Below are positions 1 to 64,000 of a DNA stretch of 64,000 bases, one piece after another. Below the pieces are notes generated by a model that was given only the letters and a program-made list of their open reading frames with translations, did no database searches and was not told the origin of the DNA. Position numbers and translations under genes: made by a program. Origin of the DNA: Acidovorax sp. 1608163 (lineage in GTDB: Bacteria > Pseudomonadota > Gammaproteobacteria > Burkholderiales > Burkholderiaceae_C); NCBI RefSeq assembly GCF_003669015.1, contig NZ_CP033069.1, positions 499,001 to 563,000 on the forward strand. Direction: 5' to 3'. Positions within the stretch are counted from its first letter, which is position 1, and each line of letters begins with the position of its first letter.

Positions 1-56
1 AGCAGGCACAGCCCCAACACGAACGGCACCCAACGCATACGAACACTCTGGCTCAT
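1..56 (-). CDS. Start of an exported protein, cut by the window edge
   Basis: Only the first 18 codons are in the window. Reading leftward from the ATG at 56, the peptide begins MSQSVRMRWVPFVLGLCL, a basic start followed by a hydrophobic run, as in a signal peptide or membrane anchor. A strong ribosome binding site (AGGAGGG) lies 5-6 bases upstream of the ATG on the minus strand, which supports a real start. Too little is visible to name the family. The gene is divergent from the sulfite dehydrogenase genes to its right. Confidence 0.6.
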   Translation of the reverse strand, partial: MSQSVRMRWVPFVLGLCL

Positions 57-369
57 GGTTGTCCCTCCTCATTCACAGACATGGGGCTGCACGGGCCTTG
101 CGGACGAGGCCTGCGCGGAAATCTGTCGTTTTTTATTGTTGTCTAACTGTTAAATATGCACCGGCATGCTTCAGTGTCAACGCTTGTTATGCAACTGTTT
201 CTGTTGCTTACATGTGCGTGGGCGAGCGGTGTGCCGCAACCTGGCCCGCCCTCCAGAATGGAGCCGGTTTGCCGTTTGGCAGCGCGCCCCCAGAGCCTCT
301 TGCACCCCCGGTGCCACGCCGGCTCGCAGCTGCAGGCGCATTGTTTATTCCACCCACAGGAGTGCATTC
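57..369. other. Divergent intergenic region upstream of sorA
   Basis: This 313-base stretch separates the leftward partial gene from sorA. It is more AT-rich around 125-200 than its surroundings and must hold promoters for both directions, but I cannot assign -35/-10 boxes with confidence. Overlapping open frames here have no ribosome binding site and look spurious. Confidence 0.4.
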
Positions 370-1584
370 ATGAACCCTTCGTCCACCCTGCCACGCCGCC
401 ACCTGCTGGCTGCCAGCGCCGCCGCCTTGAGCGCTGCGGGCCTGGCCAGCTGGACGGGCGCTGCCAGTGCCCAGGCTGCTGCAGCGGCCGCCCCCAAAGC
501 GCTGCCCGCCTACGCGGGCTGGAAGAGTGGCAATGCCCTGATCGTGCACACCAGCAGCACGCTCGAAACCCGCCGCGCAGCCTTCGGCACCAGCGTGATC
601 ACGCCCGCCAACCAGCTGTATGTGCGCAACAACCTGCCCGCGCCCGATGCCGCCATTCTGGACAACCGCGATGCCTGGGCGGTGCGCGTGGAGGGCGTGA
701 AAACCCCGCGTGAACTCACCCTGGCAGAGCTCAAAACCCTGGGGCTGGAGACCGTGGCCACCGTGCTGCAGTGCTCGGGCAATGGGCGCGGCTTTTTCCC
801 CAGCAAGCCCAGCGGTACGCCCTGGACGGTGGGCGCCGCAGGCTGCGTGGTCTGGAGCGGGGTGCCCGTGCGCAACGTGGTGGCAGCCCTGGGCGGCCTG
901 GCCGGGGGCATGGCCTACGTGACGGGCACCGGCGGCGAAAAGCTGCCCGAAGGCGTAGACCCGCTGACCGTGTTGGTCGAGCGCTCGGTGCCCATCAAGG
1001 CAATGGACGACGCCATCCTGGCGTGGGAGATGAACGGCGAGCCCTTGTCGCTGGCGCACGGCGGGCCCTTGCGGCTGATCGTGCCGGGCTACCAGGGCGT
1101 GAACAACATCAAGTACATCCGGCGCCTGGCGTTCACCGAGGCCCAGTCGCAGGCGCGCATCATGCAGCACGGCTACCGCATGACGCCGCCCGGCGCCAAG
1201 GCCAGCCCCGACCAGCCCTCGGTGTGGGAGATGACGGTCAAGTCCTGGATCAACGGCCCCTTGCCCGAAGGCGGGGCGCTCAAGCCCGGCCTGGTGCAGG
1301 TGCATGGCGTGGCCTTTGGCGGCACCCGTGGCGTCAAGGGCGTGGATGTGTCGGTCGATGGTGGCAAAACCTGGCAAGCCGCCCAACTCGTGGGCCCGGA
1401 CCTGGGGCGTTTTGCCTGGCGCCAGTTTGTGCTGCCGGTGCGTCTGGGCGCGGGCACCCATGTGCTGGCCAGCCGGGCCACCGACGCCGCTGGCAACGTG
1501 CAGCCCGAGCAGCGCGAGGAAAACGTGGGCGGCTACAACAACGCCAGCTGGCTGGACCACGCCGTGACGCTGGTTGTGGCCTGA
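370..1584 (+). CDS. sorA: Sulfite dehydrogenase, molybdopterin subunit (SorA-like)
   Basis: Periplasmic molybdenum enzyme of the sulfite oxidase family, expected to oxidise sulfite to sulfate and pass electrons to the cytochrome encoded next. The 404-residue protein starts with a twin-arginine-type signal (RRHLL at residues 9-13, hydrophobic run, cleavage near ASAQA), fitting Tat export of a folded molybdoprotein. The Mo-ligating cysteine is Cys135 in LQCSGNGR, the family signature. The C-terminal part (GVDVSVDGGKTWQ onward) is the immunoglobulin-like Mo-co dimerisation domain. The ATG at 370 was preferred over longer upstream frames because CAGGAG sits 7-8 bases before it and the Tat signal begins there. 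The downstream cytochrome overlaps or abuts its stop, as in sorAB operons. A SoxC role is possible but no sox genes are nearby. Confidence 0.88.
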   Translation: MNPSSTLPRRHLLAASAAALSAAGLASWTGAASAQAAAAAAPKALPAYAGWKSGNALIVHTSSTLETRRAAFGTSVITPANQLYVRNNLPAPDAAILDNRDAWAVRVEGVKTPRELTLAELKTLGLETVATVLQCSGNGRGFFPSKPSGTPWTVGAAGCVVWSGVPVRNVVAALGGLAGGMAYVTGTGGEKLPEGVDPLTVLVERSVPIKAMDDAILAWEMNGEPLSLAHGGPLRLIVPGYQGVNNIKYIRRLAFTEAQSQARIMQHGYRMTPPGAKASPDQPSVWEMTVKSWINGPLPEGGALKPGLVQVHGVAFGGTRGVKGVDVSVDGGKTWQAAQLVGPDLGRFAWRQFVLPVRLGAGTHVLASRATDAAGNVQPEQREENVGGYNNASWLDHAVTLVVA

Positions 1585-1606
1585 GGTGCTGGTGGTGGTA
1601 GTTGGA

Positions 1607-1939
1607 GTGCGCCGCGCAGTTGCCCAGGCCGGTGCCTTGTGGCTGCTGGCCAGCACCTCAGGCACGGGCTGGGCCGCAGACCCTGCGGAGTTGGCGCGTG
1701 GCAAGCAGCTCTTTTTGACGCTGCAGCCCGCCTGCGCCGTGTGCCACACCTTGCAGGCGGCGGGCGCGCAGGGGCAGGTGGGCCCCGTGCTGGACGAGAT
1801 CCAGCCCAACGCCGAGCGGGTGCTGCGTGCGCTGCGCAACGGCATTGGCGCCATGCCCTCATTTGCCGAGAAAATGACCGAGCAAGACATGCAGGCCGTG
1901 GCCCGCTTTGTGGCGCAGTCCACGGGCGCCAAGCCTTGA
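1607..1939 (+). CDS. sorB: Cytochrome c subunit of sulfite dehydrogenase (SorB-like)
   Basis: Small periplasmic c-type cytochrome, probable electron acceptor for SorA. As called it is 110 residues: a signal peptide (basic VRR start, hydrophobic core, cleavage after GWAA), then one haem site CAVCH at residues 43-47 and a later Met in GAMPSFAEKM that could be the distal haem ligand. The start is uncertain. GTG at 1607 gives the cleanest signal peptide and has GGTGG eight bases upstream, but GTG at 1586 or TTG at 1574, overlapping the sorA stop, are in the same frame. The tight spacing behind sorA argues for one transcript and one enzyme complex. Confidence 0.8.
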   Translation: MRRAVAQAGALWLLASTSGTGWAADPAELARGKQLFLTLQPACAVCHTLQAAGAQGQVGPVLDEIQPNAERVLRALRNGIGAMPSFAEKMTEQDMQAVARFVAQSTGAKP

Positions 1940-1993
1940 TGGATTAGCCGCCTTCGTCACTTTGGTGCCCTAACCCCCTTAAAAGGTTTTTGA

Positions 1994-2803
1994 ATGACGT
2001 CTGAATCTGTTGCGCTCGCGCCCTTTGATGCCCTGGCCAGTGCCGCCGTGCTGACCCAGGCACGCCTGGGCCAAGGCCCCCGGCCATTCGACCTGCCCGC
2101 TGCGCTGCAGCCGCAAAACGCCGCGCAGGCCTACGCCGTGCAAGACGCCGTGGTGCAGGCGCGGGGTGTGGTTGCTGGCTGGAAGGTGGGGGCCTCTGGG
2201 CCGGATGCGCCACCCTCTCGGGGCGCGCTCACGCAAGACTCGGTGTGGGTCTGCGCCCAGGGGCAGCCGCAAGCGTTGTCCTGCGGCGGCAGCGTGGTCA
2301 TCGGGGTGGAGGCCGAACTGGTCTATGAACTGGGCACCGACCTGCCCCCGCGTGCGCAGCCCTACTCGCGCGCAGAGGTGCTGGCGGCCATGCGCTCTGC
2401 CCGCGCCGCCATTGAAGTGTGTGACACCCGTTACGCCGCCTGGGGCGTGCAAAGCGCGTGGAGCCGCCTGGCCGACCAGGGCAGCCACGGCGCGCTGGTG
2501 GTGGGCAGCGGCCTGACCAGCCCGGCAGACCTGGCGGCATTAGATCCGCTGGCACTGCCCGTGGGCCTGTGGGTGAATGGCACCCTGGCCGTGCAGCGCG
2601 CCGCCTGGGGCAACCCGGCGGGCGACCCGCTGCGCCTGCTGGTGTGGCTGGCCAACGAGGGCGCCCACAGCCTGGGGGGGCTGCGCGCAGGCCAGTGGGT
2701 GACCACGGGCTCGTGCACCGGCAACCTGTTGGTGGCCCCTGGGTCCGTGGTGGTGGCAGAGCTGGGCGGGGTGGGGCGCGCAGAGCTGCGTTGCATTGCG
2801 TAG
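1994..2803 (+). CDS. 2-keto-4-pentenoate hydratase / fumarylacetoacetase-family protein
   Basis: A 269-residue cytoplasmic protein resembling the MhpD/DmpE hydratases and related decarboxylases, which add water to or decarboxylate 2-oxo-enoate intermediates of aromatic meta-cleavage pathways. Supporting stretches are GWKVGAS in the N-terminal third, the acidic GVEAELVYELG strand that supplies metal-binding glutamates in this family, IEVCDTRY, and the late VTTGSCTGNLLVAPG segment equivalent to the conserved TGT/SGS loop. A weak AAGG lies before the ATG. It stands 54 bases after sorB but has no catabolic neighbours, so its substrate cannot be deduced. A strong terminator follows. Confidence 0.72.
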   Translation: MTSESVALAPFDALASAAVLTQARLGQGPRPFDLPAALQPQNAAQAYAVQDAVVQARGVVAGWKVGASGPDAPPSRGALTQDSVWVCAQGQPQALSCGGSVVIGVEAELVYELGTDLPPRAQPYSRAEVLAAMRSARAAIEVCDTRYAAWGVQSAWSRLADQGSHGALVVGSGLTSPADLAALDPLALPVGLWVNGTLAVQRAAWGNPAGDPLRLLVWLANEGAHSLGGLRAGQWVTTGSCTGNLLVAPGSVVVAELGGVGRAELRCIA

Positions 2804-2892
2804 TTCGGTGGGGCTGAACTGACCATGCAACGGGCCAGCCGGGATCAAGACGCGCCTTGGTGCCTTTGCTTTGTGCCTTTGTTCTGACCCGA

Positions 2893-2926
2893 CCATGCGC
2901 CCAGCCAAGACTGGGCGCATGGTTTT
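2893..2926 (+). terminator. Rho-independent terminator after the hydratase gene
   Basis: A perfect 12-bp stem (CCATGCGCCCAG at 2893-2904 with CTGGGCGCATGG at 2911-2922), a 6-base loop and a TTTT run. It ends rightward transcription from the sorAB-hydratase side. It lies 16 bases beyond the end of the convergent small gene and could act for both. Confidence 0.85.
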
Positions 2927-2941
2927 CGCTCCATATTTCAT

Positions 2942-3397
2942 TCAATAACGGTGCCCGTTGTCCGGGCGGCGGTCATGCCGGTTGGGCACACCGTCACCGT
3001 CCCGGTCGCGGTCGTAGCGGTTGGGGATGCCATCGCCATCGCGGTCCCACCCGCCGGGCTGCATGTGCCAGCGGCCGTCGCGCTCTTGCCATTGCACCGG
3101 CCGGTAGTGGTAGCCCGGGCGGGCTTTGACCCAATAGCCATTCATCCACACGTGGCGGTGGCCGCGCCATTGCCAGTGCCCTGGCACCCAGGCCATGCCG
3201 CGCCGGGGGCGGGGTGTGGCTTCGTGGCGGGGCGGCGGTGGTGCCTGTGTGTATTGCACCTGCACGTTGCCTGCCTGGACCACCACCGCCGAGCTTTGCG
3301 CGTGTGCAGGGGCCAGGGTGCACAGGCTGAGCAAGGCCAGCGCTGCGGCCGTGAGTGCGTGGTGGGCATTGCGCGGGTTGCGGGCTGTGTGTGCCAT
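2942..3397 (-). CDS. Exported YXWGXW/WxxGxW-type protein with Asp-rich repeats
   Basis: A 151-residue exported protein. It begins with a signal peptide ending APAHAQ, then a linker of prolines, then the aromatic block WVPGHWQWRGHRHVWMNGYW typical of YXWGXW-repeat proteins found in many beta-proteobacteria. The tail carries two copies of a DRDGDG(I/V)PNR(Y/H)D motif, similar to thrombospondin type-3 calcium-binding repeats; calcium binding is inference. The start at 3397 was chosen because AAGGAGC lies about 7 bases upstream on the minus strand and the signal peptide follows directly; a longer frame to 3442 lacks this. Function is unknown, probably envelope-associated. Confidence 0.75.
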   Translation of the reverse strand: MAHTARNPRNAHHALTAAALALLSLCTLAPAHAQSSAVVVQAGNVQVQYTQAPPPPRHEATPRPRRGMAWVPGHWQWRGHRHVWMNGYWVKARPGYHYRPVQWQERDGRWHMQPGGWDRDGDGIPNRYDRDRDGDGVPNRHDRRPDNGHRY

Positions 3398-3507
3398 GGT
3401 GTTTGCTCCTTCAGAACAGGTTCTCAGAACCGGAGCCTTCATGGTGCCGCTGGTACGTCAAGCGTTTGTAGGCGCAGTGCGAAGTGTTGTGACGGAATGT
3501 GCCGCGG

Positions 3508-4056
3508 CTACTGCAGCCGCCCCAGCATGGCCCGCACGATGCGCCGGTGAAAAGGCTTGACCACCGCCATGTAGGCATGCCCCAGCGCGTTGTGGATGTG
3601 CACCACCGAGCTGACCACCACCATGGGGGCTTGCCCGGCAGGGGCGTATTTGTGCAAGGACACCTGCACGTCCAGGTGCTTGTCGTCCTGGCCCATCACC
3701 ACCTCGGTGTCACTGAGGTGGCGGATGAGGAAGATGCCCACCCGATCGCCCACTTGGTAGTCGCTGGCGTTCCGCGAGAGCTGGCCTGTTGCGGTGGGGT
3801 GCCGGTCGTGCAACTGCCCCAGGTCCTTGAGTCCGACCATGCGCACCAGCCGGTTGCGTGCCGCCATCAAGTGCTGCGTCCAGCGCGGTGTTTGGGCGAC
3901 CAGGTCCAGCCAGGTCTGCAAGGCTCTGCGGGCTGGGGCGGGGTCGGCCACCTGGTAGGCGTCGTAAAACTGTGCGGCGGGCAGGCTGGCATGGATGGCC
4001 GTGCCCGGTGGCACCTGCGTTGCCTGAACGGGTGGGCGGGGCTGTAACGTGGGCAT
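3508..4056 (-). CDS. DUF2867 family protein
   Basis: A 182-residue protein with no signal peptide. The segment ARNRLVRMVGLKDLG and the later DRVGIFLIRHLSDTEVVMGQDDKHLDVQVSL match what I know of DUF2867 proteins, which are often fused to or found beside NAD-dependent epimerases and may fold as START-like ligand-binding domains. No catalytic residues can be named. No good ribosome binding site precedes the ATG at 4056; the first in-frame ATG was used. It stands alone between two oppositely oriented small regions, and its role is unknown. Confidence 0.7.
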   Translation of the reverse strand: MPTLQPRPPVQATQVPPGTAIHASLPAAQFYDAYQVADPAPARRALQTWLDLVAQTPRWTQHLMAARNRLVRMVGLKDLGQLHDRHPTATGQLSRNASDYQVGDRVGIFLIRHLSDTEVVMGQDDKHLDVQVSLHKYAPAGQAPMVVVSSVVHIHNALGHAYMAVVKPFHRRIVRAMLGRLQ

Positions 4057-4090
4057 GTTGGAGGTGTTTTGGGAGGGTTTTGGGGCTTGG

Positions 4091-4135
4091 TGCTTATGAA
4101 TAAAGCGCTGGCAGCTATTAAATTAATAGTGATTG
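4091..4135 (+). repeat. Dispersed AGCGCT palindromic repeat, copy 1
   Basis: Matches the family outline CTAGCGCTT-n(5-7)-AAGCGCTggCAGCTATTAAAA-n-ATAGC seen ten times in this window. This copy reads GCTTATGAATAAAGCGC then GGCAGCTATTAAATTAATAG. It is AT-rich relative to neighbours and lies between the DUF2867 and XRE genes. Confidence 0.8.
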
Positions 4136-4140
4136 TGTAG

Positions 4141-4196
4141 AGGCATCAGGCCATCAGGCCATCAGGCCATCAGGCCATCAGGCCATCAGGCCATCA
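4141..4196 (+). repeat. 8-bp tandem repeat (AGGCCATC)6 at the end of the XRE gene
   Basis: Six perfect copies of AGGCCATC run from 4148 to 4195, preceded by one copy missing a base (AGGCATC, 4141-4147). The last copy reaches the TGA stop codon of the leftward XRE gene (4194-4196). A unit length not divisible by three and perfect copies are typical of slippage-prone tracts, but almost all of the tract lies downstream of the stop, so copy changes would alter the 3' untranslated region rather than the protein. Confidence 0.9.
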
Positions 4197-4934
4197 GCCC
4201 GCCATGCGGCGCATGCTGGAAAACACATCAAACTCCCAACTGCGCATGGCCAGCAGCACGGTGTAGCCCTCCAGCTCGCGCGGGGGCAGCTTTTGGTCGG
4301 CCAGGTGCTGCTGCGCAAAGTCCTGCGCCACGCGCTGCATGCGCTCCATGAAGGCGGGGGCCAGTGCCCGGCTGATGGAGCCGTGCACCAGCAGCACGCC
4401 TTCGCCAGGGCCGTCAAAGCCCCCGGCAAAGTAGTTGAGCAGCGCGTGGTCGCGAAAGTAATGCATGACCGGCCCGTGGGGCCGCCAGCGGAAGGTTTTG
4501 GCCAGCTTCAGGCGGTAGCGGTTCAGCGGCCGCAGCTCGATGATGCCGATGCGGTCGAGCTGTGCCAGGTACTTGATGCCCTCGGCCTCGGTGAGCCGGT
4601 AGGTGGCCACCACCTGCTCCAGCGTCCACTGGCTGAGCACGCAAATCGCCATCAGCAGCAGCTTCTTGTCGCCCACCACGGCGGCTTCCTGCTCTTGGGT
4701 CAGCTCTTTGAGCAGCGGCTGCTCATCGGCCACGCGCCGGGCCAGGTCGGCAAAGTCCAGCGCCAGGGCGCGGCAGATGGCGTCGATGCGCGACAGCGGC
4801 ATGTCCCCCTTGGCCAGCATGCGCTTGACGCTGGACTCGGCCATGCCCAGCGCCTGCGCCAGGTCGGCATAGGTCATCTGCGCGTGCTTCAGCTCTTTTT
4901 TCAGGGCGGCAACAAGATCGGCGGTTGTGCTCAT
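4194..4934 (-). CDS. XRE-family transcriptional regulator
   Basis: A 246-residue DNA-binding protein. Residues about 5-65 form a Cro/CI-type helix-turn-helix (MTYADLAQALGMAESSVKRMLAKGD), and the rest is a helical C-terminal domain with no enzyme motif that I recognise. The ATG at 4934 is followed at once by the helix-turn-helix region; a weak AAGAG lies upstream and the frame extends far past it without a plausible start. It is divergent from the ceramidase-like gene at 5086, with about 150 bases between them, so it may regulate that gene and the downstream transporter. The gene ends inside an 8-bp tandem repeat. Confidence 0.8.
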   Translation of the reverse strand: MSTTADLVAALKKELKHAQMTYADLAQALGMAESSVKRMLAKGDMPLSRIDAICRALALDFADLARRVADEQPLLKELTQEQEAAVVGDKKLLLMAICVLSQWTLEQVVATYRLTEAEGIKYLAQLDRIGIIELRPLNRYRLKLAKTFRWRPHGPVMHYFRDHALLNYFAGGFDGPGEGVLLVHGSISRALAPAFMERMQRVAQDFAQQHLADQKLPPRELEGYTVLLAMRSWEFDVFSSMRRMAG

Positions 4935-5085
4935 GGGCGGCTCTTCGGTGGTGGCGATTGGGTATCGATTATGGATACCCGAAGTGCTTTGGGTAGCCCT
5001 GTGCGCGACTTTTTGAGGGGAAAACCCGTGGGCCTTTGCACACTGCGTTCCATCTTGTGTTGCCGCCCTGGAAGGGGCTCTTGCC

Positions 5086-5934
5086 ATGAACGCTGTCCAT
5101 TCCTTGCCTTCATCCACCCGCCGCTGGCCTGCACTGCAGCGTGCCGAGTGGGGATTTCTCATCGCCGCCATCGTGCTGCTGGCCGTGGCCGTGTGGGGGC
5201 CACACCTGCCCGCCAGTGCCCACCAGCACGACTTTGCCGACCAGCGTGGCTGGTGGGGCCTGCCCTGCGCGCTGGATGTGCTGAGCAACCTGCCGTTTGC
5301 CGTGGCGGGCGTGTGGGGGCTGGTGTGGCTGCGCCGCCTGGGCGCCCTGCGGTTGTGCCTGGCCACCCGCGCCACGGCAGCGCTGTTCTTTGTGGGGCTG
5401 GTGGTCACCACCGCAGGCTCCAGCTGGTACCACTGGCAGCCGGACGATGCGGGCCTGCTGTGGGACCGCCTGGGCATGTCGGTGGCGTTTGCCGGGCTGC
5501 TGGGGCTGGCCGCCGTGGGCCGCATCAGCCCCCGCGCCGGGCTGGCCACAGCGCTGGGTCTGCTGGTGGCCGCGCCGGCTGCCGTGCTGGTGTGGGCCCA
5601 CACGGGCAACCTGCTGCCTTGGGCGGTGGTGCAAATCGGCGGCATGCTGGTGGTGTTGGCCTTGGCATGTTTGCCCCACCGCCATGGTGCGCTGGCGTTG
5701 CAGCTGGGTGCCGTGATCGCCTGGTATGCCGCCGCCAAGGCCATGGAGCTGGCCGACCATGCCGTGTACGAAGCCACGGCCGGGTGGGTGTCGGGTCACA
5801 CCCTCAAGCACCTGTTGGCCGCTGGCGCCGCCTTGCCCGTGCTGTTTGCCATGGCGCGTCTGCACCACAGCCGCTATATCGCTGCGCCCGTGCCACGCCG
5901 CGCCATGCAGAATGGCGGGCAACATGGGAAGTGA
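5086..5934 (+). CDS. Ceramidase-like (CREST superfamily) membrane protein
   Basis: A 282-residue integral membrane protein with about seven hydrophobic segments. It carries the pattern of alkaline ceramidases and related CREST hydrolases: SNLPFAVAG after the first helices, TTAGSSWYHW, LLWDRLGMSVAF, and near the end GHTLKHLLAA. The conserved Ser, Asp and His residues of these motifs form the metal-dependent hydrolase site in the superfamily. The substrate here is unknown; an amide- or ester-linked lipid is plausible given that the next gene is a lysophospholipid transporter-acyltransferase fusion 49 bases downstream. Annotation pipelines often leave these as hypothetical. Confidence 0.7.
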   Translation: MNAVHSLPSSTRRWPALQRAEWGFLIAAIVLLAVAVWGPHLPASAHQHDFADQRGWWGLPCALDVLSNLPFAVAGVWGLVWLRRLGALRLCLATRATAALFFVGLVVTTAGSSWYHWQPDDAGLLWDRLGMSVAFAGLLGLAAVGRISPRAGLATALGLLVAAPAAVLVWAHTGNLLPWAVVQIGGMLVVLALACLPHRHGALALQLGAVIAWYAAAKAMELADHAVYEATAGWVSGHTLKHLLAAGAALPVLFAMARLHHSRYIAAPVPRRAMQNGGQHGK

Positions 5935-5983
5935 CACCGTGCGCACCGCACACCACCCTACAAAAAGCCTTGAGGAGAACCGC

Positions 5984-7945
5984 ATGACCCCCCAGAACGG
6001 GCAGCCTGACGCGCACCCTGCGCCCCCCGCGCAACCTGGGCCGTTGGCTCACGAAGAGCCCAACCAGTTTGCCCTGCTGCGCCAGCGCCGGTTTGCGCCC
6101 TTTTTCTGGACGCAGTTTGCAGGCGCAGGCAACGACAACCTGTTCAAGTTCGCCTTCACGGTGATGGTGACCTACCAGCTCAGCGTGTCGTGGCTGCCGC
6201 CGACCATGGCAGGGCTGGTGATCGGTGCACTGTTCATCCTGCCGTTTTTGCTGTTCTCGGCCACCTCCGGTCAGCTCACCGACAAGTTCGACAAGACGCG
6301 GATGATCCGTTTCGTGAAGAACCTGGAGATCGCCATCATGGCGCTGGCGGCCGTGGGCTTTGTGGCCAACAACGTGCCGGTGCTGCTGTTGTGCACCTTC
6401 CTTATGGGGCTGCACTCCACACTGTTCGGGCCGGTCAAGTTTGCCTACATGCCCCAGGTGCTGAGCGAGCGCGAGTTGACAGGCGGCAACGGCATGGTCG
6501 AGATGGGCACTTTCGTCGCCATCTTGCTGGGCCAGGTGGCCGGTGGCCTGCTGGTGGCCATCCCTGGCATTGGCCACACTGCGGTGGCGGTGGGCTGTGT
6601 GGCCCTGGCGCTGGTGGGGCGCTTGGTGGCGCAGTTCATTCCCTCAGCCCCGGCCACCGACCCCAGCTTGGTCATCAACTGGAATCCCTTCACCGAAACC
6701 TGGCGCAACCTGAAACTCGCGCACGGCAACGTGGTGGTGTTCCGCTCGCTGCTGGGCATCAGCTGGATGTGGTTCTTCGGCGCCGTGTTCCTGTCGCAGT
6801 TTCCGGCCCTGGCCAAAGAGGTGCTGCACGGTAACGAGCAAGTGGCCTCGCTGCTGCTGGTGGTGTTCTCGGTGGGCATTGGCGTGGGCTCGCTGCTGTG
6901 CGAGGTGCTCAGCCGCCGCCATGTCGAAATCGGCCTCGTGCCCCTGGGTGCCATTGGCATGAGCGTGTTTGCGGTTGATTTGTACTTTGCCACCCGCAGC
7001 CTGCCTGCGGCCGAGATGATGGGCGCTGCCGCCTTTCTTGCGCAACACCAACACTGGCGCGTGCTGCTGGACCTGGCGCTGCTGAGCCTGTTTGCCGGGC
7101 TGTACAGCGTGCCCATGTACGCCCTGATCCAAATGCGCAGCCAGCCCACGCACCGCGCCCGCATCATCGCGGCCAACAACATCCTGAATGCGCTGTTCAT
7201 GATCGGCAGCTCCGTCATCGCCGGGGCCTTGCTGGGTGCAGGCTTCACCGTGCCGCAAGTCTTCCTGTTCACCGGCATTGCCAATGCGGTGGTGGCGGCT
7301 TACATCTTTTTGCTGGTGCCCGAATACCTGCTGCGTTTTGTGGCCTGGGTGCTGTCGCGCTTTGTGTACCGCTTCAAGGTGCGTGGCGACGAGCACATCC
7401 CCACCACGGGCGCGGCCATCCTGGCGTGTAACCACGTGAGCTTTGTCGATGCCGTGCTGCTCATGGCCGCCAGCCCCCGGCCCATCTACTTCCTGATGGA
7501 CCACCGCATCTTCCGCGTGCCGGTGCTTGGCTGGCTGTTCCGCCTGGCCAAGGCCATCCCGGTGGCGTCTCAAAAAGACGACCCAGCCACCTACCAGGCC
7601 GCGTTTGACCGCGCCGCCCAGGTGCTGCGCGAGGGCGATTTACTGGCCATCTTCCCCGAAGGCGGCATCACCAAGGATGGTGAGCTGCAAGAGTTCAAGG
7701 GCGGCATCATGAAGATCATCGAGCGTGCCCAGGCCGACGGTGTGCAGGCCCCCGTGGTGCCCATGGCGCTGACCAACCTGTGGGGCTCGTTCTTCAGCCG
7801 CGTGGAGCAGGGCACCGCCATGGCGAAGCCCTTCCGTCGGGGTATGTTCAACCGCGTGGGCTTGAATGTGGGGCCTGCGATGGAGGCCACCCAGGTGCAG
7901 CCCGCCGTGCTGCGCGAACGGGTGGCGGGGTTGCTGCGGGCATGA
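5984..7945 (+). CDS. LplT-like MFS transporter fused to a 1-acylglycerophosphate acyltransferase domain
   Basis: A 653-residue two-domain membrane protein. Residues about 30-435 are a major facilitator with the DNLFKFA and GQLTDKFDKTRMIRFVK motifs of lysophospholipid flippases (LplT). Residues about 455-650 are a PlsC-type acyltransferase with the catalytic HVSFVD (HxxxxD) and FPEGG motifs. The pair matches the LplT plus Aas system that flips lysophospholipid inward and re-acylates it; unlike full Aas there is no acyl-ACP synthetase domain. The ATG at 5984 follows GAGGAG by six bases, so upstream in-frame sequence is not used. The next gene starts within its stop codon, suggesting translational coupling. 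Confidence 0.85.
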   Translation: MTPQNGQPDAHPAPPAQPGPLAHEEPNQFALLRQRRFAPFFWTQFAGAGNDNLFKFAFTVMVTYQLSVSWLPPTMAGLVIGALFILPFLLFSATSGQLTDKFDKTRMIRFVKNLEIAIMALAAVGFVANNVPVLLLCTFLMGLHSTLFGPVKFAYMPQVLSERELTGGNGMVEMGTFVAILLGQVAGGLLVAIPGIGHTAVAVGCVALALVGRLVAQFIPSAPATDPSLVINWNPFTETWRNLKLAHGNVVVFRSLLGISWMWFFGAVFLSQFPALAKEVLHGNEQVASLLLVVFSVGIGVGSLLCEVLSRRHVEIGLVPLGAIGMSVFAVDLYFATRSLPAAEMMGAAAFLAQHQHWRVLLDLALLSLFAGLYSVPMYALIQMRSQPTHRARIIAANNILNALFMIGSSVIAGALLGAGFTVPQVFLFTGIANAVVAAYIFLLVPEYLLRFVAWVLSRFVYRFKVRGDEHIPTTGAAILACNHVSFVDAVLLMAASPRPIYFLMDHRIFRVPVLGWLFRLAKAIPVASQKDDPATYQAAFDRAAQVLREGDLLAIFPEGGITKDGELQEFKGGIMKIIERAQADGVQAPVVPMALTNLWGSFFSRVEQGTAMAKPFRRGMFNRVGLNVGPAMEATQVQPAVLRERVAGLLRA

Positions 7946-8493
7946 GCCGCGCCGAATCCATTGTGGCCGTGCCAGTGGCAGCGTTGGATGCGGCAGACCA
8001 TCCTGGTGTGACCGAGCGCATCCTGGATTTTTTGCACGGTATCGGTTTGCCTGTGTGCGAGGCCGACGTGCCCGATGGCAGCTTTTTACCAGGCGTCCGC
8101 ATCGAGCGCGGCGGGCTGCGCGTTGACCGAAAGCGGCTGCGCTGGCCGGGCGATCTTCTGCACGAGGCGGGCCACTTGGCGGTGGTACCTGCCGCCCTGC
8201 GGGCCACGATGGACGATGCCTTGCAGGATCTGCCCGCCGTGCCCCACGGTGGCGAGATCGAGGCCACCGCATGGGCGTGGGCCGCTACGCAGCATCTGGG
8301 GTTGGATTCCGCCGTGCTTTTTCATGAAGGTGGGTACCACGGGCGGTCCGCCAGTCTGCGCACCACCTTCGGGTTGGGGGTGTACCTGGGCGCGTCGGGC
8401 CTGGCTGCTGCCGGGTTGGCCTTGTTGCCGTCACAGGTGCAGCCCGGTGGGCAGCCGGCTTACCCGCACATGCTGGCTTGGCTGAGGGCCTGA
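7942..8493 (+). CDS. Conserved hypothetical protein with HExxH motif
   Basis: A 183-residue cytoplasmic protein. Its ATG overlaps the stop of the transporter-acyltransferase gene (ATGA), so the two are very likely co-translated. The sequence DLLHEAGHLAVVP contains HEAGH, a zincin-type HExxH, and GGEIEATAWAWAA about 45 residues later could supply a third, acidic ligand. A metalloprotease or other metal-binding role is inference. No signal peptide or membrane segment is present. I do not recognise a named family. Confidence 0.7.
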   Translation: MSRAESIVAVPVAALDAADHPGVTERILDFLHGIGLPVCEADVPDGSFLPGVRIERGGLRVDRKRLRWPGDLLHEAGHLAVVPAALRATMDDALQDLPAVPHGGEIEATAWAWAATQHLGLDSAVLFHEGGYHGRSASLRTTFGLGVYLGASGLAAAGLALLPSQVQPGGQPAYPHMLAWLRA

Positions 8494-8585
8494 GGGTTCG
8501 CAGCCATCGACTGACTGGGCGCGGCCGCAGCGAACAAGTGCTGTGGGCTGCGCTGCGTCACCTGGTCGCTGTTTTGCCCCCTTCT

Positions 8586-9581
8586 TCACTCCGCCCGGAT
8601 ATTGGCCCGCTGCGCAATCGCGCGCATGCGCGGCAGTTCGTCGTCAATGCGGGCGGCTACGGCGGCGGCGCTTTCGTAGGCGTGCTCCAGGCCACTGGCC
8701 ACCAGTTTGCTGCGCACCTCGGGGTCTGCCAGGGTTTCAGACAAGGCCTTTTGCAGCTTGGCCTTGGCATCGGCGGGCGTGCCGCGCGGCGCCACGATGG
8801 CCAGCCATGAATCTGCCGAGAAGCCTGGGTAGCCGCCTTCGGCCACGGTGGGCACATCCGGCAATTGCGTGGCACGCGTGGCACCCGTCACCGCAATCGC
8901 CTTGATCTTGCCGCCCTTGAGCTGCGGCAGCGCCGCTGCCACGGTGTCGACCGAGAGTGGAATCTGTCCGCCGATCAGATCGTTCATCGCGGGGGCGCTG
9001 CCCTTGTAGGGAATGTGCGTGACCTTGATGCCCAGGGCCGACCACATCAGCTCGCCCGCAAAGTGCCCGGTGGTGCCGTTGCCGAACGAGCCATACACAT
9101 ACTTGTCGGGGGTGGCGCGGACGGCCGCCGTCAGCTGCTTCAGGTTGCCCACGGGCACATCCTTGTGGGCCAGCAAAATCAAGGGCACCCGCGCCACCAT
9201 GCCGATGGGCTCGTAGCTCTTGACCGGGTCGTAGGGCAGCTTGGGGTTGAGGGCCGGGTTCACCGTGAAGGTCGAGCCCGAGCTGATCAGCAGCGTGTAC
9301 CCATCGGCCGGTGCATTGGCCACGAAGGACGCCCCCACGATGGTGCCTGCACCGCCTTTGTTCTCGATCACGATGGGCTGGCCCAGGTGGTCGCCCAGCT
9401 TTTTGCTGATGAGCCGGGCCACGATGTCCACGGCCCCGCCGGGTGGAAACGGAACGACCAGTTGAACGGGCTTGGTGGGGTACGTCTGTGCCTGTGCGGC
9501 AGGTGTCAGGGTGCAGGCGGCCCATGCTGCAATGGCTACTGCGGCGCAGGCGCGCCGGGTTGGGCGTAGATCACTCTTCAT
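8586..9581 (-). CDS. Bug/TctC-family periplasmic binding protein
   Basis: A 331-residue exported solute-binding protein of the Bug type that delivers carboxylates to tripartite tricarboxylate transporters, or acts as an orphan sensor. After a signal peptide (cleavage near AAQAQTYP) come the family marks YPTKPVQLVVPFPPGGAVDIVAR, GGAGTIVGASFVANAPADGYTLL and HIPYKGSAPAMNDLIGG. The start was set at 9581 rather than the ATG at 9587, because AGGAG is one base before 9587 but seven before 9581. It lies 132 bases downstream of acdS on the same strand. No TctA or TctB permease genes are in the window. Confidence 0.87.
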   Translation of the reverse strand: MKSDLRPTRRACAAVAIAAWAACTLTPAAQAQTYPTKPVQLVVPFPPGGAVDIVARLISKKLGDHLGQPIVIENKGGAGTIVGASFVANAPADGYTLLISSGSTFTVNPALNPKLPYDPVKSYEPIGMVARVPLILLAHKDVPVGNLKQLTAAVRATPDKYVYGSFGNGTTGHFAGELMWSALGIKVTHIPYKGSAPAMNDLIGGQIPLSVDTVAAALPQLKGGKIKAIAVTGATRATQLPDVPTVAEGGYPGFSADSWLAIVAPRGTPADAKAKLQKALSETLADPEVRSKLVASGLEHAYESAAAVAARIDDELPRMRAIAQRANIRAE

Positions 9582-9713
9582 ATCCATGCTCCTCTTGCTG
9601 ATGACTGCCAGGAACGCAACCCTGCGCACCGATGCGCGGATGGGGCAGGATTGCGGAATGCCGGGCCGCGCAGCGGCCCGAAGGAGTGGGGCTGTGATCA
9701 GCCCGCGGCAGGC

Positions 9714-10730
9714 TCAGCCGTTGCGGAACAGGAAGCTGTAGGCGTTGAGCGCTGGCACGCCGCCCAGGTGGGCATACAGCACGCGCGAGCCTTCGGGGAA
9801 CTCGCCCTTGCGCACCATGTCGATCATGCCGTGCATGGACTTGCCCTCGTACACCGGGTCGGTCAGCATGCCCTCCTGGCGCGCACACAGGCGAATCGCT
9901 TCGAGCGTGCCCTCGTTGGGCAGGCCGTATTCGGGGCCGCCGTAGCGGGTGTCCAGGATCACGTCCTCGGCCGTGATCTCCTGGCCCAGCTCCACCAGCT
10001 TGGCGGTGTTCTGGGCGATGCGCAGCACCTGGGCATGGGTCTTTTCGGGCTTGGCGGAGGCGTCGATACCAATCACCTTGCGCGCCCGGCCATCGGCCGC
10101 AAAGCCCACCACCATGCCCGCCTGCGTGCTGCCCGTGACTGAGCAGACCACGATGTAGTCGAACTGGAAGCCCAACTCTTTTTCCTGCTGGCGCACTTCT
10201 TCGGCAAAACCCACGAAGCCCAGGCCGCCGTACGGGTGCTCTGAGCAGCCTGCGGGAATCGGGAAGGGCTTGCCCCCGGCCTTCTTCACGTCTTCCATGG
10301 CCTGCTCCCAGCTGGGGCGGATGCCAATGTCAAAGCCCGCAGCGTCCAGGCGCACGTCGGCGCCCATGATGCGGCTCATCTCGATGTTGCCCACGCGGTC
10401 GTACACCGCATCGGAGTAGTTCACCCAGTTCTCTTGCACCAGCACGCACTTCATGCCCAGGTGCGCGGCCACGGCGGCCACCTGGCGCGTCTGGTTGGAC
10501 TGGATGCCGCCAATCGACACCAGCGTGTCGTAGCCGCCCGCAATCGCTTCCGGGATGAGGTATTCGAGCTTGCGCGTCTTGTTGCCGCCAAAGGCCAGGC
10601 CTGAATTGCAGTCCTCGCGCTTGGCATACAGGTGCACCTTGCCGCCCAGGTGGGCCGACAGGCGCGGCAGCGCCGTGATGGGCGAGGGGCCGAAGGTGAG
10701 CGGGTGGCGGGGGAATTTTTGCAAGTTCAT
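9714..10730 (-). CDS. acdS: 1-aminocyclopropane-1-carboxylate deaminase
   Basis: A 338-residue PLP enzyme that cleaves ACC, the precursor of plant ethylene, to 2-oxobutyrate and ammonia. All positions that separate true ACC deaminase from D-cysteine desulfhydrase homologues are present at the canonical numbers: Lys51 (PLP Schiff base, in GGNKTRK), Ser78 (IQSNQ), Tyr294 and Glu295 (DPVYEGKS) and Leu322 (AHLGG). Length equals the usual 338. It is divergent from an Lrp-type regulator, the standard acdR-acdS arrangement in Proteobacteria, so ACC-responsive induction is likely. The enzyme suggests plant or rhizosphere contact. Confidence 0.95.
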
Positions 10731-10856
10731 GGCGTTTTCCGGTCGATGGAAGGGGAATGCAGGGGGTGGGATGCAAGCGGGCTTGCAGTGCCTTCATCGT
10801 AGAAAAATGCCTGAATCAATGGGTTGTGAATTTTGGGTGAATTTCGGTGTTTTGGT

Positions 10857-10870
10857 TTTTCATATGAAAA
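10857..10870. promoter_or_regulatory. Palindrome in the acdS-acdR divergent promoter region
   Basis: TTTTCATATGAAAA is a perfect 14-bp palindrome in the 171-base gap between acdS and acdR, within an AT-rich stretch unlike the flanking DNA. Lrp-type regulators bind AT-rich palindromes, so this is a candidate AcdR site. The binding role is inference. Confidence 0.45.
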
Positions 10871-10901
10871 TTAGTCATTACTAAATTTCTTGAAAATAGC
10901 T

Positions 10902-11417
10902 ATGTGCGCAACAAAAGTTCGTGCCAAGAATGTGCAACAGGCGGATGTGTCTGCCGAGCTGGACCGCACCGACAAAGCCATCCTGCGCCAGCTGCAGCGC
11001 GATGCCTCCCTGTCCAACGTGGCCCTGGCCGAGAAGGTACACCTGAGCGCCCCCGCCTGCCTGCGCCGGGTGGAGCGGCTCAAGCGCCTGGGGCTCATTG
11101 ATGGGGTGGTGGCGCTGCTCAACCCCAAGGCCGTGGGCGCAGGCATGCTGGTGATGATTGGCGTGGTGCTGGACCGCTCAACGCCCGAGTCCTTTGCCGA
11201 GTTCGAGAAAGCCGCCATCAAGATCTCGGGCTGCATGGAGTGCCATGTGGTCACCGGCGAGTTCGACTACTTCATGCTGGTGCGCACACGCGACAGCGAA
11301 AGCTTCAACCGCCTGCATGCCGAGCAGCTCATCTACCTGCCCGGCGTGCGGCAGGTGCGCTCGTTCATGGTGCTGCGCAATGTGTTGTCCTCCACCGAGC
11401 TGCCGCTGGCGCTTTAA
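10902..11417 (+). CDS. acdR: Lrp/AsnC-family regulator of acdS (AcdR-like)
   Basis: A 171-residue feast/famine regulator. An N-terminal helix-turn-helix (LDRTDKAILRQLQRDASLSNVALAEKVHLS) is followed by a RAM ligand-binding domain (GCMECHVVTGEFDYFMLVRTRD). Its divergent position beside acdS identifies it as the likely AcdR, which in studied bacteria senses ACC-related signals and controls acdS. The ATG at 10902 has no clear ribosome binding site; a TTG at 10890 in the same frame is possible. Its 3' end converges on an EamA exporter gene with a 35-base gap. Confidence 0.85.
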   Translation: MCATKVRAKNVQQADVSAELDRTDKAILRQLQRDASLSNVALAEKVHLSAPACLRRVERLKRLGLIDGVVALLNPKAVGAGMLVMIGVVLDRSTPESFAEFEKAAIKISGCMECHVVTGEFDYFMLVRTRDSESFNRLHAEQLIYLPGVRQVRSFMVLRNVLSSTELPLAL

Positions 11418-11452
11418 CGCCCCTGAGGCCAACCTCCCCCAACTTGGCGCCC

Positions 11453-12367
11453 TCAGGGCGCAGCGCGCAGGCGCCCCTTCAGCGCAGCCCAGGCGGGGCC
11501 TCCAAACACATTCACCAGCAACCCGGCCATCAGCAGCCCAGCGCCTGCAAAGTGCACCGGCAGCAGTTGCTCGCCAAACACCCACCAGCCCGTCGTCAGC
11601 CCCACCACGGGCACCAGCAGCGTGAAGGGTGCCACGCGGTTCACGGGGTAGCGGGACATGAGGAAAGTCCACAGCCCAAACCCCAGCAAGGTTGATACCC
11701 AGGCGATGTAGCCCACCGCAGCCAGCGAGGTGAGCGAGAGGTTTTGCACAGCGGCCAGCACGGCGCTGGCCCCGTCCATCCACACCGCCAGCGCCAAAAA
11801 CGGCAGCGGCGCCACCAGGCTGGACCACACGATGAACGCAAACTGGTTCATCGGCCCATAGCGCCCCACCGCCCGCGTGGCGATGTTGCCGCAGCCCCAC
11901 AGCGCTGCGGCAGCCACGGTGAGCGCAAACCCCGCCAGTGGCATCGAGGCCCCGTGCGCGCTGCCAATCAGCACCAGCCCGGCCCCGGCCAGCGCCAGCC
12001 CAGCCATCTGGTTGCCATGCCACTTCTCACGCAGCCACCAGGCCGCCAGCAGCAGGGTAAAGAACGACTGCGACTGCAGTACCAGCGATGCCAACCCCGA
12101 AGGCATGCCGATGTGGATGGCCGTGAACAGCAGCGCAAACTGGCCCACCGCCATCGTCATGCCGTACAGCAGGTACAGGCGCAGCGGCACCTTGGGTGGC
12201 CGCACAAAGAGCAGCGCCGGAAACGCAGCCAGCAGGTAACGCAGCGCCCCCAGCAGCATGGGCGGCACGCCGTTCAAGCCCACTTTGATGACCGCAAAGT
12301 TCAGGCCCCAGACCACGATGACGAGCAGGGCCAGACATAGGTCGCGGGGGCGCATGGGGAGGTTCAT
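11453..12367 (-). CDS. EamA-family amino acid/metabolite exporter
   Basis: A 304-residue inner-membrane protein with about ten hydrophobic helices in two EamA repeats. The first begins VIVVWGLNFAVIKVGL and the second begins ALTVAAAALWGCGNIATRAVG. It resembles E. coli EamA (YdeD), an exporter of O-acetylserine and cysteine, but members of this superfamily carry diverse metabolites and the substrate is not readable from sequence. It is convergent with acdR; a functional link is not shown. A second Met five residues in could also be the start. Confidence 0.82.
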   Translation of the reverse strand: MNLPMRPRDLCLALLVIVVWGLNFAVIKVGLNGVPPMLLGALRYLLAAFPALLFVRPPKVPLRLYLLYGMTMAVGQFALLFTAIHIGMPSGLASLVLQSQSFFTLLLAAWWLREKWHGNQMAGLALAGAGLVLIGSAHGASMPLAGFALTVAAAALWGCGNIATRAVGRYGPMNQFAFIVWSSLVAPLPFLALAVWMDGASAVLAAVQNLSLTSLAAVGYIAWVSTLLGFGLWTFLMSRYPVNRVAPFTLLVPVVGLTTGWWVFGEQLLPVHFAGAGLLMAGLLVNVFGGPAWAALKGRLRAAP

Positions 12368-12571
12368 GGGGCGGTGGTGGTCACAACGGAAGATGTGCCA
12401 TTGTCCGCGCGGGCCCGGGGCTGCGCTATGCGGCAGACGGCCTCGTCCCTGTCAAAAACGGACAGGCTGGGTCGTGTTAGCCGTTCTAGGTTTATGACTT
12501 CGGAGGCAGAGCTGTCCATGGATCATGAAAGTTACTTCAGGTGGCCTCAAATCTGAAGTGCAACACCCCCT

Positions 12572-13162
12572 TCAGTTCCGAAATTGAAGAGACGGCTTTT
12601 CTCCGTATATCGCCGCTATCTTTTCAAAGACACGATAAATGCCGATTTCCTTGGCTGCCTCAAGGTAGCCCGCCTCTTCCATGAAGACGGCAGAGCTCCC
12701 GTCGCACATCACTCCGATGCCACGAAGCTCGCCCTGTTCGTCCTCACTGTCTGGGGCAATGAACCCGATGGTCACATGCCCGTAAACGTCGAGCGTGTAA
12801 TCGATCGCATGGCTTGCGCAGAACTCAGCCATGTGGGTCTGCAACTCCTCAGTGAGTTGGTTCATGCCCGGTAGGTCGTCCTTGCTTTCCAGGCCGTACC
12901 GACTGAAGCCCACGTCAAAGTTGACTTCTTGCATATCCACCCGGTCGAGCGCATCCCTCAATTCGCGAAGTGTCGCGTACGGAAGTTTTGCCTCGCCATA
13001 GTCTTCATCTTCTGCGTCATAGGGGTAGCTCCACACATCGGTTGGGTTATCGGCAGATGCCAGGCCCTCCCCTATCAGTAAATCCAGCACTTGCCTGGTT
13101 TTTTCTGGGTTTGCAAACGCTTCCTTGCTGATGGGCATCAGCAGGTAATTCGACATCGACAT
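12572..13162 (-). CDS. Hypothetical protein, lower GC than neighbours
   Basis: A 196-residue acidic cytoplasmic protein that I do not recognise. It lacks a signal peptide, membrane helices and enzyme motifs. AAGGA lies five to six bases before the ATG at 13162, which supports expression; a second ATG is at 13156. Its DNA is visibly less GC-rich and less codon-biased than the flanking genes, and it is bounded by non-coding stretches (12368-12571 and 13163-13493). That pattern fits a horizontally acquired gene, perhaps an immunity-type or other accessory protein, but this is a guess. Confidence 0.65.
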   Translation of the reverse strand: MSMSNYLLMPISKEAFANPEKTRQVLDLLIGEGLASADNPTDVWSYPYDAEDEDYGEAKLPYATLRELRDALDRVDMQEVNFDVGFSRYGLESKDDLPGMNQLTEELQTHMAEFCASHAIDYTLDVYGHVTIGFIAPDSEDEQGELRGIGVMCDGSSAVFMEEAGYLEAAKEIGIYRVFEKIAAIYGEKPSLQFRN

Positions 13163-13493
13163 GGACTTCCTTGATCGGTTCGTTGGTGGGCGTGGTGGCC
13201 ACGGAATCGGCTTTGCGGATACGAAGGCCGCGCCAATATCTTAGACGCGGAGAACAGCGCACGGCTGGACAGTTTGTCCACCGCCCAGCGTGTCGGTGCT
13301 GGTGTGGGTCACGATCAAGACGCTCGATGCTCTGACGAACTGCTCAAAACTCTTGGAGGGGATGTTGCAAGCAAAAAAGGCATGTGGTGCTTATGGGTAA
13401 AGCGCAAAAAGCTATATTTTTTTATAGCAAAAATGTGCGTCTTCGCATTACCCATTGAACAACCCGTGCCGTTGTGGCTGGCCCGGCTTGCTG
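13163..13493. other. Non-coding stretch right of the orphan gene
   Basis: About 330 bases without a supported gene. It contains one AGCGCT-family repeat (13388-13434). The remaining sequence has short open frames without ribosome binding sites. It may be the margin of a small acquired islet. Confidence 0.4.
13388..13434 (+). repeat. Dispersed AGCGCT palindromic repeat, copy 2
   Basis: Reads GCTTATGGGTAAAGCGC, then AAAAAGCTATATTTTTTTATAGC, whose GCTATA/TATAGC ends form a second inverted repeat. Same orientation as copy 1. Intergenic. Confidence 0.75.
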
Positions 13494-14690
13494 TCAACTC
13501 ATCCCCTCCACCCCAAAACTCAACCCCGCATTCGCCTGCAGCCGCGCCATCAGCGCATCCCCCATCGCGGGCGCCGTGGTCCAGATGCCGCCGGGTGTGG
13601 CGGTGGCGTCTTGCAGCAGGCAGACGGCCGCCTCGGCAATCATCTTGGAGGTGGAGCCGTAGCCGGGGTCACGGTCGCCCTTCACGCCCACGCGCAGGGT
13701 GTTGCCTGCGGTGTCGGTGCCCAAAAAGAGCACGTCGTAAAAGCCGCTTTCGCGCTCTTCGCGCGAGGGGCCTTCGCCCGGCTTGGGGCCTTGGTCGGAG
13801 CCCATCGATTTGTCGCCCGCCACCGCGTTGGCAATGGCTTCCCCCTTTTCGCCGGGGCCGGTGATGAGCATTTCGTCGTAGACAAAGTCCTGGCCCCAGG
13901 CGTGTTGCAGCAGCAGGTTGGAGCGGTGCACGTTGCGTGTGTTGATGGCCGCCATCACAAACGGCGCCACCCAGATGCCCGCGCCGTTCACCGTGCCCAG
14001 GGCCTCGTCCACCATGGGCTTGTGGCCCGAGGGCTGGCGCGGGCCCTCGAACCCCGGGGTCAGCGCAAAGGGGTTGCGCAGCAAATCCAGCACGGCGGGG
14101 TTGGCGGCCGAGGCCACCAGCGTGGCCTTGAGGCTGGCGGCGGTGCCGCCCGAGAAGGTGCCCTTCATCTTGCGCACGCGGCCCCGCACCCTGGGGGCTG
14201 GGTGGCCAAAGCGCTGGGCAAATTCCTTTTGCAACAGGTACACGCCCAGGTCGAACGGGATGGAGTCAAACCCGCACGAGAACACGATGCGCGCACCGCT
14301 GGCCTGGGCGGTGGCTTCGTGGGCGTCGATCATTTGGCGCATCCAGGCGGGTTCGCCGCACAGGTCCACATAGTCCACGCCGCTGGCGGCGCAGGCAGCC
14401 ACCAGTTCGTTGCCATACAGCTGGTAGGGCCCCACGGTGGTCAGCACCAGGCGTGTGGCGTTCATCAGCGCTTGCAGGCTGGCGGGGTTGGAGGTGTCGG
14501 TCACGACCAGTGGGGTGTCTGCCGGGGCTCCCAGTTCGTCGCGCACGGCGGCGAGCTTGTCGGCGTTGCGCCCGCCCATGGCCCAGCGCAGGCCGCTGCC
14601 TGCGGGGTAGCGTTGCAGCAGGTATTCCACCACCAGGCGGCCTGTGAAGCCGGTGGCGCCGTGGACGACGAGGTCAAAGGTTTTGGTCAT
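13494..14690 (-). CDS. Saccharopine dehydrogenase-like NAD(P)-binding protein
   Basis: A 398-residue protein with an N-terminal Rossmann fold (LVVHGATGFTGRLVVEYLL, residues about 7-25) followed by TVGPYQLYGNELVAACAASGVDYVDLCGE, the pattern of the saccharopine dehydrogenase-like group that includes mycobacterial trans-acting enoyl reductases and mammalian SCCPDH. The bacterial members' reaction is mostly unknown; lipid-related reduction is possible. The ATG at 14690 begins the fold directly, so the longer upstream frame is not used. No ribosome binding site is obvious. It is a single gene, divergent from the envelope pair at 14975. Confidence 0.78.
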   Translation of the reverse strand: MTKTFDLVVHGATGFTGRLVVEYLLQRYPAGSGLRWAMGGRNADKLAAVRDELGAPADTPLVVTDTSNPASLQALMNATRLVLTTVGPYQLYGNELVAACAASGVDYVDLCGEPAWMRQMIDAHEATAQASGARIVFSCGFDSIPFDLGVYLLQKEFAQRFGHPAPRVRGRVRKMKGTFSGGTAASLKATLVASAANPAVLDLLRNPFALTPGFEGPRQPSGHKPMVDEALGTVNGAGIWVAPFVMAAINTRNVHRSNLLLQHAWGQDFVYDEMLITGPGEKGEAIANAVAGDKSMGSDQGPKPGEGPSREERESGFYDVLFLGTDTAGNTLRVGVKGDRDPGYGSTSKMIAEAAVCLLQDATATPGGIWTTAPAMGDALMARLQANAGLSFGVEGMS

Positions 14691-14974
14691 GGCAATGGGG
14701 TTCAAAAAATAGGGCTGCGATGCCTGGATGGGTGGTGGGTGCGTGGGGTGCACCAGGTTCGCGGGCATTGTCTGGGCAGCCCGGTTGCCGGGCTGTCGCG
14801 CAGGCGCATGGGTGGCAGTGAAGCGCTTTGACGTAGCTCCCAGGAGCGGGTTTGATGCAGAAAGTACAAAAAAACGGTACTTTTTGGCCGGTGGGCAGGC
14901 ACTGTTACGTTCGAATGCAGACACGCAAGTTACGAGTTGGCACTATTCGCACCGTGTTCAACCCAGGCTCCTTC

Positions 14975-15544
14975 ATGGAGCACCCCCATCCCATGCGACT
15001 CTTTCGCCGCAATGTTGTCTCCCAGACCATCGCCGTGGCCCTGCCCCGCCAGGCTCTGACCAATCCATCCTGGGCCGCCCCCCGTTGGAAGCAGGCGCTG
15101 GCGCGTGTGCTGTTGGCCGCCGGGGTGCTGGGCGCGCTGGCTGTAACGGCTGTGACGCCAGCCCACGCGCACAGCGAGGCGTCTGCAGTGCTGTCGCTGC
15201 TGCCGGTGGCCTCGGTGGTGGCGGTGGCTGGAGGGGTTTCGGCGGCGGCCGGGGCCGTGGTGGCCGTGCCTGCAGCGCTGTCGGTGACGGGCGCCGTGCT
15301 GGTGGTGAAGTCGGTGGAGGCGTCTGCCGCGGGCACGCTGTATGTGCTGGAGCGTGCCTCTGATGGCGCCCGGGTCAGCGTGGAGGTGGTCGGGCGCGGG
15401 GTGGGGGCCTCGGCCCACGCGGTGGGCACCACCGTGACCTGCAGCGTGATCGGCACCGGCGTGGTGCTGTCGGTGGCGGGTGAGGCGCTGGCCTTTGTGC
15501 CCAATGCCATCGGCCGCGCCCTGCTGCACAACGAACGCTTGTAA
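14975..15544 (+). CDS. Hypothetical exported or membrane protein
   Basis: A 189-residue protein with an internal signal-like segment (about residues 38-57, ending THAHAH-like PAHAHS) and a long run of Ala/Val/Gly-rich hydrophobic sequence (VVAVAGGVSAAAGAVVAVP, ALSVTGAVLVVKSV). I do not recognise the family. The ATG at 14975 has AGG seven bases upstream; an ATG at 14993 in frame is an alternative. It ends 43 bases before a DUF2145 gene in the same direction, and the two probably form an operon of envelope proteins. Confidence 0.65.
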   Translation: MEHPHPMRLFRRNVVSQTIAVALPRQALTNPSWAAPRWKQALARVLLAAGVLGALAVTAVTPAHAHSEASAVLSLLPVASVVAVAGGVSAAAGAVVAVPAALSVTGAVLVVKSVEASAAGTLYVLERASDGARVSVEVVGRGVGASAHAVGTTVTCSVIGTGVVLSVAGEALAFVPNAIGRALLHNERL

Positions 15545-15587
15545 GGCACCCGACACCATGATCACTCTGACTCCTTCTGAGGTCCCC

Positions 15588-16436
15588 ATGCATGCCCTGG
15601 CGCGGCGCAAGCCTTTGCCTGGCTTCCCTGCCGTATGGGGCATGGCTGCGCTAGCCACAGCCGCCGTGCTGGCTGCCGCCCCAGCCCATGCAGGCCGCGC
15701 TTGTGATGAGCGCAAGCCCGTCACTGCCCAGGTGATTGAGCGTGGCATGGCGCTGGCGGCGCAAACCTCACAGGCGCTGGATGCCGAGAACGAGCGCAGC
15801 GGCGCCACGGTGGTGCTGATTGGCCGGGCCGGGCAAGACCTGAGCAAGTACGGCCTGCGCTACTCGCACTTTGGCTGGGCCTACAAAACGCCCGAAGGCC
15901 CCTGGCGCGTGGCGCACAAGCTCAACGAATGCGGAACGGCCGTGGGCCATGTGTACCGCCAGGGCCTGGGCGAGTTCTTTTTGGACGACCTGTGGCGCTT
16001 TGAGGCCGTGCTGGCCGTGCCCAGCCCCGCTGTGCAGGCCCAGTTGCTGCCGGTGTTGAGCGACAACGGCCGCGCCACCATGCTGCACGCCCAGCCCTAC
16101 AGCATGGTCAGTTATGCGTGGGGCACCAAGTACCAGCAGTCCAACCAGTGGGCGCTGGAGACCCTGGCCTTTGCTATGGAGCCCGCCACCGTGCGCACCC
16201 GTGAGCAGGCCCAGGCGTGGTTGCGCTTCAAGGGCTACGAGCCCACGGCGCTGAAGCTGGGGCCGCTGACCCGGCTGGGTGGGCGCGTGGGCTCGGCCAA
16301 CATTGCGTTTGACGACCATCCCAATGACAAGCGGTATTCCGATCGCATTGAGACGGTGACAGTGGACTCGGTGCTGTCGTGGATGCAGCGCACACAGCTG
16401 GCGGCAGCGCCGGTGGGTGTGCAGGCCAAGCGCTGA
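15588..16436 (+). CDS. DUF2145 family exported protein
   Basis: A 282-residue protein with a signal peptide (cleavage near PAHAGRACD). The body carries RYSHFGWAYK, LNECGTAVGHVYRQGLGEFFLDDLWRFEAV and SYAWGTKYQQSNQWALETLA, which match what I know of DUF2145, a family seen mainly in beta- and gamma-proteobacteria with no assigned reaction. The histidine in the first motif and conserved Cys/Asn/Trp suggest a NlpC/P60-like fold, as inference only. The start at 15588 is chosen because GAGG lies six bases upstream and the signal peptide begins there; an ATG at 15558 is in frame. Confidence 0.78.
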   Translation: MHALARRKPLPGFPAVWGMAALATAAVLAAAPAHAGRACDERKPVTAQVIERGMALAAQTSQALDAENERSGATVVLIGRAGQDLSKYGLRYSHFGWAYKTPEGPWRVAHKLNECGTAVGHVYRQGLGEFFLDDLWRFEAVLAVPSPAVQAQLLPVLSDNGRATMLHAQPYSMVSYAWGTKYQQSNQWALETLAFAMEPATVRTREQAQAWLRFKGYEPTALKLGPLTRLGGRVGSANIAFDDHPNDKRYSDRIETVTVDSVLSWMQRTQLAAAPVGVQAKR

Positions 16437-16453
16437 AGCCATTCAATTGAAGT

Positions 16454-16510
16454 AAAAATGGCTGCTAGCGCTTTCTAATCAATCGCTAGTAGCTATTAAA
16501 AACATAGCAA
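16454..16510 (+). repeat. Dispersed AGCGCT palindromic repeat, copy 3
   Basis: Contains TAGCGCTTTCTAATCAATCG then CTAGTAGCTATTAAAAACAT and AGC. It lies between the DUF2145 gene and the zinc-ribbon gene, ending about 19 bases before the latter's ATG, so it forms part of that gene's leader or promoter. Confidence 0.8.
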
Positions 16511-16528
16511 ATCAAAGTGGGGGTAGCC

Positions 16529-17653
16529 ATGAGCAAGTCTTTGCGTTTGTCAGAGAAGTGGTTTCGACGGGGGCTGTGGCTGGTGGCCGTGGTGTTTGCC
16601 AGCTTTCTGATCGGGCTGGGGGGCACCGTGGTGGGCGACTTGCCCAAGGTGGAGCGGCCCCTGCGGGTGGACGACTTTTTGGACAAGGCGCAGGCCCAGG
16701 CGCTGCGCGACAAAATCCGCACCCAGCGCGAGGCCGAGCAAGACGCCCAGACTGCGCTGGAGCAGGCCCAGTTGCAGCACCGCAAGGCCCAAAGCGACAA
16801 CCAGGCCGAGCGCGAAACCTTCAACAACTGGCTGGCCACCCGCCGCGTGACCGAGCGCGCCGTGCACGACCCCGAGGTGCTGGCCCGCACCCGCCAGCTG
16901 GACCAGCTCAAGCAGGCCGAGCGCCAGGCCCTGCGCGCTGTGGAGGCCCAGCAGCAGGCCGCGCTGGATGCCCGCCAGACAGCAGCGGCCACGCAAAGGC
17001 AGCTCAGCGATCTGGAAACCGATGGCTACGAGCGCCTGCGTGTGGAAAGCCGCAAGGTCGAGCTGCGCGTGTTTCTGTACCGCCTGGCCCTGACCCTGCC
17101 GCTTCTGGTGGCGGCGGGCTGGCTGTTCGTCAAAAAGCGCAAGGGCACCTACTGGCCGTTTGTGTGGGGCTTCATCTTCTTTGCGCTGTTTGCCTTCTTT
17201 GTGGAGCTGGTGCCTTACCTGCCCAGCTACGGTGGCTACGTGCGCTACGTGGTGGGCATTGGCATCACGGTGCTGGTGGGGCGCTACGCCATCCTGGCGC
17301 TGAACCGCTACCTGGAGCGCCAAAGGCTGGCTGAATCCCTGCCCGACGCCCAGCGCCGTGAAGAACTGGGCTACGACGTGGTGATGGCCCGTCTGGCCAA
17401 GAGCGTGTGCCCCGGCTGCGAGCGGGCGGTGGACCTCAAGAACGAGGCCATCGACTACTGCCCCCACTGCGGCCTGTGCCTGTTTGACCGCTGCGGCCAC
17501 TGCAGCACCCGCAAGAACGCATTCTCGCGCTACTGCTTTTCGTGCGGCACCCCCAGCACTGCTGAAAGCGCGACTGATAGCGCAGTAGAGGGTGTTGCGC
17601 AGATGCCCCAAGGGGCCGCGGCGGGCCGCCCTGCAGGCCCCGTCCATCCCTAG
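16529..17653 (+). CDS. Membrane protein with coiled coil and C-terminal zinc ribbons
   Basis: A 374-residue protein. A first membrane helix (residues about 15-35) is followed by a long Gln/Ala/Arg-rich coiled coil (about 50-175), then three more hydrophobic segments and a cytoplasmic tail with CPGC, CPHCGLC, CGHC and CFSC motifs that can bind two or more zinc ions. It is 29 bases upstream of a TelA-like gene and probably co-transcribed with it and the YiaA-like gene. I do not know a named family; a scaffold or stress-sensing role beside TelA is inference. A GTGGGGGT purine stretch precedes the ATG. Confidence 0.7.
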   Translation: MSKSLRLSEKWFRRGLWLVAVVFASFLIGLGGTVVGDLPKVERPLRVDDFLDKAQAQALRDKIRTQREAEQDAQTALEQAQLQHRKAQSDNQAERETFNNWLATRRVTERAVHDPEVLARTRQLDQLKQAERQALRAVEAQQQAALDARQTAAATQRQLSDLETDGYERLRVESRKVELRVFLYRLALTLPLLVAAGWLFVKKRKGTYWPFVWGFIFFALFAFFVELVPYLPSYGGYVRYVVGIGITVLVGRYAILALNRYLERQRLAESLPDAQRREELGYDVVMARLAKSVCPGCERAVDLKNEAIDYCPHCGLCLFDRCGHCSTRKNAFSRYCFSCGTPSTAESATDSAVEGVAQMPQGAAAGRPAGPVHP

Positions 17654-17682
17654 AATCAACGACAAACCGAGGAGAGAAGCGC

Positions 17683-18911
17683 ATGTCCAACCCGACCCCC
17701 GTGCAGACCGCACAGCCTGTACAGAGCGCGAGCGCCGCAGGCACCTTTCAGCTGACCCCCCCGAGGTGGTGCAGCCCGTCAGCAACGAAGTGGCCAGCAC
17801 GGCCGTGCCATTGGCCCCCGAAGTGGCGCGCGCCGTGGAAGACCAGGTGAGCCGCTTTGTCGATAGCTTGATGTCCGAAGACGTGCAAAGCGAAGGCTTT
17901 CGCGCCAAGCTCGACAGCGCCTTTGCCCTGGGGCGTGAAGAAATCTCGGTGGCGGCCAGCCTGATGCAGGGGCGCTTCATGGAGCGCAACTTTGTGGGCG
18001 TGGAAGACGGCACGGCCTTTCGCGCCATCCAGGACATGCGCCGCCAGCTCGACACGCTCAACCCCGGCAAAGAGGGTGACCTGTTCCAGCCGCAAAAGCT
18101 GCTGGGCTTTATCCCCTTTGGCAACCGGCTGCAAAACTACTTCCGCCGCTTTGAAAGCGCGGGCGGCCAGCTGCAAAAAAGCATGGAGCAGCTCTACGCC
18201 GCACGCGACGACATGCAGCGCGATGTGGTCGAGATCGAAGCCACCCGCACCAAGCTGTGGGACGCCATGCAAAAGCTCACCGGCGCCATGCGCTTTGCGC
18301 AGGTGCTGGACGAGCGGCTCATGGCCAAAGTCGAATCGCTGAGGGCCACCGAGCCACAGCGCGCCAAGGCACTGGAGCAAGAGGTGCTGTTCTACGCCCG
18401 CCAAAACCTGCAAGACATGTTGACCCAGCAGGCCGTGTGCACCAACGGCTACCTGGCGCTCGATGTGCTCAAGAAGACCGGGCGCGAGATGATGAACGGC
18501 TGCTCGCGCGTGGCCACCACCGGCATGAGCGCCCTGGCCGTGGCGCAGACCGTGGCCCGCGCCACCGGCAACCAGATCAAGGTGATGGACATGCTCACCG
18601 GCGTGAACAGCACCATCGAGAACCTGATCGCCGAAACCGGCCGCCAGCTCAACACCCATGTGGACAAGACCACGCAGTTTGCGCAGAACCCCATGGTGGG
18701 CATCGACAAGCTCAAGGAAATGTTCGACCAGACCTTCAAGGCCATGGACGCGATGGACGACTTCCGCTCCAAGGCCATCGTGGTGATGGGGCAGAACAAC
18801 GCGATGATCGCTTCCGAAATCCAGCGGGCAGAGCAATACATCGACAAGGTGCGCATGGAGCAGGCCAAGAAGGCCACTTCGTCGCAGCTCAGCGGGCCCG
18901 TGAAGCTCTGA
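17683..18911 (+). CDS. TelA-like toxic anion resistance protein, apparent frameshift
   Basis: The protein is about 409 residues if one base is restored. It belongs to the TelA/KlaA family: long helical repeats, for example FRRFESAGGQLQKSMEQLYAARD and ATRTKLWDAMQKLTGAMRFAQVLDERL, linked to tellurite and membrane-stress tolerance. From the ATG at 17683 (GAGGAG seven to eight bases upstream) the frame reads MSNPTPVQTAQPVQSAS and then breaks at a run of seven Cs (17756-17762). With eight Cs it continues QLTPPEVVQPVSNEV into the intact long frame. The lesion is either a homopolymer sequencing error or a true phase-variable tract. The cluster of zinc-ribbon protein, TelA and YiaA suggests a shared envelope-stress function. 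Confidence 0.75.
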
Positions 18912-18974
18912 CTTTGCTTGTTTCCCGTGTCTCTCCCGTGTCCCTTATTTTTAACTTGACGAAGGAAAACTGAA

Positions 18975-19427
18975 ATGGCAACCCGCTACATGGTTCAACG
19001 CGACACCACCGCATGGCGTCTGCAAGTGCGCGTCTCTTTTGCCTTGTCGGTGCTGTGCGCCGCCATCGGCGTGATCAACTTGCCCGGCCAGGAGCTGGAC
19101 CGCGCCTTCCTGGCCATCGGCCTGTTCTTTTGCCTGTTCAGCACCTTTGCCGTGGCCAAGACCCAGCGCGACAACCGCGACGGGGCGGTGGACACCTCGC
19201 AGTGGGTCATCACCGTGTGGGTGGCCTTTGCAGCGGCCATCTTGCTGACCGGCTGGGGCCTGTGGCGCATGAAGATCGACGAATGGCAGAAGTACTACAT
19301 GCTGGTGAGCTGGCTGTTCCTGGTCAGCTCCACCTTCACGCTGTCCAAGACCGTGCGTGATGCGCAAGAGGCAGAGCTGCTGGAGCGCCGCGCCACCCGC
19401 GCCCGCGAAGGCAGCGACGCGTCCTGA
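18975..19427 (+). CDS. YiaA/YiaB-family inner membrane protein
   Basis: A 150-residue protein with four predicted membrane helices arranged as two helix pairs, each pair followed by a short TQRDNRDG or SKTVRDAQE motif, as in the YiaAB two-helix domain. GAAGGA lies about nine bases before the ATG. It is 63 bases downstream of the TelA-like gene and likely in the same transcription unit. YiaA homologues have no established biochemical role. Confidence 0.8.
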   Translation: MATRYMVQRDTTAWRLQVRVSFALSVLCAAIGVINLPGQELDRAFLAIGLFFCLFSTFAVAKTQRDNRDGAVDTSQWVITVWVAFAAAILLTGWGLWRMKIDEWQKYYMLVSWLFLVSSTFTLSKTVRDAQEAELLERRATRAREGSDAS

Positions 19428-19469
19428 TCCATTGGGCAGCCCCCGCCTGTTCATTGGCGGGTGCTGCCT

Positions 19470-20279
19470 TCAGCGCGATTTCTTGGATTCCAGAAACCGC
19501 TGCTGCCTTGCAAGCACTTCGGCCGCACTGCGGCCGATTTTCTTTTCGCGGGCCAGAATTTCACCGTGCAGCAGGGCCAGTTGCTGCAGCAGTGCATCGT
19601 GGGCCGAGGGCTGGCCTTCGTGCAACATCTGGCGGCGCTGTGCTGCAGGCACGCGCAGGTAGGCCTGCAGCGTGTCGGGCAGGTAGCGGCGCAGGCACTC
19701 GCGCAGAAACAGGCGGTCTTCCACGGTGAAGTGTTCGTCGTGCGTGGGCCGCTCGTGGCCCATGCGTTGGAAGGCTTCCTTGGTCTCCAGCAGGCGCTGC
19801 GTGGCCTGCTCGCCCAGCTCGGGGGCTGCGGCCTCCAGGGCGCGGTCAAAGGCTTGCAGGGTTTCTGTGTCAAACAAAGCTGCCGCTGGGGCCAGTGCAC
19901 TGTGGGTAGGCCGTGCGGGGCGTGTGCGCCACCAGCCCAGCGCACCCAGCAGGGTGGCACCCGCGCCTGCAGCCAGCGGCAGCACCGCTGACTGGATCAC
20001 CCCCAGCAACACCACCACCGCACCGCCCGCCGCCAGCACGCTGGTGGCAATGTGCAGCGCCGAGGGCGCCACATGCGCCTGCGGCGGCGCGGCAAAGTAG
20101 TCGGCCAGCGGCGTACCCAGCTGGGTGCGCGCATGGGCGCGGTGCAGCCGCTCGGCCAGTTCGGTGTGGGCCGGGGGCTCCTCGGTGGCGCGGGCCTTGC
20201 GCTCGTGCAGCAGCGCAGTGCGCCGGTTCACGGGGCCGTCACCGGCGACAAAGCGCGAATCGTCCTCGGGAGAGTTCAT
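19470..20279 (-). CDS. Hypothetical membrane protein, possibly XpaC-like
   Basis: A 269-residue protein with two adjacent hydrophobic segments (about residues 75-115) and a helical C-terminal half ending in a charged coiled coil (EILAREKKIGRSAAEVLARQ). No named family is certain. XpaC proteins, frequent partners of TelA in Firmicutes, have a similar plan of two helices plus a helical cytoplasmic domain, and this gene lies convergent to the telA-yiaA cluster, so an XpaC-like role is possible. The ATG at 20279 was preferred to an upstream start because the acidic, soluble N-terminus begins there; ribosome binding signals are weak. Confidence 0.6.
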   Translation of the reverse strand: MNSPEDDSRFVAGDGPVNRRTALLHERKARATEEPPAHTELAERLHRAHARTQLGTPLADYFAAPPQAHVAPSALHIATSVLAAGGAVVVLLGVIQSAVLPLAAGAGATLLGALGWWRTRPARPTHSALAPAAALFDTETLQAFDRALEAAAPELGEQATQRLLETKEAFQRMGHERPTHDEHFTVEDRLFLRECLRRYLPDTLQAYLRVPAAQRRQMLHEGQPSAHDALLQQLALLHGEILAREKKIGRSAAEVLARQQRFLESKKSR

Positions 20280-20404
20280 CAAAAAAGCCTGATGGGTAAA
20301 AGGGGGCAATGGCAAGCGCGAAGCCGATTACAAAGGCGCCGGGCTGCAAAGGCAAGCCCGTGGCCTGTGAGTGTGCGATTTTGAATCAAATTGGGCTGTA
20401 GGGC

Positions 20405-20446
20405 TTGATTGGTAAGCGCGAGCAGCTACTAAAAATATAGCGATTG
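20405..20446 (+). repeat. Dispersed AGCGCT palindromic repeat, copy 4
   Basis: Reads TTGATTGGTAAGCGCGAGCA then GCTACTAAAAATATAGC. It is a slightly diverged copy, intergenic, and lies about 37 bases before the ATG of the next gene. Confidence 0.75.
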
Positions 20447-20482
20447 CAGGCCCTGCACAATGGACTCCAAAAGGGGGAATGC

Positions 20483-20971
20483 ATGGACATCGAGTTTGCC
20501 ACCCCGGCGCAGGTGGCTGGGGACTTTGCTGCAGTGTTGGTGGGCCTGGGCATCACCTTCACCGCCATGGCGCTGGCGGCCTGGGTGGGAGGGCGCCAGC
20601 TGGCCACGCCGCTGCGCGGACGCTGGGTGGTGTGGGGCTATGTCGGCCTGTGCTGTGTGGGGGCGTTCTGGGCGTATGCCAGCCACTGGGGCCGATTTGT
20701 CGCACTGCATGCGCAGGCCACTACGCTGGAGCTGCGCTACGCCGGGTCTTGGCAGTTGCCGGTGCGCCTGCAGGCCGACGAGATTCACACCGTGCTGGTG
20801 GGTTCTGCCAAGCCCGGCAGGCCTTGCTATGTGCGGGTGGTGCTCAAAGATGGCTGCAGCCACCGCAGCAGCGACGTGCCCACCCCGGCTGCGCAGTGCC
20901 GGGCTTTGCAGGCGCAGCTGCTGGGCTGGCAGCAAAGCGTGGTGCAGGGTGGCGCGGGCCCTGCACCGTAG
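20483..20971 (+). CDS. Hypothetical membrane protein
   Basis: A 162-residue protein with two hydrophobic segments (about residues 13-35 and 52-68) and a soluble C-terminal region containing three cysteines. AAGGGGGAA lies just upstream of the ATG, a good ribosome binding site. I do not recognise the family. It is convergent with the Bug protein gene, whose end is ten bases away. Confidence 0.6.
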   Translation: MDIEFATPAQVAGDFAAVLVGLGITFTAMALAAWVGGRQLATPLRGRWVVWGYVGLCCVGAFWAYASHWGRFVALHAQATTLELRYAGSWQLPVRLQADEIHTVLVGSAKPGRPCYVRVVLKDGCSHRSSDVPTPAAQCRALQAQLLGWQQSVVQGGAGPAP

Positions 20972-20980
20972 TCACCCAGA

Positions 20981-22009
20981 TCAGTCTGGCGTCGCGCCCG
21001 ACTTCTTCACCAAATCAGCCCAGCGCGGAATCTCTTTGTCCATGTGCGCGGCCAGCTCTTCGGGCGTGCTGCCCACAATGTTCATGCCCAGCTGGTCGTG
21101 CAGTTTGGCTTGCACATCGGGTTGCTTGAGGGCTTTGACGATTTCGGCGTTGAGCTTTTGCACGATGGCCTTGGGAGTGCCCTTGGGTGCGTAGATGGCC
21201 TGCCACGACGACATCTCAAAGCCCGGCACGCCGGACTCGATCATGGTGGGCAGCTCGGGCGCGAGGGTGATGCGCTTGCCGGTTGTGACGGCCAGCAGCT
21301 TCACGCGGCCGGCCTTGGCCAGGGGCAGGGCGGCGGTCATCTGGTCGAACATGAAGGACACCTGGCCTGCAGCCACGTCGGTGAGTGCGGGGGGCGTGCC
21401 CTTGTAGGGGATGTGGGTGAGCTTCACGCCAATCAGGTCGCCAAACATTTCGCCCGCCAGGTGGGTGGAGGTGCCCGCGCCCGAGGACGCGAACATGCGC
21501 TTGGTCGGGTCTTTCTTGAGCAGCGCAATCAGCTCGGCCACGTTGTTCACGCCCAGCGAGGGGTTGATGATGAGCACGTTGGGCAGCGTGGCCACCAGGG
21601 CCACGGGCTCAAAGTCCTTTACCGGGTGGTACGACAGGTTCTTGTACAGGCTGGCGTTGATGGCGTGCGTGCTGATGGTGCCGCCAAACAGCGTGTAGCC
21701 ATCGGGCGCGGCCTTGGCCACAAACGATGCACCAATGCCGCCTGCCTGGCCGGGCTTGTTCTCGACCACCACGGCCTGTTTCAGTGACTCTTGCAGCTTG
21801 TTGGCGATGGTGCGGCCAATGATGTCGGTGGAGCCACCGGCGGTGAAGGGCACCACGTAGCTGATGGGCTTGGCATTGGGCCAGTCGCTCGTCTGGGCAT
21901 GGGCCTGGATGGCCGTCAGTGTGCCCAGTGCGGGCAGCAGCGCTGCAGCGCACAGAGCCAGCGCGGCGCGGCGCAGTGGGTGGTGAAGGGTTAATGGAAC
22001 GGGTTGCAT
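20981..22009 (-). CDS. Bug/TctC-family binding protein of the sugar-acid operon
   Basis: A 342-residue exported binding protein. A signal peptide ending QAHAQTSDWP is followed by Bug family marks: ISYVVPFTAGGSTDIIGR, GQAGGIGASFVAKAAPDGYTL and HIPYKGTPPALTDVAAGQ. The ATG at 22009 has CAGGAG about eight bases upstream, so longer frames are rejected. It is the third gene of a leftward operon after an IlvD/Edd dehydratase and an RraA-like protein, so its ligand may be a sugar acid or a derived 2-oxo acid. No permease subunit genes are nearby. Confidence 0.86.
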   Translation of the reverse strand: MQPVPLTLHHPLRRAALALCAAALLPALGTLTAIQAHAQTSDWPNAKPISYVVPFTAGGSTDIIGRTIANKLQESLKQAVVVENKPGQAGGIGASFVAKAAPDGYTLFGGTISTHAINASLYKNLSYHPVKDFEPVALVATLPNVLIINPSLGVNNVAELIALLKKDPTKRMFASSGAGTSTHLAGEMFGDLIGVKLTHIPYKGTPPALTDVAAGQVSFMFDQMTAALPLAKAGRVKLLAVTTGKRITLAPELPTMIESGVPGFEMSSWQAIYAPKGTPKAIVQKLNAEIVKALKQPDVQAKLHDQLGMNIVGSTPEELAAHMDKEIPRWADLVKKSGATPD

Positions 22010-22082
22010 ACATGTCTCCTGCAAAGGATGAAAAGGCCAGGGCCTCTGCGGGCCCTTGGATGGGGATGAATGTGTCGAGCCT

Positions 22083-22799
22083 TCAGCGCCCGTGCGCCTG
22101 CCGCCAGGCGGCAAAATCGGTCAGCGTTTGCGGGTTGGTGGGCGGGTACAGGCCAATGATGGTGCGGCCCTCCATCACCTTCTCGGTCACGAAGTCCTCA
22201 AACGCTGTCATCTCGGTCGCCTCGGCCGCGATCTCGTCGGCCAGGTGGGCGGGGATGACGATGACGCCCTCGCTGTCGCCCACCACCACGTCACCGGGGA
22301 ACACGGCCACATCACCGCAGCCAATGGGCACGTTGATGTCGATGGCCTGGTGCAGCGTGAGGTTGGTGGGGGACGAGGGGCGGTGGTGGTAGGCAGGCAT
22401 GTCGAGCGCCGCAATGTCGGGCGTGTCGCGAAAGCCGCCGTCCGTCACCAGCCCGGCCACGCCGCGTTGCATCAGGCGCGAGGCGAGGATGGAGCCTGCC
22501 GATGCGGCGCGTGCGTCCTTGCGGCTGTCGATGACCAGCACGGCACCGGGCGGGCAGTCTTCCACCGCCTTGCGCTGGGGGTGGTCGGGGTTCTGGAACA
22601 CGCTGATGGGGTTGAGGTCTTCACGCGCCGGGATGTAGCGCAGCGTGAAAGCCTCGCCCACCATGTTGGCGCGGCCGGTGCGCAGCGGGTGCACGTCTTG
22701 CAAAAACTGGTTGCGCAGGCCGCGCTTGAAGAGGGCGGTGCACAGCGTGGCGGTGCTGACTTTGGCCAGCAAGGCGCGGGTGGTGTAGTTCAGGGCCAT
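22083..22799 (-). CDS. RraA-like family protein, probable 2-oxo-acid aldolase
   Basis: A 238-residue cytoplasmic protein of the RraA/HMG-aldolase fold. The DGGFRD motif supplies the arginine and metal-binding aspartate needed for aldol cleavage, and GDVAVFPGDVVVGDSEGVIVIP is the other family signature. RraA itself inhibits RNase E, but members located in sugar-acid operons usually act as class II pyruvate aldolases or related lyases. Placed between a sugar-acid dehydratase and a Bug protein, a catabolic aldolase role is the better guess. It begins 44 bases after the dehydratase stop. Confidence 0.8.
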   Translation of the reverse strand: MALNYTTRALLAKVSTATLCTALFKRGLRNQFLQDVHPLRTGRANMVGEAFTLRYIPAREDLNPISVFQNPDHPQRKAVEDCPPGAVLVIDSRKDARAASAGSILASRLMQRGVAGLVTDGGFRDTPDIAALDMPAYHHRPSSPTNLTLHQAIDINVPIGCGDVAVFPGDVVVGDSEGVIVIPAHLADEIAAEATEMTAFEDFVTEKVMEGRTIIGLYPPTNPQTLTDFAAWRQAHGR

Positions 22800-22842
22800 G
22801 GGTGTGGGGCTCAATGCAAAAAGGGTTGGGGCTGAAGGGGAG

Positions 22843-24591
22843 TCAGAAGATGTCGGGCTCGGGCACAGGCGCACCAAAGCCGGTTTCGAGAAAGTCAAAG
22901 TCGCAGCCCTGGTCGGCCTGCAGGATGTGGCGGCTGAACATCCACCCGTAGCCGCGTTCAAAGCGCGGTGGCGGCGGCACCCAGGCAGCGCGGCGGCGTT
23001 CCAGCTCGGCGTCGCTCACCTCCAGGTGAATGCGGCGCCCGGGCACGTCCACGGTGATGAGGTCGCCGGTTTGCACCAGCGCCAGCGGGCCGCCGATGTA
23101 GGCCTCGGGCGAGGCGTGCAGGATGCAGGCACCGTAGCTGGTGCCGCTCATGCGCGCGTCGGACAGGCGCAGCATGTCGCGCACCCCTTGTTTGACCAGC
23201 TTGGTGGGGATGGGCAGCATGCCCCACTCGGGCATGCCGGGGCCGCCCTGGGGGCCCGCGTTGCGCAGCACCATGATGTGCTCGGCCGTCACGTCCAGGT
23301 CGGGGTCTTCCACCGCAGCCTTCATGGTGGCGTAGTCGTCAAACACCAGCGCCGGGCCGGTGTGCTGCTGCAGGTGCGGGGCGCAGGCGCTGGGCTTGAT
23401 GACGGCCCCGTTGGGCGCCAGGTTGCCGCGCAGCACGGCCAGTGCGCCTTCGGCGTAGATGGCGGTTTCGGTGGTGCGGATCACGTCGTCGTTGAACACC
23501 TTGGCGCCTTCGATGTTCTCGCCCAGCGGCTTGCCGGTGACGGTGGCCGCGCCCAGGTGCAGGTGCTCGCGCATGCGCGACATCAGGCCCAGCAGGCCGC
23601 CTGCGTAGTAGAAGTCTTCCATCAAATACGTGTCGCCGCTGGGGCGCACATTGGCCAGCACGGGCACGCGGCGGCTGGCGGCGTCAAAGTCATCGAGCGT
23701 CACGGCGCAGTGCGCGCCCGCACGGCGCGACATGGCCACCAGATGCACGATGGCGTTGGTCGAGCAGCCCACGGCCATGGCCACGTTGATGCCGTTGAGG
23801 AAGGATTCGCGGCTGAGCAGCTTGGCCGGGGTGTCGTCCTGCCACACCATCTCGACAATACGGCGGCCGCTTTCGGCGCTCATGCGCACATGGTTGGCGT
23901 CGGGTGCGGGGATGGACGATGCGCCCGGCAGCGTCATGCCAATCGCCTCGGCAATCGCCGTCATGGTGGCGGCGGTGCCCATGGTCATGCAGGTGCCGTG
24001 GCTGCGGGCAATGCCTGCTTCCACACCCAGCCATTCGGTCTTGCTCAGGTTGCCCGCGCGGCGCTCGTCCCACAGCTTCCAGGCGTCCGAGCCCGAGCCG
24101 AGAATCTGCCCGTTGTAGTTGCCGCGCAGCATGGGGCCTGCGGGCACAAAGATGCAGGGCAGGCCTGCGCTCATCGCACCCATCAGCAGGCCGGGGCCGG
24201 TCTTGTCGCAGCCGCCCATCAGCACCGCGCCGTCCACGGGGTGGCTGCGCAGCAGCTCCTCGGTCTCCATGGCCAGCATGTTGCGGTAGAGCATGGTGGT
24301 GGGCTTGACGAAGGCCTCGGCCAGCGAAATGGCGGGCAACTCGATGGGGAAGCCCCCGGCCTGCAGCACGCCGCGCTTCACGTCTTCGACCCGCTGCTTG
24401 AAGTGGCCGTGGCAGGGGTTGATGTCAGACCAGGTGTTGACGATGGCAATGATGGGCTTGCCCACCCAGTCCTCGGGCGCGTAGCCCATTTGCATGATGC
24501 GGGAGCGGTGGCCAAAAGAGCGCAGGTCGTCCGGGGCAAACCAGCGGGCGCTGCGCAGGGAATCGTAGGTGCGGCGTGTCATGCAAAACAT
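22843..24591 (-). CDS. IlvD/Edd-family sugar-acid dehydratase (L-arabonate dehydratase-like)
   Basis: A 582-residue Fe-S dehydratase removing water from a sugar acid to give a 2-keto-3-deoxy acid. Cluster-binding cysteines are visible in NPCHGHF, GGCDKTGPG and HGTCMTMGTA, in the order found in arabonate and xylonate dehydratases; length also fits. It is the first gene of a three-gene leftward operon. Two in-frame ATGs (24591 and 24582) begin only 5-14 bases from an 18-bp operator palindrome and no ribosome binding site is seen, so the mRNA may be nearly leaderless. The divergent GntR regulator presumably controls it. The exact substrate is not readable from sequence. Confidence 0.85.
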   Translation of the reverse strand: MFCMTRRTYDSLRSARWFAPDDLRSFGHRSRIMQMGYAPEDWVGKPIIAIVNTWSDINPCHGHFKQRVEDVKRGVLQAGGFPIELPAISLAEAFVKPTTMLYRNMLAMETEELLRSHPVDGAVLMGGCDKTGPGLLMGAMSAGLPCIFVPAGPMLRGNYNGQILGSGSDAWKLWDERRAGNLSKTEWLGVEAGIARSHGTCMTMGTAATMTAIAEAIGMTLPGASSIPAPDANHVRMSAESGRRIVEMVWQDDTPAKLLSRESFLNGINVAMAVGCSTNAIVHLVAMSRRAGAHCAVTLDDFDAASRRVPVLANVRPSGDTYLMEDFYYAGGLLGLMSRMREHLHLGAATVTGKPLGENIEGAKVFNDDVIRTTETAIYAEGALAVLRGNLAPNGAVIKPSACAPHLQQHTGPALVFDDYATMKAAVEDPDLDVTAEHIMVLRNAGPQGGPGMPEWGMLPIPTKLVKQGVRDMLRLSDARMSGTSYGACILHASPEAYIGGPLALVQTGDLITVDVPGRRIHLEVSDAELERRRAAWVPPPPRFERGYGWMFSRHILQADQGCDFDFLETGFGAPVPEPDIF

Positions 24592-24595
24592 TAAA

Positions 24596-24613
24596 GCACT
24601 AATATATTAGTGC
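24596..24613. promoter_or_regulatory. Perfect operator palindrome between the dehydratase operon and gntR
   Basis: GCACTAATATATTAGTGC is an 18-bp perfect palindrome in the 43-base gap between the two divergent starts. FadR/GntR proteins bind short palindromes of this kind, so it is the likely site of the adjacent regulator. It sits where the dehydratase promoter must lie, which fits repression by steric blocking. Confidence 0.7.
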
Positions 24614-24634
24614 GTCAATGCGACAATCCCGCCC

Positions 24635-25336
24635 ATGCCCGTGATTGAAAAAGTGATCGAAAAAGTCCGCCTGGACCGCTCGCGCCATGCCGCGCCCCAG
24701 GTGTTTGAAAAACTGCGCGAGGCCATCGTGGCGCTCGACCTGGTGCCCGGCACCGTGCTGGCCCGCGCCGAGCTGGCCGAGCAGTTCGGCATCAGCCAGA
24801 CCCCCATCCGCGACGCGCTGCTCAAGCTGGGCGAAGAAGGGCTGGTCGACATCTTTCCGCAGCACGCCACCGTGGTCAGCCGCATCGACATCAGCGCTGC
24901 CAAGCAGGCACACTACCTGCGCCGCTCCATCGAGCTGGAGGTGGTGCGCACCCTGGCCCAGCAGCCCGACCCGGCCACGCTGGAGCGCTTGCGCGCCCAA
25001 GTGGAGCGCATGGTCCTGGTGATGGGGCCCGAGCACTACAGCGAGTTCGTGGCCGCCGACCAGGACTTTCACCGCCTGATGTACGAGGCGGCCGGGGTGG
25101 CCGGCCTGTGGGACTTGGTGCGCCGCATGTCCGGCCATGTGGACCGGCTGCGCCGCCTGCACCTGCCCACCGAGGGCAAAACCGCCGCCGTGGTGCAAGA
25201 CCACCGCGCTATCGTCGATGCCATTGCGGCGGGCAACCCGGCCGATGCCCAGGACCAGCTGCGCGCCCACCTCTCAGGCACGCTGAGCCAACTCGACGAG
25301 ATTTGCGCCCGGCACCCGGACTACGTGGTGGCGTGA
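24635..25336 (+). CDS. GntR-family regulator with FCD domain
   Basis: A 233-residue transcription factor. Residues about 20-85 form the GntR winged helix (QVFEKLREAIVALDLVPGTVLARAELAEQFGISQTPIRDALLKL), and the rest is an FCD-type helical ligand domain with metal-site residues in ADQDFHRLMYEAAG and QDHRAIVDAI. FCD members bind sugar acids or other organic acids. Its divergent position and the palindrome between the genes point to control of the dehydratase-RraA-Bug operon and of itself. Confidence 0.87.
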   Translation: MPVIEKVIEKVRLDRSRHAAPQVFEKLREAIVALDLVPGTVLARAELAEQFGISQTPIRDALLKLGEEGLVDIFPQHATVVSRIDISAAKQAHYLRRSIELEVVRTLAQQPDPATLERLRAQVERMVLVMGPEHYSEFVAADQDFHRLMYEAAGVAGLWDLVRRMSGHVDRLRRLHLPTEGKTAAVVQDHRAIVDAIAAGNPADAQDQLRAHLSGTLSQLDEICARHPDYVVA

Positions 25337-25349
25337 GTCTCTGATCGCG

Positions 25350-25886
25350 TCAGGCACCCGGCCCCGGCGGCGTGTGCCCTCGCCACCAGACGCGCCACCG
25401 CGTGCCCAGCCGCCGCTTGATGGCACGGGCCGCCCGCCAGGGCCACGACGCCCGCACGCGCACCAGCAGCGGCTCTTTGAAGCCCACCCAGCGCTGGTAC
25501 AGCCAGGCAAACCAGTGCAGTTGCATGAGGGCTGGGCGCGTCAGCGTGAACAGGCGGGCCAGCACCGCGGTGCCCACCACCTTGGCCCCCAAAATGATGA
25601 GCATGCCCAGGCCTACATGGCCATGCCCCATGGCCCACAGGGCCAGCAGCTTGATGGGCAGCAAGGTGAGGGATGGCAACACAAACAGCGCCAGCGCGGC
25701 CCAGGGCGGCAGTGAGCGCACAAACCCCTCGATCCACCGAAACCCAGGCCAGCGACCGATGCGTGCCAGCACGCGCTGCAGAGGCTCCCAACCCCATTCC
25801 TCGAAGGCCACCAGCACAGCCAGCAGCCAGGTGCCCAGGTGGGCCAGCCAGCGCAGGGGGATCAGAAGCCAGTGGGGTTTGGGCAT
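25350..25886 (-). CDS. Hypothetical membrane protein
   Basis: A 178-residue protein with three likely membrane helices (LIPLRWLAHLGTWLLAVLVAF, PPWAALALFVLPSLTLLPIK, GLGMLIILGAKVVGTAVLARLF) and a strongly basic, Trp/Arg-rich C-terminus. I know similar proteins only as conserved hypotheticals in this group. It is convergent with the GntR gene, 13 bases apart. No clear ribosome binding site was found; the first ATG at 25886 was used. Confidence 0.65.
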   Translation of the reverse strand: MPKPHWLLIPLRWLAHLGTWLLAVLVAFEEWGWEPLQRVLARIGRWPGFRWIEGFVRSLPPWAALALFVLPSLTLLPIKLLALWAMGHGHVGLGMLIILGAKVVGTAVLARLFTLTRPALMQLHWFAWLYQRWVGFKEPLLVRVRASWPWRAARAIKRRLGTRWRVWWRGHTPPGPGA

Positions 25887-25894
25887 CAAATAGA

Positions 25895-25945
25895 CCTCTA
25901 ACGCTTGTTGATAAAGCGCTGGCAGCTATTGAAGTAATAGCATTG
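25895..25945 (+). repeat. Dispersed AGCGCT palindromic repeat, copy 5
   Basis: Reads CTCTAACGCTTGTTGATAAA then GCGCTGGCAGCTATTGAAGT and AATAGC, close to the family outline. It lies just upstream of the hypothetical membrane protein's start, in the gap after a Bug gene. Confidence 0.85.
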
Positions 25946-25946
25946 A

Positions 25947-25974
25947 AGGCCCCATGCTCCGGCACATGGGGCCT
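25947..25974 (-). terminator. Hairpin downstream of a Bug gene, possible terminator
   Basis: AGGCCCCATG and CATGGGGCCT form a perfect 10-bp stem with an 8-base loop, directly beside repeat copy 5. On the minus strand only a short TT follows, so termination is plausible but not strong. Confidence 0.4.
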
Positions 25975-26076
25975 GCAGCAAGAGGGGTGTAAGCCGCTTA
26001 GGTGAAGCCAAACGGCGGTTTCTCAAGCCAGGGCCTTGCAGGGCCTCGGCTTTGCCGTGATCTGACTGCCCTGGCG

Positions 26077-27084
26077 TTACGCGGGTGCCTGGATGCCAGC
26101 CACCTTCACCACCCGGCGCCAGCGTTCGATCTCCTTGCGGATGAAGTCGGTGTAGTCGGCTGACCGGGACACGACCACCACCAGGCCTTGCGCCTCCAGT
26201 TGCTTGCGGGTGTCCGAGGCTTTGAAGGCGGCCTCCATCTCCTTTTCGAGCCGGGCGACCACGGCGGGTGGTGTGCCCTTGGGGGCCGAGATGCCCACCC
26301 AGGACACGGCCTTGAAGCCCGGGTAGCCCGCCTCGGAGATGCTGGGCACATCGGGCAGTTGCGGGTTGCGGAACAGGCTGGTGACGGCCAGTGCCCGCAG
26401 CTTGCCGCTGCGCACATGCGGCGCCACGGCGTCCAGGTTGGTGAACATCATGCCCGCCTTGTTGTCGATCACTGCGTCCAGTGCGGGCTTGGCGCCGGTG
26501 AAGGGCACGCCCGTCAGTCCCAGCGTGGTGCAGTTGCGGGCGCCGGAAGAGCCGCTCACGCAGGTGCTCACGGTTTGCTTGAGCAGCTCCATCGACAAAT
26601 GGCCCGAAGAGGCGTGCACCTGGGCATAGGTGAGTTTGCCGGGGTGGGCTTTACCTGTTTCGATGAGGTCTTGCAGCGACTTCAGGGGCGATGCGGCGCC
26701 CACCACCAGCACGTTGGGACCTTCGGACAACTGCGAGATGTGCACGAAGTCCTTGAGCGAGTCGTAGTCGAGGTTGGGGTTCAGCGCGTGGCTGATGGCG
26801 TTGGTGCCCACGCCTGACAGCACCAGCGTGTAGCCATCGGGCGCAGCCCCGGCGGCGGCCTTGGTGCCCTTGGCGTCGGTGTTTTCCACCTGCACCGGCT
26901 GGCCCAGCTCTTGTCCCAGCTCCTTGGCCATCAACCGGCCCAACTGGTCACTGCTGCCGCCTGCCGGGAAGGGAATGATCAGCCGCAAGGGCTTGGTGGG
27001 CCAGTTCTCTTGCGCCACGGCGGGCAGGGCGAAAGAGGCGGAAAAAGCGGCGAGCACGCACACCGCTGCTCTCAAAAATGGCAT
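26077..27084 (-). CDS. Bug/TctC-family periplasmic binding protein
   Basis: A 335-residue exported binding protein. The signal peptide ends near PAVAQENWP. Family marks are WPTKPLRLIIPFPAGGSSDQLGR, AAPDGYTLVLSG and GVPFTGAKPALDAVIDNK. A cysteine pair (STCVSGSSGARNCTTLG), not usual in this family, could form a disulfide in the mature protein. GGAG lies nine bases before the ATG at 27084. It is a single gene with no transporter subunits nearby, so the ligand is unknown. Confidence 0.85.
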   Translation of the reverse strand: MPFLRAAVCVLAAFSASFALPAVAQENWPTKPLRLIIPFPAGGSSDQLGRLMAKELGQELGQPVQVENTDAKGTKAAAGAAPDGYTLVLSGVGTNAISHALNPNLDYDSLKDFVHISQLSEGPNVLVVGAASPLKSLQDLIETGKAHPGKLTYAQVHASSGHLSMELLKQTVSTCVSGSSGARNCTTLGLTGVPFTGAKPALDAVIDNKAGMMFTNLDAVAPHVRSGKLRALAVTSLFRNPQLPDVPSISEAGYPGFKAVSWVGISAPKGTPPAVVARLEKEMEAAFKASDTRKQLEAQGLVVVVSRSADYTDFIRKEIERWRRVVKVAGIQAPA

Positions 27085-27277
27085 GGTTCAGTCTCCAGTC
27101 GTTGTTGTTGTCGCCATGCGGGCATGGCGTGCGGGTCAGCGGCCGGGGGCGCCCCAGCGCTGCCGCCTGCACTGGGGCGGGAGTATAGGAGTTGATGTCT
27201 GATGTCGTACCACTGGAGAACCCTTGGCTGGAACCCGTGCGCGGGTCACTGAGGGGGTGGCCTGACCTGACGGGCGC

Positions 27278-28195
27278 CTAAACCAGGCTGCGCAAGGCTT
27301 CTCGCAAGCCGGGGTAGGCGAAGGCAAATCCCTCGCGCTGCAGCCGGGCGGGCACGACGTTTTGCCCATCGACAAACAGCTGGGCCATCTCGCCCAGGGC
27401 CCAGCGCAGGGGCGCTGCGGGCATGGGCAGCCACACGGGGCGGTGCAGCAGTTGGCCTGCAGTGCGGGCAAAGGTGGCCTGGGGCACGGGCTCGGGGGCG
27501 GTGGCGTTGTAGATGCCCTGCATGGATGGGCTGTTCTGCGGGCTGTTGGGCGTGCCGAGCAGCGCGGTGGTGATGAGCGTGAGAACATCGTCGCGGTGGA
27601 TCCAGCTCATCACCTGCTGGCCAGAGCCCATGCGCCCGCCCAGCCCCAGCCGGATGGGCCGCAGCAGCGGCGGCAGCGCGCCGCCAGGCCCCAGCACCAC
27701 ACCCAGGCGCAGCACCACTTGCCGGATGCCCAGGGCGGTGGCCTGTGCGGCGGCTTGCTCCCAGCGCACGCACAGCTCTGACATAAAGCCCTGGCCGGGC
27801 GCGCTGGTCTCGGTGAGGGGCTCCTCGGCCGGGCGCACGCCATAAAACCCGATGGCCGAGGCCTGCACCCACACCGACGGGCGCTGCCCTGTCTGCTGCA
27901 GCCGCTGGAGCAGGGCCTGGGTGGTGCCCACGCGGCTGTCCAGCAGCACCTGGCGGCGGGCGGCCGTCCAGGGTGGGCCGACCACGCGGGCCCCGGCCAG
28001 GTTCACGATGGCGTCGATGCGGTCCGTGGCGGCAATGGCGTTGAGCGTGGCCACACACCGCACGCCAGCGCCCAGTTGCCGGGCGGCCAGCGCGGGGTTG
28101 CGGCTCCAGACGGTGACGGCGTGGCCTGCTGCCATCAGCCGCTGCACCAGGGCCTGGCCGATGAACCCGGTGCCGCCTGTGATCAAGACCTGCAT
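27278..28195 (-). CDS. TIGR01777-type NAD-dependent epimerase/reductase
   Basis: A 305-residue extended short-chain dehydrogenase. The N-terminus MQVLITGGTGFIGQALVQ is the nucleotide-binding GxxGxxG motif, followed by VNLAGARV, SAIGFYGVR and the C-terminal DUF1731-like region (PAAPLRWALGEMAQLFVDGQNVVPARLQREGFAFAYP). These are the hallmarks of the YfcH/TIGR01777 group, whose substrate is unknown. The ATG at 28195 was chosen because AAGGA lies eight to nine bases upstream and the Rossmann motif begins there; a longer open frame is not credible. Confidence 0.85.
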   Translation of the reverse strand: MQVLITGGTGFIGQALVQRLMAAGHAVTVWSRNPALAARQLGAGVRCVATLNAIAATDRIDAIVNLAGARVVGPPWTAARRQVLLDSRVGTTQALLQRLQQTGQRPSVWVQASAIGFYGVRPAEEPLTETSAPGQGFMSELCVRWEQAAAQATALGIRQVVLRLGVVLGPGGALPPLLRPIRLGLGGRMGSGQQVMSWIHRDDVLTLITTALLGTPNSPQNSPSMQGIYNATAPEPVPQATFARTAGQLLHRPVWLPMPAAPLRWALGEMAQLFVDGQNVVPARLQREGFAFAYPGLREALRSLV

Positions 28196-28465
28196 GGTGA
28201 GATTTCCTTGTGTCTGTGTGCAGGGGAGGATGCCCCGTCGCGCCCATTGTGCGCAGCCTGCGCGCGCTAGGGCTTGTGCGTCCCGGATGGCCCTCCCCAG
28301 ACCGGACCGTGTTTTGCCATCGCTCAAAGCGAGGTGTGACATCTTGTATCGAGATGCTGGAGAGGGAGCCTGTGCCCAGGTGTGTGGGCGCTGGTTTTTA
28401 AAATCGAGGGTTTTCCCTAGGCGGGAGTCCGGGCGGTTGCCCGCCTTCTGCTGCGAAAGGTTTTG

Positions 28466-29820
28466 ATGTCTGCTTCCCCCGCCAGCGCAGCCGATGCGCC
28501 GCACACCCCTCCCCGCAACTCACCCCAAAAGGTGGCCGTGGCCTCGCTGATCGGCACGGCCATCGAGTTCTACGATTACTACATCTATGCGGCTGCGGCG
28601 GTGCTGGTGTTCAACTCGCAGTTTTTCCCCAAGGGCGATCCGGCCGTGGCCACGCTGCTGTCGTTGTCCACCCTGGCATTGGCGTTTTTGGCGCGGCCCA
28701 TTGGCTCGGCGCTGTTCGGCCACTTTGGTGACCGCATTGGTCGCAAGCGCACGCTGGTCGCTTCGCTGCTGACCATGGGCCTGTCCACGGTAGCGATTGG
28801 CCTGCTGCCGGGTTACGACCAGATCGGCCTGGCCGCGCCGCTGCTGCTGTGTGTGTTTCGCATCGGCCAAGGCATTGGCCTGGGGGCGAATGGGGCGGTG
28901 CCGCACTGGTGGCCACCGAGAACGCGCCCCCCGGCAAGCGGGGCTGGTTTGGCAGTTTCCCGCAGCTTGGGGCGCCCATCGGGCTGTTTGCCGCCAATGG
29001 CGTGTTCTTCATCATCACCGCCCTCATTGGCCCCAACGCCATGATCGCCTGGGGCTGGCGCATTCCGTTCGTGCTGTCCATCGTGTTGGTGGCGGTGGGG
29101 CTGTATGTGCGCCTCACGCTGCACGAAAGCCAGGTCTTCCAGGACGTGGAGAAAAGCGGCCGCAAGCTGGCAGCCCCCGTCAGCGCCGTGTTCACGCAGC
29201 ATGGCGGCAAGGTGCTGCAGGGCGCACTCATCATGACCACCACCTACGTGCTGTTCTACCTGATGACGGCGTTTGTGCAGGTGTATTCCAAAAGCCCGGC
29301 GGGCGTTTCGGCCGCAGGCCACCCCACAGGGCTGGGCATCCCGGCCAACACGTTCACGGGTATCTTGTTGATAGGGGCCATCGTGTTTGGCATCTTCTGT
29401 ATGGTGGCGGGCCACCAGGCCGACAAATGGGGCCGCCGCCGCTGGATGATGGCTGTGACCGTAGGCATCATGGCCTTTGGCGCCCTGATGCCTGCGTTGC
29501 TCACGCATGGCACGCCAGGCTCGGTGCTGCTGTTCATCGTGATCGGCATGGCGCTGATGGGCTGCACCTTTGGCCCCATGGCGGCCTTGCTGCCCGAGCT
29601 GTTCCCGACCGAGGTGCGCTACTCGGGCGCGTCGATGGCCTACAACCTGTCGTCCATCGTGGGGGCGTCGTTGCCCACCTTGATTGCGATTGACTTGAAC
29701 AAGTCCTATGGCCTGGGCGGCGTGGGCTTGTACCTGGCGGCCAATGGCTTGTTCACACTGGCTGCGTTGTGGACCAGCCGCGAAACCAGCCAGATCGACT
29801 TGGCCGACGTAGGCCGCTGA
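28466..29820 (+). CDS. MFS metabolite:proton symporter (MHS family), apparent frameshift
   Basis: About 451 residues if one base is restored; twelve membrane helices in the metabolite:H+ symporter pattern: GTAIEFYDYYIYAAAAVLVF, FGHFGDRIGRKR, then GGEWGGAALVATENAPPGKRG, FGSFPQLGAPIG. This is the shikimate/alpha-ketoglutarate/proline-betaine type. The reading frame breaks at 28882-28886, where five Gs stand in place of the six needed for GLGGEWGG; the downstream frame is intact to 29820. The start at 28466 has GAAAGG six bases upstream. As the lesion is one base in a G run, a sequencing error is likely. The substrate is unknown. Confidence 0.8.
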
Positions 29821-29843
29821 GCTTCCGTGCTGGCCCGGGAGGG

Positions 29844-31016
29844 TCAGGGCTTGCTGGCGTCGGCGGGCTTAGCGGTGGGCGGCAGCTGGTCTGCTGCGAC
29901 CACCCGATTGCGACCCTGGCGCTTGGCCTCGTACAGGGCCTGGTCTGCCAAGTGCTGCCACTGTGTCCAGTTGCCTCCAGCCTTGCGGATGCAGGCCAAA
30001 CCGATGCTGACCGTGGCGCCAAGGGGGCCTGCATCGGTGGCAACGTTCAGCCTGGCCACTGCGTCGCACAACCGCTGGGCCGTCACCCCTGCGGCATCGG
30101 CGGGGGTATCGGGCAGGTAGACGACAAACTCTTCGCCTCCAAAGCGGGCCAGCACATCCGACTCGCGCAACTGGCTGCGCAGGCATTGCGCGCAGGCGGC
30201 CAGCACCTGGTCGCCTGCCGCATGGCCGTGCATGTCGTTGGTGCGTTTGAAGTGGTCCAGATCGATCAGCATCACGGCACTGCCTGCAGGAAGCTGCGAA
30301 GGCAGGCGCGATGCCAGCCACAGCCGATTGCCCACGCCGGTCAGTGCGTCGGTGTGGGCCAGTTGTTCCAGGCGTTCCGAGGCCCGTTCGCTCGATAAGG
30401 CGGCCACCATGAGGGCAACGCCGAAGTGGCAGAACATCTGGATGTAGAACGCCCATGCAAAGCCGCTGGCGTGCGCACTTTCACTCACGATGAAGCCCAG
30501 CCGCAGGGCATAGATGCAAGCGCTGAGCAAAAGGAAAGCTGCGAGCGGACCACGGGAAGGCTGGGGCTCGACACGCCGGTCCCGCCAGACATCCCAGGAC
30601 GCCAGCAGCAGCGCCACGGTGGCCGTGGCGTGGAACACGCCCGCGCGGTGCAGATTGTTCAGCGGGAATTGCGTGAGCACCCCGATGATGAACAGCGTTG
30701 CGGGGATGGAGACCAGTGTCTTGATGGGGATAGTGCGCCTGCCGCTGAATGCCCGCATGCTGGCCCAGAACAGCGGGTAGGCGACTGTGCCCAGCAGCAA
30801 GCTGCCATGCGTCCACAGCCAGGAGGGCAGCGCCAGGTACTCACCCCTTGCGGCCAACTCGGCCCCAAGCGCCAGCAGTAGGTAGGCCAGCGCCAGCGGC
30901 TTCAACCCTCTGGGGCGGCACGAATGCCGACTGACGTGGTAGATGCCCACTGCACCTGCGGCCAAGGCAGTTTTGTAGACAAGAAGGACGGTGGGGAGGT
31001 GAATGCTGAAGACCAT
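29844..31016 (-). CDS. Membrane-bound diguanylate cyclase (GGDEF)
   Basis: A 390-residue signalling enzyme making c-di-GMP. The N-terminal ~210 residues hold six or seven hydrophobic helices of an uncharacterised sensor module. The GGDEF domain (about 220-375) has IDLDHFKRTND, HAAGDQVLA and the active-site GGEEF. An RESD motif five residues before GGEEF is the RxxD inhibitory site, so product feedback is expected. The ATG at 31016 has no clear ribosome binding site. It is convergent with the symporter gene. Confidence 0.88.
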   Translation of the reverse strand: MVFSIHLPTVLLVYKTALAAGAVGIYHVSRHSCRPRGLKPLALAYLLLALGAELAARGEYLALPSWLWTHGSLLLGTVAYPLFWASMRAFSGRRTIPIKTLVSIPATLFIIGVLTQFPLNNLHRAGVFHATATVALLLASWDVWRDRRVEPQPSRGPLAAFLLLSACIYALRLGFIVSESAHASGFAWAFYIQMFCHFGVALMVAALSSERASERLEQLAHTDALTGVGNRLWLASRLPSQLPAGSAVMLIDLDHFKRTNDMHGHAAGDQVLAACAQCLRSQLRESDVLARFGGEEFVVYLPDTPADAAGVTAQRLCDAVARLNVATDAGPLGATVSIGLACIRKAGGNWTQWQHLADQALYEAKRQGRNRVVAADQLPPTAKPADASKP

Positions 31017-31174
31017 GATGTGGTCTGAAGAGGTGGCGCGGTCTACCTTTGTCCAAGGTTTTTGGCGCCGGAATGGCGTGGATGAGGCGCTTAGATGTAA
31101 TCGATGGGTGTGTCGTCAGTGAGGCATGCCGGCCTGCCTGTAGGGGCAAAGAGGGTGAGCCGGCAGGCTTTGTT

Positions 31175-32446
<1,272 letters not shown>

Positions 32447-32478
32447 TGGCCTTATCAGCAACGCACAAGGAGAACAGC

Positions 32479-32940
32479 ATGCTCAAGATTCTGGTGGCGG
32501 TGGACGGTTCGGAGTTGTCGCTTGACGGGGTGCAACACACCCTGCAATTGCTGAAGCAAGGGCTGCAAGCCAGTGTGGTGCTGGCCCATGTGCAAGAGCC
32601 CGCCACGTTGTACGAGCTGGTCACCAGCCGCGACCCGGACCTGATCGCGGCAGCGAGTGTGGAGGCGGGTGAACACCTGCTGGCCTCAGCGCGCGCGCTG
32701 CTGGATGCGGCGGGCGTGGCCTACGAAACCGACATTAGTGTGGGCGACGTGGCCCACACGCTGGTGGACATGGCCGAGCGCAATGGGGCCGACCTCGTGG
32801 TCATTGGCGCCAAGGGGCATGGGGCCTTGAGCAGTGCGCTGCTGGGCTCGGTGTCGCAAGAGGTGGCGCGGGCGAGTGCCGTGCCGGTCACCATCGTCAA
32901 GCACGCCCAGGTGGTGGAGCTGCTGGACACAGAAGACTGA
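32479..32940 (+). CDS. Universal stress protein (UspA family)
   Basis: A 153-residue cytoplasmic protein of the single-domain Usp fold. The N-terminus MLKILVAVDGSELS and the C-terminal GAKGHGALSSALLGSVSQ show the G-2x-G-9x-G(S/T) nucleotide-binding motif, so it is of the ATP-binding type. AAGGAGA lies about seven bases before the ATG. It is a single gene ended by a strong terminator, with an inverted repeat in its upstream region. Confidence 0.9.
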   Translation: MLKILVAVDGSELSLDGVQHTLQLLKQGLQASVVLAHVQEPATLYELVTSRDPDLIAAASVEAGEHLLASARALLDAAGVAYETDISVGDVAHTLVDMAERNGADLVVIGAKGHGALSSALLGSVSQEVARASAVPVTIVKHAQVVELLDTED

Positions 32941-32976
32941 GGTTTGCCCGCCTAGTGGTCTTTGTGATCGCCCAGC

Positions 32977-33003
32977 AAAAAGGCCGCGATGCGGCCTTTT
33001 TTT
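32977..33003. terminator. Bidirectional Rho-independent terminator
   Basis: AAAAAGGCCGC (32977-32987), loop GAT, GCGGCCTTTTTTT. A-run on one side and T-run on the other allow termination of uspA rightward and of the convergent hypothetical gene leftward. Confidence 0.88.
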
Positions 33004-33042
33004 ATACCCCGCGCTACGGCGGCGGGAGGAGGGGCAGCCCGC

Positions 33043-33429
33043 TCAGGCGGCCTTGCGAAACGGCTCGGCAGGGCGCTGCAGCTTGCCGTGGGGCAGGGTG
33101 GCCAGGCGCGAGAACATGCGGCGCACGTAGCCGCTGACCCACAGGCATTTATTGAGTTCGTCCACCGGCAGGGGGCCAGACACCACGACGATGTCGTTGG
33201 CCTCTTGCTGTGCCCCTGCGGCACGCAGGCGGCGGCGGGTGTTGTTGGCCCAGGACTGGATGCGGGTGGGGCTGCCGTGCTGGTGCACCTGGCCCGTGTG
33301 GGCGTCAAAGGCAATGGCGACGGTGTCCGTCTTGAGCTTGAACCTGCGCTCACCCGTGACGGCGCTGGGCGTTTCACGCATGTCGTACAGGTAGTAGCTG
33401 CCTGCTTTGAGCTGGTATTGCATGTCCAT
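33043..33429 (-). CDS. Conserved hypothetical protein
   Basis: A 128-residue cytoplasmic protein with no motif that I recognise. The core reads AGSYYLYDMRETPSAVTGERRFKLKTDTVAIAFDAHTGQVHQHG, beta-rich in appearance. Start: AGAGGAA lies nine bases before the ATG at 33429; a second ATG at 33423 is too far. It is a single gene converging on uspA across a shared terminator. Confidence 0.65.
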   Translation of the reverse strand: MDMQYQLKAGSYYLYDMRETPSAVTGERRFKLKTDTVAIAFDAHTGQVHQHGSPTRIQSWANNTRRRLRAAGAQQEANDIVVVSGPLPVDELNKCLWVSGYVRRMFSRLATLPHGKLQRPAEPFRKAA

Positions 33430-33724
33430 GGGTGTGTTCCTCTTTGTCGGCATTGTCGAGGGCGCACTGGGCAGGCAATGGCTGGTAAAACGATGGGAAA
33501 GTGGCTCTTATCGAGCGCTTTTCACAGAGGGCTACGCCTGTTGTTGTGCGCGTGCCATTGTGGCGGCCAGTCGGCACCATTCTGTGAAACTTGAGGAAGA
33601 TGTCGTAACGAGTTGTGAGCGGACGTTAGGGCCGCGTTCACAGGTGGTCTTTGCACCGAGCCCTGCGCAGTTCGCAAGGGGGCGCGGCGCACGAAATGGG
33701 CTCTGCCCCAGCGTGGGACGCCGA
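33430..33724. other. Non-coding stretch between the hypothetical gene and repeat B
   Basis: No supported gene. It must contain the promoter of the leftward hypothetical gene. Downstream of pldA it continues into a GC-rich inverted repeat (33725-33823). Confidence 0.4.
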
Positions 33725-33823
33725 GCAAGGGCCGCCCCGCAGCGAGGGCGTCGTCCCCCTTCCCGACTCGCGTAGCGAGGAGAGAGAAGGGGGAAGCGGC
33801 GTAGCCGCTCAGGGGGATGACCG
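33725..33823. repeat. GC-rich inverted repeat, copy 1 (also at 61819-61916)
   Basis: Begins GCAAGGGCC and contains CCCCCTTCCC paired with AGAAGGGGGAAG around a short CGCGTAGCG loop, then GCGGCGTAGCCGC and CAGGGGG. The same sequence plan recurs at 61819-61916. Both copies lie directly after a leftward gene's stop, so they may act as 3' processing or termination hairpins. Confidence 0.75.
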
Positions 33824-35035
33824 CTAGAAATCCACCAGACTCAACCCCAGGCTGAACACGGTGCGCTTGCGGTTGTAGTCGATCATGCTGTCGCCATAGC
33901 CGCTGAACAGCGCGGTGTGCAGGCGCAGGTTGCTCTTGCTGCCCCACAGGCCGCTGCCCAGGGTTTGCATCCATTCCAGCCGCACCGAGCCCCGGCCGCT
34001 GCTGGACAGGGCGCTGCGGAAGGTGGCGCCCAGCGTGTTGTCCTTGTTGGCGTTCCAGAACACGGCCAGCTCGCCCCGGCCGACATAGTCGCTGATGCCA
34101 GGGTTGTCGTCACTGTCCGCGCTTTCAGACAGGCGCTTCCACAGCTTGGCGTTCACGCTCCAGCGGTTGTCCAGCTCCATGCCGCTCATCAGGTAGACGC
34201 GGTTCCAGCTGCGCGACAGGGGCTCACTTTGGCCGTTGGACTGGTGCACCAGACCCACGCCGCTGTAGCGCCAGCGCCAGCCAAAAGGCAACTGGGCGGT
34301 GGTGGGGTAGACGTACATCACCTCGGGCTCGTGGTCGGTGGCGCGGAAGGGGCGCGAGATTTGGGGCGTGAACAGCTGCCAGTACGACTGCTGCGAGTAG
34401 CCAAACCACACCGAGTCCTTGAGCGTGGGGTGCCCCTGCGTGAGCAGCCCCTGCGCCAGCTTGGTGCGCACCGACAGCTGGATGCGGTTTTCGGTGGTGC
34501 GGTAGGGCGTGCTCTCGGTGGCCGAATGGCCGGGAGACGGCGATGTGGGCTGGCGGTTGACCGAGTCTGATGCCACCACCGACACGGTGATGGGCCGGTA
34601 GCCCCGGAAGCTGAAGGTGCCGCAATCGCTGCCCGACTCCAGCTCCCAAAAGCGCGAGAGGTCGCTGTACTGCGGGTCGCGGCAGCCTTCGGTGCGGGCC
34701 ACTTCGATGATGCGCGTGGCGGGCAAGGTGGTGTCTACCGGCGTGGCAGGCGCGTTGGCATCGGCCACCGGCGAGGCTGCTGCAGAGGCCGATGCCGACG
34801 CTGCAGGGGCCTGCCAGGCCTGCTGTCCGGCCCAGGCGTCAAAGCAAGCCAGGCGTGCCGTGCTGTCGCCCGACAGGGCGGCGCAGCGGCGCCAGGCGGC
34901 GTCGTTGGCCGAGGCGGTGGAAGCCGTGGAAGCGGGTGTGCCGGGCGCGGTCTGCGCCATGGCGGCAGCAGGGGCCAGCAACAGGGCCAAGGCTGCAGGC
35001 CAAGCGCTGCGGCGGCCCGAGTGGGCGGGGGTCAC
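33824..35035 (-). CDS. pldA: Outer membrane phospholipase A (OMPLA)
   Basis: A 403-residue outer-membrane beta-barrel esterase that hydrolyses phospholipids in damaged outer membranes. The catalytic His-Ser pair is in GVGLVHQSNGQS and the supporting Asn in SRSWNRVYL; the final residues SLGLSLVDF form a barrel-closing strand. Before the barrel comes a signal peptide (ALLLAPAAAMAQ) and a short domain WRRCAALSGDSTARLACFDAWA with a Cys pair. The GTG at 35035 is taken as start because it overlaps the TGA of the preceding gene (GTGA) and begins the signal peptide properly; an ATG at 35101 would overlap that gene by 70 bases. Confidence 0.85.
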   Translation of the reverse strand: MTPAHSGRRSAWPAALALLLAPAAAMAQTAPGTPASTASTASANDAAWRRCAALSGDSTARLACFDAWAGQQAWQAPAASASASAAASPVADANAPATPVDTTLPATRIIEVARTEGCRDPQYSDLSRFWELESGSDCGTFSFRGYRPITVSVVASDSVNRQPTSPSPGHSATESTPYRTTENRIQLSVRTKLAQGLLTQGHPTLKDSVWFGYSQQSYWQLFTPQISRPFRATDHEPEVMYVYPTTAQLPFGWRWRYSGVGLVHQSNGQSEPLSRSWNRVYLMSGMELDNRWSVNAKLWKRLSESADSDDNPGISDYVGRGELAVFWNANKDNTLGATFRSALSSSGRGSVRLEWMQTLGSGLWGSKSNLRLHTALFSGYGDSMIDYNRKRTVFSLGLSLVDF

Positions 35036-35532
35036 TGCCAGCCCGCCTGCTTGCGCAGGATGAAGGGCTGCTGGGTGTTGGGTGTTTGGGCGTTGTTCCA
35101 TGTTCCGCGTATTTCCTTGCCGCAACTGCCTTCCACCACCCGGCCTGTCCAGGTGGCGCTGATGTTGGTGCCGTTGATCGATTCTTCCAGCGTCAGGTCG
35201 CCGTCATCGACGTCGCCACTGACCTGGGCCGTGGCGCCGCTGCGCTGCACGGTACCACGCACGCTGTGTGCCAGCTCCGGGTGCGGGCCCAGTTGCAGCA
35301 CCGCCTGGGTGGGGGGCTGCGGGGGCGATGCACCGGGCGCGATGGCGGGCAGTTCCGCGTGCCAGCGCCCTTGCAGGTGCTGGTGGGTCATGGCCACCGC
35401 CGCCGTGCAGGCTGCGCTGGATTGTGGGTTGTTTTGGCCTCTAGCGCTTGTAGGACAAGCGCTGATAGCTATCAAAATCAAAGCGGCTGATGCCAAAGAG
35501 CAGTGGAGTGGCAGGAGGGCGGAACGGAGCAT
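35032..35532 (-). CDS. Small lipoprotein upstream of pldA
   Basis: A 166-residue protein. The signal sequence contains LILIAISAC, where ISAC fits a lipobox, so lipid attachment at that Cys is likely. The mature part has a single beta-rich region (HLQGRWHAELPAIAPG, ATWTGRVVEGSCGKEIRGTWN) without a known family. It is 4-bp coupled to pldA and may be its partner or regulator at the envelope. A dispersed AGCGCT repeat encodes the hydrophobic core and lipobox. The start at 35532 gives a normal signal-peptide length. Confidence 0.65.
   Translation of the reverse strand: MLRSALLPLHCSLASAALILIAISACPTSARGQNNPQSSAACTAAVAMTHQHLQGRWHAELPAIAPGASPPQPPTQAVLQLGPHPELAHSVRGTVQRSGATAQVSGDVDDGDLTLEESINGTNISATWTGRVVEGSCGKEIRGTWNNAQTPNTQQPFILRKQAGWQ
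35431..35482 (+). repeat. Dispersed AGCGCT palindromic repeat, copy 6, inside a coding region
   Basis: Reads CTCTAGCGCTTGTAGGACAA then GCGCTGATAGCTATCAAAAT. It lies wholly in the signal-peptide codons of the small lipoprotein on the opposite strand, encoding LILIAISACPTSARGQN. Confidence 0.85.
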
Positions 35533-35562
35533 GGCGTGGCTTTGCTGGGGAGGCGGCACCGC

Positions 35563-37638
35563 TCAGGCGGCGGGCGGTGTGCCGGCTGCCTGCGCCTTCT
35601 TGGCGGCAAACTCGGCGCGCAGGGCTTTGAGCTTTTCGCGGGGGTCTTCGCGCACGGTGGTTTTGTCCAGGCCCATCTCGGCGATGAAGCGGCTGGGCTG
35701 CGCGGCCACCATTTCGCGGCCCTTTTTGCGGCGCTTGGTCCAGCTCACGGCCAGCGTGCGCTGGGCACGGGTGATGCCCACGTACATCAGGCGGCGTTCT
35801 TCCTGCAGGCGCTGCAGCGTGTCGTCACTTATCTTTTGCTGGCGGCCTTCATCGTCGTCGAGCTTGAAGGGCAGCATGCCCTCGGTCACGCCCACCAGCA
35901 CCACGTGGGGCCACTCCAGCCCCTTGCTGGCGTGCAGGGTCGACAGCGTGACCATGTCCTGGTCCTTCTCGCGCTCGCTGATGGTGGACAGGAGCGCAAT
36001 GGTCTGCGAGACCTCCAGCAGGCTCTTGGTTTCCTTGGCCACCACGGCGCCCGCTGTGTCGTCGATCTGGCCGCCCGCGCGCTGCGCCATCCAGTCGCAG
36101 AACTCCATCACGTTGCTCCAGCGGGCGGCGGCCACCTTCTCGCTGTCTTCGTTGTCGTACAGGTGCTGCTCGTAGCCGATTTCCTTGAGCCAGTCGTTCA
36201 GGAATGTGCGGGCATCCTCGGCGCCGTGCGTGCGGCGCGCGCTGTATTCCAGGTAATTGATGTAGCGGCCAAACTCATGCAGGCCGTCCATGGCGCGCTT
36301 GGGCACCGCTGCAGGCAGCATGCCGTTGAACAGTGCGCCAAACATGCTCTGCTTGTGCTGCGTGGCAAAGGCGCCCAGCGATGCCAGCGTGGTGTGGCCG
36401 ATGCCGCGCTTGGGCGTGGTGATGGCGCGCAAAAACGCTGGGTCGTCGTCGTTGTTGATCCACAGGCGAAACCAGGCGCACAGGTCCTTGATTTCGGCGC
36501 GGTCAAAAAAGCTGGTGCCGCCCGACACCTTGTACGGCACGTTGGCCTTGCGCAGTGCTTTTTCAAACGGCTTGGCCTGGTGGTTGGCGCGGTACAGGAT
36601 GGCAAAGCTCTTCCAGTCCGGAATGGGGTTGACCGAGGCGCGCAGGCTCAGGATGCGCGCCACGGCGCGGTCGGCTTCGTGCTCCTCGTTGTCGGCGTCC
36701 ACCACACGCACTGGCTCGCCCTCGCCCAGTTCGCTGAACAGCGTCTTGGGGTACAGCTTGGGGTTGGGGCCGATCACGTTGTTGGCTGCGCGCAGGATGG
36801 CGCTGGTGGAGCGGTAGTTCTGCTCCAGCTTGATGACCTTGAGGTGCGGGTAATCGACCGGCAGCTTTTTGAGGTTGTCCAGCGTGGCGCCGCGCCAGCC
36901 GTAAATGGACTGGTCATCGTCGCCCACGGCCGTGAAGTGCCCGTCCTTGCCCACCAGCAGCTTGAGCAGCTCGTACTGCGTGGCGTTGGTGTCCTGGTAC
37001 TCGTCCACCAGCACATGGCCCAGCGCCGCTTGCCACTTGGCGCGCACTTCCGGAAAGTCGCGCAGCAGGCGCAGCGGCATGCCGATCAGGTCGTCAAAGT
37101 CCACGCTCTGGTAGGCCGTCAGGCGCTCTTCGTAGCGCGCCATCAGCGTGGCGATGATGCGCTCGTTGTCGTCCGCCGCCTGCGCCAGAGCCTCCTCGGA
37201 GGTCAGGCCCATGTTCTTCCACTTGCTGATCACCCACTGCCACTGGCGCGCCGTGGCCATGTCGGTGGTGCCGCCCGAGGCGTCTTTGAGGATGCCCGTC
37301 ACATCGTCGGCATCCAGGATGCTGAACTGGGGCTTGAGGCCCAGCACATGGCCATCTTCGCGCACCATGCGCACCCCCAGGGCGTGGAAGGTGCACACCA
37401 GCACATCCTTGGCGCGGCGGCCAATCAGGTGCTGCGCCCGCTCGCGCATTTCAGAGGCCGCCTTGTTCGTGAAGGTGATGGCCGCAATGCGCTTGGGGTC
37501 CATGCCTTTTTCGATCATGTGGGCGATCTTCATGGTGATCACCCGCGTCTTGCCCGAGCCTGCGCCGGCCAGCACCAGGCAGGCCCCATCGGTGTAGTGG
37601 ACAGCCTGGAGCTGGGCGAGGTTGAGACCGGCAGACAT
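35563..37638 (-). CDS. Rep/UvrD-type 3'-5' DNA helicase
   Basis: A 691-residue superfamily 1A helicase. Motif I is AGAGSGKT, motif Ia ITFTNKAASEM, motif II VDEYQDTN, motif III GDDDQSIYGWRGA, motif IV region EQNYRS, motif V LSTLHASKGLEW and motif VI EERRLMYVGITRA. Length and the motif spacing are nearer to Rep than to UvrD, but I leave the symbol open. It acts in replication restart or repair in the cytoplasm. No good ribosome binding site precedes the ATG at 37638. It lies downstream of no other gene and about 30 bases before the small lipoprotein gene in the same direction. Confidence 0.93.
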   Translation of the reverse strand: MSAGLNLAQLQAVHYTDGACLVLAGAGSGKTRVITMKIAHMIEKGMDPKRIAAITFTNKAASEMRERAQHLIGRRAKDVLVCTFHALGVRMVREDGHVLGLKPQFSILDADDVTGILKDASGGTTDMATARQWQWVISKWKNMGLTSEEALAQAADDNERIIATLMARYEERLTAYQSVDFDDLIGMPLRLLRDFPEVRAKWQAALGHVLVDEYQDTNATQYELLKLLVGKDGHFTAVGDDDQSIYGWRGATLDNLKKLPVDYPHLKVIKLEQNYRSTSAILRAANNVIGPNPKLYPKTLFSELGEGEPVRVVDADNEEHEADRAVARILSLRASVNPIPDWKSFAILYRANHQAKPFEKALRKANVPYKVSGGTSFFDRAEIKDLCAWFRLWINNDDDPAFLRAITTPKRGIGHTTLASLGAFATQHKQSMFGALFNGMLPAAVPKRAMDGLHEFGRYINYLEYSARRTHGAEDARTFLNDWLKEIGYEQHLYDNEDSEKVAAARWSNVMEFCDWMAQRAGGQIDDTAGAVVAKETKSLLEVSQTIALLSTISEREKDQDMVTLSTLHASKGLEWPHVVLVGVTEGMLPFKLDDDEGRQQKISDDTLQRLQEERRLMYVGITRAQRTLAVSWTKRRKKGREMVAAQPSRFIAEMGLDKTTVREDPREKLKALRAEFAAKKAQAAGTPPAA

Positions 37639-38038
37639 GGAGCGCTAGATGGGGGTAGTGAGAGGGGGAGAGCGGACATGCACGGCAGGTGCAAGGGGGG
37701 CGAATGATACCCCGCGTTGATTTCAGGCCACAGGCGGTAGCTGCTGTGTGTCGGCTCGCTCTGGGCAATTGTTAACTAGCGTTAAAGGGTGCCGCGAATC
37801 CGGATTTGCCCGATCGATTTTGGGGCCGCGGCCTTATTCTTCTGGAATCTGTCGCGGATTGTGCCGGGCGCCGCCACGGGGTTTTTTACCAGTTGGTGGC
37901 ATGGACGCAGACAACGCGATTCAATAGCGCGGTGCGAGCCGGTTGTTGAATGGGTTTATGGGGGGTGTTTCCTCCATGGTCACTGGTTTCTGTCACGCGT
38001 TCCGGGCCCTTTCGCTCCCTCCCTCCACGAGACCAGGT
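37639..38038. other. Divergent intergenic region upstream of the GTPase-Roadblock operon
   Basis: Four hundred bases separate the leftward helicase gene from the rightward operon. It includes an AT-rich patch near 37770-37790 that could hold a promoter. No repeat or RNA gene was recognised. In-frame ATGs at 37943 and 37976 exist but lack ribosome binding sites. Confidence 0.4.
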
Positions 38039-38749
38039 ATGAAAAAGAATTTGAGTGGCGACATTGCAACCGGTTTGCTGTCGCCCGCCCTGCGGGCCCG
38101 TTTTCTCGAACTGTTTTCCGTCGCATCGCGCAAGTCGGTGTTTGCCTGGCGCGAAGCCGCGCTTTCGCGGGCGCAGGTGTTGGTGCTCGATGCTTCAGCG
38201 GGCGAGGTCGATCTGCCGCACTGGCCCCCTTGTGTCATCTGGGTGGGCGAGCAGCCTGCGCGCTGGATGAGGGCGTCCACCTGGGTGGGGCGCTTGCCGC
38301 CGGACTACACCGTGGCCGATTTGATTGACATGCTGGACCGTGCCGCCGTCTTCCTGATGGACTGGAAGGCCCGCCAACCCCAACCCGCCTTCGTGCCCGT
38401 GGGCGCCCAGACTCTGGCGACCGGCCAGGGCGCTGATGCCACGGCGCGTTACCGCCTGGCCAGCTGGGTGGCGCTGGCAGCCCCCTTCAACGGGCCCAGC
38501 TACCTGCGCGCCCTGGCCATGCTGGCCCGCGAGGCCGTGACGGTGGCACAGTTGCAAGAGCATGGCGGCCTGGCACCTGAACAAGCGAGTGCTTTGCTGG
38601 TAGAGCTGCGCCAGCGCGGTGTGCTGCGCACCCAGGTGGCTGCGGTGCGGCCCGTGGGCACGCAACCTGGGCACCCCACGCCGGTGGCGGGCCAGCGGCG
38701 CTTGGTGCAGCGCCTGACGCACTGGCTGCGTGGAGCCATTCGCACATGA
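38039..38749 (+). CDS. Winged-helix-like protein heading a GTPase-Roadblock operon
   Basis: A 236-residue cytoplasmic protein. Residues about 38-120 look like a degenerate receiver-type alpha/beta fold (VLVLDASAG, CVIWVGEQP, DLIDMLDRAAVFLMDW). Residues about 155-200 form a helix-turn-helix pattern (REAVTVAQLQEHGGLAPEQASALLVELRQRGVLR). I do not know a named family. In Streptomyces conservons a winged-helix DUF742 protein sits in the same place beside a Roadblock and a GTPase, so a similar adaptor role is inferred. Its stop overlaps the next start (ATGA). The ATG at 38039 was chosen as the first start leading into the conserved part; the ribosome binding site is weak. Confidence 0.68.
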   Translation: MKKNLSGDIATGLLSPALRARFLELFSVASRKSVFAWREAALSRAQVLVLDASAGEVDLPHWPPCVIWVGEQPARWMRASTWVGRLPPDYTVADLIDMLDRAAVFLMDWKARQPQPAFVPVGAQTLATGQGADATARYRLASWVALAAPFNGPSYLRALAMLAREAVTVAQLQEHGGLAPEQASALLVELRQRGVLRTQVAAVRPVGTQPGHPTPVAGQRRLVQRLTHWLRGAIRT

Positions 38750-39315
38750 CACACCCTTCAACCCCCGCTCAGGGCCCCGGCGGAATGCACCGCATTGCCT
38801 TGCTGGGCCCCATGGGCATTGGCAAAACCACGGCCATCCATGCGCTGTGCGGCAGCGACATGGTCTCCACCGATGTGCCCAACCTCGACCGTGTGGCCCA
38901 CACCAAGGAATACACCACGGTGGGCGCCGAGTTTGGCGAGATCGACCTGGGCGATGGCGAGCGCGTGCAACTGTGCGGCTGCCCCGGGCAAGACAGGTTT
39001 GACTTCATGCGCCAGTGGGTCATCTCGGTGTCCGTGGGCATCTTCGTCATGGCCGACCTGCATGCCCCGGACGCCCTGGAGTCCACCAGCGCCTTGTTGC
39101 ACGAAGCTGCCGCTGCGGCCCTGCCTCCAGTCACTCTGGTGCTCAGTGCGCGCGCGGCATCGCAAGAGCAGATCGAGTCCTTTGCCGCAGGCCTGATGGC
39201 GGCGGGGCATGGCGTCGTGCCGGTGTTGCCCGTGGACGTCAGGGACCGAAATCAGATGTTGCAGGCCCTGGGGGTTTTGGTGACGATGTTGTCATTGCGT
39301 AACGAGTCTCTATGA
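38746..39315 (+). CDS. Ras-like small GTPase (MglA/CvnD-like)
   Basis: A 189-residue nucleotide-binding protein. The P-loop is GPMGIGKT (residues 21-28), the switch I area is KEYTTVGAEFGEI, and the switch II motif is CPGQDRFDFM (about 79-88), close to the PGQxRFxFM of MglA and Streptomyces CvnD GTPases. The guanine-specific NKxD motif is replaced by a LVLSARAAS stretch, so nucleotide choice is uncertain; VDVRDR near the end may serve as the base-binding loop. It is coupled by ATGA overlaps to genes on both sides. Roadblock proteins downstream are probable regulators or GAPs, as MglB is for MglA. Confidence 0.82.
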   Translation: MTHPSTPAQGPGGMHRIALLGPMGIGKTTAIHALCGSDMVSTDVPNLDRVAHTKEYTTVGAEFGEIDLGDGERVQLCGCPGQDRFDFMRQWVISVSVGIFVMADLHAPDALESTSALLHEAAAAALPPVTLVLSARAASQEQIESFAAGLMAAGHGVVPVLPVDVRDRNQMLQALGVLVTMLSLRNESL

Positions 39316-39713
39316 AGCCATCCCACCCCTCGATTCCGGCGTCTTTAGTGACCTCTTCCAAGCAAGCGTTAGACAGCTATGCAGCCCCCATCGATGGGTT
39401 GCAGATGGCGCTGCTCACCACCCCCGACGGCTTTGAGATCGCTTCGCTGCGCAATCGCTCCGACCTGCAAGTCAACCGTCTGGCCGCCATGGCCAGCTCG
39501 CTCATGGCCATGGGCCGTGCGGTGGGGCGTGAGATCCATGTGTCCAACTGCAACCGCCTCACTTTTGAGGCCGAGGGCAACGTAGTGGTCTTTCAGGCCA
39601 TTGGCGGCGATTTTCCCTGCATCCTTTGCCTGGTGCTCCGGCCAGGGGCCGTGCTGGGTCGGGCGCTGTGGGCTGCCGGAGAAATCTCCCAAACCCTGGC
39701 TGGGCAGCGCTGA
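39312..39713 (+). CDS. Roadblock/LC7 domain protein 1
   Basis: A 133-residue protein with a single Roadblock/LC7 fold: an N-terminal helix, then GLQMALLTTPDGFEIASL, a central helix (VNRLAAMASSLMAMGRAVGREI) and a strand pair (VVVFQAIGGDFPCILCLVL). Such proteins dimerise and act as GTPase partners (MglB, CvnB). Its ATG overlaps the stop of the GTPase gene, so equal expression is likely. Confidence 0.82.
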   Translation: MKPSHPSIPASLVTSSKQALDSYAAPIDGLQMALLTTPDGFEIASLRNRSDLQVNRLAAMASSLMAMGRAVGREIHVSNCNRLTFEAEGNVVVFQAIGGDFPCILCLVLRPGAVLGRALWAAGEISQTLAGQR

Positions 39714-39826
39714 TGCTGCGGGCCAGGCAGGCCGCTGGCCTGTGTTGAATTTGAGGGTCGGGTGTGGCGTTTCATTGGCAGCCATGCCTGTTTCATAACA
39801 AAGCCAGTGCGATCAAAGGAAAGCAA

Positions 39827-40186
39827 ATGTCCAATCTGAATGAATCCCTGAGCCAACTCATTGCTGTCGATGGTGCCCTGTGCGCTGCCATTGTGGACAG
39901 CTCCAGCGGCATGTTGCTGGGCAGCGCTGGTGGCGGCGTTGACATGGAGCTGGCAGCCGCTGGCAACACCGAAGTGGTCCGCGCCAAAACCAAGACCATG
40001 CGCGCGCTGGGGCTGGACGATGTGATCGACGACATCCTGATCACCCTGGGCAAGCAGTACCACATCATTCGCCCCATGGCCAGCAAAGAAGGCATCTTTA
40101 TGTATCTGGTGCTGGACAAATCCAAGGCCAACCTGGCCCTGGCGCGCCGCAAGGTGCAAGAGGTCGAAAAGTCCCTGGAGTTCTGA
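39827..40186 (+). CDS. Roadblock/LC7 domain protein 2
   Basis: A 119-residue protein with the same fold but distinct sequence: SQLIAVDGALCAAIVDSSSGMLLG, then TEVVRAKTKTMRALGL and IDDILITLGKQYHIIRPMASKEGIFMYLVLD. AAAGGA precedes the ATG. It follows the first Roadblock gene after 113 bases and may have its own expression level. Two different Roadblock proteins could form a heterodimer or act at opposite poles, as MglB-type systems do; this is inference. Confidence 0.8.
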   Translation: MSNLNESLSQLIAVDGALCAAIVDSSSGMLLGSAGGGVDMELAAAGNTEVVRAKTKTMRALGLDDVIDDILITLGKQYHIIRPMASKEGIFMYLVLDKSKANLALARRKVQEVEKSLEF

Positions 40187-40314
40187 CATTCAGGGACTAG
40201 GTCTGTAACACTTGTTTGCACTCCCTTGCGGGAAATCCCGCTTGGGGGCTCTGGTGCTTGTCGGGATACTGCTTCGCACATCCCGGCATTCCAAAAATCA
40301 GAGAGAACAACACA

Positions 40315-41616
40315 GTGCAGGCCTTTCGCTTCTCCTTCCGTTTCCCTTCCCCCGTTTCTCGCTTTTCCCCCCGCCCTTTCAGCCCACTGACCTTGCGGCC
40401 TGCCGCACCGGGCTCCCTGTTGCGTGCCGCACTGGTCGCTGCGGGGGCTGTGCTTGCGCTGGGCAGTGCCCCCTGGGCCCAGGCCCAGGGCTCGCATGTG
40501 CCTGTGCGCATCGGTGTGATCGGGCCGTTCACCGGTGCCTCGGCCGATTTTGGCGTGCCCATGCTCAACGGCATCAAGCTGGCGGTCGAAGAAATCAACG
40601 CCGTGGGCGGCTACATGGGCCGCCCGATGGAACTGGTGGTGAAAGACGACATGGCGGACCCCGCCCGGGGGCGCCAGGCCGCGCAAGAGCTGCTGTCTGA
40701 AAAAGTGTCCGCTGTGCTGGGGTTTTGCAACTCCGGCGTGGCCTTGAAGTCGCTGGATTTGTTCCAGCAAGCCAAAACCCCCCTGATCGTGCCTTGCGCC
40801 ACGGGCTCGGCCATCACCAGCACCTACCCCGCCCCAGAGAGCTACATCTTCCGCGTGCAGGGGCGCGATGCGCTGCAGGCGCCCATGATGGTGGACGAGG
40901 TCGTCAAGCGCGGCTGGGACAAGGTTGCGATTTTTGCCGACACCACCGGCTACGGCGAAGGCGGCTACAAAGATGTGGTGGACGCCCTGGCGGCCAAGAA
41001 CCTCAAGCCTGTGCATGTGGCGCGTTTTCCGCTGGGGGTGAAGGACCTGAGTGCCGAGCTGTCTGCCGCGCGCAATGCGGGCGCCAACGTGATCTACAGC
41101 TACACCGTCGGGCCAGAGAACGCCGTCATCGCCAACGGCAAGAAGGCCCTGGGCTGGAAGGTGTCCCAAGTCGGCCCCTGGACGCTGTCCTTCCCCTTCT
41201 TTCTGGACGGTGCCAAAGACGCGGCCGAGGGCGCGCTCACGGTGCAAACCTTTGTGGCCGAGCCCAGCAACGAGCGCCGGGCCTCGTTCCTGTCAGGCTA
41301 CAGCCGCAAGTTCCAGCGCAAGCCCGCCGTGCCCATGGCCGCCGCCAACGCCTACGACGCCACCTACCTGCTGATGTATTCGTTCCTCGGTATCCGCGAC
41401 GGTAACCTGACGGGCCAAGCCATCAAGGAATCTCTGGAAGGCAAGATGAAGACCTACTACGGCGTGGTCACCACCTACGACCACCCCTTCAGCGCCAGCG
41501 ACAAAGACGCCATCACCCGCAACATGCTGGTGGTGGGCATGGTGAAGAACGGCGCCATCACCTTTGCCTACCCCGAGGATGCCAAGCGCAACCTGATCGT
41601 TCAGCGCAAACAGTGA
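40315..41616 (+). CDS. Branched-chain amino acid-type ABC binding protein
   Basis: A 433-residue periplasmic binding protein of the Leu/Ile/Val class. An extended signal peptide ends near PWAQAQGSH; the mature part begins VPVRIGVIGPFTGASADFG and contains GGYMGRPMELVVKDD and GFCNSGVALKS. The GTG at 40315 was taken as start because GAGAG lies about nine bases upstream and the Arg-rich signal start follows; other starts give no signal peptide. There is no permease or ATPase gene nearby, so it is an orphan component and the ligand is unknown. Confidence 0.85.
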   Translation: MQAFRFSFRFPSPVSRFSPRPFSPLTLRPAAPGSLLRAALVAAGAVLALGSAPWAQAQGSHVPVRIGVIGPFTGASADFGVPMLNGIKLAVEEINAVGGYMGRPMELVVKDDMADPARGRQAAQELLSEKVSAVLGFCNSGVALKSLDLFQQAKTPLIVPCATGSAITSTYPAPESYIFRVQGRDALQAPMMVDEVVKRGWDKVAIFADTTGYGEGGYKDVVDALAAKNLKPVHVARFPLGVKDLSAELSAARNAGANVIYSYTVGPENAVIANGKKALGWKVSQVGPWTLSFPFFLDGAKDAAEGALTVQTFVAEPSNERRASFLSGYSRKFQRKPAVPMAAANAYDATYLLMYSFLGIRDGNLTGQAIKESLEGKMKTYYGVVTTYDHPFSASDKDAITRNMLVVGMVKNGAITFAYPEDAKRNLIVQRKQ

Positions 41617-41721
41617 CCCGGTGTCAGCTCTCGCCACCCACGAGCCCACCCACCTGACTTTGCGCTGACCACCTCGGGGGCTGCAGGCCCCGGGGTCAGG
41701 CGCTGCAAGGACAATGCAAGC

Positions 41722-42675
41722 GTGCTGTCCGTTCTCACCATCACTTTCCCCTTCTTTGCCCTGGTGCTGTGCGGCTATCTGGCCGCCCGGCGGGGGGTGT
41801 TGCCTCAGCCCGCCATCCCAGGGCTCAATGCGTTTGTGCTGTTTTTCGCGCTGCCGTGCATGCTGTACCGCTTTGGTGCCAGCACGCCCATTGGCCAGTT
41901 GCTCGACCCTGCCGTCGCAGGCGTGTACCTGCTGTGTGCATTGGTCATGGTGGGGGCCACCGTGGCTTTGACCCGCAAAGCACACCTGGGCTGGAACGAT
42001 GCCGCTTTTGGTGCGCTGGTGGCGGCCTTCCCCAACACCGGCTTCATGGGCGTGCCGCTGCTGGTGGCGCTGCTGGGCGCGCAAAGTGCGGGGCCAGCCA
42101 TCGTCACCATCGTGGTGGACATGGTCATCACCAGCTCCCTGTGTATTGCGTTGTCGCGCCTGGATGGAGCGGGCACCCACGGCGTGGGCGTGGCGTTGCG
42201 CAGTGCCTTCAAGGGCATGGCCACCAACCCCATGCCCTGGTCTATAGCGCTGGGGGCGCTGGCATCGGCGCTGCAGTTCAAGCTGCCCGGCCCGGTCGAC
42301 AAAACGGTGGCCATGCTGGCCGATGCGGCGTCGCCCGTGGCGCTGTTCACCATTGGTGCGGTGCTGGCCCGCTCGCAAATGAACGCGCATGAACAGGTGC
42401 CTGCGCGCGACTATGTGCCCATCGCCCTGGCCAAGCTGCTGGTGCACCCGCTGCTGGTGTGGGGCGCAGGCACCGCGGCCATGGCCTTGGGGGTGCCGCT
42501 CACGCCCTTTGCGCTCACGGTGCTGGTGCTGCTGTCGGCCCTGCCCAGCGCCAGCAATGTCTCGCTGCTGGCGGAGCGGTTTGGCGCCAACAACGGGCGC
42601 ATCGCCCGCATCATTTTGGTGTCCACCGCGCTGGCGTTTTTGAGCTTTTCTGCGGCTGTGGCCTTGCTCGCCTGA
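41722..42675 (+). CDS. AEC-family (auxin efflux carrier) transporter
   Basis: A 317-residue inner-membrane protein with ten hydrophobic helices in two inverted halves. VLCGYLAARRGVL at the start, LVAAFPNTGFMGVPLLVALLG with the NxGxxG motif, and VLLSALPSASNVSLLAERFG in the second half mark the AEC family, which carries malonate, malate or auxin-like acids. The start is a GTG at 41722, with AAGG upstream. It lies 105 bases after the orphan binding protein gene but is not obviously part of its system. Confidence 0.83.
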   Translation: MLSVLTITFPFFALVLCGYLAARRGVLPQPAIPGLNAFVLFFALPCMLYRFGASTPIGQLLDPAVAGVYLLCALVMVGATVALTRKAHLGWNDAAFGALVAAFPNTGFMGVPLLVALLGAQSAGPAIVTIVVDMVITSSLCIALSRLDGAGTHGVGVALRSAFKGMATNPMPWSIALGALASALQFKLPGPVDKTVAMLADAASPVALFTIGAVLARSQMNAHEQVPARDYVPIALAKLLVHPLLVWGAGTAAMALGVPLTPFALTVLVLLSALPSASNVSLLAERFGANNGRIARIILVSTALAFLSFSAAVALLA

Positions 42676-42841
42676 GTCCCCAGAACGGCCAGACACCAAA
42701 ATGGTGCGGCTGGGGGGCCGCAAACAGGCTCTGAGGGTTTTCCCTCGGTAGAGGCCCCGCACCCACGTCGGCACGCTTGTTGCGTCAAAATGTTTCCGCA
42801 GTGTGACACTGCAATCCGTTTTGACATCACAGGAGTCTGGA

Positions 42842-44800
42842 ATGAAGAAAAAAGTGTGGCTTTGGGCGCTGACGCCCGTGGCCGTGGCCTTGTCGCTGTA
42901 TGGGTGCGGAAGCGGCTCCGACTCTGACCTGATCGTAGACACCAACGCCCAGAGCTGCTCCATCGTCTCCAGTACGGGCGCGCCCGTGGTGGTGGGCTCG
43001 GGCCTGGCGGGCGACCCCGCAGCGCCCGAGGCGGCCTCGGGCTACCGCCTGGGCTACAAGGCCAAGCAATCCAGCAACTACATGGTGGTGGCCAACACCC
43101 CGCTGGCCACCAAGGCCGGATGCGACGTGCTCAAGGCCGGTGGCACCGCCGTGGATGCGGCCGTGGCCGTGCAGGCCGTGCTGGGCTTGGTCGAGCCGCA
43201 GTCCAGCACCATCGCAGGCAGCGCGTTCATGATGTATTACGACGCCGCCACCAAGAAAGTGGTGGCCTACGACGGCCGCGAAACCGCCCCTGCAGCCGCC
43301 ACCGGTTACTACCTGGTGCGTCAGAACCAGGCCGATGCCTCTTCAACCGCGCCCGTGCCCAGTGCCCGCCGCAGCGGCCGCTCCATCGGTGTGCCCGGCG
43401 TGATGCGCATGCTGGACTTGGCCCACAAAGAGCACGGCAAGCTGGCCTGGGGCCAGTTGTTCAATGAAGGCGTCAACCTGGCCACCAATGGCTACAAGAT
43501 CCCCACCCGCATGGGCGACGCCATTGCCTCCAACGCCGCCAGCTTGCGCCTGGACGCCAACGCCGTGGCGGCCTACTTCAATGCCGACGGCACCCCCAAG
43601 ACCAGCGGCACCGTGACCACCAACCTGCCTTATGCGCAGTCGCTGCGCACCATCGCGTCCGGCGGTGCAGAGGCCATGTACTCTGGCGCCATGGCCGATG
43701 CCATCGTGGCCAAGGCCGCCCAGTCGGTGGGCGATGACACGGCCAAGACGCCCATCACCCCCAGCCTGATGACCACGGCGGACCTCAAGGCCTACCAGGC
43801 CAAGAAGCGCGAGCCCGTGTGCACCACGTACCGCAGCAGCTACTACGTCTGCACCATGTCGCCACCTTCGTCGGGCGGCATCGCCATTGCGCAGTCGCTG
43901 GGCATTCTGGAGAACTTCGAGCTGTCCAAATACGGCCCGACCAACCCCGCCAACGAAGGCGGCGTGCCCAGCGTGATGGGCGTGCACCTGGTGTCTGAAG
44001 CCGAGCGCCTGGCCTATGCCGACCGCGACAAGTACGTGGCTGACACCGACTTCATCCCGCTGCCAGGCAACGGTGTGTCGTCCATGATCGACAAGGCCTA
44101 CCTCAAGCAGCGCGCTGCCTTGATCAATGCCGATGGCAAGTCCATGGGCACGGCCACGGCGGGCAACCTGGGCGACGTGCCACTGGGCGTGGACAAGACC
44201 GTGGAGAAGGGCACCACCCACTTCTCCATCGTCGATGCCTACGGCAACGTGGTGTCGATGACCTCCACCGTCGAGTCCAGCATGGGCTCGTACCACATGG
44301 TGGGCGGCTTCTTGCTGACCAACCAGTTGACTGACTTCTCGGCCCAGCCTGCAGACACCGCCGGTGTGCCCGTGGCCAACCGCGTGGCCCCTGGCAAGCG
44401 CCCCCGCAGCACCATGGCCCCCACGCTGGTGTTCAAGGGCACTGCGCCCGGCGACTTTGTCATGGCCACCGGTTCGCCCGGCGGCGGCACCATCATCCAG
44501 TACGTGCTCAAGACCGTGGTCGGCGCGCTGGACTGGGGGCTCGATGCCCAGCAGGCCACCTCGCTGGTGAACATTGGCGCCACCAACAGCGCCACGACCA
44601 ACGTGGACGGTGCCAACACAGCGCTGGACCTCACCGCCCTGATCGACGGCCTCAAGGCCAAGGGCCATACGGTGAACAACGGTGCGCAGTCCAGTGGCGT
44701 GTCCACCATCATGCGCGTCAACCGCAACGGCCAGACCAAGCTCGAAGGCGGCGTAGACCCCCGCCGCGAGGGCATTGTGCTGGGTGATGGGGCCTTGTGA
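42842..44800 (+). CDS. Gamma-glutamyltransferase, probable lipoprotein
   Basis: A 652-residue Ntn-hydrolase precursor that cleaves or transfers the gamma-glutamyl group of glutathione. The autoprocessing and catalytic threonine is Thr458 in KGTTHFSIVD; AGGTAVDAAVAVQAVLGLVEPQSS and GSPGGGTIIQYVL are the other conserved blocks. The signal peptide ends LSLYGCG, an acceptable lipobox with Cys22, so the enzyme may be anchored as a lipoprotein rather than free in the periplasm. AGGAG is seven bases before the ATG. A strong terminator follows the gene. It is longer than E. coli GGT by about 70 residues, mostly in the N-terminal linker. Confidence 0.92.
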   Translation: MKKKVWLWALTPVAVALSLYGCGSGSDSDLIVDTNAQSCSIVSSTGAPVVVGSGLAGDPAAPEAASGYRLGYKAKQSSNYMVVANTPLATKAGCDVLKAGGTAVDAAVAVQAVLGLVEPQSSTIAGSAFMMYYDAATKKVVAYDGRETAPAAATGYYLVRQNQADASSTAPVPSARRSGRSIGVPGVMRMLDLAHKEHGKLAWGQLFNEGVNLATNGYKIPTRMGDAIASNAASLRLDANAVAAYFNADGTPKTSGTVTTNLPYAQSLRTIASGGAEAMYSGAMADAIVAKAAQSVGDDTAKTPITPSLMTTADLKAYQAKKREPVCTTYRSSYYVCTMSPPSSGGIAIAQSLGILENFELSKYGPTNPANEGGVPSVMGVHLVSEAERLAYADRDKYVADTDFIPLPGNGVSSMIDKAYLKQRAALINADGKSMGTATAGNLGDVPLGVDKTVEKGTTHFSIVDAYGNVVSMTSTVESSMGSYHMVGGFLLTNQLTDFSAQPADTAGVPVANRVAPGKRPRSTMAPTLVFKGTAPGDFVMATGSPGGGTIIQYVLKTVVGALDWGLDAQQATSLVNIGATNSATTNVDGANTALDLTALIDGLKAKGHTVNNGAQSSGVSTIMRVNRNGQTKLEGGVDPRREGIVLGDGAL

Positions 44801-44857
44801 TCCCGAGGCCTGAATGAAGCCGCGGCTTTTGGGGCCGTGGTTCCACTGGCCTTAAAC

Positions 44858-44893
44858 AAGAACGGCGCACTGCCCAGGTAGTGCGCCGTTCTT
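44858..44893 (+). terminator. Rho-independent terminator after ggt
   Basis: AAGAACGGCGCACT (44858-44871) pairs perfectly with AGTGCGCCGTTCTT (44880-44893), loop of eight bases, with a T-rich run following. It also ends the convergent cupin gene. Confidence 0.85.
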
Positions 44894-44942
44894 CATTTCA
44901 GATGGTCACAGGGGCCACTGGCGGTGCTGGGACTCGGCCAGC

Positions 44943-45215
44943 TCAACCCGCCTTGCGCCCCACCAGATAGGTCACGCCCTCGGGGCCATAGTGCTCGGTG
45001 TGGGGCTCGTGAGCGGGCAAGTGAAAGATGTCGCCGCTGCGGTAGGTGCGCTCTGCGCCTTGTGCGGCGATGCGGATCTCGCCCGCCAGGATCAAGGCCT
45101 TGGCCTCGAAGGGGTGGGTGTGCTGGGCCAGCATGCCGTGGGCTTCGCGCTGCACGGTGACGGCGGGCTCAAATCCGTCCCGGGCCAGGGTCTGGGCAAA
45201 TTCTTCGGCATTCAT
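44943..45215 (-). CDS. Cupin domain protein
   Basis: A 90-residue single-domain cupin. Metal-binding residues appear in MLAQHTHPFEAKALILAGE (HxHx3-4E, motif 1) and HLPAHEPHTEHYG (motif 2). Such small cupins bind a divalent metal and may be sensors or simple enzymes; the role is unknown. CAGGAG is eight bases before the ATG at 45215, so the longer frame to 45275 is rejected. It is a single gene convergent with ggt. Confidence 0.78.
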   Translation of the reverse strand: MNAEEFAQTLARDGFEPAVTVQREAHGMLAQHTHPFEAKALILAGEIRIAAQGAERTYRSGDIFHLPAHEPHTEHYGPEGVTYLVGRKAG

Positions 45216-45346
45216 GTCGGTCTCCTGCGCAGTGCTGGGGGCAAGGCGTGTCGCCGGGGCAACCGCAGGCCGCATTTTGCGCGCTCACAATGCGTTCAGC
45301 CAGCGCCTGCAGACTGGTTTTGATCCACACATATCAGGAGACTTAC

Positions 45347-46237
45347 ATGCCTTTGTCCAAGCCTATTTCTCTGAGCCAACCTTTGCTGCGGCTACTGTCT
45401 GCCGCCGCCTTGGTCTGCGTGTTGGCAGCCCCTGCGCAGGCCGGGCAGGTGTTGGCCGATCAGGCCCCCTCCGCCGCTTTGGGGCGGGATGTGAAGTTCA
45501 CGGTCTACCTGCCTGATGGGTACCAGGCTGCGGGCTCCGTCAATTACCCGGTGGTCTATCTGCTGCACGGCGCCGGGGGCGACGAGAACGAGTGGCGTAC
45601 CAAAGGCGGCGCGGTGGAGACCTTGGACGGGCTGATCAAACGGGGGCAGATCCGTCCATCCGTGGTGGTCATGCCCACGGCGGGCCCGGCTTCGTGGTGG
45701 GCCGATGGGGCGGCCGAAAAGGCGGGCACCGCCATCATGAAAGACCTGCTGCCCTACGTGGAGACGCGCTACCGCGTGCAAAAAGAGCGCAGCGGCCGGG
45801 CCATTGGCGGCCTGTCGATGGGAGGCTACGGAGCGCTGAATCTGTCGCTGCGCAACCCCACGCAGTTTTGCGCTGCGGCGGTCATCAGCCCCGCCATCTA
45901 CGACCCCCTGCCACCCGAGACCTCGGCAGCGCGGCGTACCCCCCAGTTTGTGCGCAACGGGCAGTTTGATGCCGACACCTGGAAGTCGCTCAACTACGCA
46001 GCCCAGCTCGATACCTACAAGGCCGGTGCCGCGCGCGTGCCCATGTGGATCGTGACGGGAGACCACGACTACCTTGGCATTGCGCCCATGTCGGCCAATC
46101 TGTACTGGCGCCTGTACCAAATTCAGCCCAAGCAGGTGGAGCTGCGTGTGATCGACGGTGACCACGAGTGGCTGGTGTTCCGCGATGCGCTGCCCGATGC
46201 CCTGCAGTATGTGGACAAACAGTGCCGCCAGGGGTGA
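45347..46237 (+). CDS. Exported alpha/beta-hydrolase esterase (esterase D/CE1-like)
   Basis: A 296-residue protein with a signal peptide (cleavage near PAQAGQVL). Catalytic serine is in GLSMGGYGAL, the acid probably in VTGDHDYLG and the histidine in DGDHEWLVF. VVYLLHGAGGDENEW is the oxyanion-hole region of the esterase D / feruloyl esterase / antigen-85 group. CAGGAG lies seven bases before the ATG. It is divergent from the cupin gene, with 131 bases between. The natural substrate is not readable from sequence. Confidence 0.85.
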   Translation: MPLSKPISLSQPLLRLLSAAALVCVLAAPAQAGQVLADQAPSAALGRDVKFTVYLPDGYQAAGSVNYPVVYLLHGAGGDENEWRTKGGAVETLDGLIKRGQIRPSVVVMPTAGPASWWADGAAEKAGTAIMKDLLPYVETRYRVQKERSGRAIGGLSMGGYGALNLSLRNPTQFCAAAVISPAIYDPLPPETSAARRTPQFVRNGQFDADTWKSLNYAAQLDTYKAGAARVPMWIVTGDHDYLGIAPMSANLYWRLYQIQPKQVELRVIDGDHEWLVFRDALPDALQYVDKQCRQG

Positions 46238-46269
46238 AGGACCCCTCTTTCCGTTCCATGGCTTAGTGG

Positions 46270-46318
46270 GAAATTTGCTACTTATTTGATAGCTGATTGC
46301 GCTTTATTTGCAAGCCAT
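46270..46318 (-). repeat. Dispersed AGCGCT palindromic repeat, copy 7 (inverted)
   Basis: On the minus strand it reads TGGCTTGCAAATAAAGCGCA then ATCAGCTATCAAATAAGTAGC. It lies between the esterase and priA, in the 3' region of both. Confidence 0.75.
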
Positions 46319-46371
46319 AGGGCCGGAAATAGCTCAAAGTCTGCAGGCGGGGAAGGCGATGAGGGAGGGGG

Positions 46372-48533
46372 TCAAATCGTCAGCGGGTCCACATCCACCA
46401 GCCAGCGCACCAGGCCCTTGTGCTCTGGCTGGCTGCGCGTGGTTTGCAGCACGGGCTGCCATGCGGCCAAAAAGCGCTGCAGTGCGGCGCGGCTGCTGCT
46501 TTCCATCAGCATCTGTGCGCGCTCTACATTGGCCACGCGCTGGATGGTCAGCGGCACTGGCGGGAACAGGGTTACCAGCTCCAGCCCGGGCAGGCCTGCT
46601 GCGTGGGCTGCGGCGGTGGCGGCGCTCAAAAATCCCTGGGCCACTTCCTGCGTGCGCGCGTCGGCCCGCACCAGGGCCTGGTAGGCAAACGGGGGCATGG
46701 CGGCCTCTTGGCGCTCTTTCAATTGCTGCGCGGCAAAGGCCTCGTAGTCGTGTCGGCGCAGGGCTTCAAACACGGCATGGTCGGGGTGAAAGCTCTGCAC
46801 CCACATCTCGCACGGCGTGCCTTGGGCGGCCATGTAGGCGGCGTCGCGCCCGGCGCGGCCTGCGGCCTGCATGAGCAGCGCAAACAGCCGCTCGGGCGCG
46901 CGAAAGTCGCTGCTGAACAGCGCGCCATCGGGCTGCACGGCGGCCACCAGCGTGATGCGGCGAAAGTCGTGGCCCTTGGCAATCATCTGCGTGCCCACCA
47001 GCACGTCCACCTCGCCCGCGTGCACCTGGGCCAGTTGCGCCTCCAGCGCGCCTTTGGCCTTGGTGGTGTCGGCATCGATGCGGGCTACGCGGGCGGCGTT
47101 GCCGTCAGCGCGTTGCACGTTGCGTAGCAGGGCGGCCAGTTGTTCTTCCAGCTGTTCGGTGCCCCGGCCCATGGGTGGATGTCGGGGCTGCCGCAGCTGG
47201 GGCAGTGCGCTGGCACGCGCACCGTGAACCCGCAGTGGTGGCAGCGCAGGGTGCGGTCGGTCTTGTGGAACACCTGGTGCGCGCTGCAGTGCGGGCAGTC
47301 GCTTTTCCAGCCGCAGTCCACGCAGTGCAGCACGGGGGCATAGCCCCGGCGGTTGAGCAGCACCATGCTCTGCTCGCCACGCGCCACGCGCTCGGTGATG
47401 GCCTGCAGCAGAGGCGCGCTGAACACGGCACGCCGGGGCTGCTGGTTCATGTCCACCCGCCGCACGCGGGCCAGGGCGCCTGCGCCAATGCGGCTGGGCA
47501 TGTGCAGCCGCACGTAGCGCCCGCCCTCGGGGTCTTCGGGCGTGGGCGGGCGGCTGGCGTGCCAGCTCTCTAGCGACGGCGTGGCCGAGCCCAGCAGCAC
47601 CTTGGCGCCCTGCTCGCGCCCCCGCCAGATGGCGAGGTCCCGCGCCGAGTAGCGAGCGCCTTCTTGCTGCTTGTAGCTGGGGTCGTGCTCCTCGTCGACC
47701 ACGATGAGCTTGAGCCCTGGCAGGCTGGCAAACACGGCCATGCGCGTGCCCAGCACAATGCGCGCCGCGCCACTGTGCGCGGCCAGCCAGCTTTTGAGGC
47801 GCTGCGGGTTCGTCATGCCGCTGTGCAGCGACACCACGGCGCCCGCACCAAATCGCGGGGCAAAGCGGCCCACAAAGCGTTCTTCGAGCTGGGGCGTCAG
47901 GTTGATTTCGGGCACCATCACCAGCGCCTGGGCCGTGGCGTCGGCCTCTAGCATCTCTTGCACGCAGCGCAGGTACACCTCGGTCTTGCCGCTGCCGGTG
48001 CTGCCAAACAGCAGAAACGGGCCTTTTTCTGCAGAAATTCGGGCCCTGGCGCTTTCCTGTTCAGCGCTAAGTGCTATGTTTTGTATAGCGTTTTGTGGGT
48101 CGCCCAACTCTTCTGTTGTTCCCACTTTTCCCGCTTTCCCAGTCTCTTTGGCCGGGCGGCGCAGGCGCCGGGCCAACTGCTCGGGTTGGAGGTCGCGCAA
48201 CTGCGGGGGCAGGGCGGCCAGGGCCACTTCGCCCAGCGCGCGCTGGTAGTAGCGCGCCGCAAAGGCCACCAGGCGGCGCCAGTGCGCATCCAGCGGTGCC
48301 ACGCCCTCCAGCACCCCGGTCAGGGCGCGCAGGGTGGCGCCATCGGGCAGCTCGCCGGTGGCCTCTTCGGCGTCCCACACCACGCCCAGCACCTCGCGGC
48401 GGCCCAGGGGCACGCGCACCAGCGTGCCCGCAGGCAAGGGCGCGTGGCTGGCGTAGCTCAGCAAATCCCCAACGCCGCTGTGCGAGGGGGTTTGCAAAGC
48501 CACTTGGACGATGAATGGGGCGGGGGCAGACAA
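46372..48533 (-). CDS. priA: Primosomal replication restart helicase PriA, apparent frameshift
   Basis: About 720 residues if one base is restored. The N-terminal half has a 3' DNA-binding domain (VGDLLSYASHAPLPAGTLVRVPLGRREVLGVVWD), Walker A in GSTGSGKTEVYLR, DEEHDPSYKQ, and zinc-binding cysteines HCVDCGWKSDCPHCS and CHHCGFTVRVPAHCPSCGS. The C-terminal helicase half continues MGRGTEQLEEQLAALL in another frame. The break is at 47173-47175, where CCC(A) should be one base longer. PriA restarts stalled forks and is close to essential, so a sequencing error is more likely than a real knock-out. The first codon is TTG at 48533. An AGCGCT repeat lies in the coding region just before Walker A. Confidence 0.9.
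48047..48090 (+). repeat. Dispersed AGCGCT palindromic repeat, copy 8, inside priA
   Basis: Reads GGCGCTTTCCTGTTCAGCGC then TAAGTGCTATGTTTTGTATA and GCG. It encodes the AIQNIALSAEQESA segment before PriA's Walker A motif on the opposite strand, an added linker compared with PriA proteins I know. Confidence 0.65.
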
Positions 48534-48640
48534 GGCGATGGAGGGATGGGATGAGCGAGACGCTTGATTGTCGCTGCCTGTGCCTGCGGGTAAGAGCAGG
48601 TTCTACGTTCACAGACGATTCACAAGTCTTCCAGTCTTTC

Positions 48641-48761
48641 TGTGGATAACTTTGTTGAAAGCCTGTAGCCACCCGCGCTAAACCCGCATGGTGTAAGGCT
48701 TTCAACAGAATGCCCAGGAAATGGGCAGCGCAGAAAAAATCCTTATGAATCAATCATCTGA
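48641..48761 (+). repeat. ~121-bp structured repeat, element A1
   Basis: Starts TGTGGATAACTTTGTTGA (perfect complement of the DnaA box TTATCCACA) and ends GAATCAATCATCTGA. A 12-bp perfect stem (TGTTGAAAGCCT at 48653-48664 with AGGCTTTCAACA at 48696-48707) is followed by a hairpin TGCCCA-GGAAA-TGGGCA. Its 3' part CGCAGAAAAAATCC can pair with GGGTTTTTTCTGTG at 48773-48786. Confidence 0.85.
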
Positions 48762-48976
48762 ACGATTTTTGCGGGTTTTTTCTGTGTTAGTGCCTGGGCT
48801 GGGTGGGTGTGGCTGCCGTAGCGGGTGCCGTGTGCATAAGTCAGTGCGCGGCTGGCGTCAATAGCGTTGGCCCCGGTCAATTTGTGCTAGCGCCGTGCGG
48901 TGAAATTCCTGCTTCAGATGCACTGTGCGGGCTAAATGGTTGATTTTTCAGGGGTTTGTGAGAAATCCCAAATTTC

Positions 48977-49098
48977 TGTGGATAACTTTGTTGATATCCG
49001 CTGTGCACCGCGCGCCAGCCCCGTGAAATCGGGCCTTTCAGTGGTTTGCCCATGAAAAAGGCAGTGGTGTCGATGTGAATAAAATCAACCACTTAGCG
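48977..49098 (+). repeat. ~121-bp structured repeat, element B1
   Basis: Same start (TGTGGATAACTTTGTTGATATCC) and an end AATCAACCACTTAGCG. Central hairpins are CCCG-TGAAAT-CGGG and TGCC...GGCA. It is 336 bases after A1. Confidence 0.82.
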
Positions 49099-49218
49099 AT
49101 GCCTTGGCGATTTTTTCAAGAAAATTGCGCCGGATCAGAAAAAAGAGGCTGGGTGCGGTGCTCCTGTGCGTAGGTGCCGCGTCGTGCACTGTGCTGGGGC
49201 AGTGGCTACCGTGTTGGG

Positions 49219-49680
49219 ATGGCGGGCGAAAGGGGTGTTTTGTTGGACAAGAAAACCCAAAATTGGACGCTGGGTGCCCTGGGCTTGCTGGGGCTCGCCG
49301 GGCTGCTTTTTGGCCTCTGGGCTCGGTCTGCGCACCAGCCTACCGAGCCTATTGCGGTGGCCGAGCGCTTTTTGGGCCATTTGCAGCAGGAGCAGTACGC
49401 CGAGGCCTGGGCCCTGACGGCGCAAGGGGGCTACACGGGCGCCACACCGCAGGCGCTGCAGGCCGTGGCCGCCAGGCACAGTTGCCGGTCGGGGCGTGTG
49501 GTGGGCACATCGCCATTGCAAACCCATGGAAACCGCCTGCGCCGGGCACTGCGCGGGCAGCGCGTGGACATGGACGAGGTGCGTGTCGAGTTTGAAGGCA
49601 CTTGCCTGCTGGGTGTGCGCCTGCGCTGGTTGCCGGGCCGTGGTTGGCGGGTGGTTTACTTTGCCAGCCACGCGGGGTAG
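49219..49680 (+). CDS. Small membrane-anchored hypothetical protein
   Basis: A 153-residue protein lying between repeat units 1 and 2. One N-terminal membrane helix (WTLGALGLLGLAGLLFGLWA) is followed by a soluble domain with AVAERFLGHLQQEQYAEAWAL, a pattern seen in NTF2-like/DUF4878 proteins, and two cysteines. The ATG at 49219 is used; TTG at 49240 or 49243, six to nine bases after AAGGGG, is equally plausible. I do not recognise the family with certainty. Confidence 0.6.
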   Translation: MAGERGVLLDKKTQNWTLGALGLLGLAGLLFGLWARSAHQPTEPIAVAERFLGHLQQEQYAEAWALTAQGGYTGATPQALQAVAARHSCRSGRVVGTSPLQTHGNRLRRALRGQRVDMDEVRVEFEGTCLLGVRLRWLPGRGWRVVYFASHAG

Positions 49681-49719
49681 CCGATCGTGTGTGGGATCCT
49701 GCCGTGCCGCCATGCGTGG

Positions 49720-49780
49720 TTTTGCTACTGTATTAATAGCTGCTTGCGCTTATTGCATAAGCGCTAAGGGTTAATTTGGC
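49720..49780 (-). repeat. Dispersed AGCGCT palindromic repeat, copy 9 (inverted)
   Basis: On the minus strand it reads CTTAGCGCTTATGCAATAAG then CGCAAGCAGCTATTAATACA and GTAGC, one of the most complete copies. It lies just after the small membrane protein gene. Confidence 0.85.
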
Positions 49781-49852
49781 ATATATCCACGTGTGCACAC
49801 ACTCGCCCATCGACGGGCGCCTATCGGGTGCCGTGCACTCATCCCGCTTTTT

Positions 49853-49973
49853 TGTGGATAACTTTGTTGAAAGCCTGTAGCCACCCGTGCTAAACCCGCG
49901 TGGCATAAGGCTTTCAACAGAATGCCCGGCAAATAGGCAGTGCAGAAAAAATCCTTATGAATCAATCATCTGA
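49853..49973 (+). repeat. ~121-bp structured repeat, element A2
   Basis: Nearly identical to A1: TGTGGATAAC start, 12-bp stem TGTTGAAAGCCT/AGGCTTTCAACA (49865-49876 with 49908-49919), tail GAATCAATCATCTGA. The second hairpin is weaker (TGCC...GGCA). The poly-A block again can pair with a downstream GGGTTTTTTTTGTGC. Confidence 0.85.
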
Positions 49974-50186
49974 AGGGTTTTTGCGGGTTTTTTTTGTGCT
50001 AGGGCATGCTGCCCGATGGTGGCTCTGCTGCCTGCCGCTGCGTGTGCATAAGTGCAATGCCCAGCGTCGTCAATAGGTGGGGCCTGTGCAATGTGTGAGC
50101 GGCCGTCACCAGTGCTTGGCGTAGTGGGTGCACTTTGGTCGCTAAGTGCTTGATTTGGCGAGGGTTTGCAAGAAATCCAGAATTTC

Positions 50187-50308
50187 TGTGGATAACTTTG
50201 TTGATATCCCCTGGATGCGCGCCGCAACCCCTTGAAATGCTGGGGTTGGGGTTGGTTGCCTAGCAAAGTGGCAACCGGTGTGGTGCTATACGAATCAACC
50301 ACTTAGCG
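50187..50308 (+). repeat. ~121-bp structured repeat, element B2
   Basis: Starts TGTGGATAACTTTGTTGATATCC and ends AATCAACCACTTAGCG. Hairpins AACCCC/GGGGTT (50226-50231, 50242-50247) and GGTTGCC/GGCAACC (50254-50260, 50270-50276). It is 334 bases after A2. Confidence 0.85.
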
Positions 50309-50439
50309 GTTCAAGGTCGATTGCGTTTGAAAATATCAATCGCCACCGGCCTAGCGTTTGGGATTTTTAGGTGTGCACCAGGGCTGTGCACAACCGGGCC
50401 TGCGCAGGCCCGGTGGATTCCGGAAGGGCGGGGTCCCGT

Positions 50440-51555
50440 TCAGCCGCGCTGGCGCTGCGCGCGCGAGTGGCTGTGCACCGCTTCGACCAGCGCGGCCACA
50501 TGCTCAGGCGGCGTGAACTGGCTGATGCCGTGGCCCAGGTTGAAGATGTGGGTGGGGCCGGTGGTGGTGCGGTCGGTGTGCGGGGTGCCAAAACTGTCGA
50601 GCACATGGCGCACCTGCTGCTCGATTTGCGCAGGCGGCGCAAACAGCACGTTGGGGTCGATGTTGCCCTGCAGCGCCTTGCCGGGGCCGCCTACCTGGCC
50701 ACCGACGATGGCACGGGCGCGGCCCAGGTTGGCCGTCCAGTCCAGGCCCAGCACTTCGCAGTCGATGTCTTTCATGTCGTCCAGCCAGATGCCGCCGCCC
50801 TTGGTGAAGACGATGCGGGGCACGTCGGTGCCGTCCACACCGGTGCGCTTGAGCTGCGCCAGCACGCGCTTGGTGTAGGCCAGGCTGAACTCCTGGAAGG
50901 CGCCATCGGCCAGCACGCCGCCCCAGCTGTCAAAAATCATCACAGCCTGGGCGCCCGCGTCGATCTGGGCGTTCAGGTAGGCAGCCACGCTGTCGGCATT
51001 GATGGCCAGGATGCGGTGCATCAGGTCGGGGCGCGCATACATCAGGCTTTTGACCAGGCGGTAGTCGTCGCTGCCCTTGCCTTCGACCATGTAGCAGGCC
51101 AGCGTCCAGGGGCTGCCCGAGAAGCCGATGAGGGGCACACGGCCATTGAGTGCCTTGCGGATGCTGGTCACGGCGTCGAACACGTAGCGCAGCTTGTCCA
51201 TGTCGGGCACGGCCAGCTCAGCCACAGCGGCTTCGTCACGCACCACCTTGGCAAAGCGCGGGCCTTCGCCCTCGGCAAAGGTCAGTCCCAGACCCATGGC
51301 GTCGGGCACGGTGAGGATGTCGCTGAACAAAATGGCTGCGTCGAGCGGGAAGCGCTCCAGCGGTTGCAGCGTCACTTCGGTGGCGTACTGGACGTTGGTG
51401 GCCAGGCCCATGAAGCTGCCCGCCTGGGCGCGCGTGGCCTTGTACTCCGGCAGGTAACGGCCTGCTTGGCGCATCAGCCACAGGGGGGTGTAATCGGTGG
51501 CCTGACGGCGGCACGCGCGCAGGAATGTGTCGTTGGTGAGGGGGGCGTAGCTCAT
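50440..51555 (-). CDS. hemE: Uroporphyrinogen decarboxylase
   Basis: A 371-residue cytoplasmic enzyme converting uroporphyrinogen III to coproporphyrinogen III in haem synthesis. The N-terminal signature [15 protein letters not shown] and the central [16 protein letters not shown] with FDSWGG are diagnostic; the C-terminal [16 protein letters not shown] is the third conserved block. The ATG at 51555 gives the standard N-terminus ([15 protein letters not shown]). In related Burkholderiales hemE is next to priA, often close to the atp operon; here two repeat units and a small gene separate them. No strong ribosome binding site is visible. Confidence 0.95.
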
Positions 51556-51682
51556 CCGCTGATTGTCGCAGGGTGAGTGCCAGACCTTCCAGGCCCTGTG
51601 GCGCGCACGCCTTGGGGATTGCGCCCACATTGATCTAGGGCAAGACCGCAGTCCTGCCTTGCTTGCCTCGCCGTGGTGCGCT

Positions 51683-53263
51683 TCAGCGTTCTGCGATGTA
51701 GTGCGACATGCTGGCAGTCTCGCCGGGCGCGAGGAAGGTGCGCACCTCGGTCTCCAGGGTCTGGTCGGCCACTGTGGCGCGGGCGCGCTGGTGCAGGTAG
51801 TCGGCCCACGACTCCACGATGAACCGCTCCACGTAGCGCGAAGGCTCGCCCAGGTCTTTGTACACGCGCCAGAAGGTGGCGCCATCGCGGCGGCGTGGGG
51901 CCTTGAGGCGGCTGATGGATTCGAGGAAGGCGGAATCGGCGCCCGGGGCAATGCGGTAGCCAATTTCTACCGCCACGGGGCCGGCCTCGGGCAGCGGCTC
52001 GGCTTCGATGAACAACTCGTCCCACGGCGTGGCGGGGGTCACCTCGTGCAGGGCCCCCATGCGCAAGGGCATGGAGCGCGCCAGCAGCAGGCCAATGCCC
52101 ATGGCCGCCGCCGCCACGCACAGCGTGGGGGTCAGGCCCACCACGTCCGACACCGCGCCCCAAAACGCCGAGCCAATCGCAAACGCCCCCAGCGTAGACA
52201 CCATGTGCAGCGCCACCGCCCGCGAGCGCACCCAGGGGGGCGCGCTGGCCTGGGTGGCCGTGTTGAAGGTGGACATGGCCGACATCCACGCCGCGCCACC
52301 CAGCACCATGGCCAGGTACACCAGCGGGGCCGATTTGGTGAGTGCCGCCACCAGCATGGCCGCTGCAAACACCAGGCAACTGACCAGCACAATCGCATCC
52401 AGGCTGAAGCGCGTGCGCAGCTTGCCAATGACCAGCCCCACGGCCACCGCCCCGGTGCCAAGGCAGCCCATCAGCAGGCCAAACCCTTGCGCACCCGTGC
52501 CCAGCTGGCGCGCTGCAATCACCGGTAGCAGCGCCCACAGGGCCGATCCTGCACCGCTGAACGCCATCACCCGCACCAGCTGGGCGAGGATCAGCTCAGA
52601 GTGCCAGGCAAAGCGCAGGCCGCTGAGCATGCCGCCCCACAGCCGCTCTGGCGGCAGGCGCGACGGAGGGTGCGCGCGGGGTGGCCAGCGGCGAATCGAC
52701 TCCCACATGACCACCGTGGACAGCACCGACACCGCAAACACCCACCCCGCACCCAATTGCGCAAACACCAGCCCGGCCAAGGTGGGGCCCACGGCGCGGG
52801 CGGCGTTGTAGGCAATGCTTACCGCCGTGATGGCCTGGGGCCATTCGTCGCGCGGCACCGGGTCGATCACCGAAGAGTTCCAGGCTGGGGTCAGCATGGC
52901 CGTGCAGCACCCGCCCACAAACACCAGCAGCAGCACCGTGGCGGGCCCACCCCAGCCCGCCAGCACCAGCAGCGTGAGCAGCGCAAACGCCAGGGTCTGG
53001 GCGATCAGCGCGCCAGAGATCAAGCGCCGGCGGTCAGTCGTGTCGGCCAGCACCCCGGCGGGCAGCGCCAGCAAAAACATGGGCAAAAACACGGCGGTTT
53101 GCACCAGCGCCGCCAAAAATGAGGAGCCCGTCAGCTCCACCATGAGCCAGGCCGCCGCCATGGCCTGCATCCCGTTGCCAATGAAGAACACGCCGCCACA
53201 CAGCCACATGCCCCGAAAGGCAGGCTGGCGCAGGGGGCTCCACAAAGAAGTCGATGAAGACAT
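51683..53263 (-). CDS. MFS exporter (EntS-like) with C-terminal ABM-like domain
   Basis: A 526-residue protein. The first ~405 residues are a major facilitator of the MFS_3/EntS group ([49 protein letters not shown]). The last ~100 residues ([57 protein letters not shown]) are a soluble ferredoxin-like domain resembling antibiotic biosynthesis monooxygenase folds. This fusion occurs in several proteobacterial exporters of unknown cargo. The ATG at 53263 opens the protein. Confidence 0.8.
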
Positions 53264-53467
53264 GGCGTTGGCGTGTGCAAGAGGGGCCGCAGACGGGCGG
53301 CGGGTGGCGGAAAAGGCCGGAGGCAGTGGCGTGTTATGAGCCGTTTTGGGCCACGCGCCACAGCATATCTCTGTACCAGTGCCTCTGCAGGGCAAAGGCC
53401 TCGCCAAGTTTGCAAACGGCATGAACTTGCTCGCCTGGGGTTTAGGGCAACAATCATCCCAAATTTC

Positions 53468-53587
53468 TGTGGATAACTTTGTTGACATGCTGTCGGCACT
53501 TGCGCCAAACCCGCATGGCATAAGGCTTTGGACAGATTGCCTTGTAATTGGGCAAGACAAAAAAATCCTTATGAATCAATCATCTGA
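53468..53587 (+). repeat. ~120-bp structured repeat, element A3 (diverged)
   Basis: Starts TGTGGATAACTTTGTTGA and ends GAATCAATCATCTGA. The middle AAACCCGCATGGCATAAGG is like A1 and A2, but the long 12-bp stem is lost. The hairpin TTGCC...GGCAA is kept with changed bases on both sides. Confidence 0.8.
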
Positions 53588-53781
53588 CAGGTTTGGGGCG
53601 TTGGGCTTGTGGTAGGCGCTGGCATGCAGCCGCGCATGTCGCGCCCACCGATTGGTGTGTACAAGTGCGGCCGAAGCGGTTTCAGCGCTACCCCGGCTGC
53701 AGGTCTTTTTTTCTGTGGATTGTGCAGATTGCACCGCAAGTAATTGATTTGCCAGGGCTTTTGCCGGAAGTTCAGAATTTC

Positions 53782-53902
53782 TGTGGATAACTTTGTTGAT
53801 ATCCCGGTGGCACCCTCCGCAAGGCCTTGTCAGCATTGGCTTTGCTTGCGTTGCCTGAGAAAAAGGCAGGCAACGCGGTGCTATACAAATCAATGGGTTA
53901 CG
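53782..53902 (+). repeat. ~121-bp structured repeat, element B3
   Basis: Starts TGTGGATAACTTTGTTGATATCC and ends near AAATCAATGGGTTACGG. Hairpins GCAAGGCC/GGCTTTGC (53819-53826, 53838-53845) and GCGTTGCC/GGCAACGC (53848-53855, 53869-53876) occupy the positions of the B2 hairpins with different sequence. It is 314 bases after A3. Confidence 0.82.
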
Positions 53903-54041
53903 GCGGTTTTCCCGTCTCGCCCCACTTTGTGGCGCCGTGGGCCATGATGCAGGCCGCTGCCCTTTTTGTGTGCGTAACTGTCCGTGTTGGGTGCAGGGGC
54001 CGATGTGATGTGAGTGGCCCAGGCTGTGTTTGAACGGGCGC

Positions 54042-54926
54042 TCAGCCCGCTGGGCTCAGCAAGCGCAGCAGCAGCGGGTGCATCACCTTGCGGGCGCTGT
54101 AGATGAGGTGAAAGTGCTCCTCCACCTCTGGCGTGGTGCCCACGTGCACCAGGCCGTGGGTGGCTTTCAGGTGCTCGCCCAGGAACACGGGCGCAGGCAT
54201 CACGCCCATGCCAGTGGCGGCAAAGGTGCTCAGCAAGGCGCTGTCTTCAAACTCGCCCGCAATGCGAGGGCGGATGCGTTCGCGCTCCAACCAGTGGTCG
54301 ATGCGTGCGCGCATGGCGGCGTGGTCGGTGGGCAGCAGCACCGGCACCACCCCCAGGCTTTTGGGAAAGGCGTGGCTGGCCGCATCGGCCCACACGGCAG
54401 GGGCGTACCAGGCCACGGCGCTGGTGCTCAGCAGCTGGCTGGTGGTCTTCAGGGCGGGGTTGGGGGGCGCGGGGCGGTCGGCCAGTACGGCATCGAGCTT
54501 GTGCATGGCCAGCTCGGCCAGCAGGGGCTGGAACTCGCCCTCATGGCACAGCAGTTTCAGATGGGGCTCGTCCAGCACCGGGGTTAGCAGCCGGTGCACT
54601 GCCAGCTTGGCAATGCCGTCCGATATGCCCAGGTTCAGCCGCAGCGTGGGGCCCGTGGCGGCTTCGCGCACCCGGTGGGGCAGTTGCTCGCCCAGGGCAA
54701 AGATGTGGTCGGCCTCGTGCAGCGCGGCCACCCCGGCGTCGGTCAGCACCAGGTTGCGCCCTTCGCTGCGCAGCAGGCTCACGCCCAGCGCTTTTTCCAG
54801 CTCGCGCACCTGGGCGCTGATGGTCTGCACGGCCATGTCCAGCCGCTCTGCAGCGCGGGCAATGCCACCCTCTTTGGCCACCACCCAGAAGTAGTACAGG
54901 TGGCGGTAGTTAAAGCTTTGGCTCAT
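54042..54926 (-). CDS. nhaR: LysR-family regulator NhaR-like
   Basis: A 294-residue transcription factor. The helix-turn-helix (NYRHLYYFWVVAKEGGIARAAERLDMAVQTISAQVRELEKALG) with the FNYxHLYYFW start is characteristic of NhaR, which in E. coli responds to sodium and controls nhaA and other genes. The rest is a LysR effector domain. GAGG six bases before the ATG at 54926 sets the start. It is divergent from terC, with an inverted repeat in the gap, so control of terC is plausible. No nhaA is in the window. Confidence 0.85.
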   Translation of the reverse strand: MSQSFNYRHLYYFWVVAKEGGIARAAERLDMAVQTISAQVRELEKALGVSLLRSEGRNLVLTDAGVAALHEADHIFALGEQLPHRVREAATGPTLRLNLGISDGIAKLAVHRLLTPVLDEPHLKLLCHEGEFQPLLAELAMHKLDAVLADRPAPPNPALKTTSQLLSTSAVAWYAPAVWADAASHAFPKSLGVVPVLLPTDHAAMRARIDHWLERERIRPRIAGEFEDSALLSTFAATGMGVMPAPVFLGEHLKATHGLVHVGTTPEVEEHFHLIYSARKVMHPLLLRLLSPAG

Positions 54927-54972
54927 GGTGACCTCGGGGGCGTGGTGCGGTTGGGGCAGTCCAGTGGAGTGC

Positions 54973-54997
54973 ATTGGTTCGTAAAAACCGAACCAAT
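54973..54997. promoter_or_regulatory. Inverted repeat in the nhaR-terC promoter region
   Basis: ATTGGTTCG (54973-54981) and CGAACCAAT (54989-54997) form a perfect 9-bp inverted repeat with a 7-base spacer, 46 bases upstream of the nhaR ATG. Likely operator for NhaR or an ion-responsive factor. Binding is inference. Confidence 0.5.
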
Positions 54998-55101
54998 ACT
55001 ATCAATATGACAGGTTTTTAAAGAGTGGTTGTGTCCCTACAGTGCGGGGCTGTGTGCGGGCTTCCCGCATGGGCGGGCAAACAACTTTTTGGAGAGGACG
55101 C

Positions 55102-56088
55102 ATGGAAACAATAGGAACCTGGTGGATGTGGGCGGGTTTTGCCGTCTTTGTGGTGGTGGCCATCGGCATTGATTTGCTGGTGATGGAGCGCCAGGGGGCG
55201 CACAAGGTCACCATGGGCGAGGCGCTGCGCTGGAGCGTGCTGTGGTTCTCGCTGGCGTTTGTGTTTGTCGCCATCCTGTGGTGGTACCTGAACGGCACCC
55301 AAGGCCGCGAGGTGGCCAACACGGTATCGATGCAGTTCATCACCGGGTATCTGGTGGAAAAGAGCCTGTCCATCGACAACATCTTTGTCTTCCTGATGCT
55401 GTTCAGCTACTTTGCGGTGCCACCCCAGTACCAAAAGCGTGCGCTCATCATCGGCATCATCGGTGCCATCGTGCTGCGCACGCTGCTCATCCTGGCAGGC
55501 GCCTGGCTGCTGGCCACCTTCCATTGGCTGCTGTATGTGTTTGGTGCGTTCCTCGTCATCACCGGCGCCAAGATGTGGTTTGCTGCGGGGCAAGAGCCTG
55601 ACATCGCCACCAACCCGGTGCTCAAGTTCCTGAAAAAGCGCATCCGCATTACCGACCAGTTCGATGGCGAAAAGCTCTCCACGCTGGTCAACGGCGTCAA
55701 GCACTACACCCCGCTGTTCGTGGTGCTGGTGCTCATTGGCACCACCGACATCATCTTCGCGGTGGATAGCATCCCCGCCATCTTCGCCATCACCAGCGAC
55801 CCGTTCATCGTGCTCACGGCCAACATCTTTGCCATCCTGGGCCTGCGCGCTTTGTACTTTCTGCTGGCCGATCTGGCGAACCGCTTTCACCTGCTGGCTT
55901 ATGGCTTGGCACTGGTGCTGGTGTTCATCGGCGGCAAGATGCTGCTCATCGACCTGGTCAAGATCCCGATTGGCTACGCGCTGCTGGTCACCGCTTCGCT
56001 GATTGCGGGTTCCATCATCCTGTCGCTGCGCAGCTCGGGTGAAAGCGCGCACGGCGGCCAGCCTGCTGCTCTGCCCCCCAAGGACTGA
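55102..56088 (+). CDS. TerC-family integral membrane protein
   Basis: A 328-residue protein with about nine helices of the TerC/Alx type, implicated in Mn2+ export and tellurite or pH stress. GYLVEKSLSIDNIFVFLMLFSYF and GTTDIIFAVDSIPAIFAITSDPFIVLTANIFAILGLRALYFLL carry the conserved acidic metal-site residues. GGAGAGG lies about six bases upstream. Many TerC/Alx genes have a yybP-ykoY manganese riboswitch; I could not find its core in the 104-base leader. It probably leads a short operon with the two genes downstream. Confidence 0.88.
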   Translation: METIGTWWMWAGFAVFVVVAIGIDLLVMERQGAHKVTMGEALRWSVLWFSLAFVFVAILWWYLNGTQGREVANTVSMQFITGYLVEKSLSIDNIFVFLMLFSYFAVPPQYQKRALIIGIIGAIVLRTLLILAGAWLLATFHWLLYVFGAFLVITGAKMWFAAGQEPDIATNPVLKFLKKRIRITDQFDGEKLSTLVNGVKHYTPLFVVLVLIGTTDIIFAVDSIPAIFAITSDPFIVLTANIFAILGLRALYFLLADLANRFHLLAYGLALVLVFIGGKMLLIDLVKIPIGYALLVTASLIAGSIILSLRSSGESAHGGQPAALPPKD

Positions 56089-56100
56089 AAGGCGCACACC

Positions 56101-56262
56101 ATGGACATGCTTGAATCGGTAATGGTGTGCATGCTGGTTGCCCTGCTGATCGCCACGGTAACGGCCCGCTGGGCGGGCAGCGAGCTGCGAGACGTGGGGC
56201 TGCTGGCCACTTTGACGACGCTGTGGGGCGCAGGCACTGCGGCCGCAGTGCTGATGGGTTGA
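56101..56262 (+). CDS. Small two-helix membrane protein
   Basis: A 53-residue open frame beginning MDMLESVMVCMLVALLIATV and ending TLWGAGTAAAVLMG. Both halves are hydrophobic and joined by a short charged loop (ARWAGSELRDVG). GAAAGG lies about nine bases before the ATG, and the frame fits exactly between terC and the DUF2062 gene (12 and 7 bases). The evidence is coding context only; a named family is unknown. Confidence 0.5.
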   Translation: MDMLESVMVCMLVALLIATVTARWAGSELRDVGLLATLTTLWGAGTAAAVLMG

Positions 56263-56269
56263 GGGGCCC

Positions 56270-56821
56270 ATGATGCAAATGCTGTGCACCCTGCGCCGCT
56301 GGCTGCGTGGGCTGGAGCCACAGGTGCGGGGCCGGATAGAGGGGAGCTGGCTGGCACGCTTTCAGCCCTGGCTGGAGCAGCGGGCGATGTTCCGCTTTCA
56401 GCGCCAGCCCCTGGCGCGGGGCGTGGCGGCTGGCATGTTCTGTGGACTCATCCCCGGGCCGCTGCAGATTCCGGGCACCTTGCTGGTGTGCGCCTGGCTG
56501 CGCGGCAACATCGTGGCCGGAGGCGTGGCAACGTTCTACACCAACCCCCTCACCACCGTGCCGCTGTACGCGCTGGCCTTTTACCTGGGGGCCTTGGTCA
56601 TGCCGGGCGAGCAGCCCCTGTCTGCGTGGGGCAGCGTGGCCCCGGGTGGTGACTTCTCTGTGCAAGCGCTGGCCACCTGGATGCAGGCCTTGGGCACGCC
56701 GCTGCTGGTGGGCTTGCCCACCTTGGCGGCCCTGATGGCACTGCTGGGCTATGCCGCCGTTCAACTGCTGTGGCTGACCCCCGCGCTGCAGCGCAGGCGC
56801 CGTTGGGCACGCGGGCGCTAG
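56270..56821 (+). CDS. DUF2062 membrane protein
   Basis: A 183-residue inner-membrane protein. The block RGVAAGMFCGLIPGPLQIPGTLLVCAWLRGNIVAGGVATFYTNPLTT is the DUF2062 signature, and two or three further helices follow. Family members are widely distributed and mostly uncharacterised. GAGGGG lies a few bases before two successive ATGs (56270 and 56273). It is probably co-transcribed with terC. Confidence 0.82.
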   Translation: MMQMLCTLRRWLRGLEPQVRGRIEGSWLARFQPWLEQRAMFRFQRQPLARGVAAGMFCGLIPGPLQIPGTLLVCAWLRGNIVAGGVATFYTNPLTTVPLYALAFYLGALVMPGEQPLSAWGSVAPGGDFSVQALATWMQALGTPLLVGLPTLAALMALLGYAAVQLLWLTPALQRRRRWARGR

Positions 56822-56851
56822 CCTGCTGCTTTGTGGGCGCTGGCCCCAGCG

Positions 56852-57280
56852 TCAATGGGGTGGCAACAGACCAGCAGCCCGCAGCCGCTGGTGCTCCACC
56901 AGCGTGCAGTGGTCTTGCACCACCGCCAGCCCGGCCGCCTGGGCTTTGGCCAGCGCGGCATCGTGGCGCACGCCAATTTGCAGCCACAGCGCTTGGGCGC
57001 CAATGGCGATGGCTTCGTCGGCAATCGGGGGCACGGCGGCGCTGTCCCGGAATACATCCACCAGGTCAATGCGGTGGTGCTTTGCGGCCTCGGTCAATGA
57101 AGGCCAGCAGCGCTCGCCCAGCACTTCGTCGGCCGCAGGGCTGATGGGCACGATGCGAAACCCTTGCGCCTGCAGGTACTGCGCCACATGGTGGCTGTCG
57201 CGTTCAGGCTTGGGTGATAGGCCAACGATGGCGATGGTCTGGGTGTGCTCAAAGATGGGCAGATGGGGATCGGCTGGCAT
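56852..57280 (-). CDS. CoA-binding domain protein (YccU-like)
   Basis: A 142-residue Rossmann-fold protein of the CoA_binding_2 family. TIAIVGLSPKPERDSHHVAQYLQAQGFRIVPISP is the nucleotide-binding half, and ALWLQIGVRHDAALAKAQAAGLAVVQDHC the second half. The E. coli homologue YccU binds CoA; no reaction is known. It ends 30 bases after the DUF2062 gene and is convergent with it. Confidence 0.83.
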   Translation of the reverse strand: MPADPHLPIFEHTQTIAIVGLSPKPERDSHHVAQYLQAQGFRIVPISPAADEVLGERCWPSLTEAAKHHRIDLVDVFRDSAAVPPIADEAIAIGAQALWLQIGVRHDAALAKAQAAGLAVVQDHCTLVEHQRLRAAGLLPPH

Positions 57281-57458
57281 GCGAGGGTCCTGTCTTTGTG
57301 GCCCATTGTGGCAAAGGGGGCGGCAACCCTGCCCGCAGCGAGGTTGGGGCGCAGGCCGCACAGCCACGGAGCGGCGGGCCCTTTGCTGCATACTCCTGCG
57401 CGGGCGGCGGGCCGGACACGATCTGCGCGCTGCCCCTATCCTGAGGAGTACCTTTCCA

Positions 57459-58601
57459 ATGAAAAAACAAGCTATGAAAAAACAAGCCCTCGTGCTGGCG
57501 CTGGCCGCCTGCGGTCTGACTGCCGCCTTCTCCGTGTCTGCCCAAGAGCGGGTGCGCATCGGCTTCATGAGCCCCGTGACTGGCCCCCAGGCCGCCAACG
57601 GCATCGACAACCGTGACGGCGCTTTGCTCGCCCTCAAGGAAATCAATGCCAAGGGCATCAAGGTGGGCGGCAAGGCCGTGCAGTTCGAGCTGGACATCAA
57701 CGACGACGGGGCCGACCCCAAGCAAGGCGTGCAAGTCGCCCAGCGGCTGTCTGACCAGAAGGTGAAGTTCGTCCTGGGCCCCTACAACTCGGGCGTCACC
57801 ATGCCCGCGTCCCGCGTGCTGGCCGACGCTGGCATGGGTGTCTTCACCGTGGCGTCCAACCCCAAGGTGACGGAGCAGGGCTATGCCACGCTGTTCCGCA
57901 TTGGGGCCAGCGACAACCAGCTGGGTGCCAAGATGGCCACCTACGCGGCGCAAGACCTGAAGATCAAGACCGTGGCCGTGATTGACGACCGCACGGCCTA
58001 CGGCCAGGGCGTGGCGCGCGAATTCACCGAACAGGCCAAGCGCCTGGGCCTGAAGATCGTCGCCAACGAGTTCACCACCGACAAAGCCACCGACTTCAGC
58101 GCCATCCTGACCAACATCCGCGCCGCCAAGGCCGATGCCGTGTTCTACGGCGGCTACTCGCCCCAAGGCGGCCCGCTGCTCAAGCAAATGCGCGCGCTGG
58201 GCATTACGGCGGCCCTGCTGGGCGGCGACGGCATCTGCTCGTCAGAGACCGCCATGCTGTCGCAGGTCACAGGCGACCTCAACACCTTCTGCACCCAGGG
58301 CGGCTCCATGCTGGACCGCAGCGACAAGGGCCAGAAGTTTGCCGCCACCTACCGTGCTGAATACAAGCGCGACCCGCTGACCTACGCCGCCGCGTTCTAC
58401 GACGGCATGCACCTCATCGCCGCTGCCGTGGAAGCCACGCAGTCGCTGGACGTCAAGAAGGTGACCGAGCACATCGCCGCTGGCAAGTACATGGGAGTGA
58501 CGGGCGAGTTTGCCTACGACGCCAAGCACGACCTGCGCTCCTCGGCCGTGACGGTGTTCACGTTCAAGGGCAAGGACGTGGTGGCGCTCAAGAGCTTGTA
58601 A
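57459..58601 (+). CDS. Branched-chain amino acid-type ABC binding protein
   Basis: A 380-residue exported protein of the LivJ/LivK class. The signal peptide ends FSVSAQERV; the mature part opens VRIGFMSPVTGPQAANGIDNRDGA and contains GPYNSGVTMPASRVLADAG and GGYSPQGGPLLKQMRALG. The first 15 bases of the gene are duplicated (ATGAAAAAACAAGC twice, at 57459 and 57474), giving two possible starts; AGGAG lies 11 bases before the first. A terminator follows. No permease or ATPase genes are adjacent, so this is a second orphan binding protein of this class. Confidence 0.88.
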   Translation: MKKQAMKKQALVLALAACGLTAAFSVSAQERVRIGFMSPVTGPQAANGIDNRDGALLALKEINAKGIKVGGKAVQFELDINDDGADPKQGVQVAQRLSDQKVKFVLGPYNSGVTMPASRVLADAGMGVFTVASNPKVTEQGYATLFRIGASDNQLGAKMATYAAQDLKIKTVAVIDDRTAYGQGVAREFTEQAKRLGLKIVANEFTTDKATDFSAILTNIRAAKADAVFYGGYSPQGGPLLKQMRALGITAALLGGDGICSSETAMLSQVTGDLNTFCTQGGSMLDRSDKGQKFAATYRAEYKRDPLTYAAAFYDGMHLIAAAVEATQSLDVKKVTEHIAAGKYMGVTGEFAYDAKHDLRSSAVTVFTFKGKDVVALKSL

Positions 58602-58604
58602 GCA

Positions 58605-58638
58605 AAAAGCCCGGTCTCCGCTGCGTGACCGGGCTTTT
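58605..58638 (+). terminator. Rho-independent terminator after the binding protein gene
   Basis: AAAAGCCCGGTC (58605-58616) pairs with GACCGGGCTTTT (58627-58638), a perfect 12-bp stem with A/T runs on both sides, so it may act in both directions. Confidence 0.85.
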
Positions 58639-58679
58639 CACCGCAGCACCTCAACATGCAGTGCTGCGGTATCAGCAGG

Positions 58680-59363
58680 TCAGGGCGCTGACCTGCGCAA
58701 TCGCTTTTCGGTGCGGATGCGCCAGATAACGGCGAGCAGGCATCCCATGACGGCAAGGCCGAATCCCGCAGCCCACACAGTGAGTTTGTGGGCCTGCGGC
58801 GCTGTCCAATAGCCTCCCACCAGCAGCAACATCAAGAGGATCCCGAAGACTTGAGATTTTCGGCGTGAGGAGTCCGCGCTGGTCACCGACACAAAATGAC
58901 CAGCGCCGTGGCCTGTGGCCAGCACGGGCGGGCGTGCTGCGATAAAAAACAGGGTCACCAATGTCAGTGGTACGAGGGTGGTGGACGCGGCGCCCCAATG
59001 CATTTTGAGCCAATCACTGAGCGCTTGCGGAGTGGTACCAGAGAGGGCACCAGCTAAACCCAGCGCAATGCCCTGCAACGCTTCTGAAAGCTGCGCGGGT
59101 TCTTGCACCCGTTTCCACTCTAGCTCCACAGCGCACAACGGGCACACGGTTTTGGTGCTTTGCGGCACATACCAACGTGCATTGGCGGGACGCAGCGCGT
59201 TGGTCCATCGCTCAAAGCTGCCGTCACATGCAGGACATTTGTAGCGGCTTACACGATCCACATATCCTGAGCTTGTCCGGATTGGATAAGAAAGCTCTAC
59301 GTTGCATGATTTGCAAATTTCATGGGCATGCGCCAGCGGGCGGTGGCATTGTTCACAGTGCAT
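58680..59363 (-). CDS. Zinc-ribbon membrane protein
   Basis: A 227-residue protein. The N-terminal third has four Cys pairs (CEQC, CKSC, CPAC, CPLC) of a double zinc ribbon. Two or three membrane helices follow (ALQGIALGLAGALSG, TLVPLTLVTLFFIAARPP, KSQVFGILLMLLLVGGYW and VWAAGFGLAVMGCLLAVIW). I do not recognise the family. The gene is less GC-rich than its neighbours. It is convergent with the binding protein gene and shares its terminator. Confidence 0.65.
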   Translation of the reverse strand: MHCEQCHRPLAHAHEICKSCNVELSYPIRTSSGYVDRVSRYKCPACDGSFERWTNALRPANARWYVPQSTKTVCPLCAVELEWKRVQEPAQLSEALQGIALGLAGALSGTTPQALSDWLKMHWGAASTTLVPLTLVTLFFIAARPPVLATGHGAGHFVSVTSADSSRRKSQVFGILLMLLLVGGYWTAPQAHKLTVWAAGFGLAVMGCLLAVIWRIRTEKRLRRSAP

Positions 59364-59424
59364 CGCTGCATCTTAGTGAGCCAGAAATGAGGGCGCCACC
59401 ACTGGGTAGCCGCCTGTCGTTGGC

Positions 59425-61674
59425 CTATAACTGGGCGATAGTGCTGCGCACCTCGTCCACGCTCAGCACTTCGGTCAGTACCACCGGCGGCTTGCCCGGC
59501 CGGTAGAACACGTACACCGGCACCCCATTGCGCCCCAGTTGCGCCAGGGCGGTGGTGATGCGCGGGTCGCGGCGCGTCCAGTCGGCGCGCAGCAGGGCGA
59601 CGTTTTTGGTTTGCAGGTCGGCCAGCACCTCGGCGTTGGCGAGGGTGGTTTTCTTGTTGTACTGGCAGGTCACGCACCAGGCGGCGGTGAAGTCCACGAA
59701 CACGGGGCGGCCGCTGGCCACCAGTTGCTCGGCGGCGCCTGGGGTCCAGGGCTGCCAGCTTTGAGTGGTGGTGGCCGTGGTGGCGGTGCTGCTGGCAGGT
59801 GCTTCCGCAACGTCTGCCATGCGCGTGACGTGGGGGCCAAAGGCCCACAGCAGCAGGGCCATGGCCACGGTGGCCACGCTGCCCAGCCAGCGCCGTGCGC
59901 GGCCTTGCAGGGCCAGTGACCAGGCCAGCAGGCCCAGGCCCACCAGCAAGATCAGCAGGGCGGCTGCGCCGTCGATGCCGCTTTGTTGCCCCAGCACCCA
60001 CACCAGCCACACCACGGTGGCGAACATGGGGAAGGCCATGAAGCGGCGGAAGGTGTCCATCCACGCGCCGGGGCGGGGCAGGGCGCGGGCTACGGCGGGC
60101 CACAGGCTGGCGGCCAGATAAGGCAGCGCCAGGCCCAGGCCCAGGGCGGTAAAAACTGCGAGGGCTTGCGCCGCTGGCAGCGTGGCTGTGAGGCCCATGG
60201 ACGCGCCCATGAACGGCGCCGTACAGGGCGATGCCACGGCCACGGCCAGCACGCCGGTGAGGAAGCTGTCGGCCACCGGGTGGCGTGCCTGCAGGCTGGC
60301 GACAGAGGAGGGCAGCATGTTCCCGAACTCAAACACGCCCGCGAGGTTCAGCCCGATGAGGGTGAACAGCCCGGCCAGTGCGGCCACCACGGCGGGCGAC
60401 TGCAGCTGAAAGCCCCAGCCCACGGCCTCGCCTGCAGCCCGCAGGCCTAGCATGACGGCGCCTAGCGCGAGGAACGACAGCACCACGCCTGCGGTGTAGG
60501 CCAGGCCGCTCACGCGGTGGGCGCGCCGGTCTTGTGCGTGGCGGGTGAAGCCCACCACCTTGATCGCCAGCACCGGAAACACGCAGGGCATGAGGTTGAG
60601 GATGAGCCCGCCCAGCAAGGCGCCCAGCAGTGCGGCGGTGAGCGTGAGGCTGGAGGCCCCCGAAGGCGCCAAGGGGCCGCCACTGCCGCCATTGCCCGAT
60701 GCGATCGCCGCATTGGCTTGCAGGGCGGCCTCTAGCGCGGGCGATACCGCGGCCTTGGTGGCTGCCGCAGGCCAGGTGCCCAGCACCTGCAGCTCGGCCC
60801 GGTAGCCGGGGCGGTGTGTGGCGCCTTGCACGCGCTCGGCCAGCACCACGGGCAGCAGGGTGGGGCTGCCGCTGCGCTGCTCGGCCAGGGGGATGCGTGC
60901 GGTCCATACCGCGCCGTCCCACTGCTGGGTGCCGGGGGCAGCGTTGTGCAGCACTTCAGGCGTCTCGGGGTACAGGTCCAGCGTTTTGCCGTGCAGCGCG
61001 GCGGGCAGGCCTTGCACCCGCACTTGCAGGCTGTCGCCGTCCACACGGGCCTGGCGGGCGTCGCTCGCCGTGGCGCTGGGCAGTGCCTGGGGTTGCGCCT
61101 TGAGGGCGGCGTCAAAGGCGGCGCCGTTCAGCGCGGTGGTGCTACGGATGGGGAGCTGCAGGGTGAACTGGCCCTCTTCGGGAATGCACTCTTTGCGGCA
61201 CACCAGCCACGAGGCTTTGAGCTGCACGGTGATGTCTTTGGCCAGCGGGCCGGGGGCAAAGGTGCTGGGCACCGTGACGGGCACGGGCAGCAGCACGGTG
61301 CCTTCGTAGCCGTAGTTGGCCAGGGTGCCGATGGCAATCTTGTGGGGCACGGGCCAGGCGATGTCGCCCGCATCCAGCCCCGCGGGCAGCTGCCAGGTCA
61401 GCTCGGTGGGCAGGCCCGAGTCGCCGGGGTTCTTCCAGTAGGTGTGCCAGTCGGGCTGGTGGGTGATTTGCAGGCCCAGCCACAGCGGCTGGCCGGGGGT
61501 GACGCCCTGCGGCGCGTGGGCGATCAGCTCGGCCTGCACATGGGGCGTGGTGACGGTGCTGCTGCCCGGGGTGGCAGTTTTTGGGCCAAATTGGGCGCTA
61601 GCGCTTATCCCTAAAGCGCTGGCAGCTATAAAAAAGAGAGTGGCTGCGAGGCTATGGAACAGGCGTGAAGGCAT
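59425..61674 (-). CDS. Protein-disulfide reductase DsbD/ScsB-like
   Basis: A 749-residue membrane protein that moves reducing equivalents from cytoplasmic thioredoxin to periplasmic proteins. Order: signal peptide (residues 1-27), a periplasmic N-terminal domain with the CRKEC disulfide site, a CcdA-like membrane domain with MPCVFPVLAIK and ASPCTAPFMGAS cysteines in paired helices, and a C-terminal thioredoxin domain with AWCVTCQYNKKT. The CxxxC site in the first domain and the architecture are nearer to ScsB than to classical DsbD. A dispersed AGCGCT repeat encodes most of the signal peptide. The ATG at 61674 begins MPSRLFHSLAATLFF. Confidence 0.88.
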   Translation of the reverse strand: MPSRLFHSLAATLFFIAASALGISASAQFGPKTATPGSSTVTTPHVQAELIAHAPQGVTPGQPLWLGLQITHQPDWHTYWKNPGDSGLPTELTWQLPAGLDAGDIAWPVPHKIAIGTLANYGYEGTVLLPVPVTVPSTFAPGPLAKDITVQLKASWLVCRKECIPEEGQFTLQLPIRSTTALNGAAFDAALKAQPQALPSATASDARQARVDGDSLQVRVQGLPAALHGKTLDLYPETPEVLHNAAPGTQQWDGAVWTARIPLAEQRSGSPTLLPVVLAERVQGATHRPGYRAELQVLGTWPAAATKAAVSPALEAALQANAAIASGNGGSGGPLAPSGASSLTLTAALLGALLGGLILNLMPCVFPVLAIKVVGFTRHAQDRRAHRVSGLAYTAGVVLSFLALGAVMLGLRAAGEAVGWGFQLQSPAVVAALAGLFTLIGLNLAGVFEFGNMLPSSVASLQARHPVADSFLTGVLAVAVASPCTAPFMGASMGLTATLPAAQALAVFTALGLGLALPYLAASLWPAVARALPRPGAWMDTFRRFMAFPMFATVVWLVWVLGQQSGIDGAAALLILLVGLGLLAWSLALQGRARRWLGSVATVAMALLLWAFGPHVTRMADVAEAPASSTATTATTTQSWQPWTPGAAEQLVASGRPVFVDFTAAWCVTCQYNKKTTLANAEVLADLQTKNVALLRADWTRRDPRITTALAQLGRNGVPVYVFYRPGKPPVVLTEVLSVDEVRSTIAQL
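61583..61637 (+). repeat. Dispersed AGCGCT palindromic repeat, copy 10, inside a coding region
   Basis: Reads GGCGCTAGCGCTTATCCCTA then AAGCGCTGGCAGCTATAAAA. On the opposite strand it encodes LFFIAASALGISASAQFG, the hydrophobic core and cleavage site of the DsbD-like protein's signal peptide. Confidence 0.85.
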
Positions 61675-61818
61675 GGTGCAGTGTGGGAGCGGGCGGGGGC
61701 GGGTTTGGTTCCGGCACCGTCATGGTTTGGATGCGCTTTTGATGCTTTTAGGCGCCATTGTGCGTTGAGCCATGCGCCTCCTTGGAAACTGGCGCGGCGC
61801 CAGTACCAGTGCCCCCGC

Positions 61819-61916
61819 GCAAGGGCCTACGCCGGCCGCACCGCCCCGCCGCGCCGGGGGCGTCCCCCTCCCGCGCAGCGAAAGAGGGGGAAGGCGCCGC
61901 AGGCGACTCAGGGGAG
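61819..61916. repeat. GC-rich inverted repeat, copy 2 (also at 33725-33823)
   Basis: Begins GCAAGGGCC and contains CGTCCCCCTCCC then GCGCAGCGAAAGAGGGGGAA and GGCGCCGCAGGCGACTCAGG. It lies just after the stop of the DUF748 gene, as copy 1 lies after pldA. Confidence 0.75.
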
Positions 61917-61920
61917 CTTC

Positions 61921-64000
61921 TCACTGCGTCGCCAGGCTCAGTTCCGCATGCGGTGCGCCCTTGGGCACCTGGCTGCCGGTTTTGGGGCGGCCAGGAAGAG
62001 GCGCTCGGCAGGCAGCTTTTGCGCGGCCAGATAGCTCTGGATGGCGTGGCCGCGCTGGGCGGCCAGTTCGGCCGCCATGGCTTCGGTGGCGGGCTGGTTG
62101 GCCATCAGCAGGGCTTCCATCTCGGGCGCCGTGAGGTCTTTGGCCAGACCCACCAGGTTGCGGGGCTTGGGGATGCTGGCGCGGCCATAGGCGGCCTTAA
62201 GCAGGGCTGGGTACTCGTCGGCGGTGACGGGCTCGGTGCTGTCGGGCTGGGCGCGGCGCTTTTCTGCGCGCACCAGTTGCTGCAGGCGTTCGCGTTGCAG
62301 GCCCTCGCGTTCTTCGGCCAGGTTGGCGGTGCCTGTCACGGTGAGCTTGAGGGTGGGGCGGTCGGCCAGGGCCTTGGCCACCTTGCCCAGGTTTTGCTGT
62401 GCCTCGGGGCTGAGGGTGGCGCTGCCGGGGGCAAAGGCCACGCTGCTCATCTCCTCACCGCCGCCAAAGGCGCTGGCCAGCAGGCTGAAGGGCGAGGTCA
62501 GGGCCTTGCCGATCAGGTTGAGGATGACCTTGCCAATCACCGGCCCCAGGCGGAACTGCGGGTCGTTCAGCGAGCCGCTGATGGGCAGGTCCAGGTCGAT
62601 CACGCCGCGCCGGTCGGCCAGCAGCGCCACGGCCAGGCGCACCGGCAGGCTGTTGGGCGCGCCCGCCACGGGCTCGCCAAAGGTCAGCTGGTTCAGCACG
62701 ATGCGGTTGTTGGCCGTCAACTGCCCGTTGGGCAGCACCTTGTAGGCCACGTCCACGCTGAGCTTGCCGCGTTCAATGCCGTGGCCTGCGTACTTCACCG
62801 CATACGGCGACAGCGGGGGCAGGTCCAGGTCGCGCACCTTGCCCGCAATGTCCAGCGCCAGCGGCTGGGCCAGGGGGTTGAGCTTGCCCGTGACCTCCAG
62901 CGAGGCCGAGCCCTCGGCGCGGCCCAGCAGCTCCAGCGTGGCCAGTTGGGGCTCGCCGCCCGGTGCCTCGGATGAGAAGGCGCTCAGCTTGCCGGTCAGC
63001 TCGCTCAGGTCGGCCGAGTAGTTGGGTTTGATGAAGAAGTCAGAAAACAGCACCTTGCCGTTGACCAGGCTCACCGGGCCGAACTGCACCACGGGCGCCA
63101 GCGGGTCGCGCGCTGCCGTCTGCACGGGCTCTGGGGCCGATGCCGCAGACGCCGCAGGCGCGGGGGCCGAAGCTGCCGTGGTGGATGCCGTGGTTGCAGG
63201 TGCCGTTGCGGTGGCCTCTGCTTCGCCCTTCACGATGTCGCGCAGGTTGATGCGCCCGGCCTCGTTGATGGTGATGCGCGCAAAAAAGTCCTGCAAACTG
63301 GTCTCGCTCACCTGCACCTTGGGGGCGGTTCCGGGGGCCGTAGCCACGCTCAGGCCACGCAGGTTCAGGCTCTTCCAGGCCAGCAGTTCTTCGCCCACCT
63401 GGGCTTCGGTCAGCGGGGTGGATGCGCCCGTGCTGTTGGCCTTGAGTTCTTCAATGGCCGCATCGCCCGCCAGTTTCAGGCTAGGGCCTTTGTCAGACTG
63501 CGCAAACGCCACCTGCCCCCGAAAGCCCACATCAGCGCGCAGCAGCTCAATGGCCAACTGCTGGGCCAGGTAGCCGTCCAGCCCGTGCACGGGTACGCGG
63601 GTGGCGTCCAGCTTGCCCTGGGTGGCCAGGGGCTGCAGGGCCAGCGTGCCCTGGTAGTCGATCTTGCCGGCTGTGCTCTTGGCGTTGCCCTTGCCCGCCG
63701 CTGCGCGGGCGCTCAGCGTGAAGGCGCCGGGCTTGCCGCTGTCGGTGGCCAGGTTTTTGGCGCTCACGTCCAGGGCCGATACTTCCAGGGCCACGGGGCG
63801 GGGCTGGGCGTTGTCGGCAAAGGCCACAGCGCCGCCTTGCAGGGCCAGCTCACCCACGCGCACCACCCAGGGGGCTTCGGTGGGCGTTTTTGCTGCCGTG
63901 GTCTCGCTCGCTGCGGTGGGTGTCTGGGCCTGGGCCTTGGCCCAGCGCTCAAACATCCAACGCCCGTCGCTGCCGCGCTCCACGGCCAGTTGGGGGGTGT
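61921..64000 (-). CDS. DUF748/AsmA-like protein, C-terminal part, apparent frameshift
   Basis: The gene runs in from the right edge; about 690 residues are visible. It is a long repetitive beta-rich protein with the DUF748 plan (LDIAGKVRDLDLPPLSPYAVKYAGHGIERGKLSVDV, GSLNDPQFRLGPVIGKVILNLIGK), likely an envelope-spanning AsmA-type factor in lipid or outer membrane transport. As read, the frame changes at 61980-61987 and stops at 61938 with APKPAARCPRAHRMRN. Adding one base at the TTTTGGGG (minus strand CCCCAAAA) gives APKTGSQVPKGAPHAELSLATQ and a stop at 61921-61923, which looks native. A homopolymer error is likely. Confidence 0.8.

Follow-up and report, generated by a model that had tools for sequence, protein, structure and literature searches.

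Paired DnaA-box and IHF-site elements beside priA in Acidovorax sp. 1608163: candidate DARS-type sites

The DNA around priA and hemE in Acidovorax sp. 1608163 carries a series of short repeats, each beginning with a DnaA box, and raises the question of what such an array might do. Within the window, by which we mean the whole 64,000-nucleotide stretch that was analysed, the 18-mer TGTGGATAACTTTGTTGA is present in six exact copies, all on the + strand, where shuffled sequences average 0.01, and there is no seventh copy at ≤3 mismatches in these 64 kb. The preliminary description correctly gave the positions and common orientation of the six elements, the alternation of the alignable types A and B, and the A-to-B distances of 336, 334 and 314 bp. 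Its lengths of 120–122 become 119–120 bp when counted through the end of the IHF-like 13-mer, and its GAATCAAyCA-type tail is better given as WATCAANNNNTTR for type B and as AATCAATCATCTG for type A (in A1 one mismatch from WATCAANNNNTTR), with B3 reading AATCAATGGGTTA rather than ending in yCA. The ~121-bp elements that it recognized are real, although the true repeat unit is larger and runs from A through a third DnaA box, near +190, to B, ~460 bp in all, with three units in tandem here (Table 1). The 5.05-Mb genome contains ten matches to the 18-mer at ≤3 mismatches, and a dispersed mobile repeat is disfavoured since six of these sit in the array; 6 of the 11 TGTGGATAAC sites in the genome also fall within its 5.2 kb. 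We note in passing that the priA region is open in two overlapping frames in this genome.

Table 1. Features of the array and its conserved flanks (window coordinates)
Feature	Position	Strand	Details
priA (primosomal protein N')	46372..48533	-	ORF start 48533, 108 bp from A1
Element A1	48641..48760	+	DnaA box II 48641-48649; degenerate inverted box I 48627-48635; box III-like TGTTGAAAG 48653-48661; A6 tract 48734-48739; IHF-like AATCAATCATCTG 48748-48760
Intermediate DnaA box, unit 1	48831..48839	+	TGTGCATAA
Element B1	48977..49095	+	Box II 48977-48985; box III-like TGTTGATAT 48989-48997; predicted IHF site AATCAACCACTTA 49083-49095
Element A2	49853..49972	+	Box II 49853-49861; A6 tract; IHF-like AATCAATCATCTG 49960-49972
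Intermediate DnaA box, unit 2	50043..50051	+	TGTGCATAA
Inverted IHF-like site 5' of B2	50143..50156	-	TAAGTGCTTGATTT; minus strand AAATCAAGCACTTA; direct reading
Element B2	50187..50305	+	Box II 50187-50195; predicted IHF site AATCAACCACTTA 50293-50305
hemE (uroporphyrinogen decarboxylase)	50440..51546	-	The array's other conserved flank
Element A3	53468..53586	+	Box II 53468-53476; IHF-like AATCAATCATCTG 53574-53586
Intermediate DnaA box, unit 3	53656..53664	+	Variant TGTGTACAA
Element B3	53782..53900	+	Box II 53782-53790; predicted IHF site AATCAATGGGTTA 53888-53900

Each element has a perfect DnaA box II. A weak box I precedes it in inverted orientation at a distance of 5 bp, a weak box III follows at 3 bp, and the far end of the element matches the IHF consensus. 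The layout is conserved in a set of 51 Acidovorax units chosen solely by the 18-mer and its repetition at 290–350 bp; every one of these units has an additional DnaA box between its two elements, and the A–B spacing in Acidovorax is 306–336 bp. With the IHF consensus sought within +90 to +115 and the best match scored, it lies at offset +105 to +107 in all 102 elements (47 exact, 55 with one mismatch). The match is exact in 47 of the 51 B elements, with one mismatch in the remaining four, and has one mismatch in 51/51 A elements; random window placements, which include the elements themselves, gave 35/20000 exact and 78/20000 one-mismatch matches. The 16 nt that precede the IHF site contain an A6 tract in 49/51 A and 0/51 B elements. 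Box II is perfect and box III has 2–3 mismatches in all 102, and box I is degenerate throughout, with 3–5 mismatches in 51/51 A and 2–6 in 51/51 B elements. At the inverted place with the 5-bp gap, box I is within one mismatch of TTATCCACA in 12/18 class-level elements and 13/40 non-Acidovorax Burkholderiales elements, and 14 of these 40 have five or more mismatches. In 48 loci taken as the first matches of a pattern requiring both a box and an IHF site (reversed-pattern controls all zero), a pattern permitting 105–135 bp gave a span of 116–122 bp in 46; because the selecting pattern demanded both components, only the spacing and flanks of these loci are informative. The Fis consensus is matched in 12/51 A and 4/51 B elements, compared with 437/5000 random 80-mers, with no convincing site, and none of the ten HTH_8 matches listed for the genome was settled as Fis. 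A promoter with its −10 in the element tail, proposed by eye, was abandoned after the tail proved to match the IHF consensus.

A profile model, R1, was built from Burkholderiales elements only (43 elements, three being the B elements of this window; of the 43 Burkholderiales elements collected, the model omits the longest two, L129 and L147, as well as one L139 copy out of three). When it was run against nine Escherichia coli stretches (222 kb, of which 200 kb is control DNA, in four control stretches), the best match was DARS1 (24.6 bits, model positions 7–125, E-value 3.3e-6), followed within the DARS2 region by the right half (20.0 bits, 2–140, 9e-5) and by the core with IBS (17.6 bits, 8–142, 4.9e-4); datA ranked fourth (16.0 bits, 16–64, 0.0016), a control upstream of nrdA fifth (14.9 bits, 24–59) and oriC next (14.5 bits, 16–82). 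These E-values refer to the 222 kb, and scaling to the E. coli genome gives roughly 7e-5, 0.002 and 0.01 for the top three. The three leading ranks show profile similarity to DARS1 and DARS2, with a modest margin over datA and the best control. The earlier statement that no described family matches was too strong.

The resemblance extends in part to organization. At the core of DARS2, between rppH and mutH, are three boxes, I and II in opposite orientation, with an IHF site downstream, and the DARS2 region contains a tandem of two core-like sequences spaced 316 bp apart, close to the A–B spacing in Acidovorax. The stretch from box II through the IHF site measures 118 bp on the right and 108 bp in the half with the known core and IBS, compared with ~119 bp in the Acidovorax elements; the IHF sites of the published pair, separated by 3 bp, fit positions 1729–1757 of the DARS2 stretch (L176), beside the core at ~1636. 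PMC4245941 treats the position of IHF as important and also reports DnaA boxes IV–VI and the right half to be dispensable in a plasmid assay. The Acidovorax units differ from DARS2 in lying at priA rather than mutH, in numbering up to three in tandem, in being 13.6% from the origin candidate rather than 20.6% from oriC, and in combining a weak box I with no clear Fis site, whereas E. coli DARS2 requires a Fis consensus (FBS2-3). DARS1, between bioD and uvrB, has a similar core geometry, and the inverted box I with its 5-bp gap is present in DARS1 and both DARS2 cores; in DARS, boxes I and II stand opposed, head-to-head, according to PMC8682772. No match to the IHF consensus was seen in the DARS1 region, and the DARS1 match to R1 stops short of the IHF end; DARS1 needs no protein factors, according to PMC4585315.

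From these comparisons, together with the class-level element at uvrB and the distances to the oriC candidate given below, we think it probable that the elements are DARS-type DnaA-reactivating sites, paired in units of which three are present here. DnaA would occupy the perfect box II and, by cooperative binding, the weak boxes I and III, while IHF would bend the DNA at a fixed distance, with its site ending ~119 bp after box II begins. The bend would bring the bound DnaA protomers together, so that ADP-DnaA could release ADP and reload ATP; A, B and the intermediate box would form a single unit that parallels the DARS2 region with its two core-like halves. DnaA binding, IHF binding and nucleotide exchange are all predictions from sequence. 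Several features do not sit easily with DARS-type sites: box I is degenerate in Acidovorax, although it is believed to play a part in head-to-head contact, there is no clear Fis site, the A tail is one position off the IHF consensus, the distance to the origin is nearer to that of datA than of DARS2 or DARS1, and the E. coli profile matches are modest with datA close behind.

A DnaA-control locus had been suggested at the outset, with datA as the model, and the sequence, including the fit of the tail to IHF, upholds the general idea but probably not that member of the class. A datA-like site, at which IHF-assisted DnaA binding would drive DnaA-ATP hydrolysis or titrate DnaA and so restrain re-initiation, is a possibility that we hold to be doubtful; it was initially preferred on the IHF evidence and downgraded following the comparison of E. 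coli loci. It is the main rival because box I is weak in Acidovorax and there is no clear Fis site, and the copy number, the early-replicating position and the concentration of TGTGGATAAC sites in the array would suit it. Like the elements, datA is composed of DnaA boxes plus IHF (PMC10380432) and lies near oriC, at 10.1% (DARS1 is at 32.9%). Its box layout is different, however, and R1 covers only its box II side, as against a match reaching from box to IHF in both DARS2 cores and over model positions 7–125 in DARS1, and the inverted box I at the DARS gap is clear in most class-level elements. Distance also bears on the suggestion of an origin, or an origin relic, for which DnaA boxes and IHF sites would be suitable components. 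The array, with GC skew positive on both flanks, is probably not oriC, since a separate oriC candidate lies 689 kb (13.6%) away, at 4.905 Mb, with a DnaA-box cluster, TTGTCCACA boxes, trio-like repeats and AT-rich DNA. The skew analysis that had been proposed for placing oriC puts the cumulative minimum of the examined stretch at about 4.90–4.906 Mb, with that box cluster and away from the array. DnaA boxes are common to both places, but the trio motif is absent, at ≤2 mismatches, from the array and from the rest of the genome outside the candidate, and we regard an origin here as highly improbable. The distance from locus to oriC candidate is 10.8–14.0% of the contig in the 14 of 17 genomes with the oriC motif, which occurs twice or more in 13 of the 14 and once in G045 (a reversed-motif control matched once each in G032, G035, G053 and G073).

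The position of the elements could also reflect a DnaA- and IHF-controlled operator of priA, with the extra copies as by-products of duplication. The nearest element lies 69–203 bp from the PriA alignment in 20/20 Acidovorax stretches, an R1 match is found upstream of priA in 76 of 80 loci (the best 80 of 591, so that the sample leans to Comamonadaceae; one of the priA loci, L265, matched over model positions 21–64 only), and 8/18 class-level loci are at priA. Against such an operator, units recur ~5 kb away between other genes in this genome and three relatives, a full-length element lies here between an exbB/tolQ-like gene and xseA, a class-level element (L166) lies just ahead of uvrB, which flanks DARS1 in E. 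coli, and the E. coli priA region has no R1 match above 1.9 bits; we consider the operator improbable. A multi-copy small RNA with its own terminator, also raised earlier, seems very unlikely. Single-sequence folds of A1, A2 and B3 are more stable than shuffles (z −6.7, −5.1 and −3.6), and a hairpin that ends in a U-run is predicted for A1 and A2, but the folds of A3, B1 and B2 are unremarkable (z −0.2 to −1.7). RNAalifold consensus energies are only −3.8 kcal/mol (51 A) and −4.3 (49 B), with small covariation terms, and were reached by 10/100 and 4/100 column shuffles (z −1.3 for A; −2.5 for B, a slight gain in stability over shuffles). With this weak consensus structure, and no Rfam match in the locus at gathering threshold (a single chance-level match falls far below its own), a small RNA is not supported.

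DARS-type sites, if that is what the elements are, would be widespread. R1 matches all 100 sampled Burkholderiales genomes and 91/120 genomes of another search, short core-only matches included, and by a hand count of the matches listed at least 69 of those 120 have one spanning at least 100 model positions; some genomes searched had also supplied training elements, and unassigned partial matches in other whole genomes reach 24.0 bits (second contig of G703). Most Acidovorax genomes have one pair, and 8/47 have four to seven copies. In the literature searched we found no report of a DnaA/IHF element at hemE–priA; a review (PMC10380432) has DARS1- and DARS2-like sequences kept in many proteobacteria, and PMC4245941 has the DARS2 core conserved specifically in E. 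coli-related gammaproteobacteria. We regard it as evenly balanced whether the element, with its inverted box I, boxes II and III and an IHF site that ends ~118 bp further along, represents an ancestral module for DnaA control in the Pseudomonadota, commonly beside priA in Beta- and Gammaproteobacteria, with E. coli DARS1 and both DARS2 halves as relocated descendants and with tandem amplification in Acidovorax setting initiation timing by dosage. If the elements work, regeneration of ATP-DnaA by DNA sites would be general in the Burkholderiales and more widely, the fixed DnaA–IHF spacing would be a signature of such sites, and the variation in Acidovorax copy number would offer a natural dosage series for studies of initiation timing. 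We note finally that a sequence like TAAGTGCTTGATTT, the inverted IHF-like site ahead of B2, was also seen by eye, uncounted, ahead of several elements in other genera.

The regularity of the repeats in the window is borne out: the 18-mer recurs exactly at six positions (Table), always on the + strand, where 0.01 would be expected, and the copies form three A-B pairs, as the preliminary description had stated. The window lies at 499-563 kb of a 5.05-Mb single-contig genome, and a genome-wide search placed 6 of 11 TGTGGATAAC sites within the array. Anatomy was defined on 51 distinct Acidovorax A-B units, the selection criterion being a pair of 18-mers separated by 290-350 bp. The 18-mer contains a perfect DnaA box (TGTGGATAA, box II); after a 3-bp gap comes a weaker tandem box (box III), which reads TGTTGATAT in each of the 51 B elements and carries three mismatches in each of the 51 A elements. 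In the tail, the match to the IHF consensus WATCAANNNNTTR is exact in 47/51 B elements and has one mismatch in the other 4 and in 51/51 A elements; the match is offset +105 to +107 in every element (51 A and 51 B), and random window placements gave 35/20000 exact and 78/20000 one-mismatch matches. An A6 tract directly upstream of the IHF site is present in 49/51 A but 0/51 B elements. Each unit carries exactly one extra DnaA-box-like site, near +190, with the sequence TGTGCATAA in 46 of the 51, and A-B spacing is 333-336 bp in 46 units and 306-330 bp in the other five. When a box-plus-IHF pattern was used for searching, the span from box to IHF site was 116-122 bp in 46/48 loci, despite a permitted 105-135 bp.

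Coordinates of features in the window, the source genome and E. coli
Feature	Location	Remarks
Exact 18-mer copies	window 48641, 48977, 49853, 50187, 53468, 53782	all + strand
Inverted repeat, A1	window 48653-48707	12 bp, perfect
Inverted repeat, A2	window 49865-49919	12 bp, perfect
priA open in two overlapping frames	window 47085-47172	482-aa and 266-aa ORFs
Rfam Bcj11 (Burkholderia RNA 11) match	window 6705-6826	98 bits
Seventh full-length element	L007 1488-1619 (genome 2102510-2102639)	between exbB/tolQ-like gene and xseA
Three diverged DnaA-box repeats	L009 1497-1872 (genome 2.728 Mb)	TTGATTT motif after each; partial profile matches
Candidate bipartite oriC	L111 16760-17740 (genome 4.9047-4.9056 Mb)	two TTGTCCACA copies, trio-like repeats, AT-rich DNA
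Best E. coli control match to profile	L307 44687-44722	upstream of nrdA; box side only

The elements were compared with the DARS1, DARS2, datA, oriC and priA-rpmE regions of E. coli. The DARS cores, with an inverted box I, a 5-bp gap, box II and box III, have the register of the elements, and the rppH-mutH (DARS2) region contains two cores in the same orientation, 316 bp apart. The right core has an IHF-like site with one mismatch and a span of 118 bp; the left, with a span of 108 bp, fits the published core with IBS1-2, which we ourselves assign to those bases from the reported 3-bp separation. R1, a sequence-only profile built solely from Burkholderiales elements, was scanned without filters over these regions and then over the same regions with four 50-kb control stretches. 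The three top matches are DARS1 (24.6 bits), right DARS2 (20.0) and left DARS2 (17.6). Next comes datA with 16.0 bits, ahead of a control site lying upstream of nrdA (14.9) and of oriC (14.5); a filter-free rescan of two control stretches gave at most 6.9 bits. We take nrdAB to be a DnaA-regulated promoter. In other genomes, unassigned partial matches reach 24.0 bits. The ranking of DARS ahead of datA is supported, with a margin that is modest.

DARS sites free ADP from DnaA by way of head-to-head contacts between DnaA molecules on boxes I and II (PMC8682772), and DARS2 requires both IHF and Fis, each at defined positions (PMC4245941). The core geometry and the rigidly placed IHF site make a DARS-type role the best reading of these sequences. 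A datA-like or titration role is distinctly less probable, and it keeps appreciable weight because box I is weak in Acidovorax, a Fis site is not clearly present in the elements, and the distance from array to oriC resembles that of datA. The suggestion of an origin-related locus fares worse, as the sign of the sampled GC skew switches in the interval from 4.85 Mb to 0.1 Mb. Within the 4.85-0.159 Mb stretch, cumulative skew reaches its minimum near 4.90-4.905 Mb, at a cluster of DnaA boxes adjoined by trio-like repeats and AT-rich DNA; the candidate there, about 66 kb from dnaA, is likely to be a bipartite oriC, and the array is probably not the origin of replication. The trio motif (two or fewer mismatches) was found in 14/17 genomes queried (absent in G053, G065 and G073), and in these 14 the priA locus is 10.8-14.0 % of the contig from the oriC candidate, several of the contigs, that of G037 among them, covering less than the whole genome. 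Such a constant distance could result simply from conserved gene order.

Within Acidovorax, an 18-mer pair 306-336 bp apart is present in 43/47 genomes, the source genome included (the others are G002, G019, G027 and G030), and eight of the 47 carry four to seven copies. G002, reported as 100 % complete, has no 18-mer copy at one mismatch or fewer. Elements lie upstream of priA in all 20 Acidovorax stretches fetched with flanks, and 19 of these have hemE on the far side of the elements, L054 being the one that shows none; L046 holds a single element. Outside the genus, 19/29 order-level loci with the box-plus-IHF pattern are placed between hemE and priA, and the other 10 have neither gene within the roughly 3 kb or less fetched. 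A further 18 class-search loci, one of them from the source genome's own order, comprise eight at priA, one at uvrB and nine without an identified flank. Fetching species loci by their similarity to PriA gave a set (the best 80 of 591) that extends to Comamonas, Variovorax, Bordetella, Paraburkholderia, Pandoraea and others. In 76 of the 80, R1 matches the DNA upstream of priA, on the strand opposite to the gene, with an E-value no higher than 2e-4; L195, L246, L261 and L262 have none at that threshold. R1 matches at E 0.001 or less, E-values that the search tool itself states to be rough, occur in 100/100 sampled Burkholderiales and, core-only matches counted, 91/120 sampled Pseudomonadota genomes. 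To our knowledge no earlier description exists of the location between hemE and priA, of the tandem amplification or of the constant distance from DnaA box to IHF site, and none appears in the literature searched, a coverage that excludes the founding DARS paper.

Elsewhere in the source genome, the seventh element is 44.5 % of the genome away from the oriC candidate, and beyond it, the array and the 2.728-Mb cluster R1 matches do not exceed 12.5 bits. Genome G015 also has a full-length match, at 2.419 Mb, and at 3.501 Mb a group of partial matches resembling the 2.728-Mb cluster. In some class- and phylum-level genomes, full-length elements are dispersed over several sites: G853 has nine matches and G703 at least six. 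In the array itself, A1 and A2 contain an inverted repeat (TGTTGAAAGCCT / AGGCTTTCAACA) that begins within the 18-mer and is lacking in A3. The window also contains a Bcj11 match, and its two-frame priA reflects either a frameshift or a sequencing error; in a near-identical relative (L060) priA reads through in a single frame.
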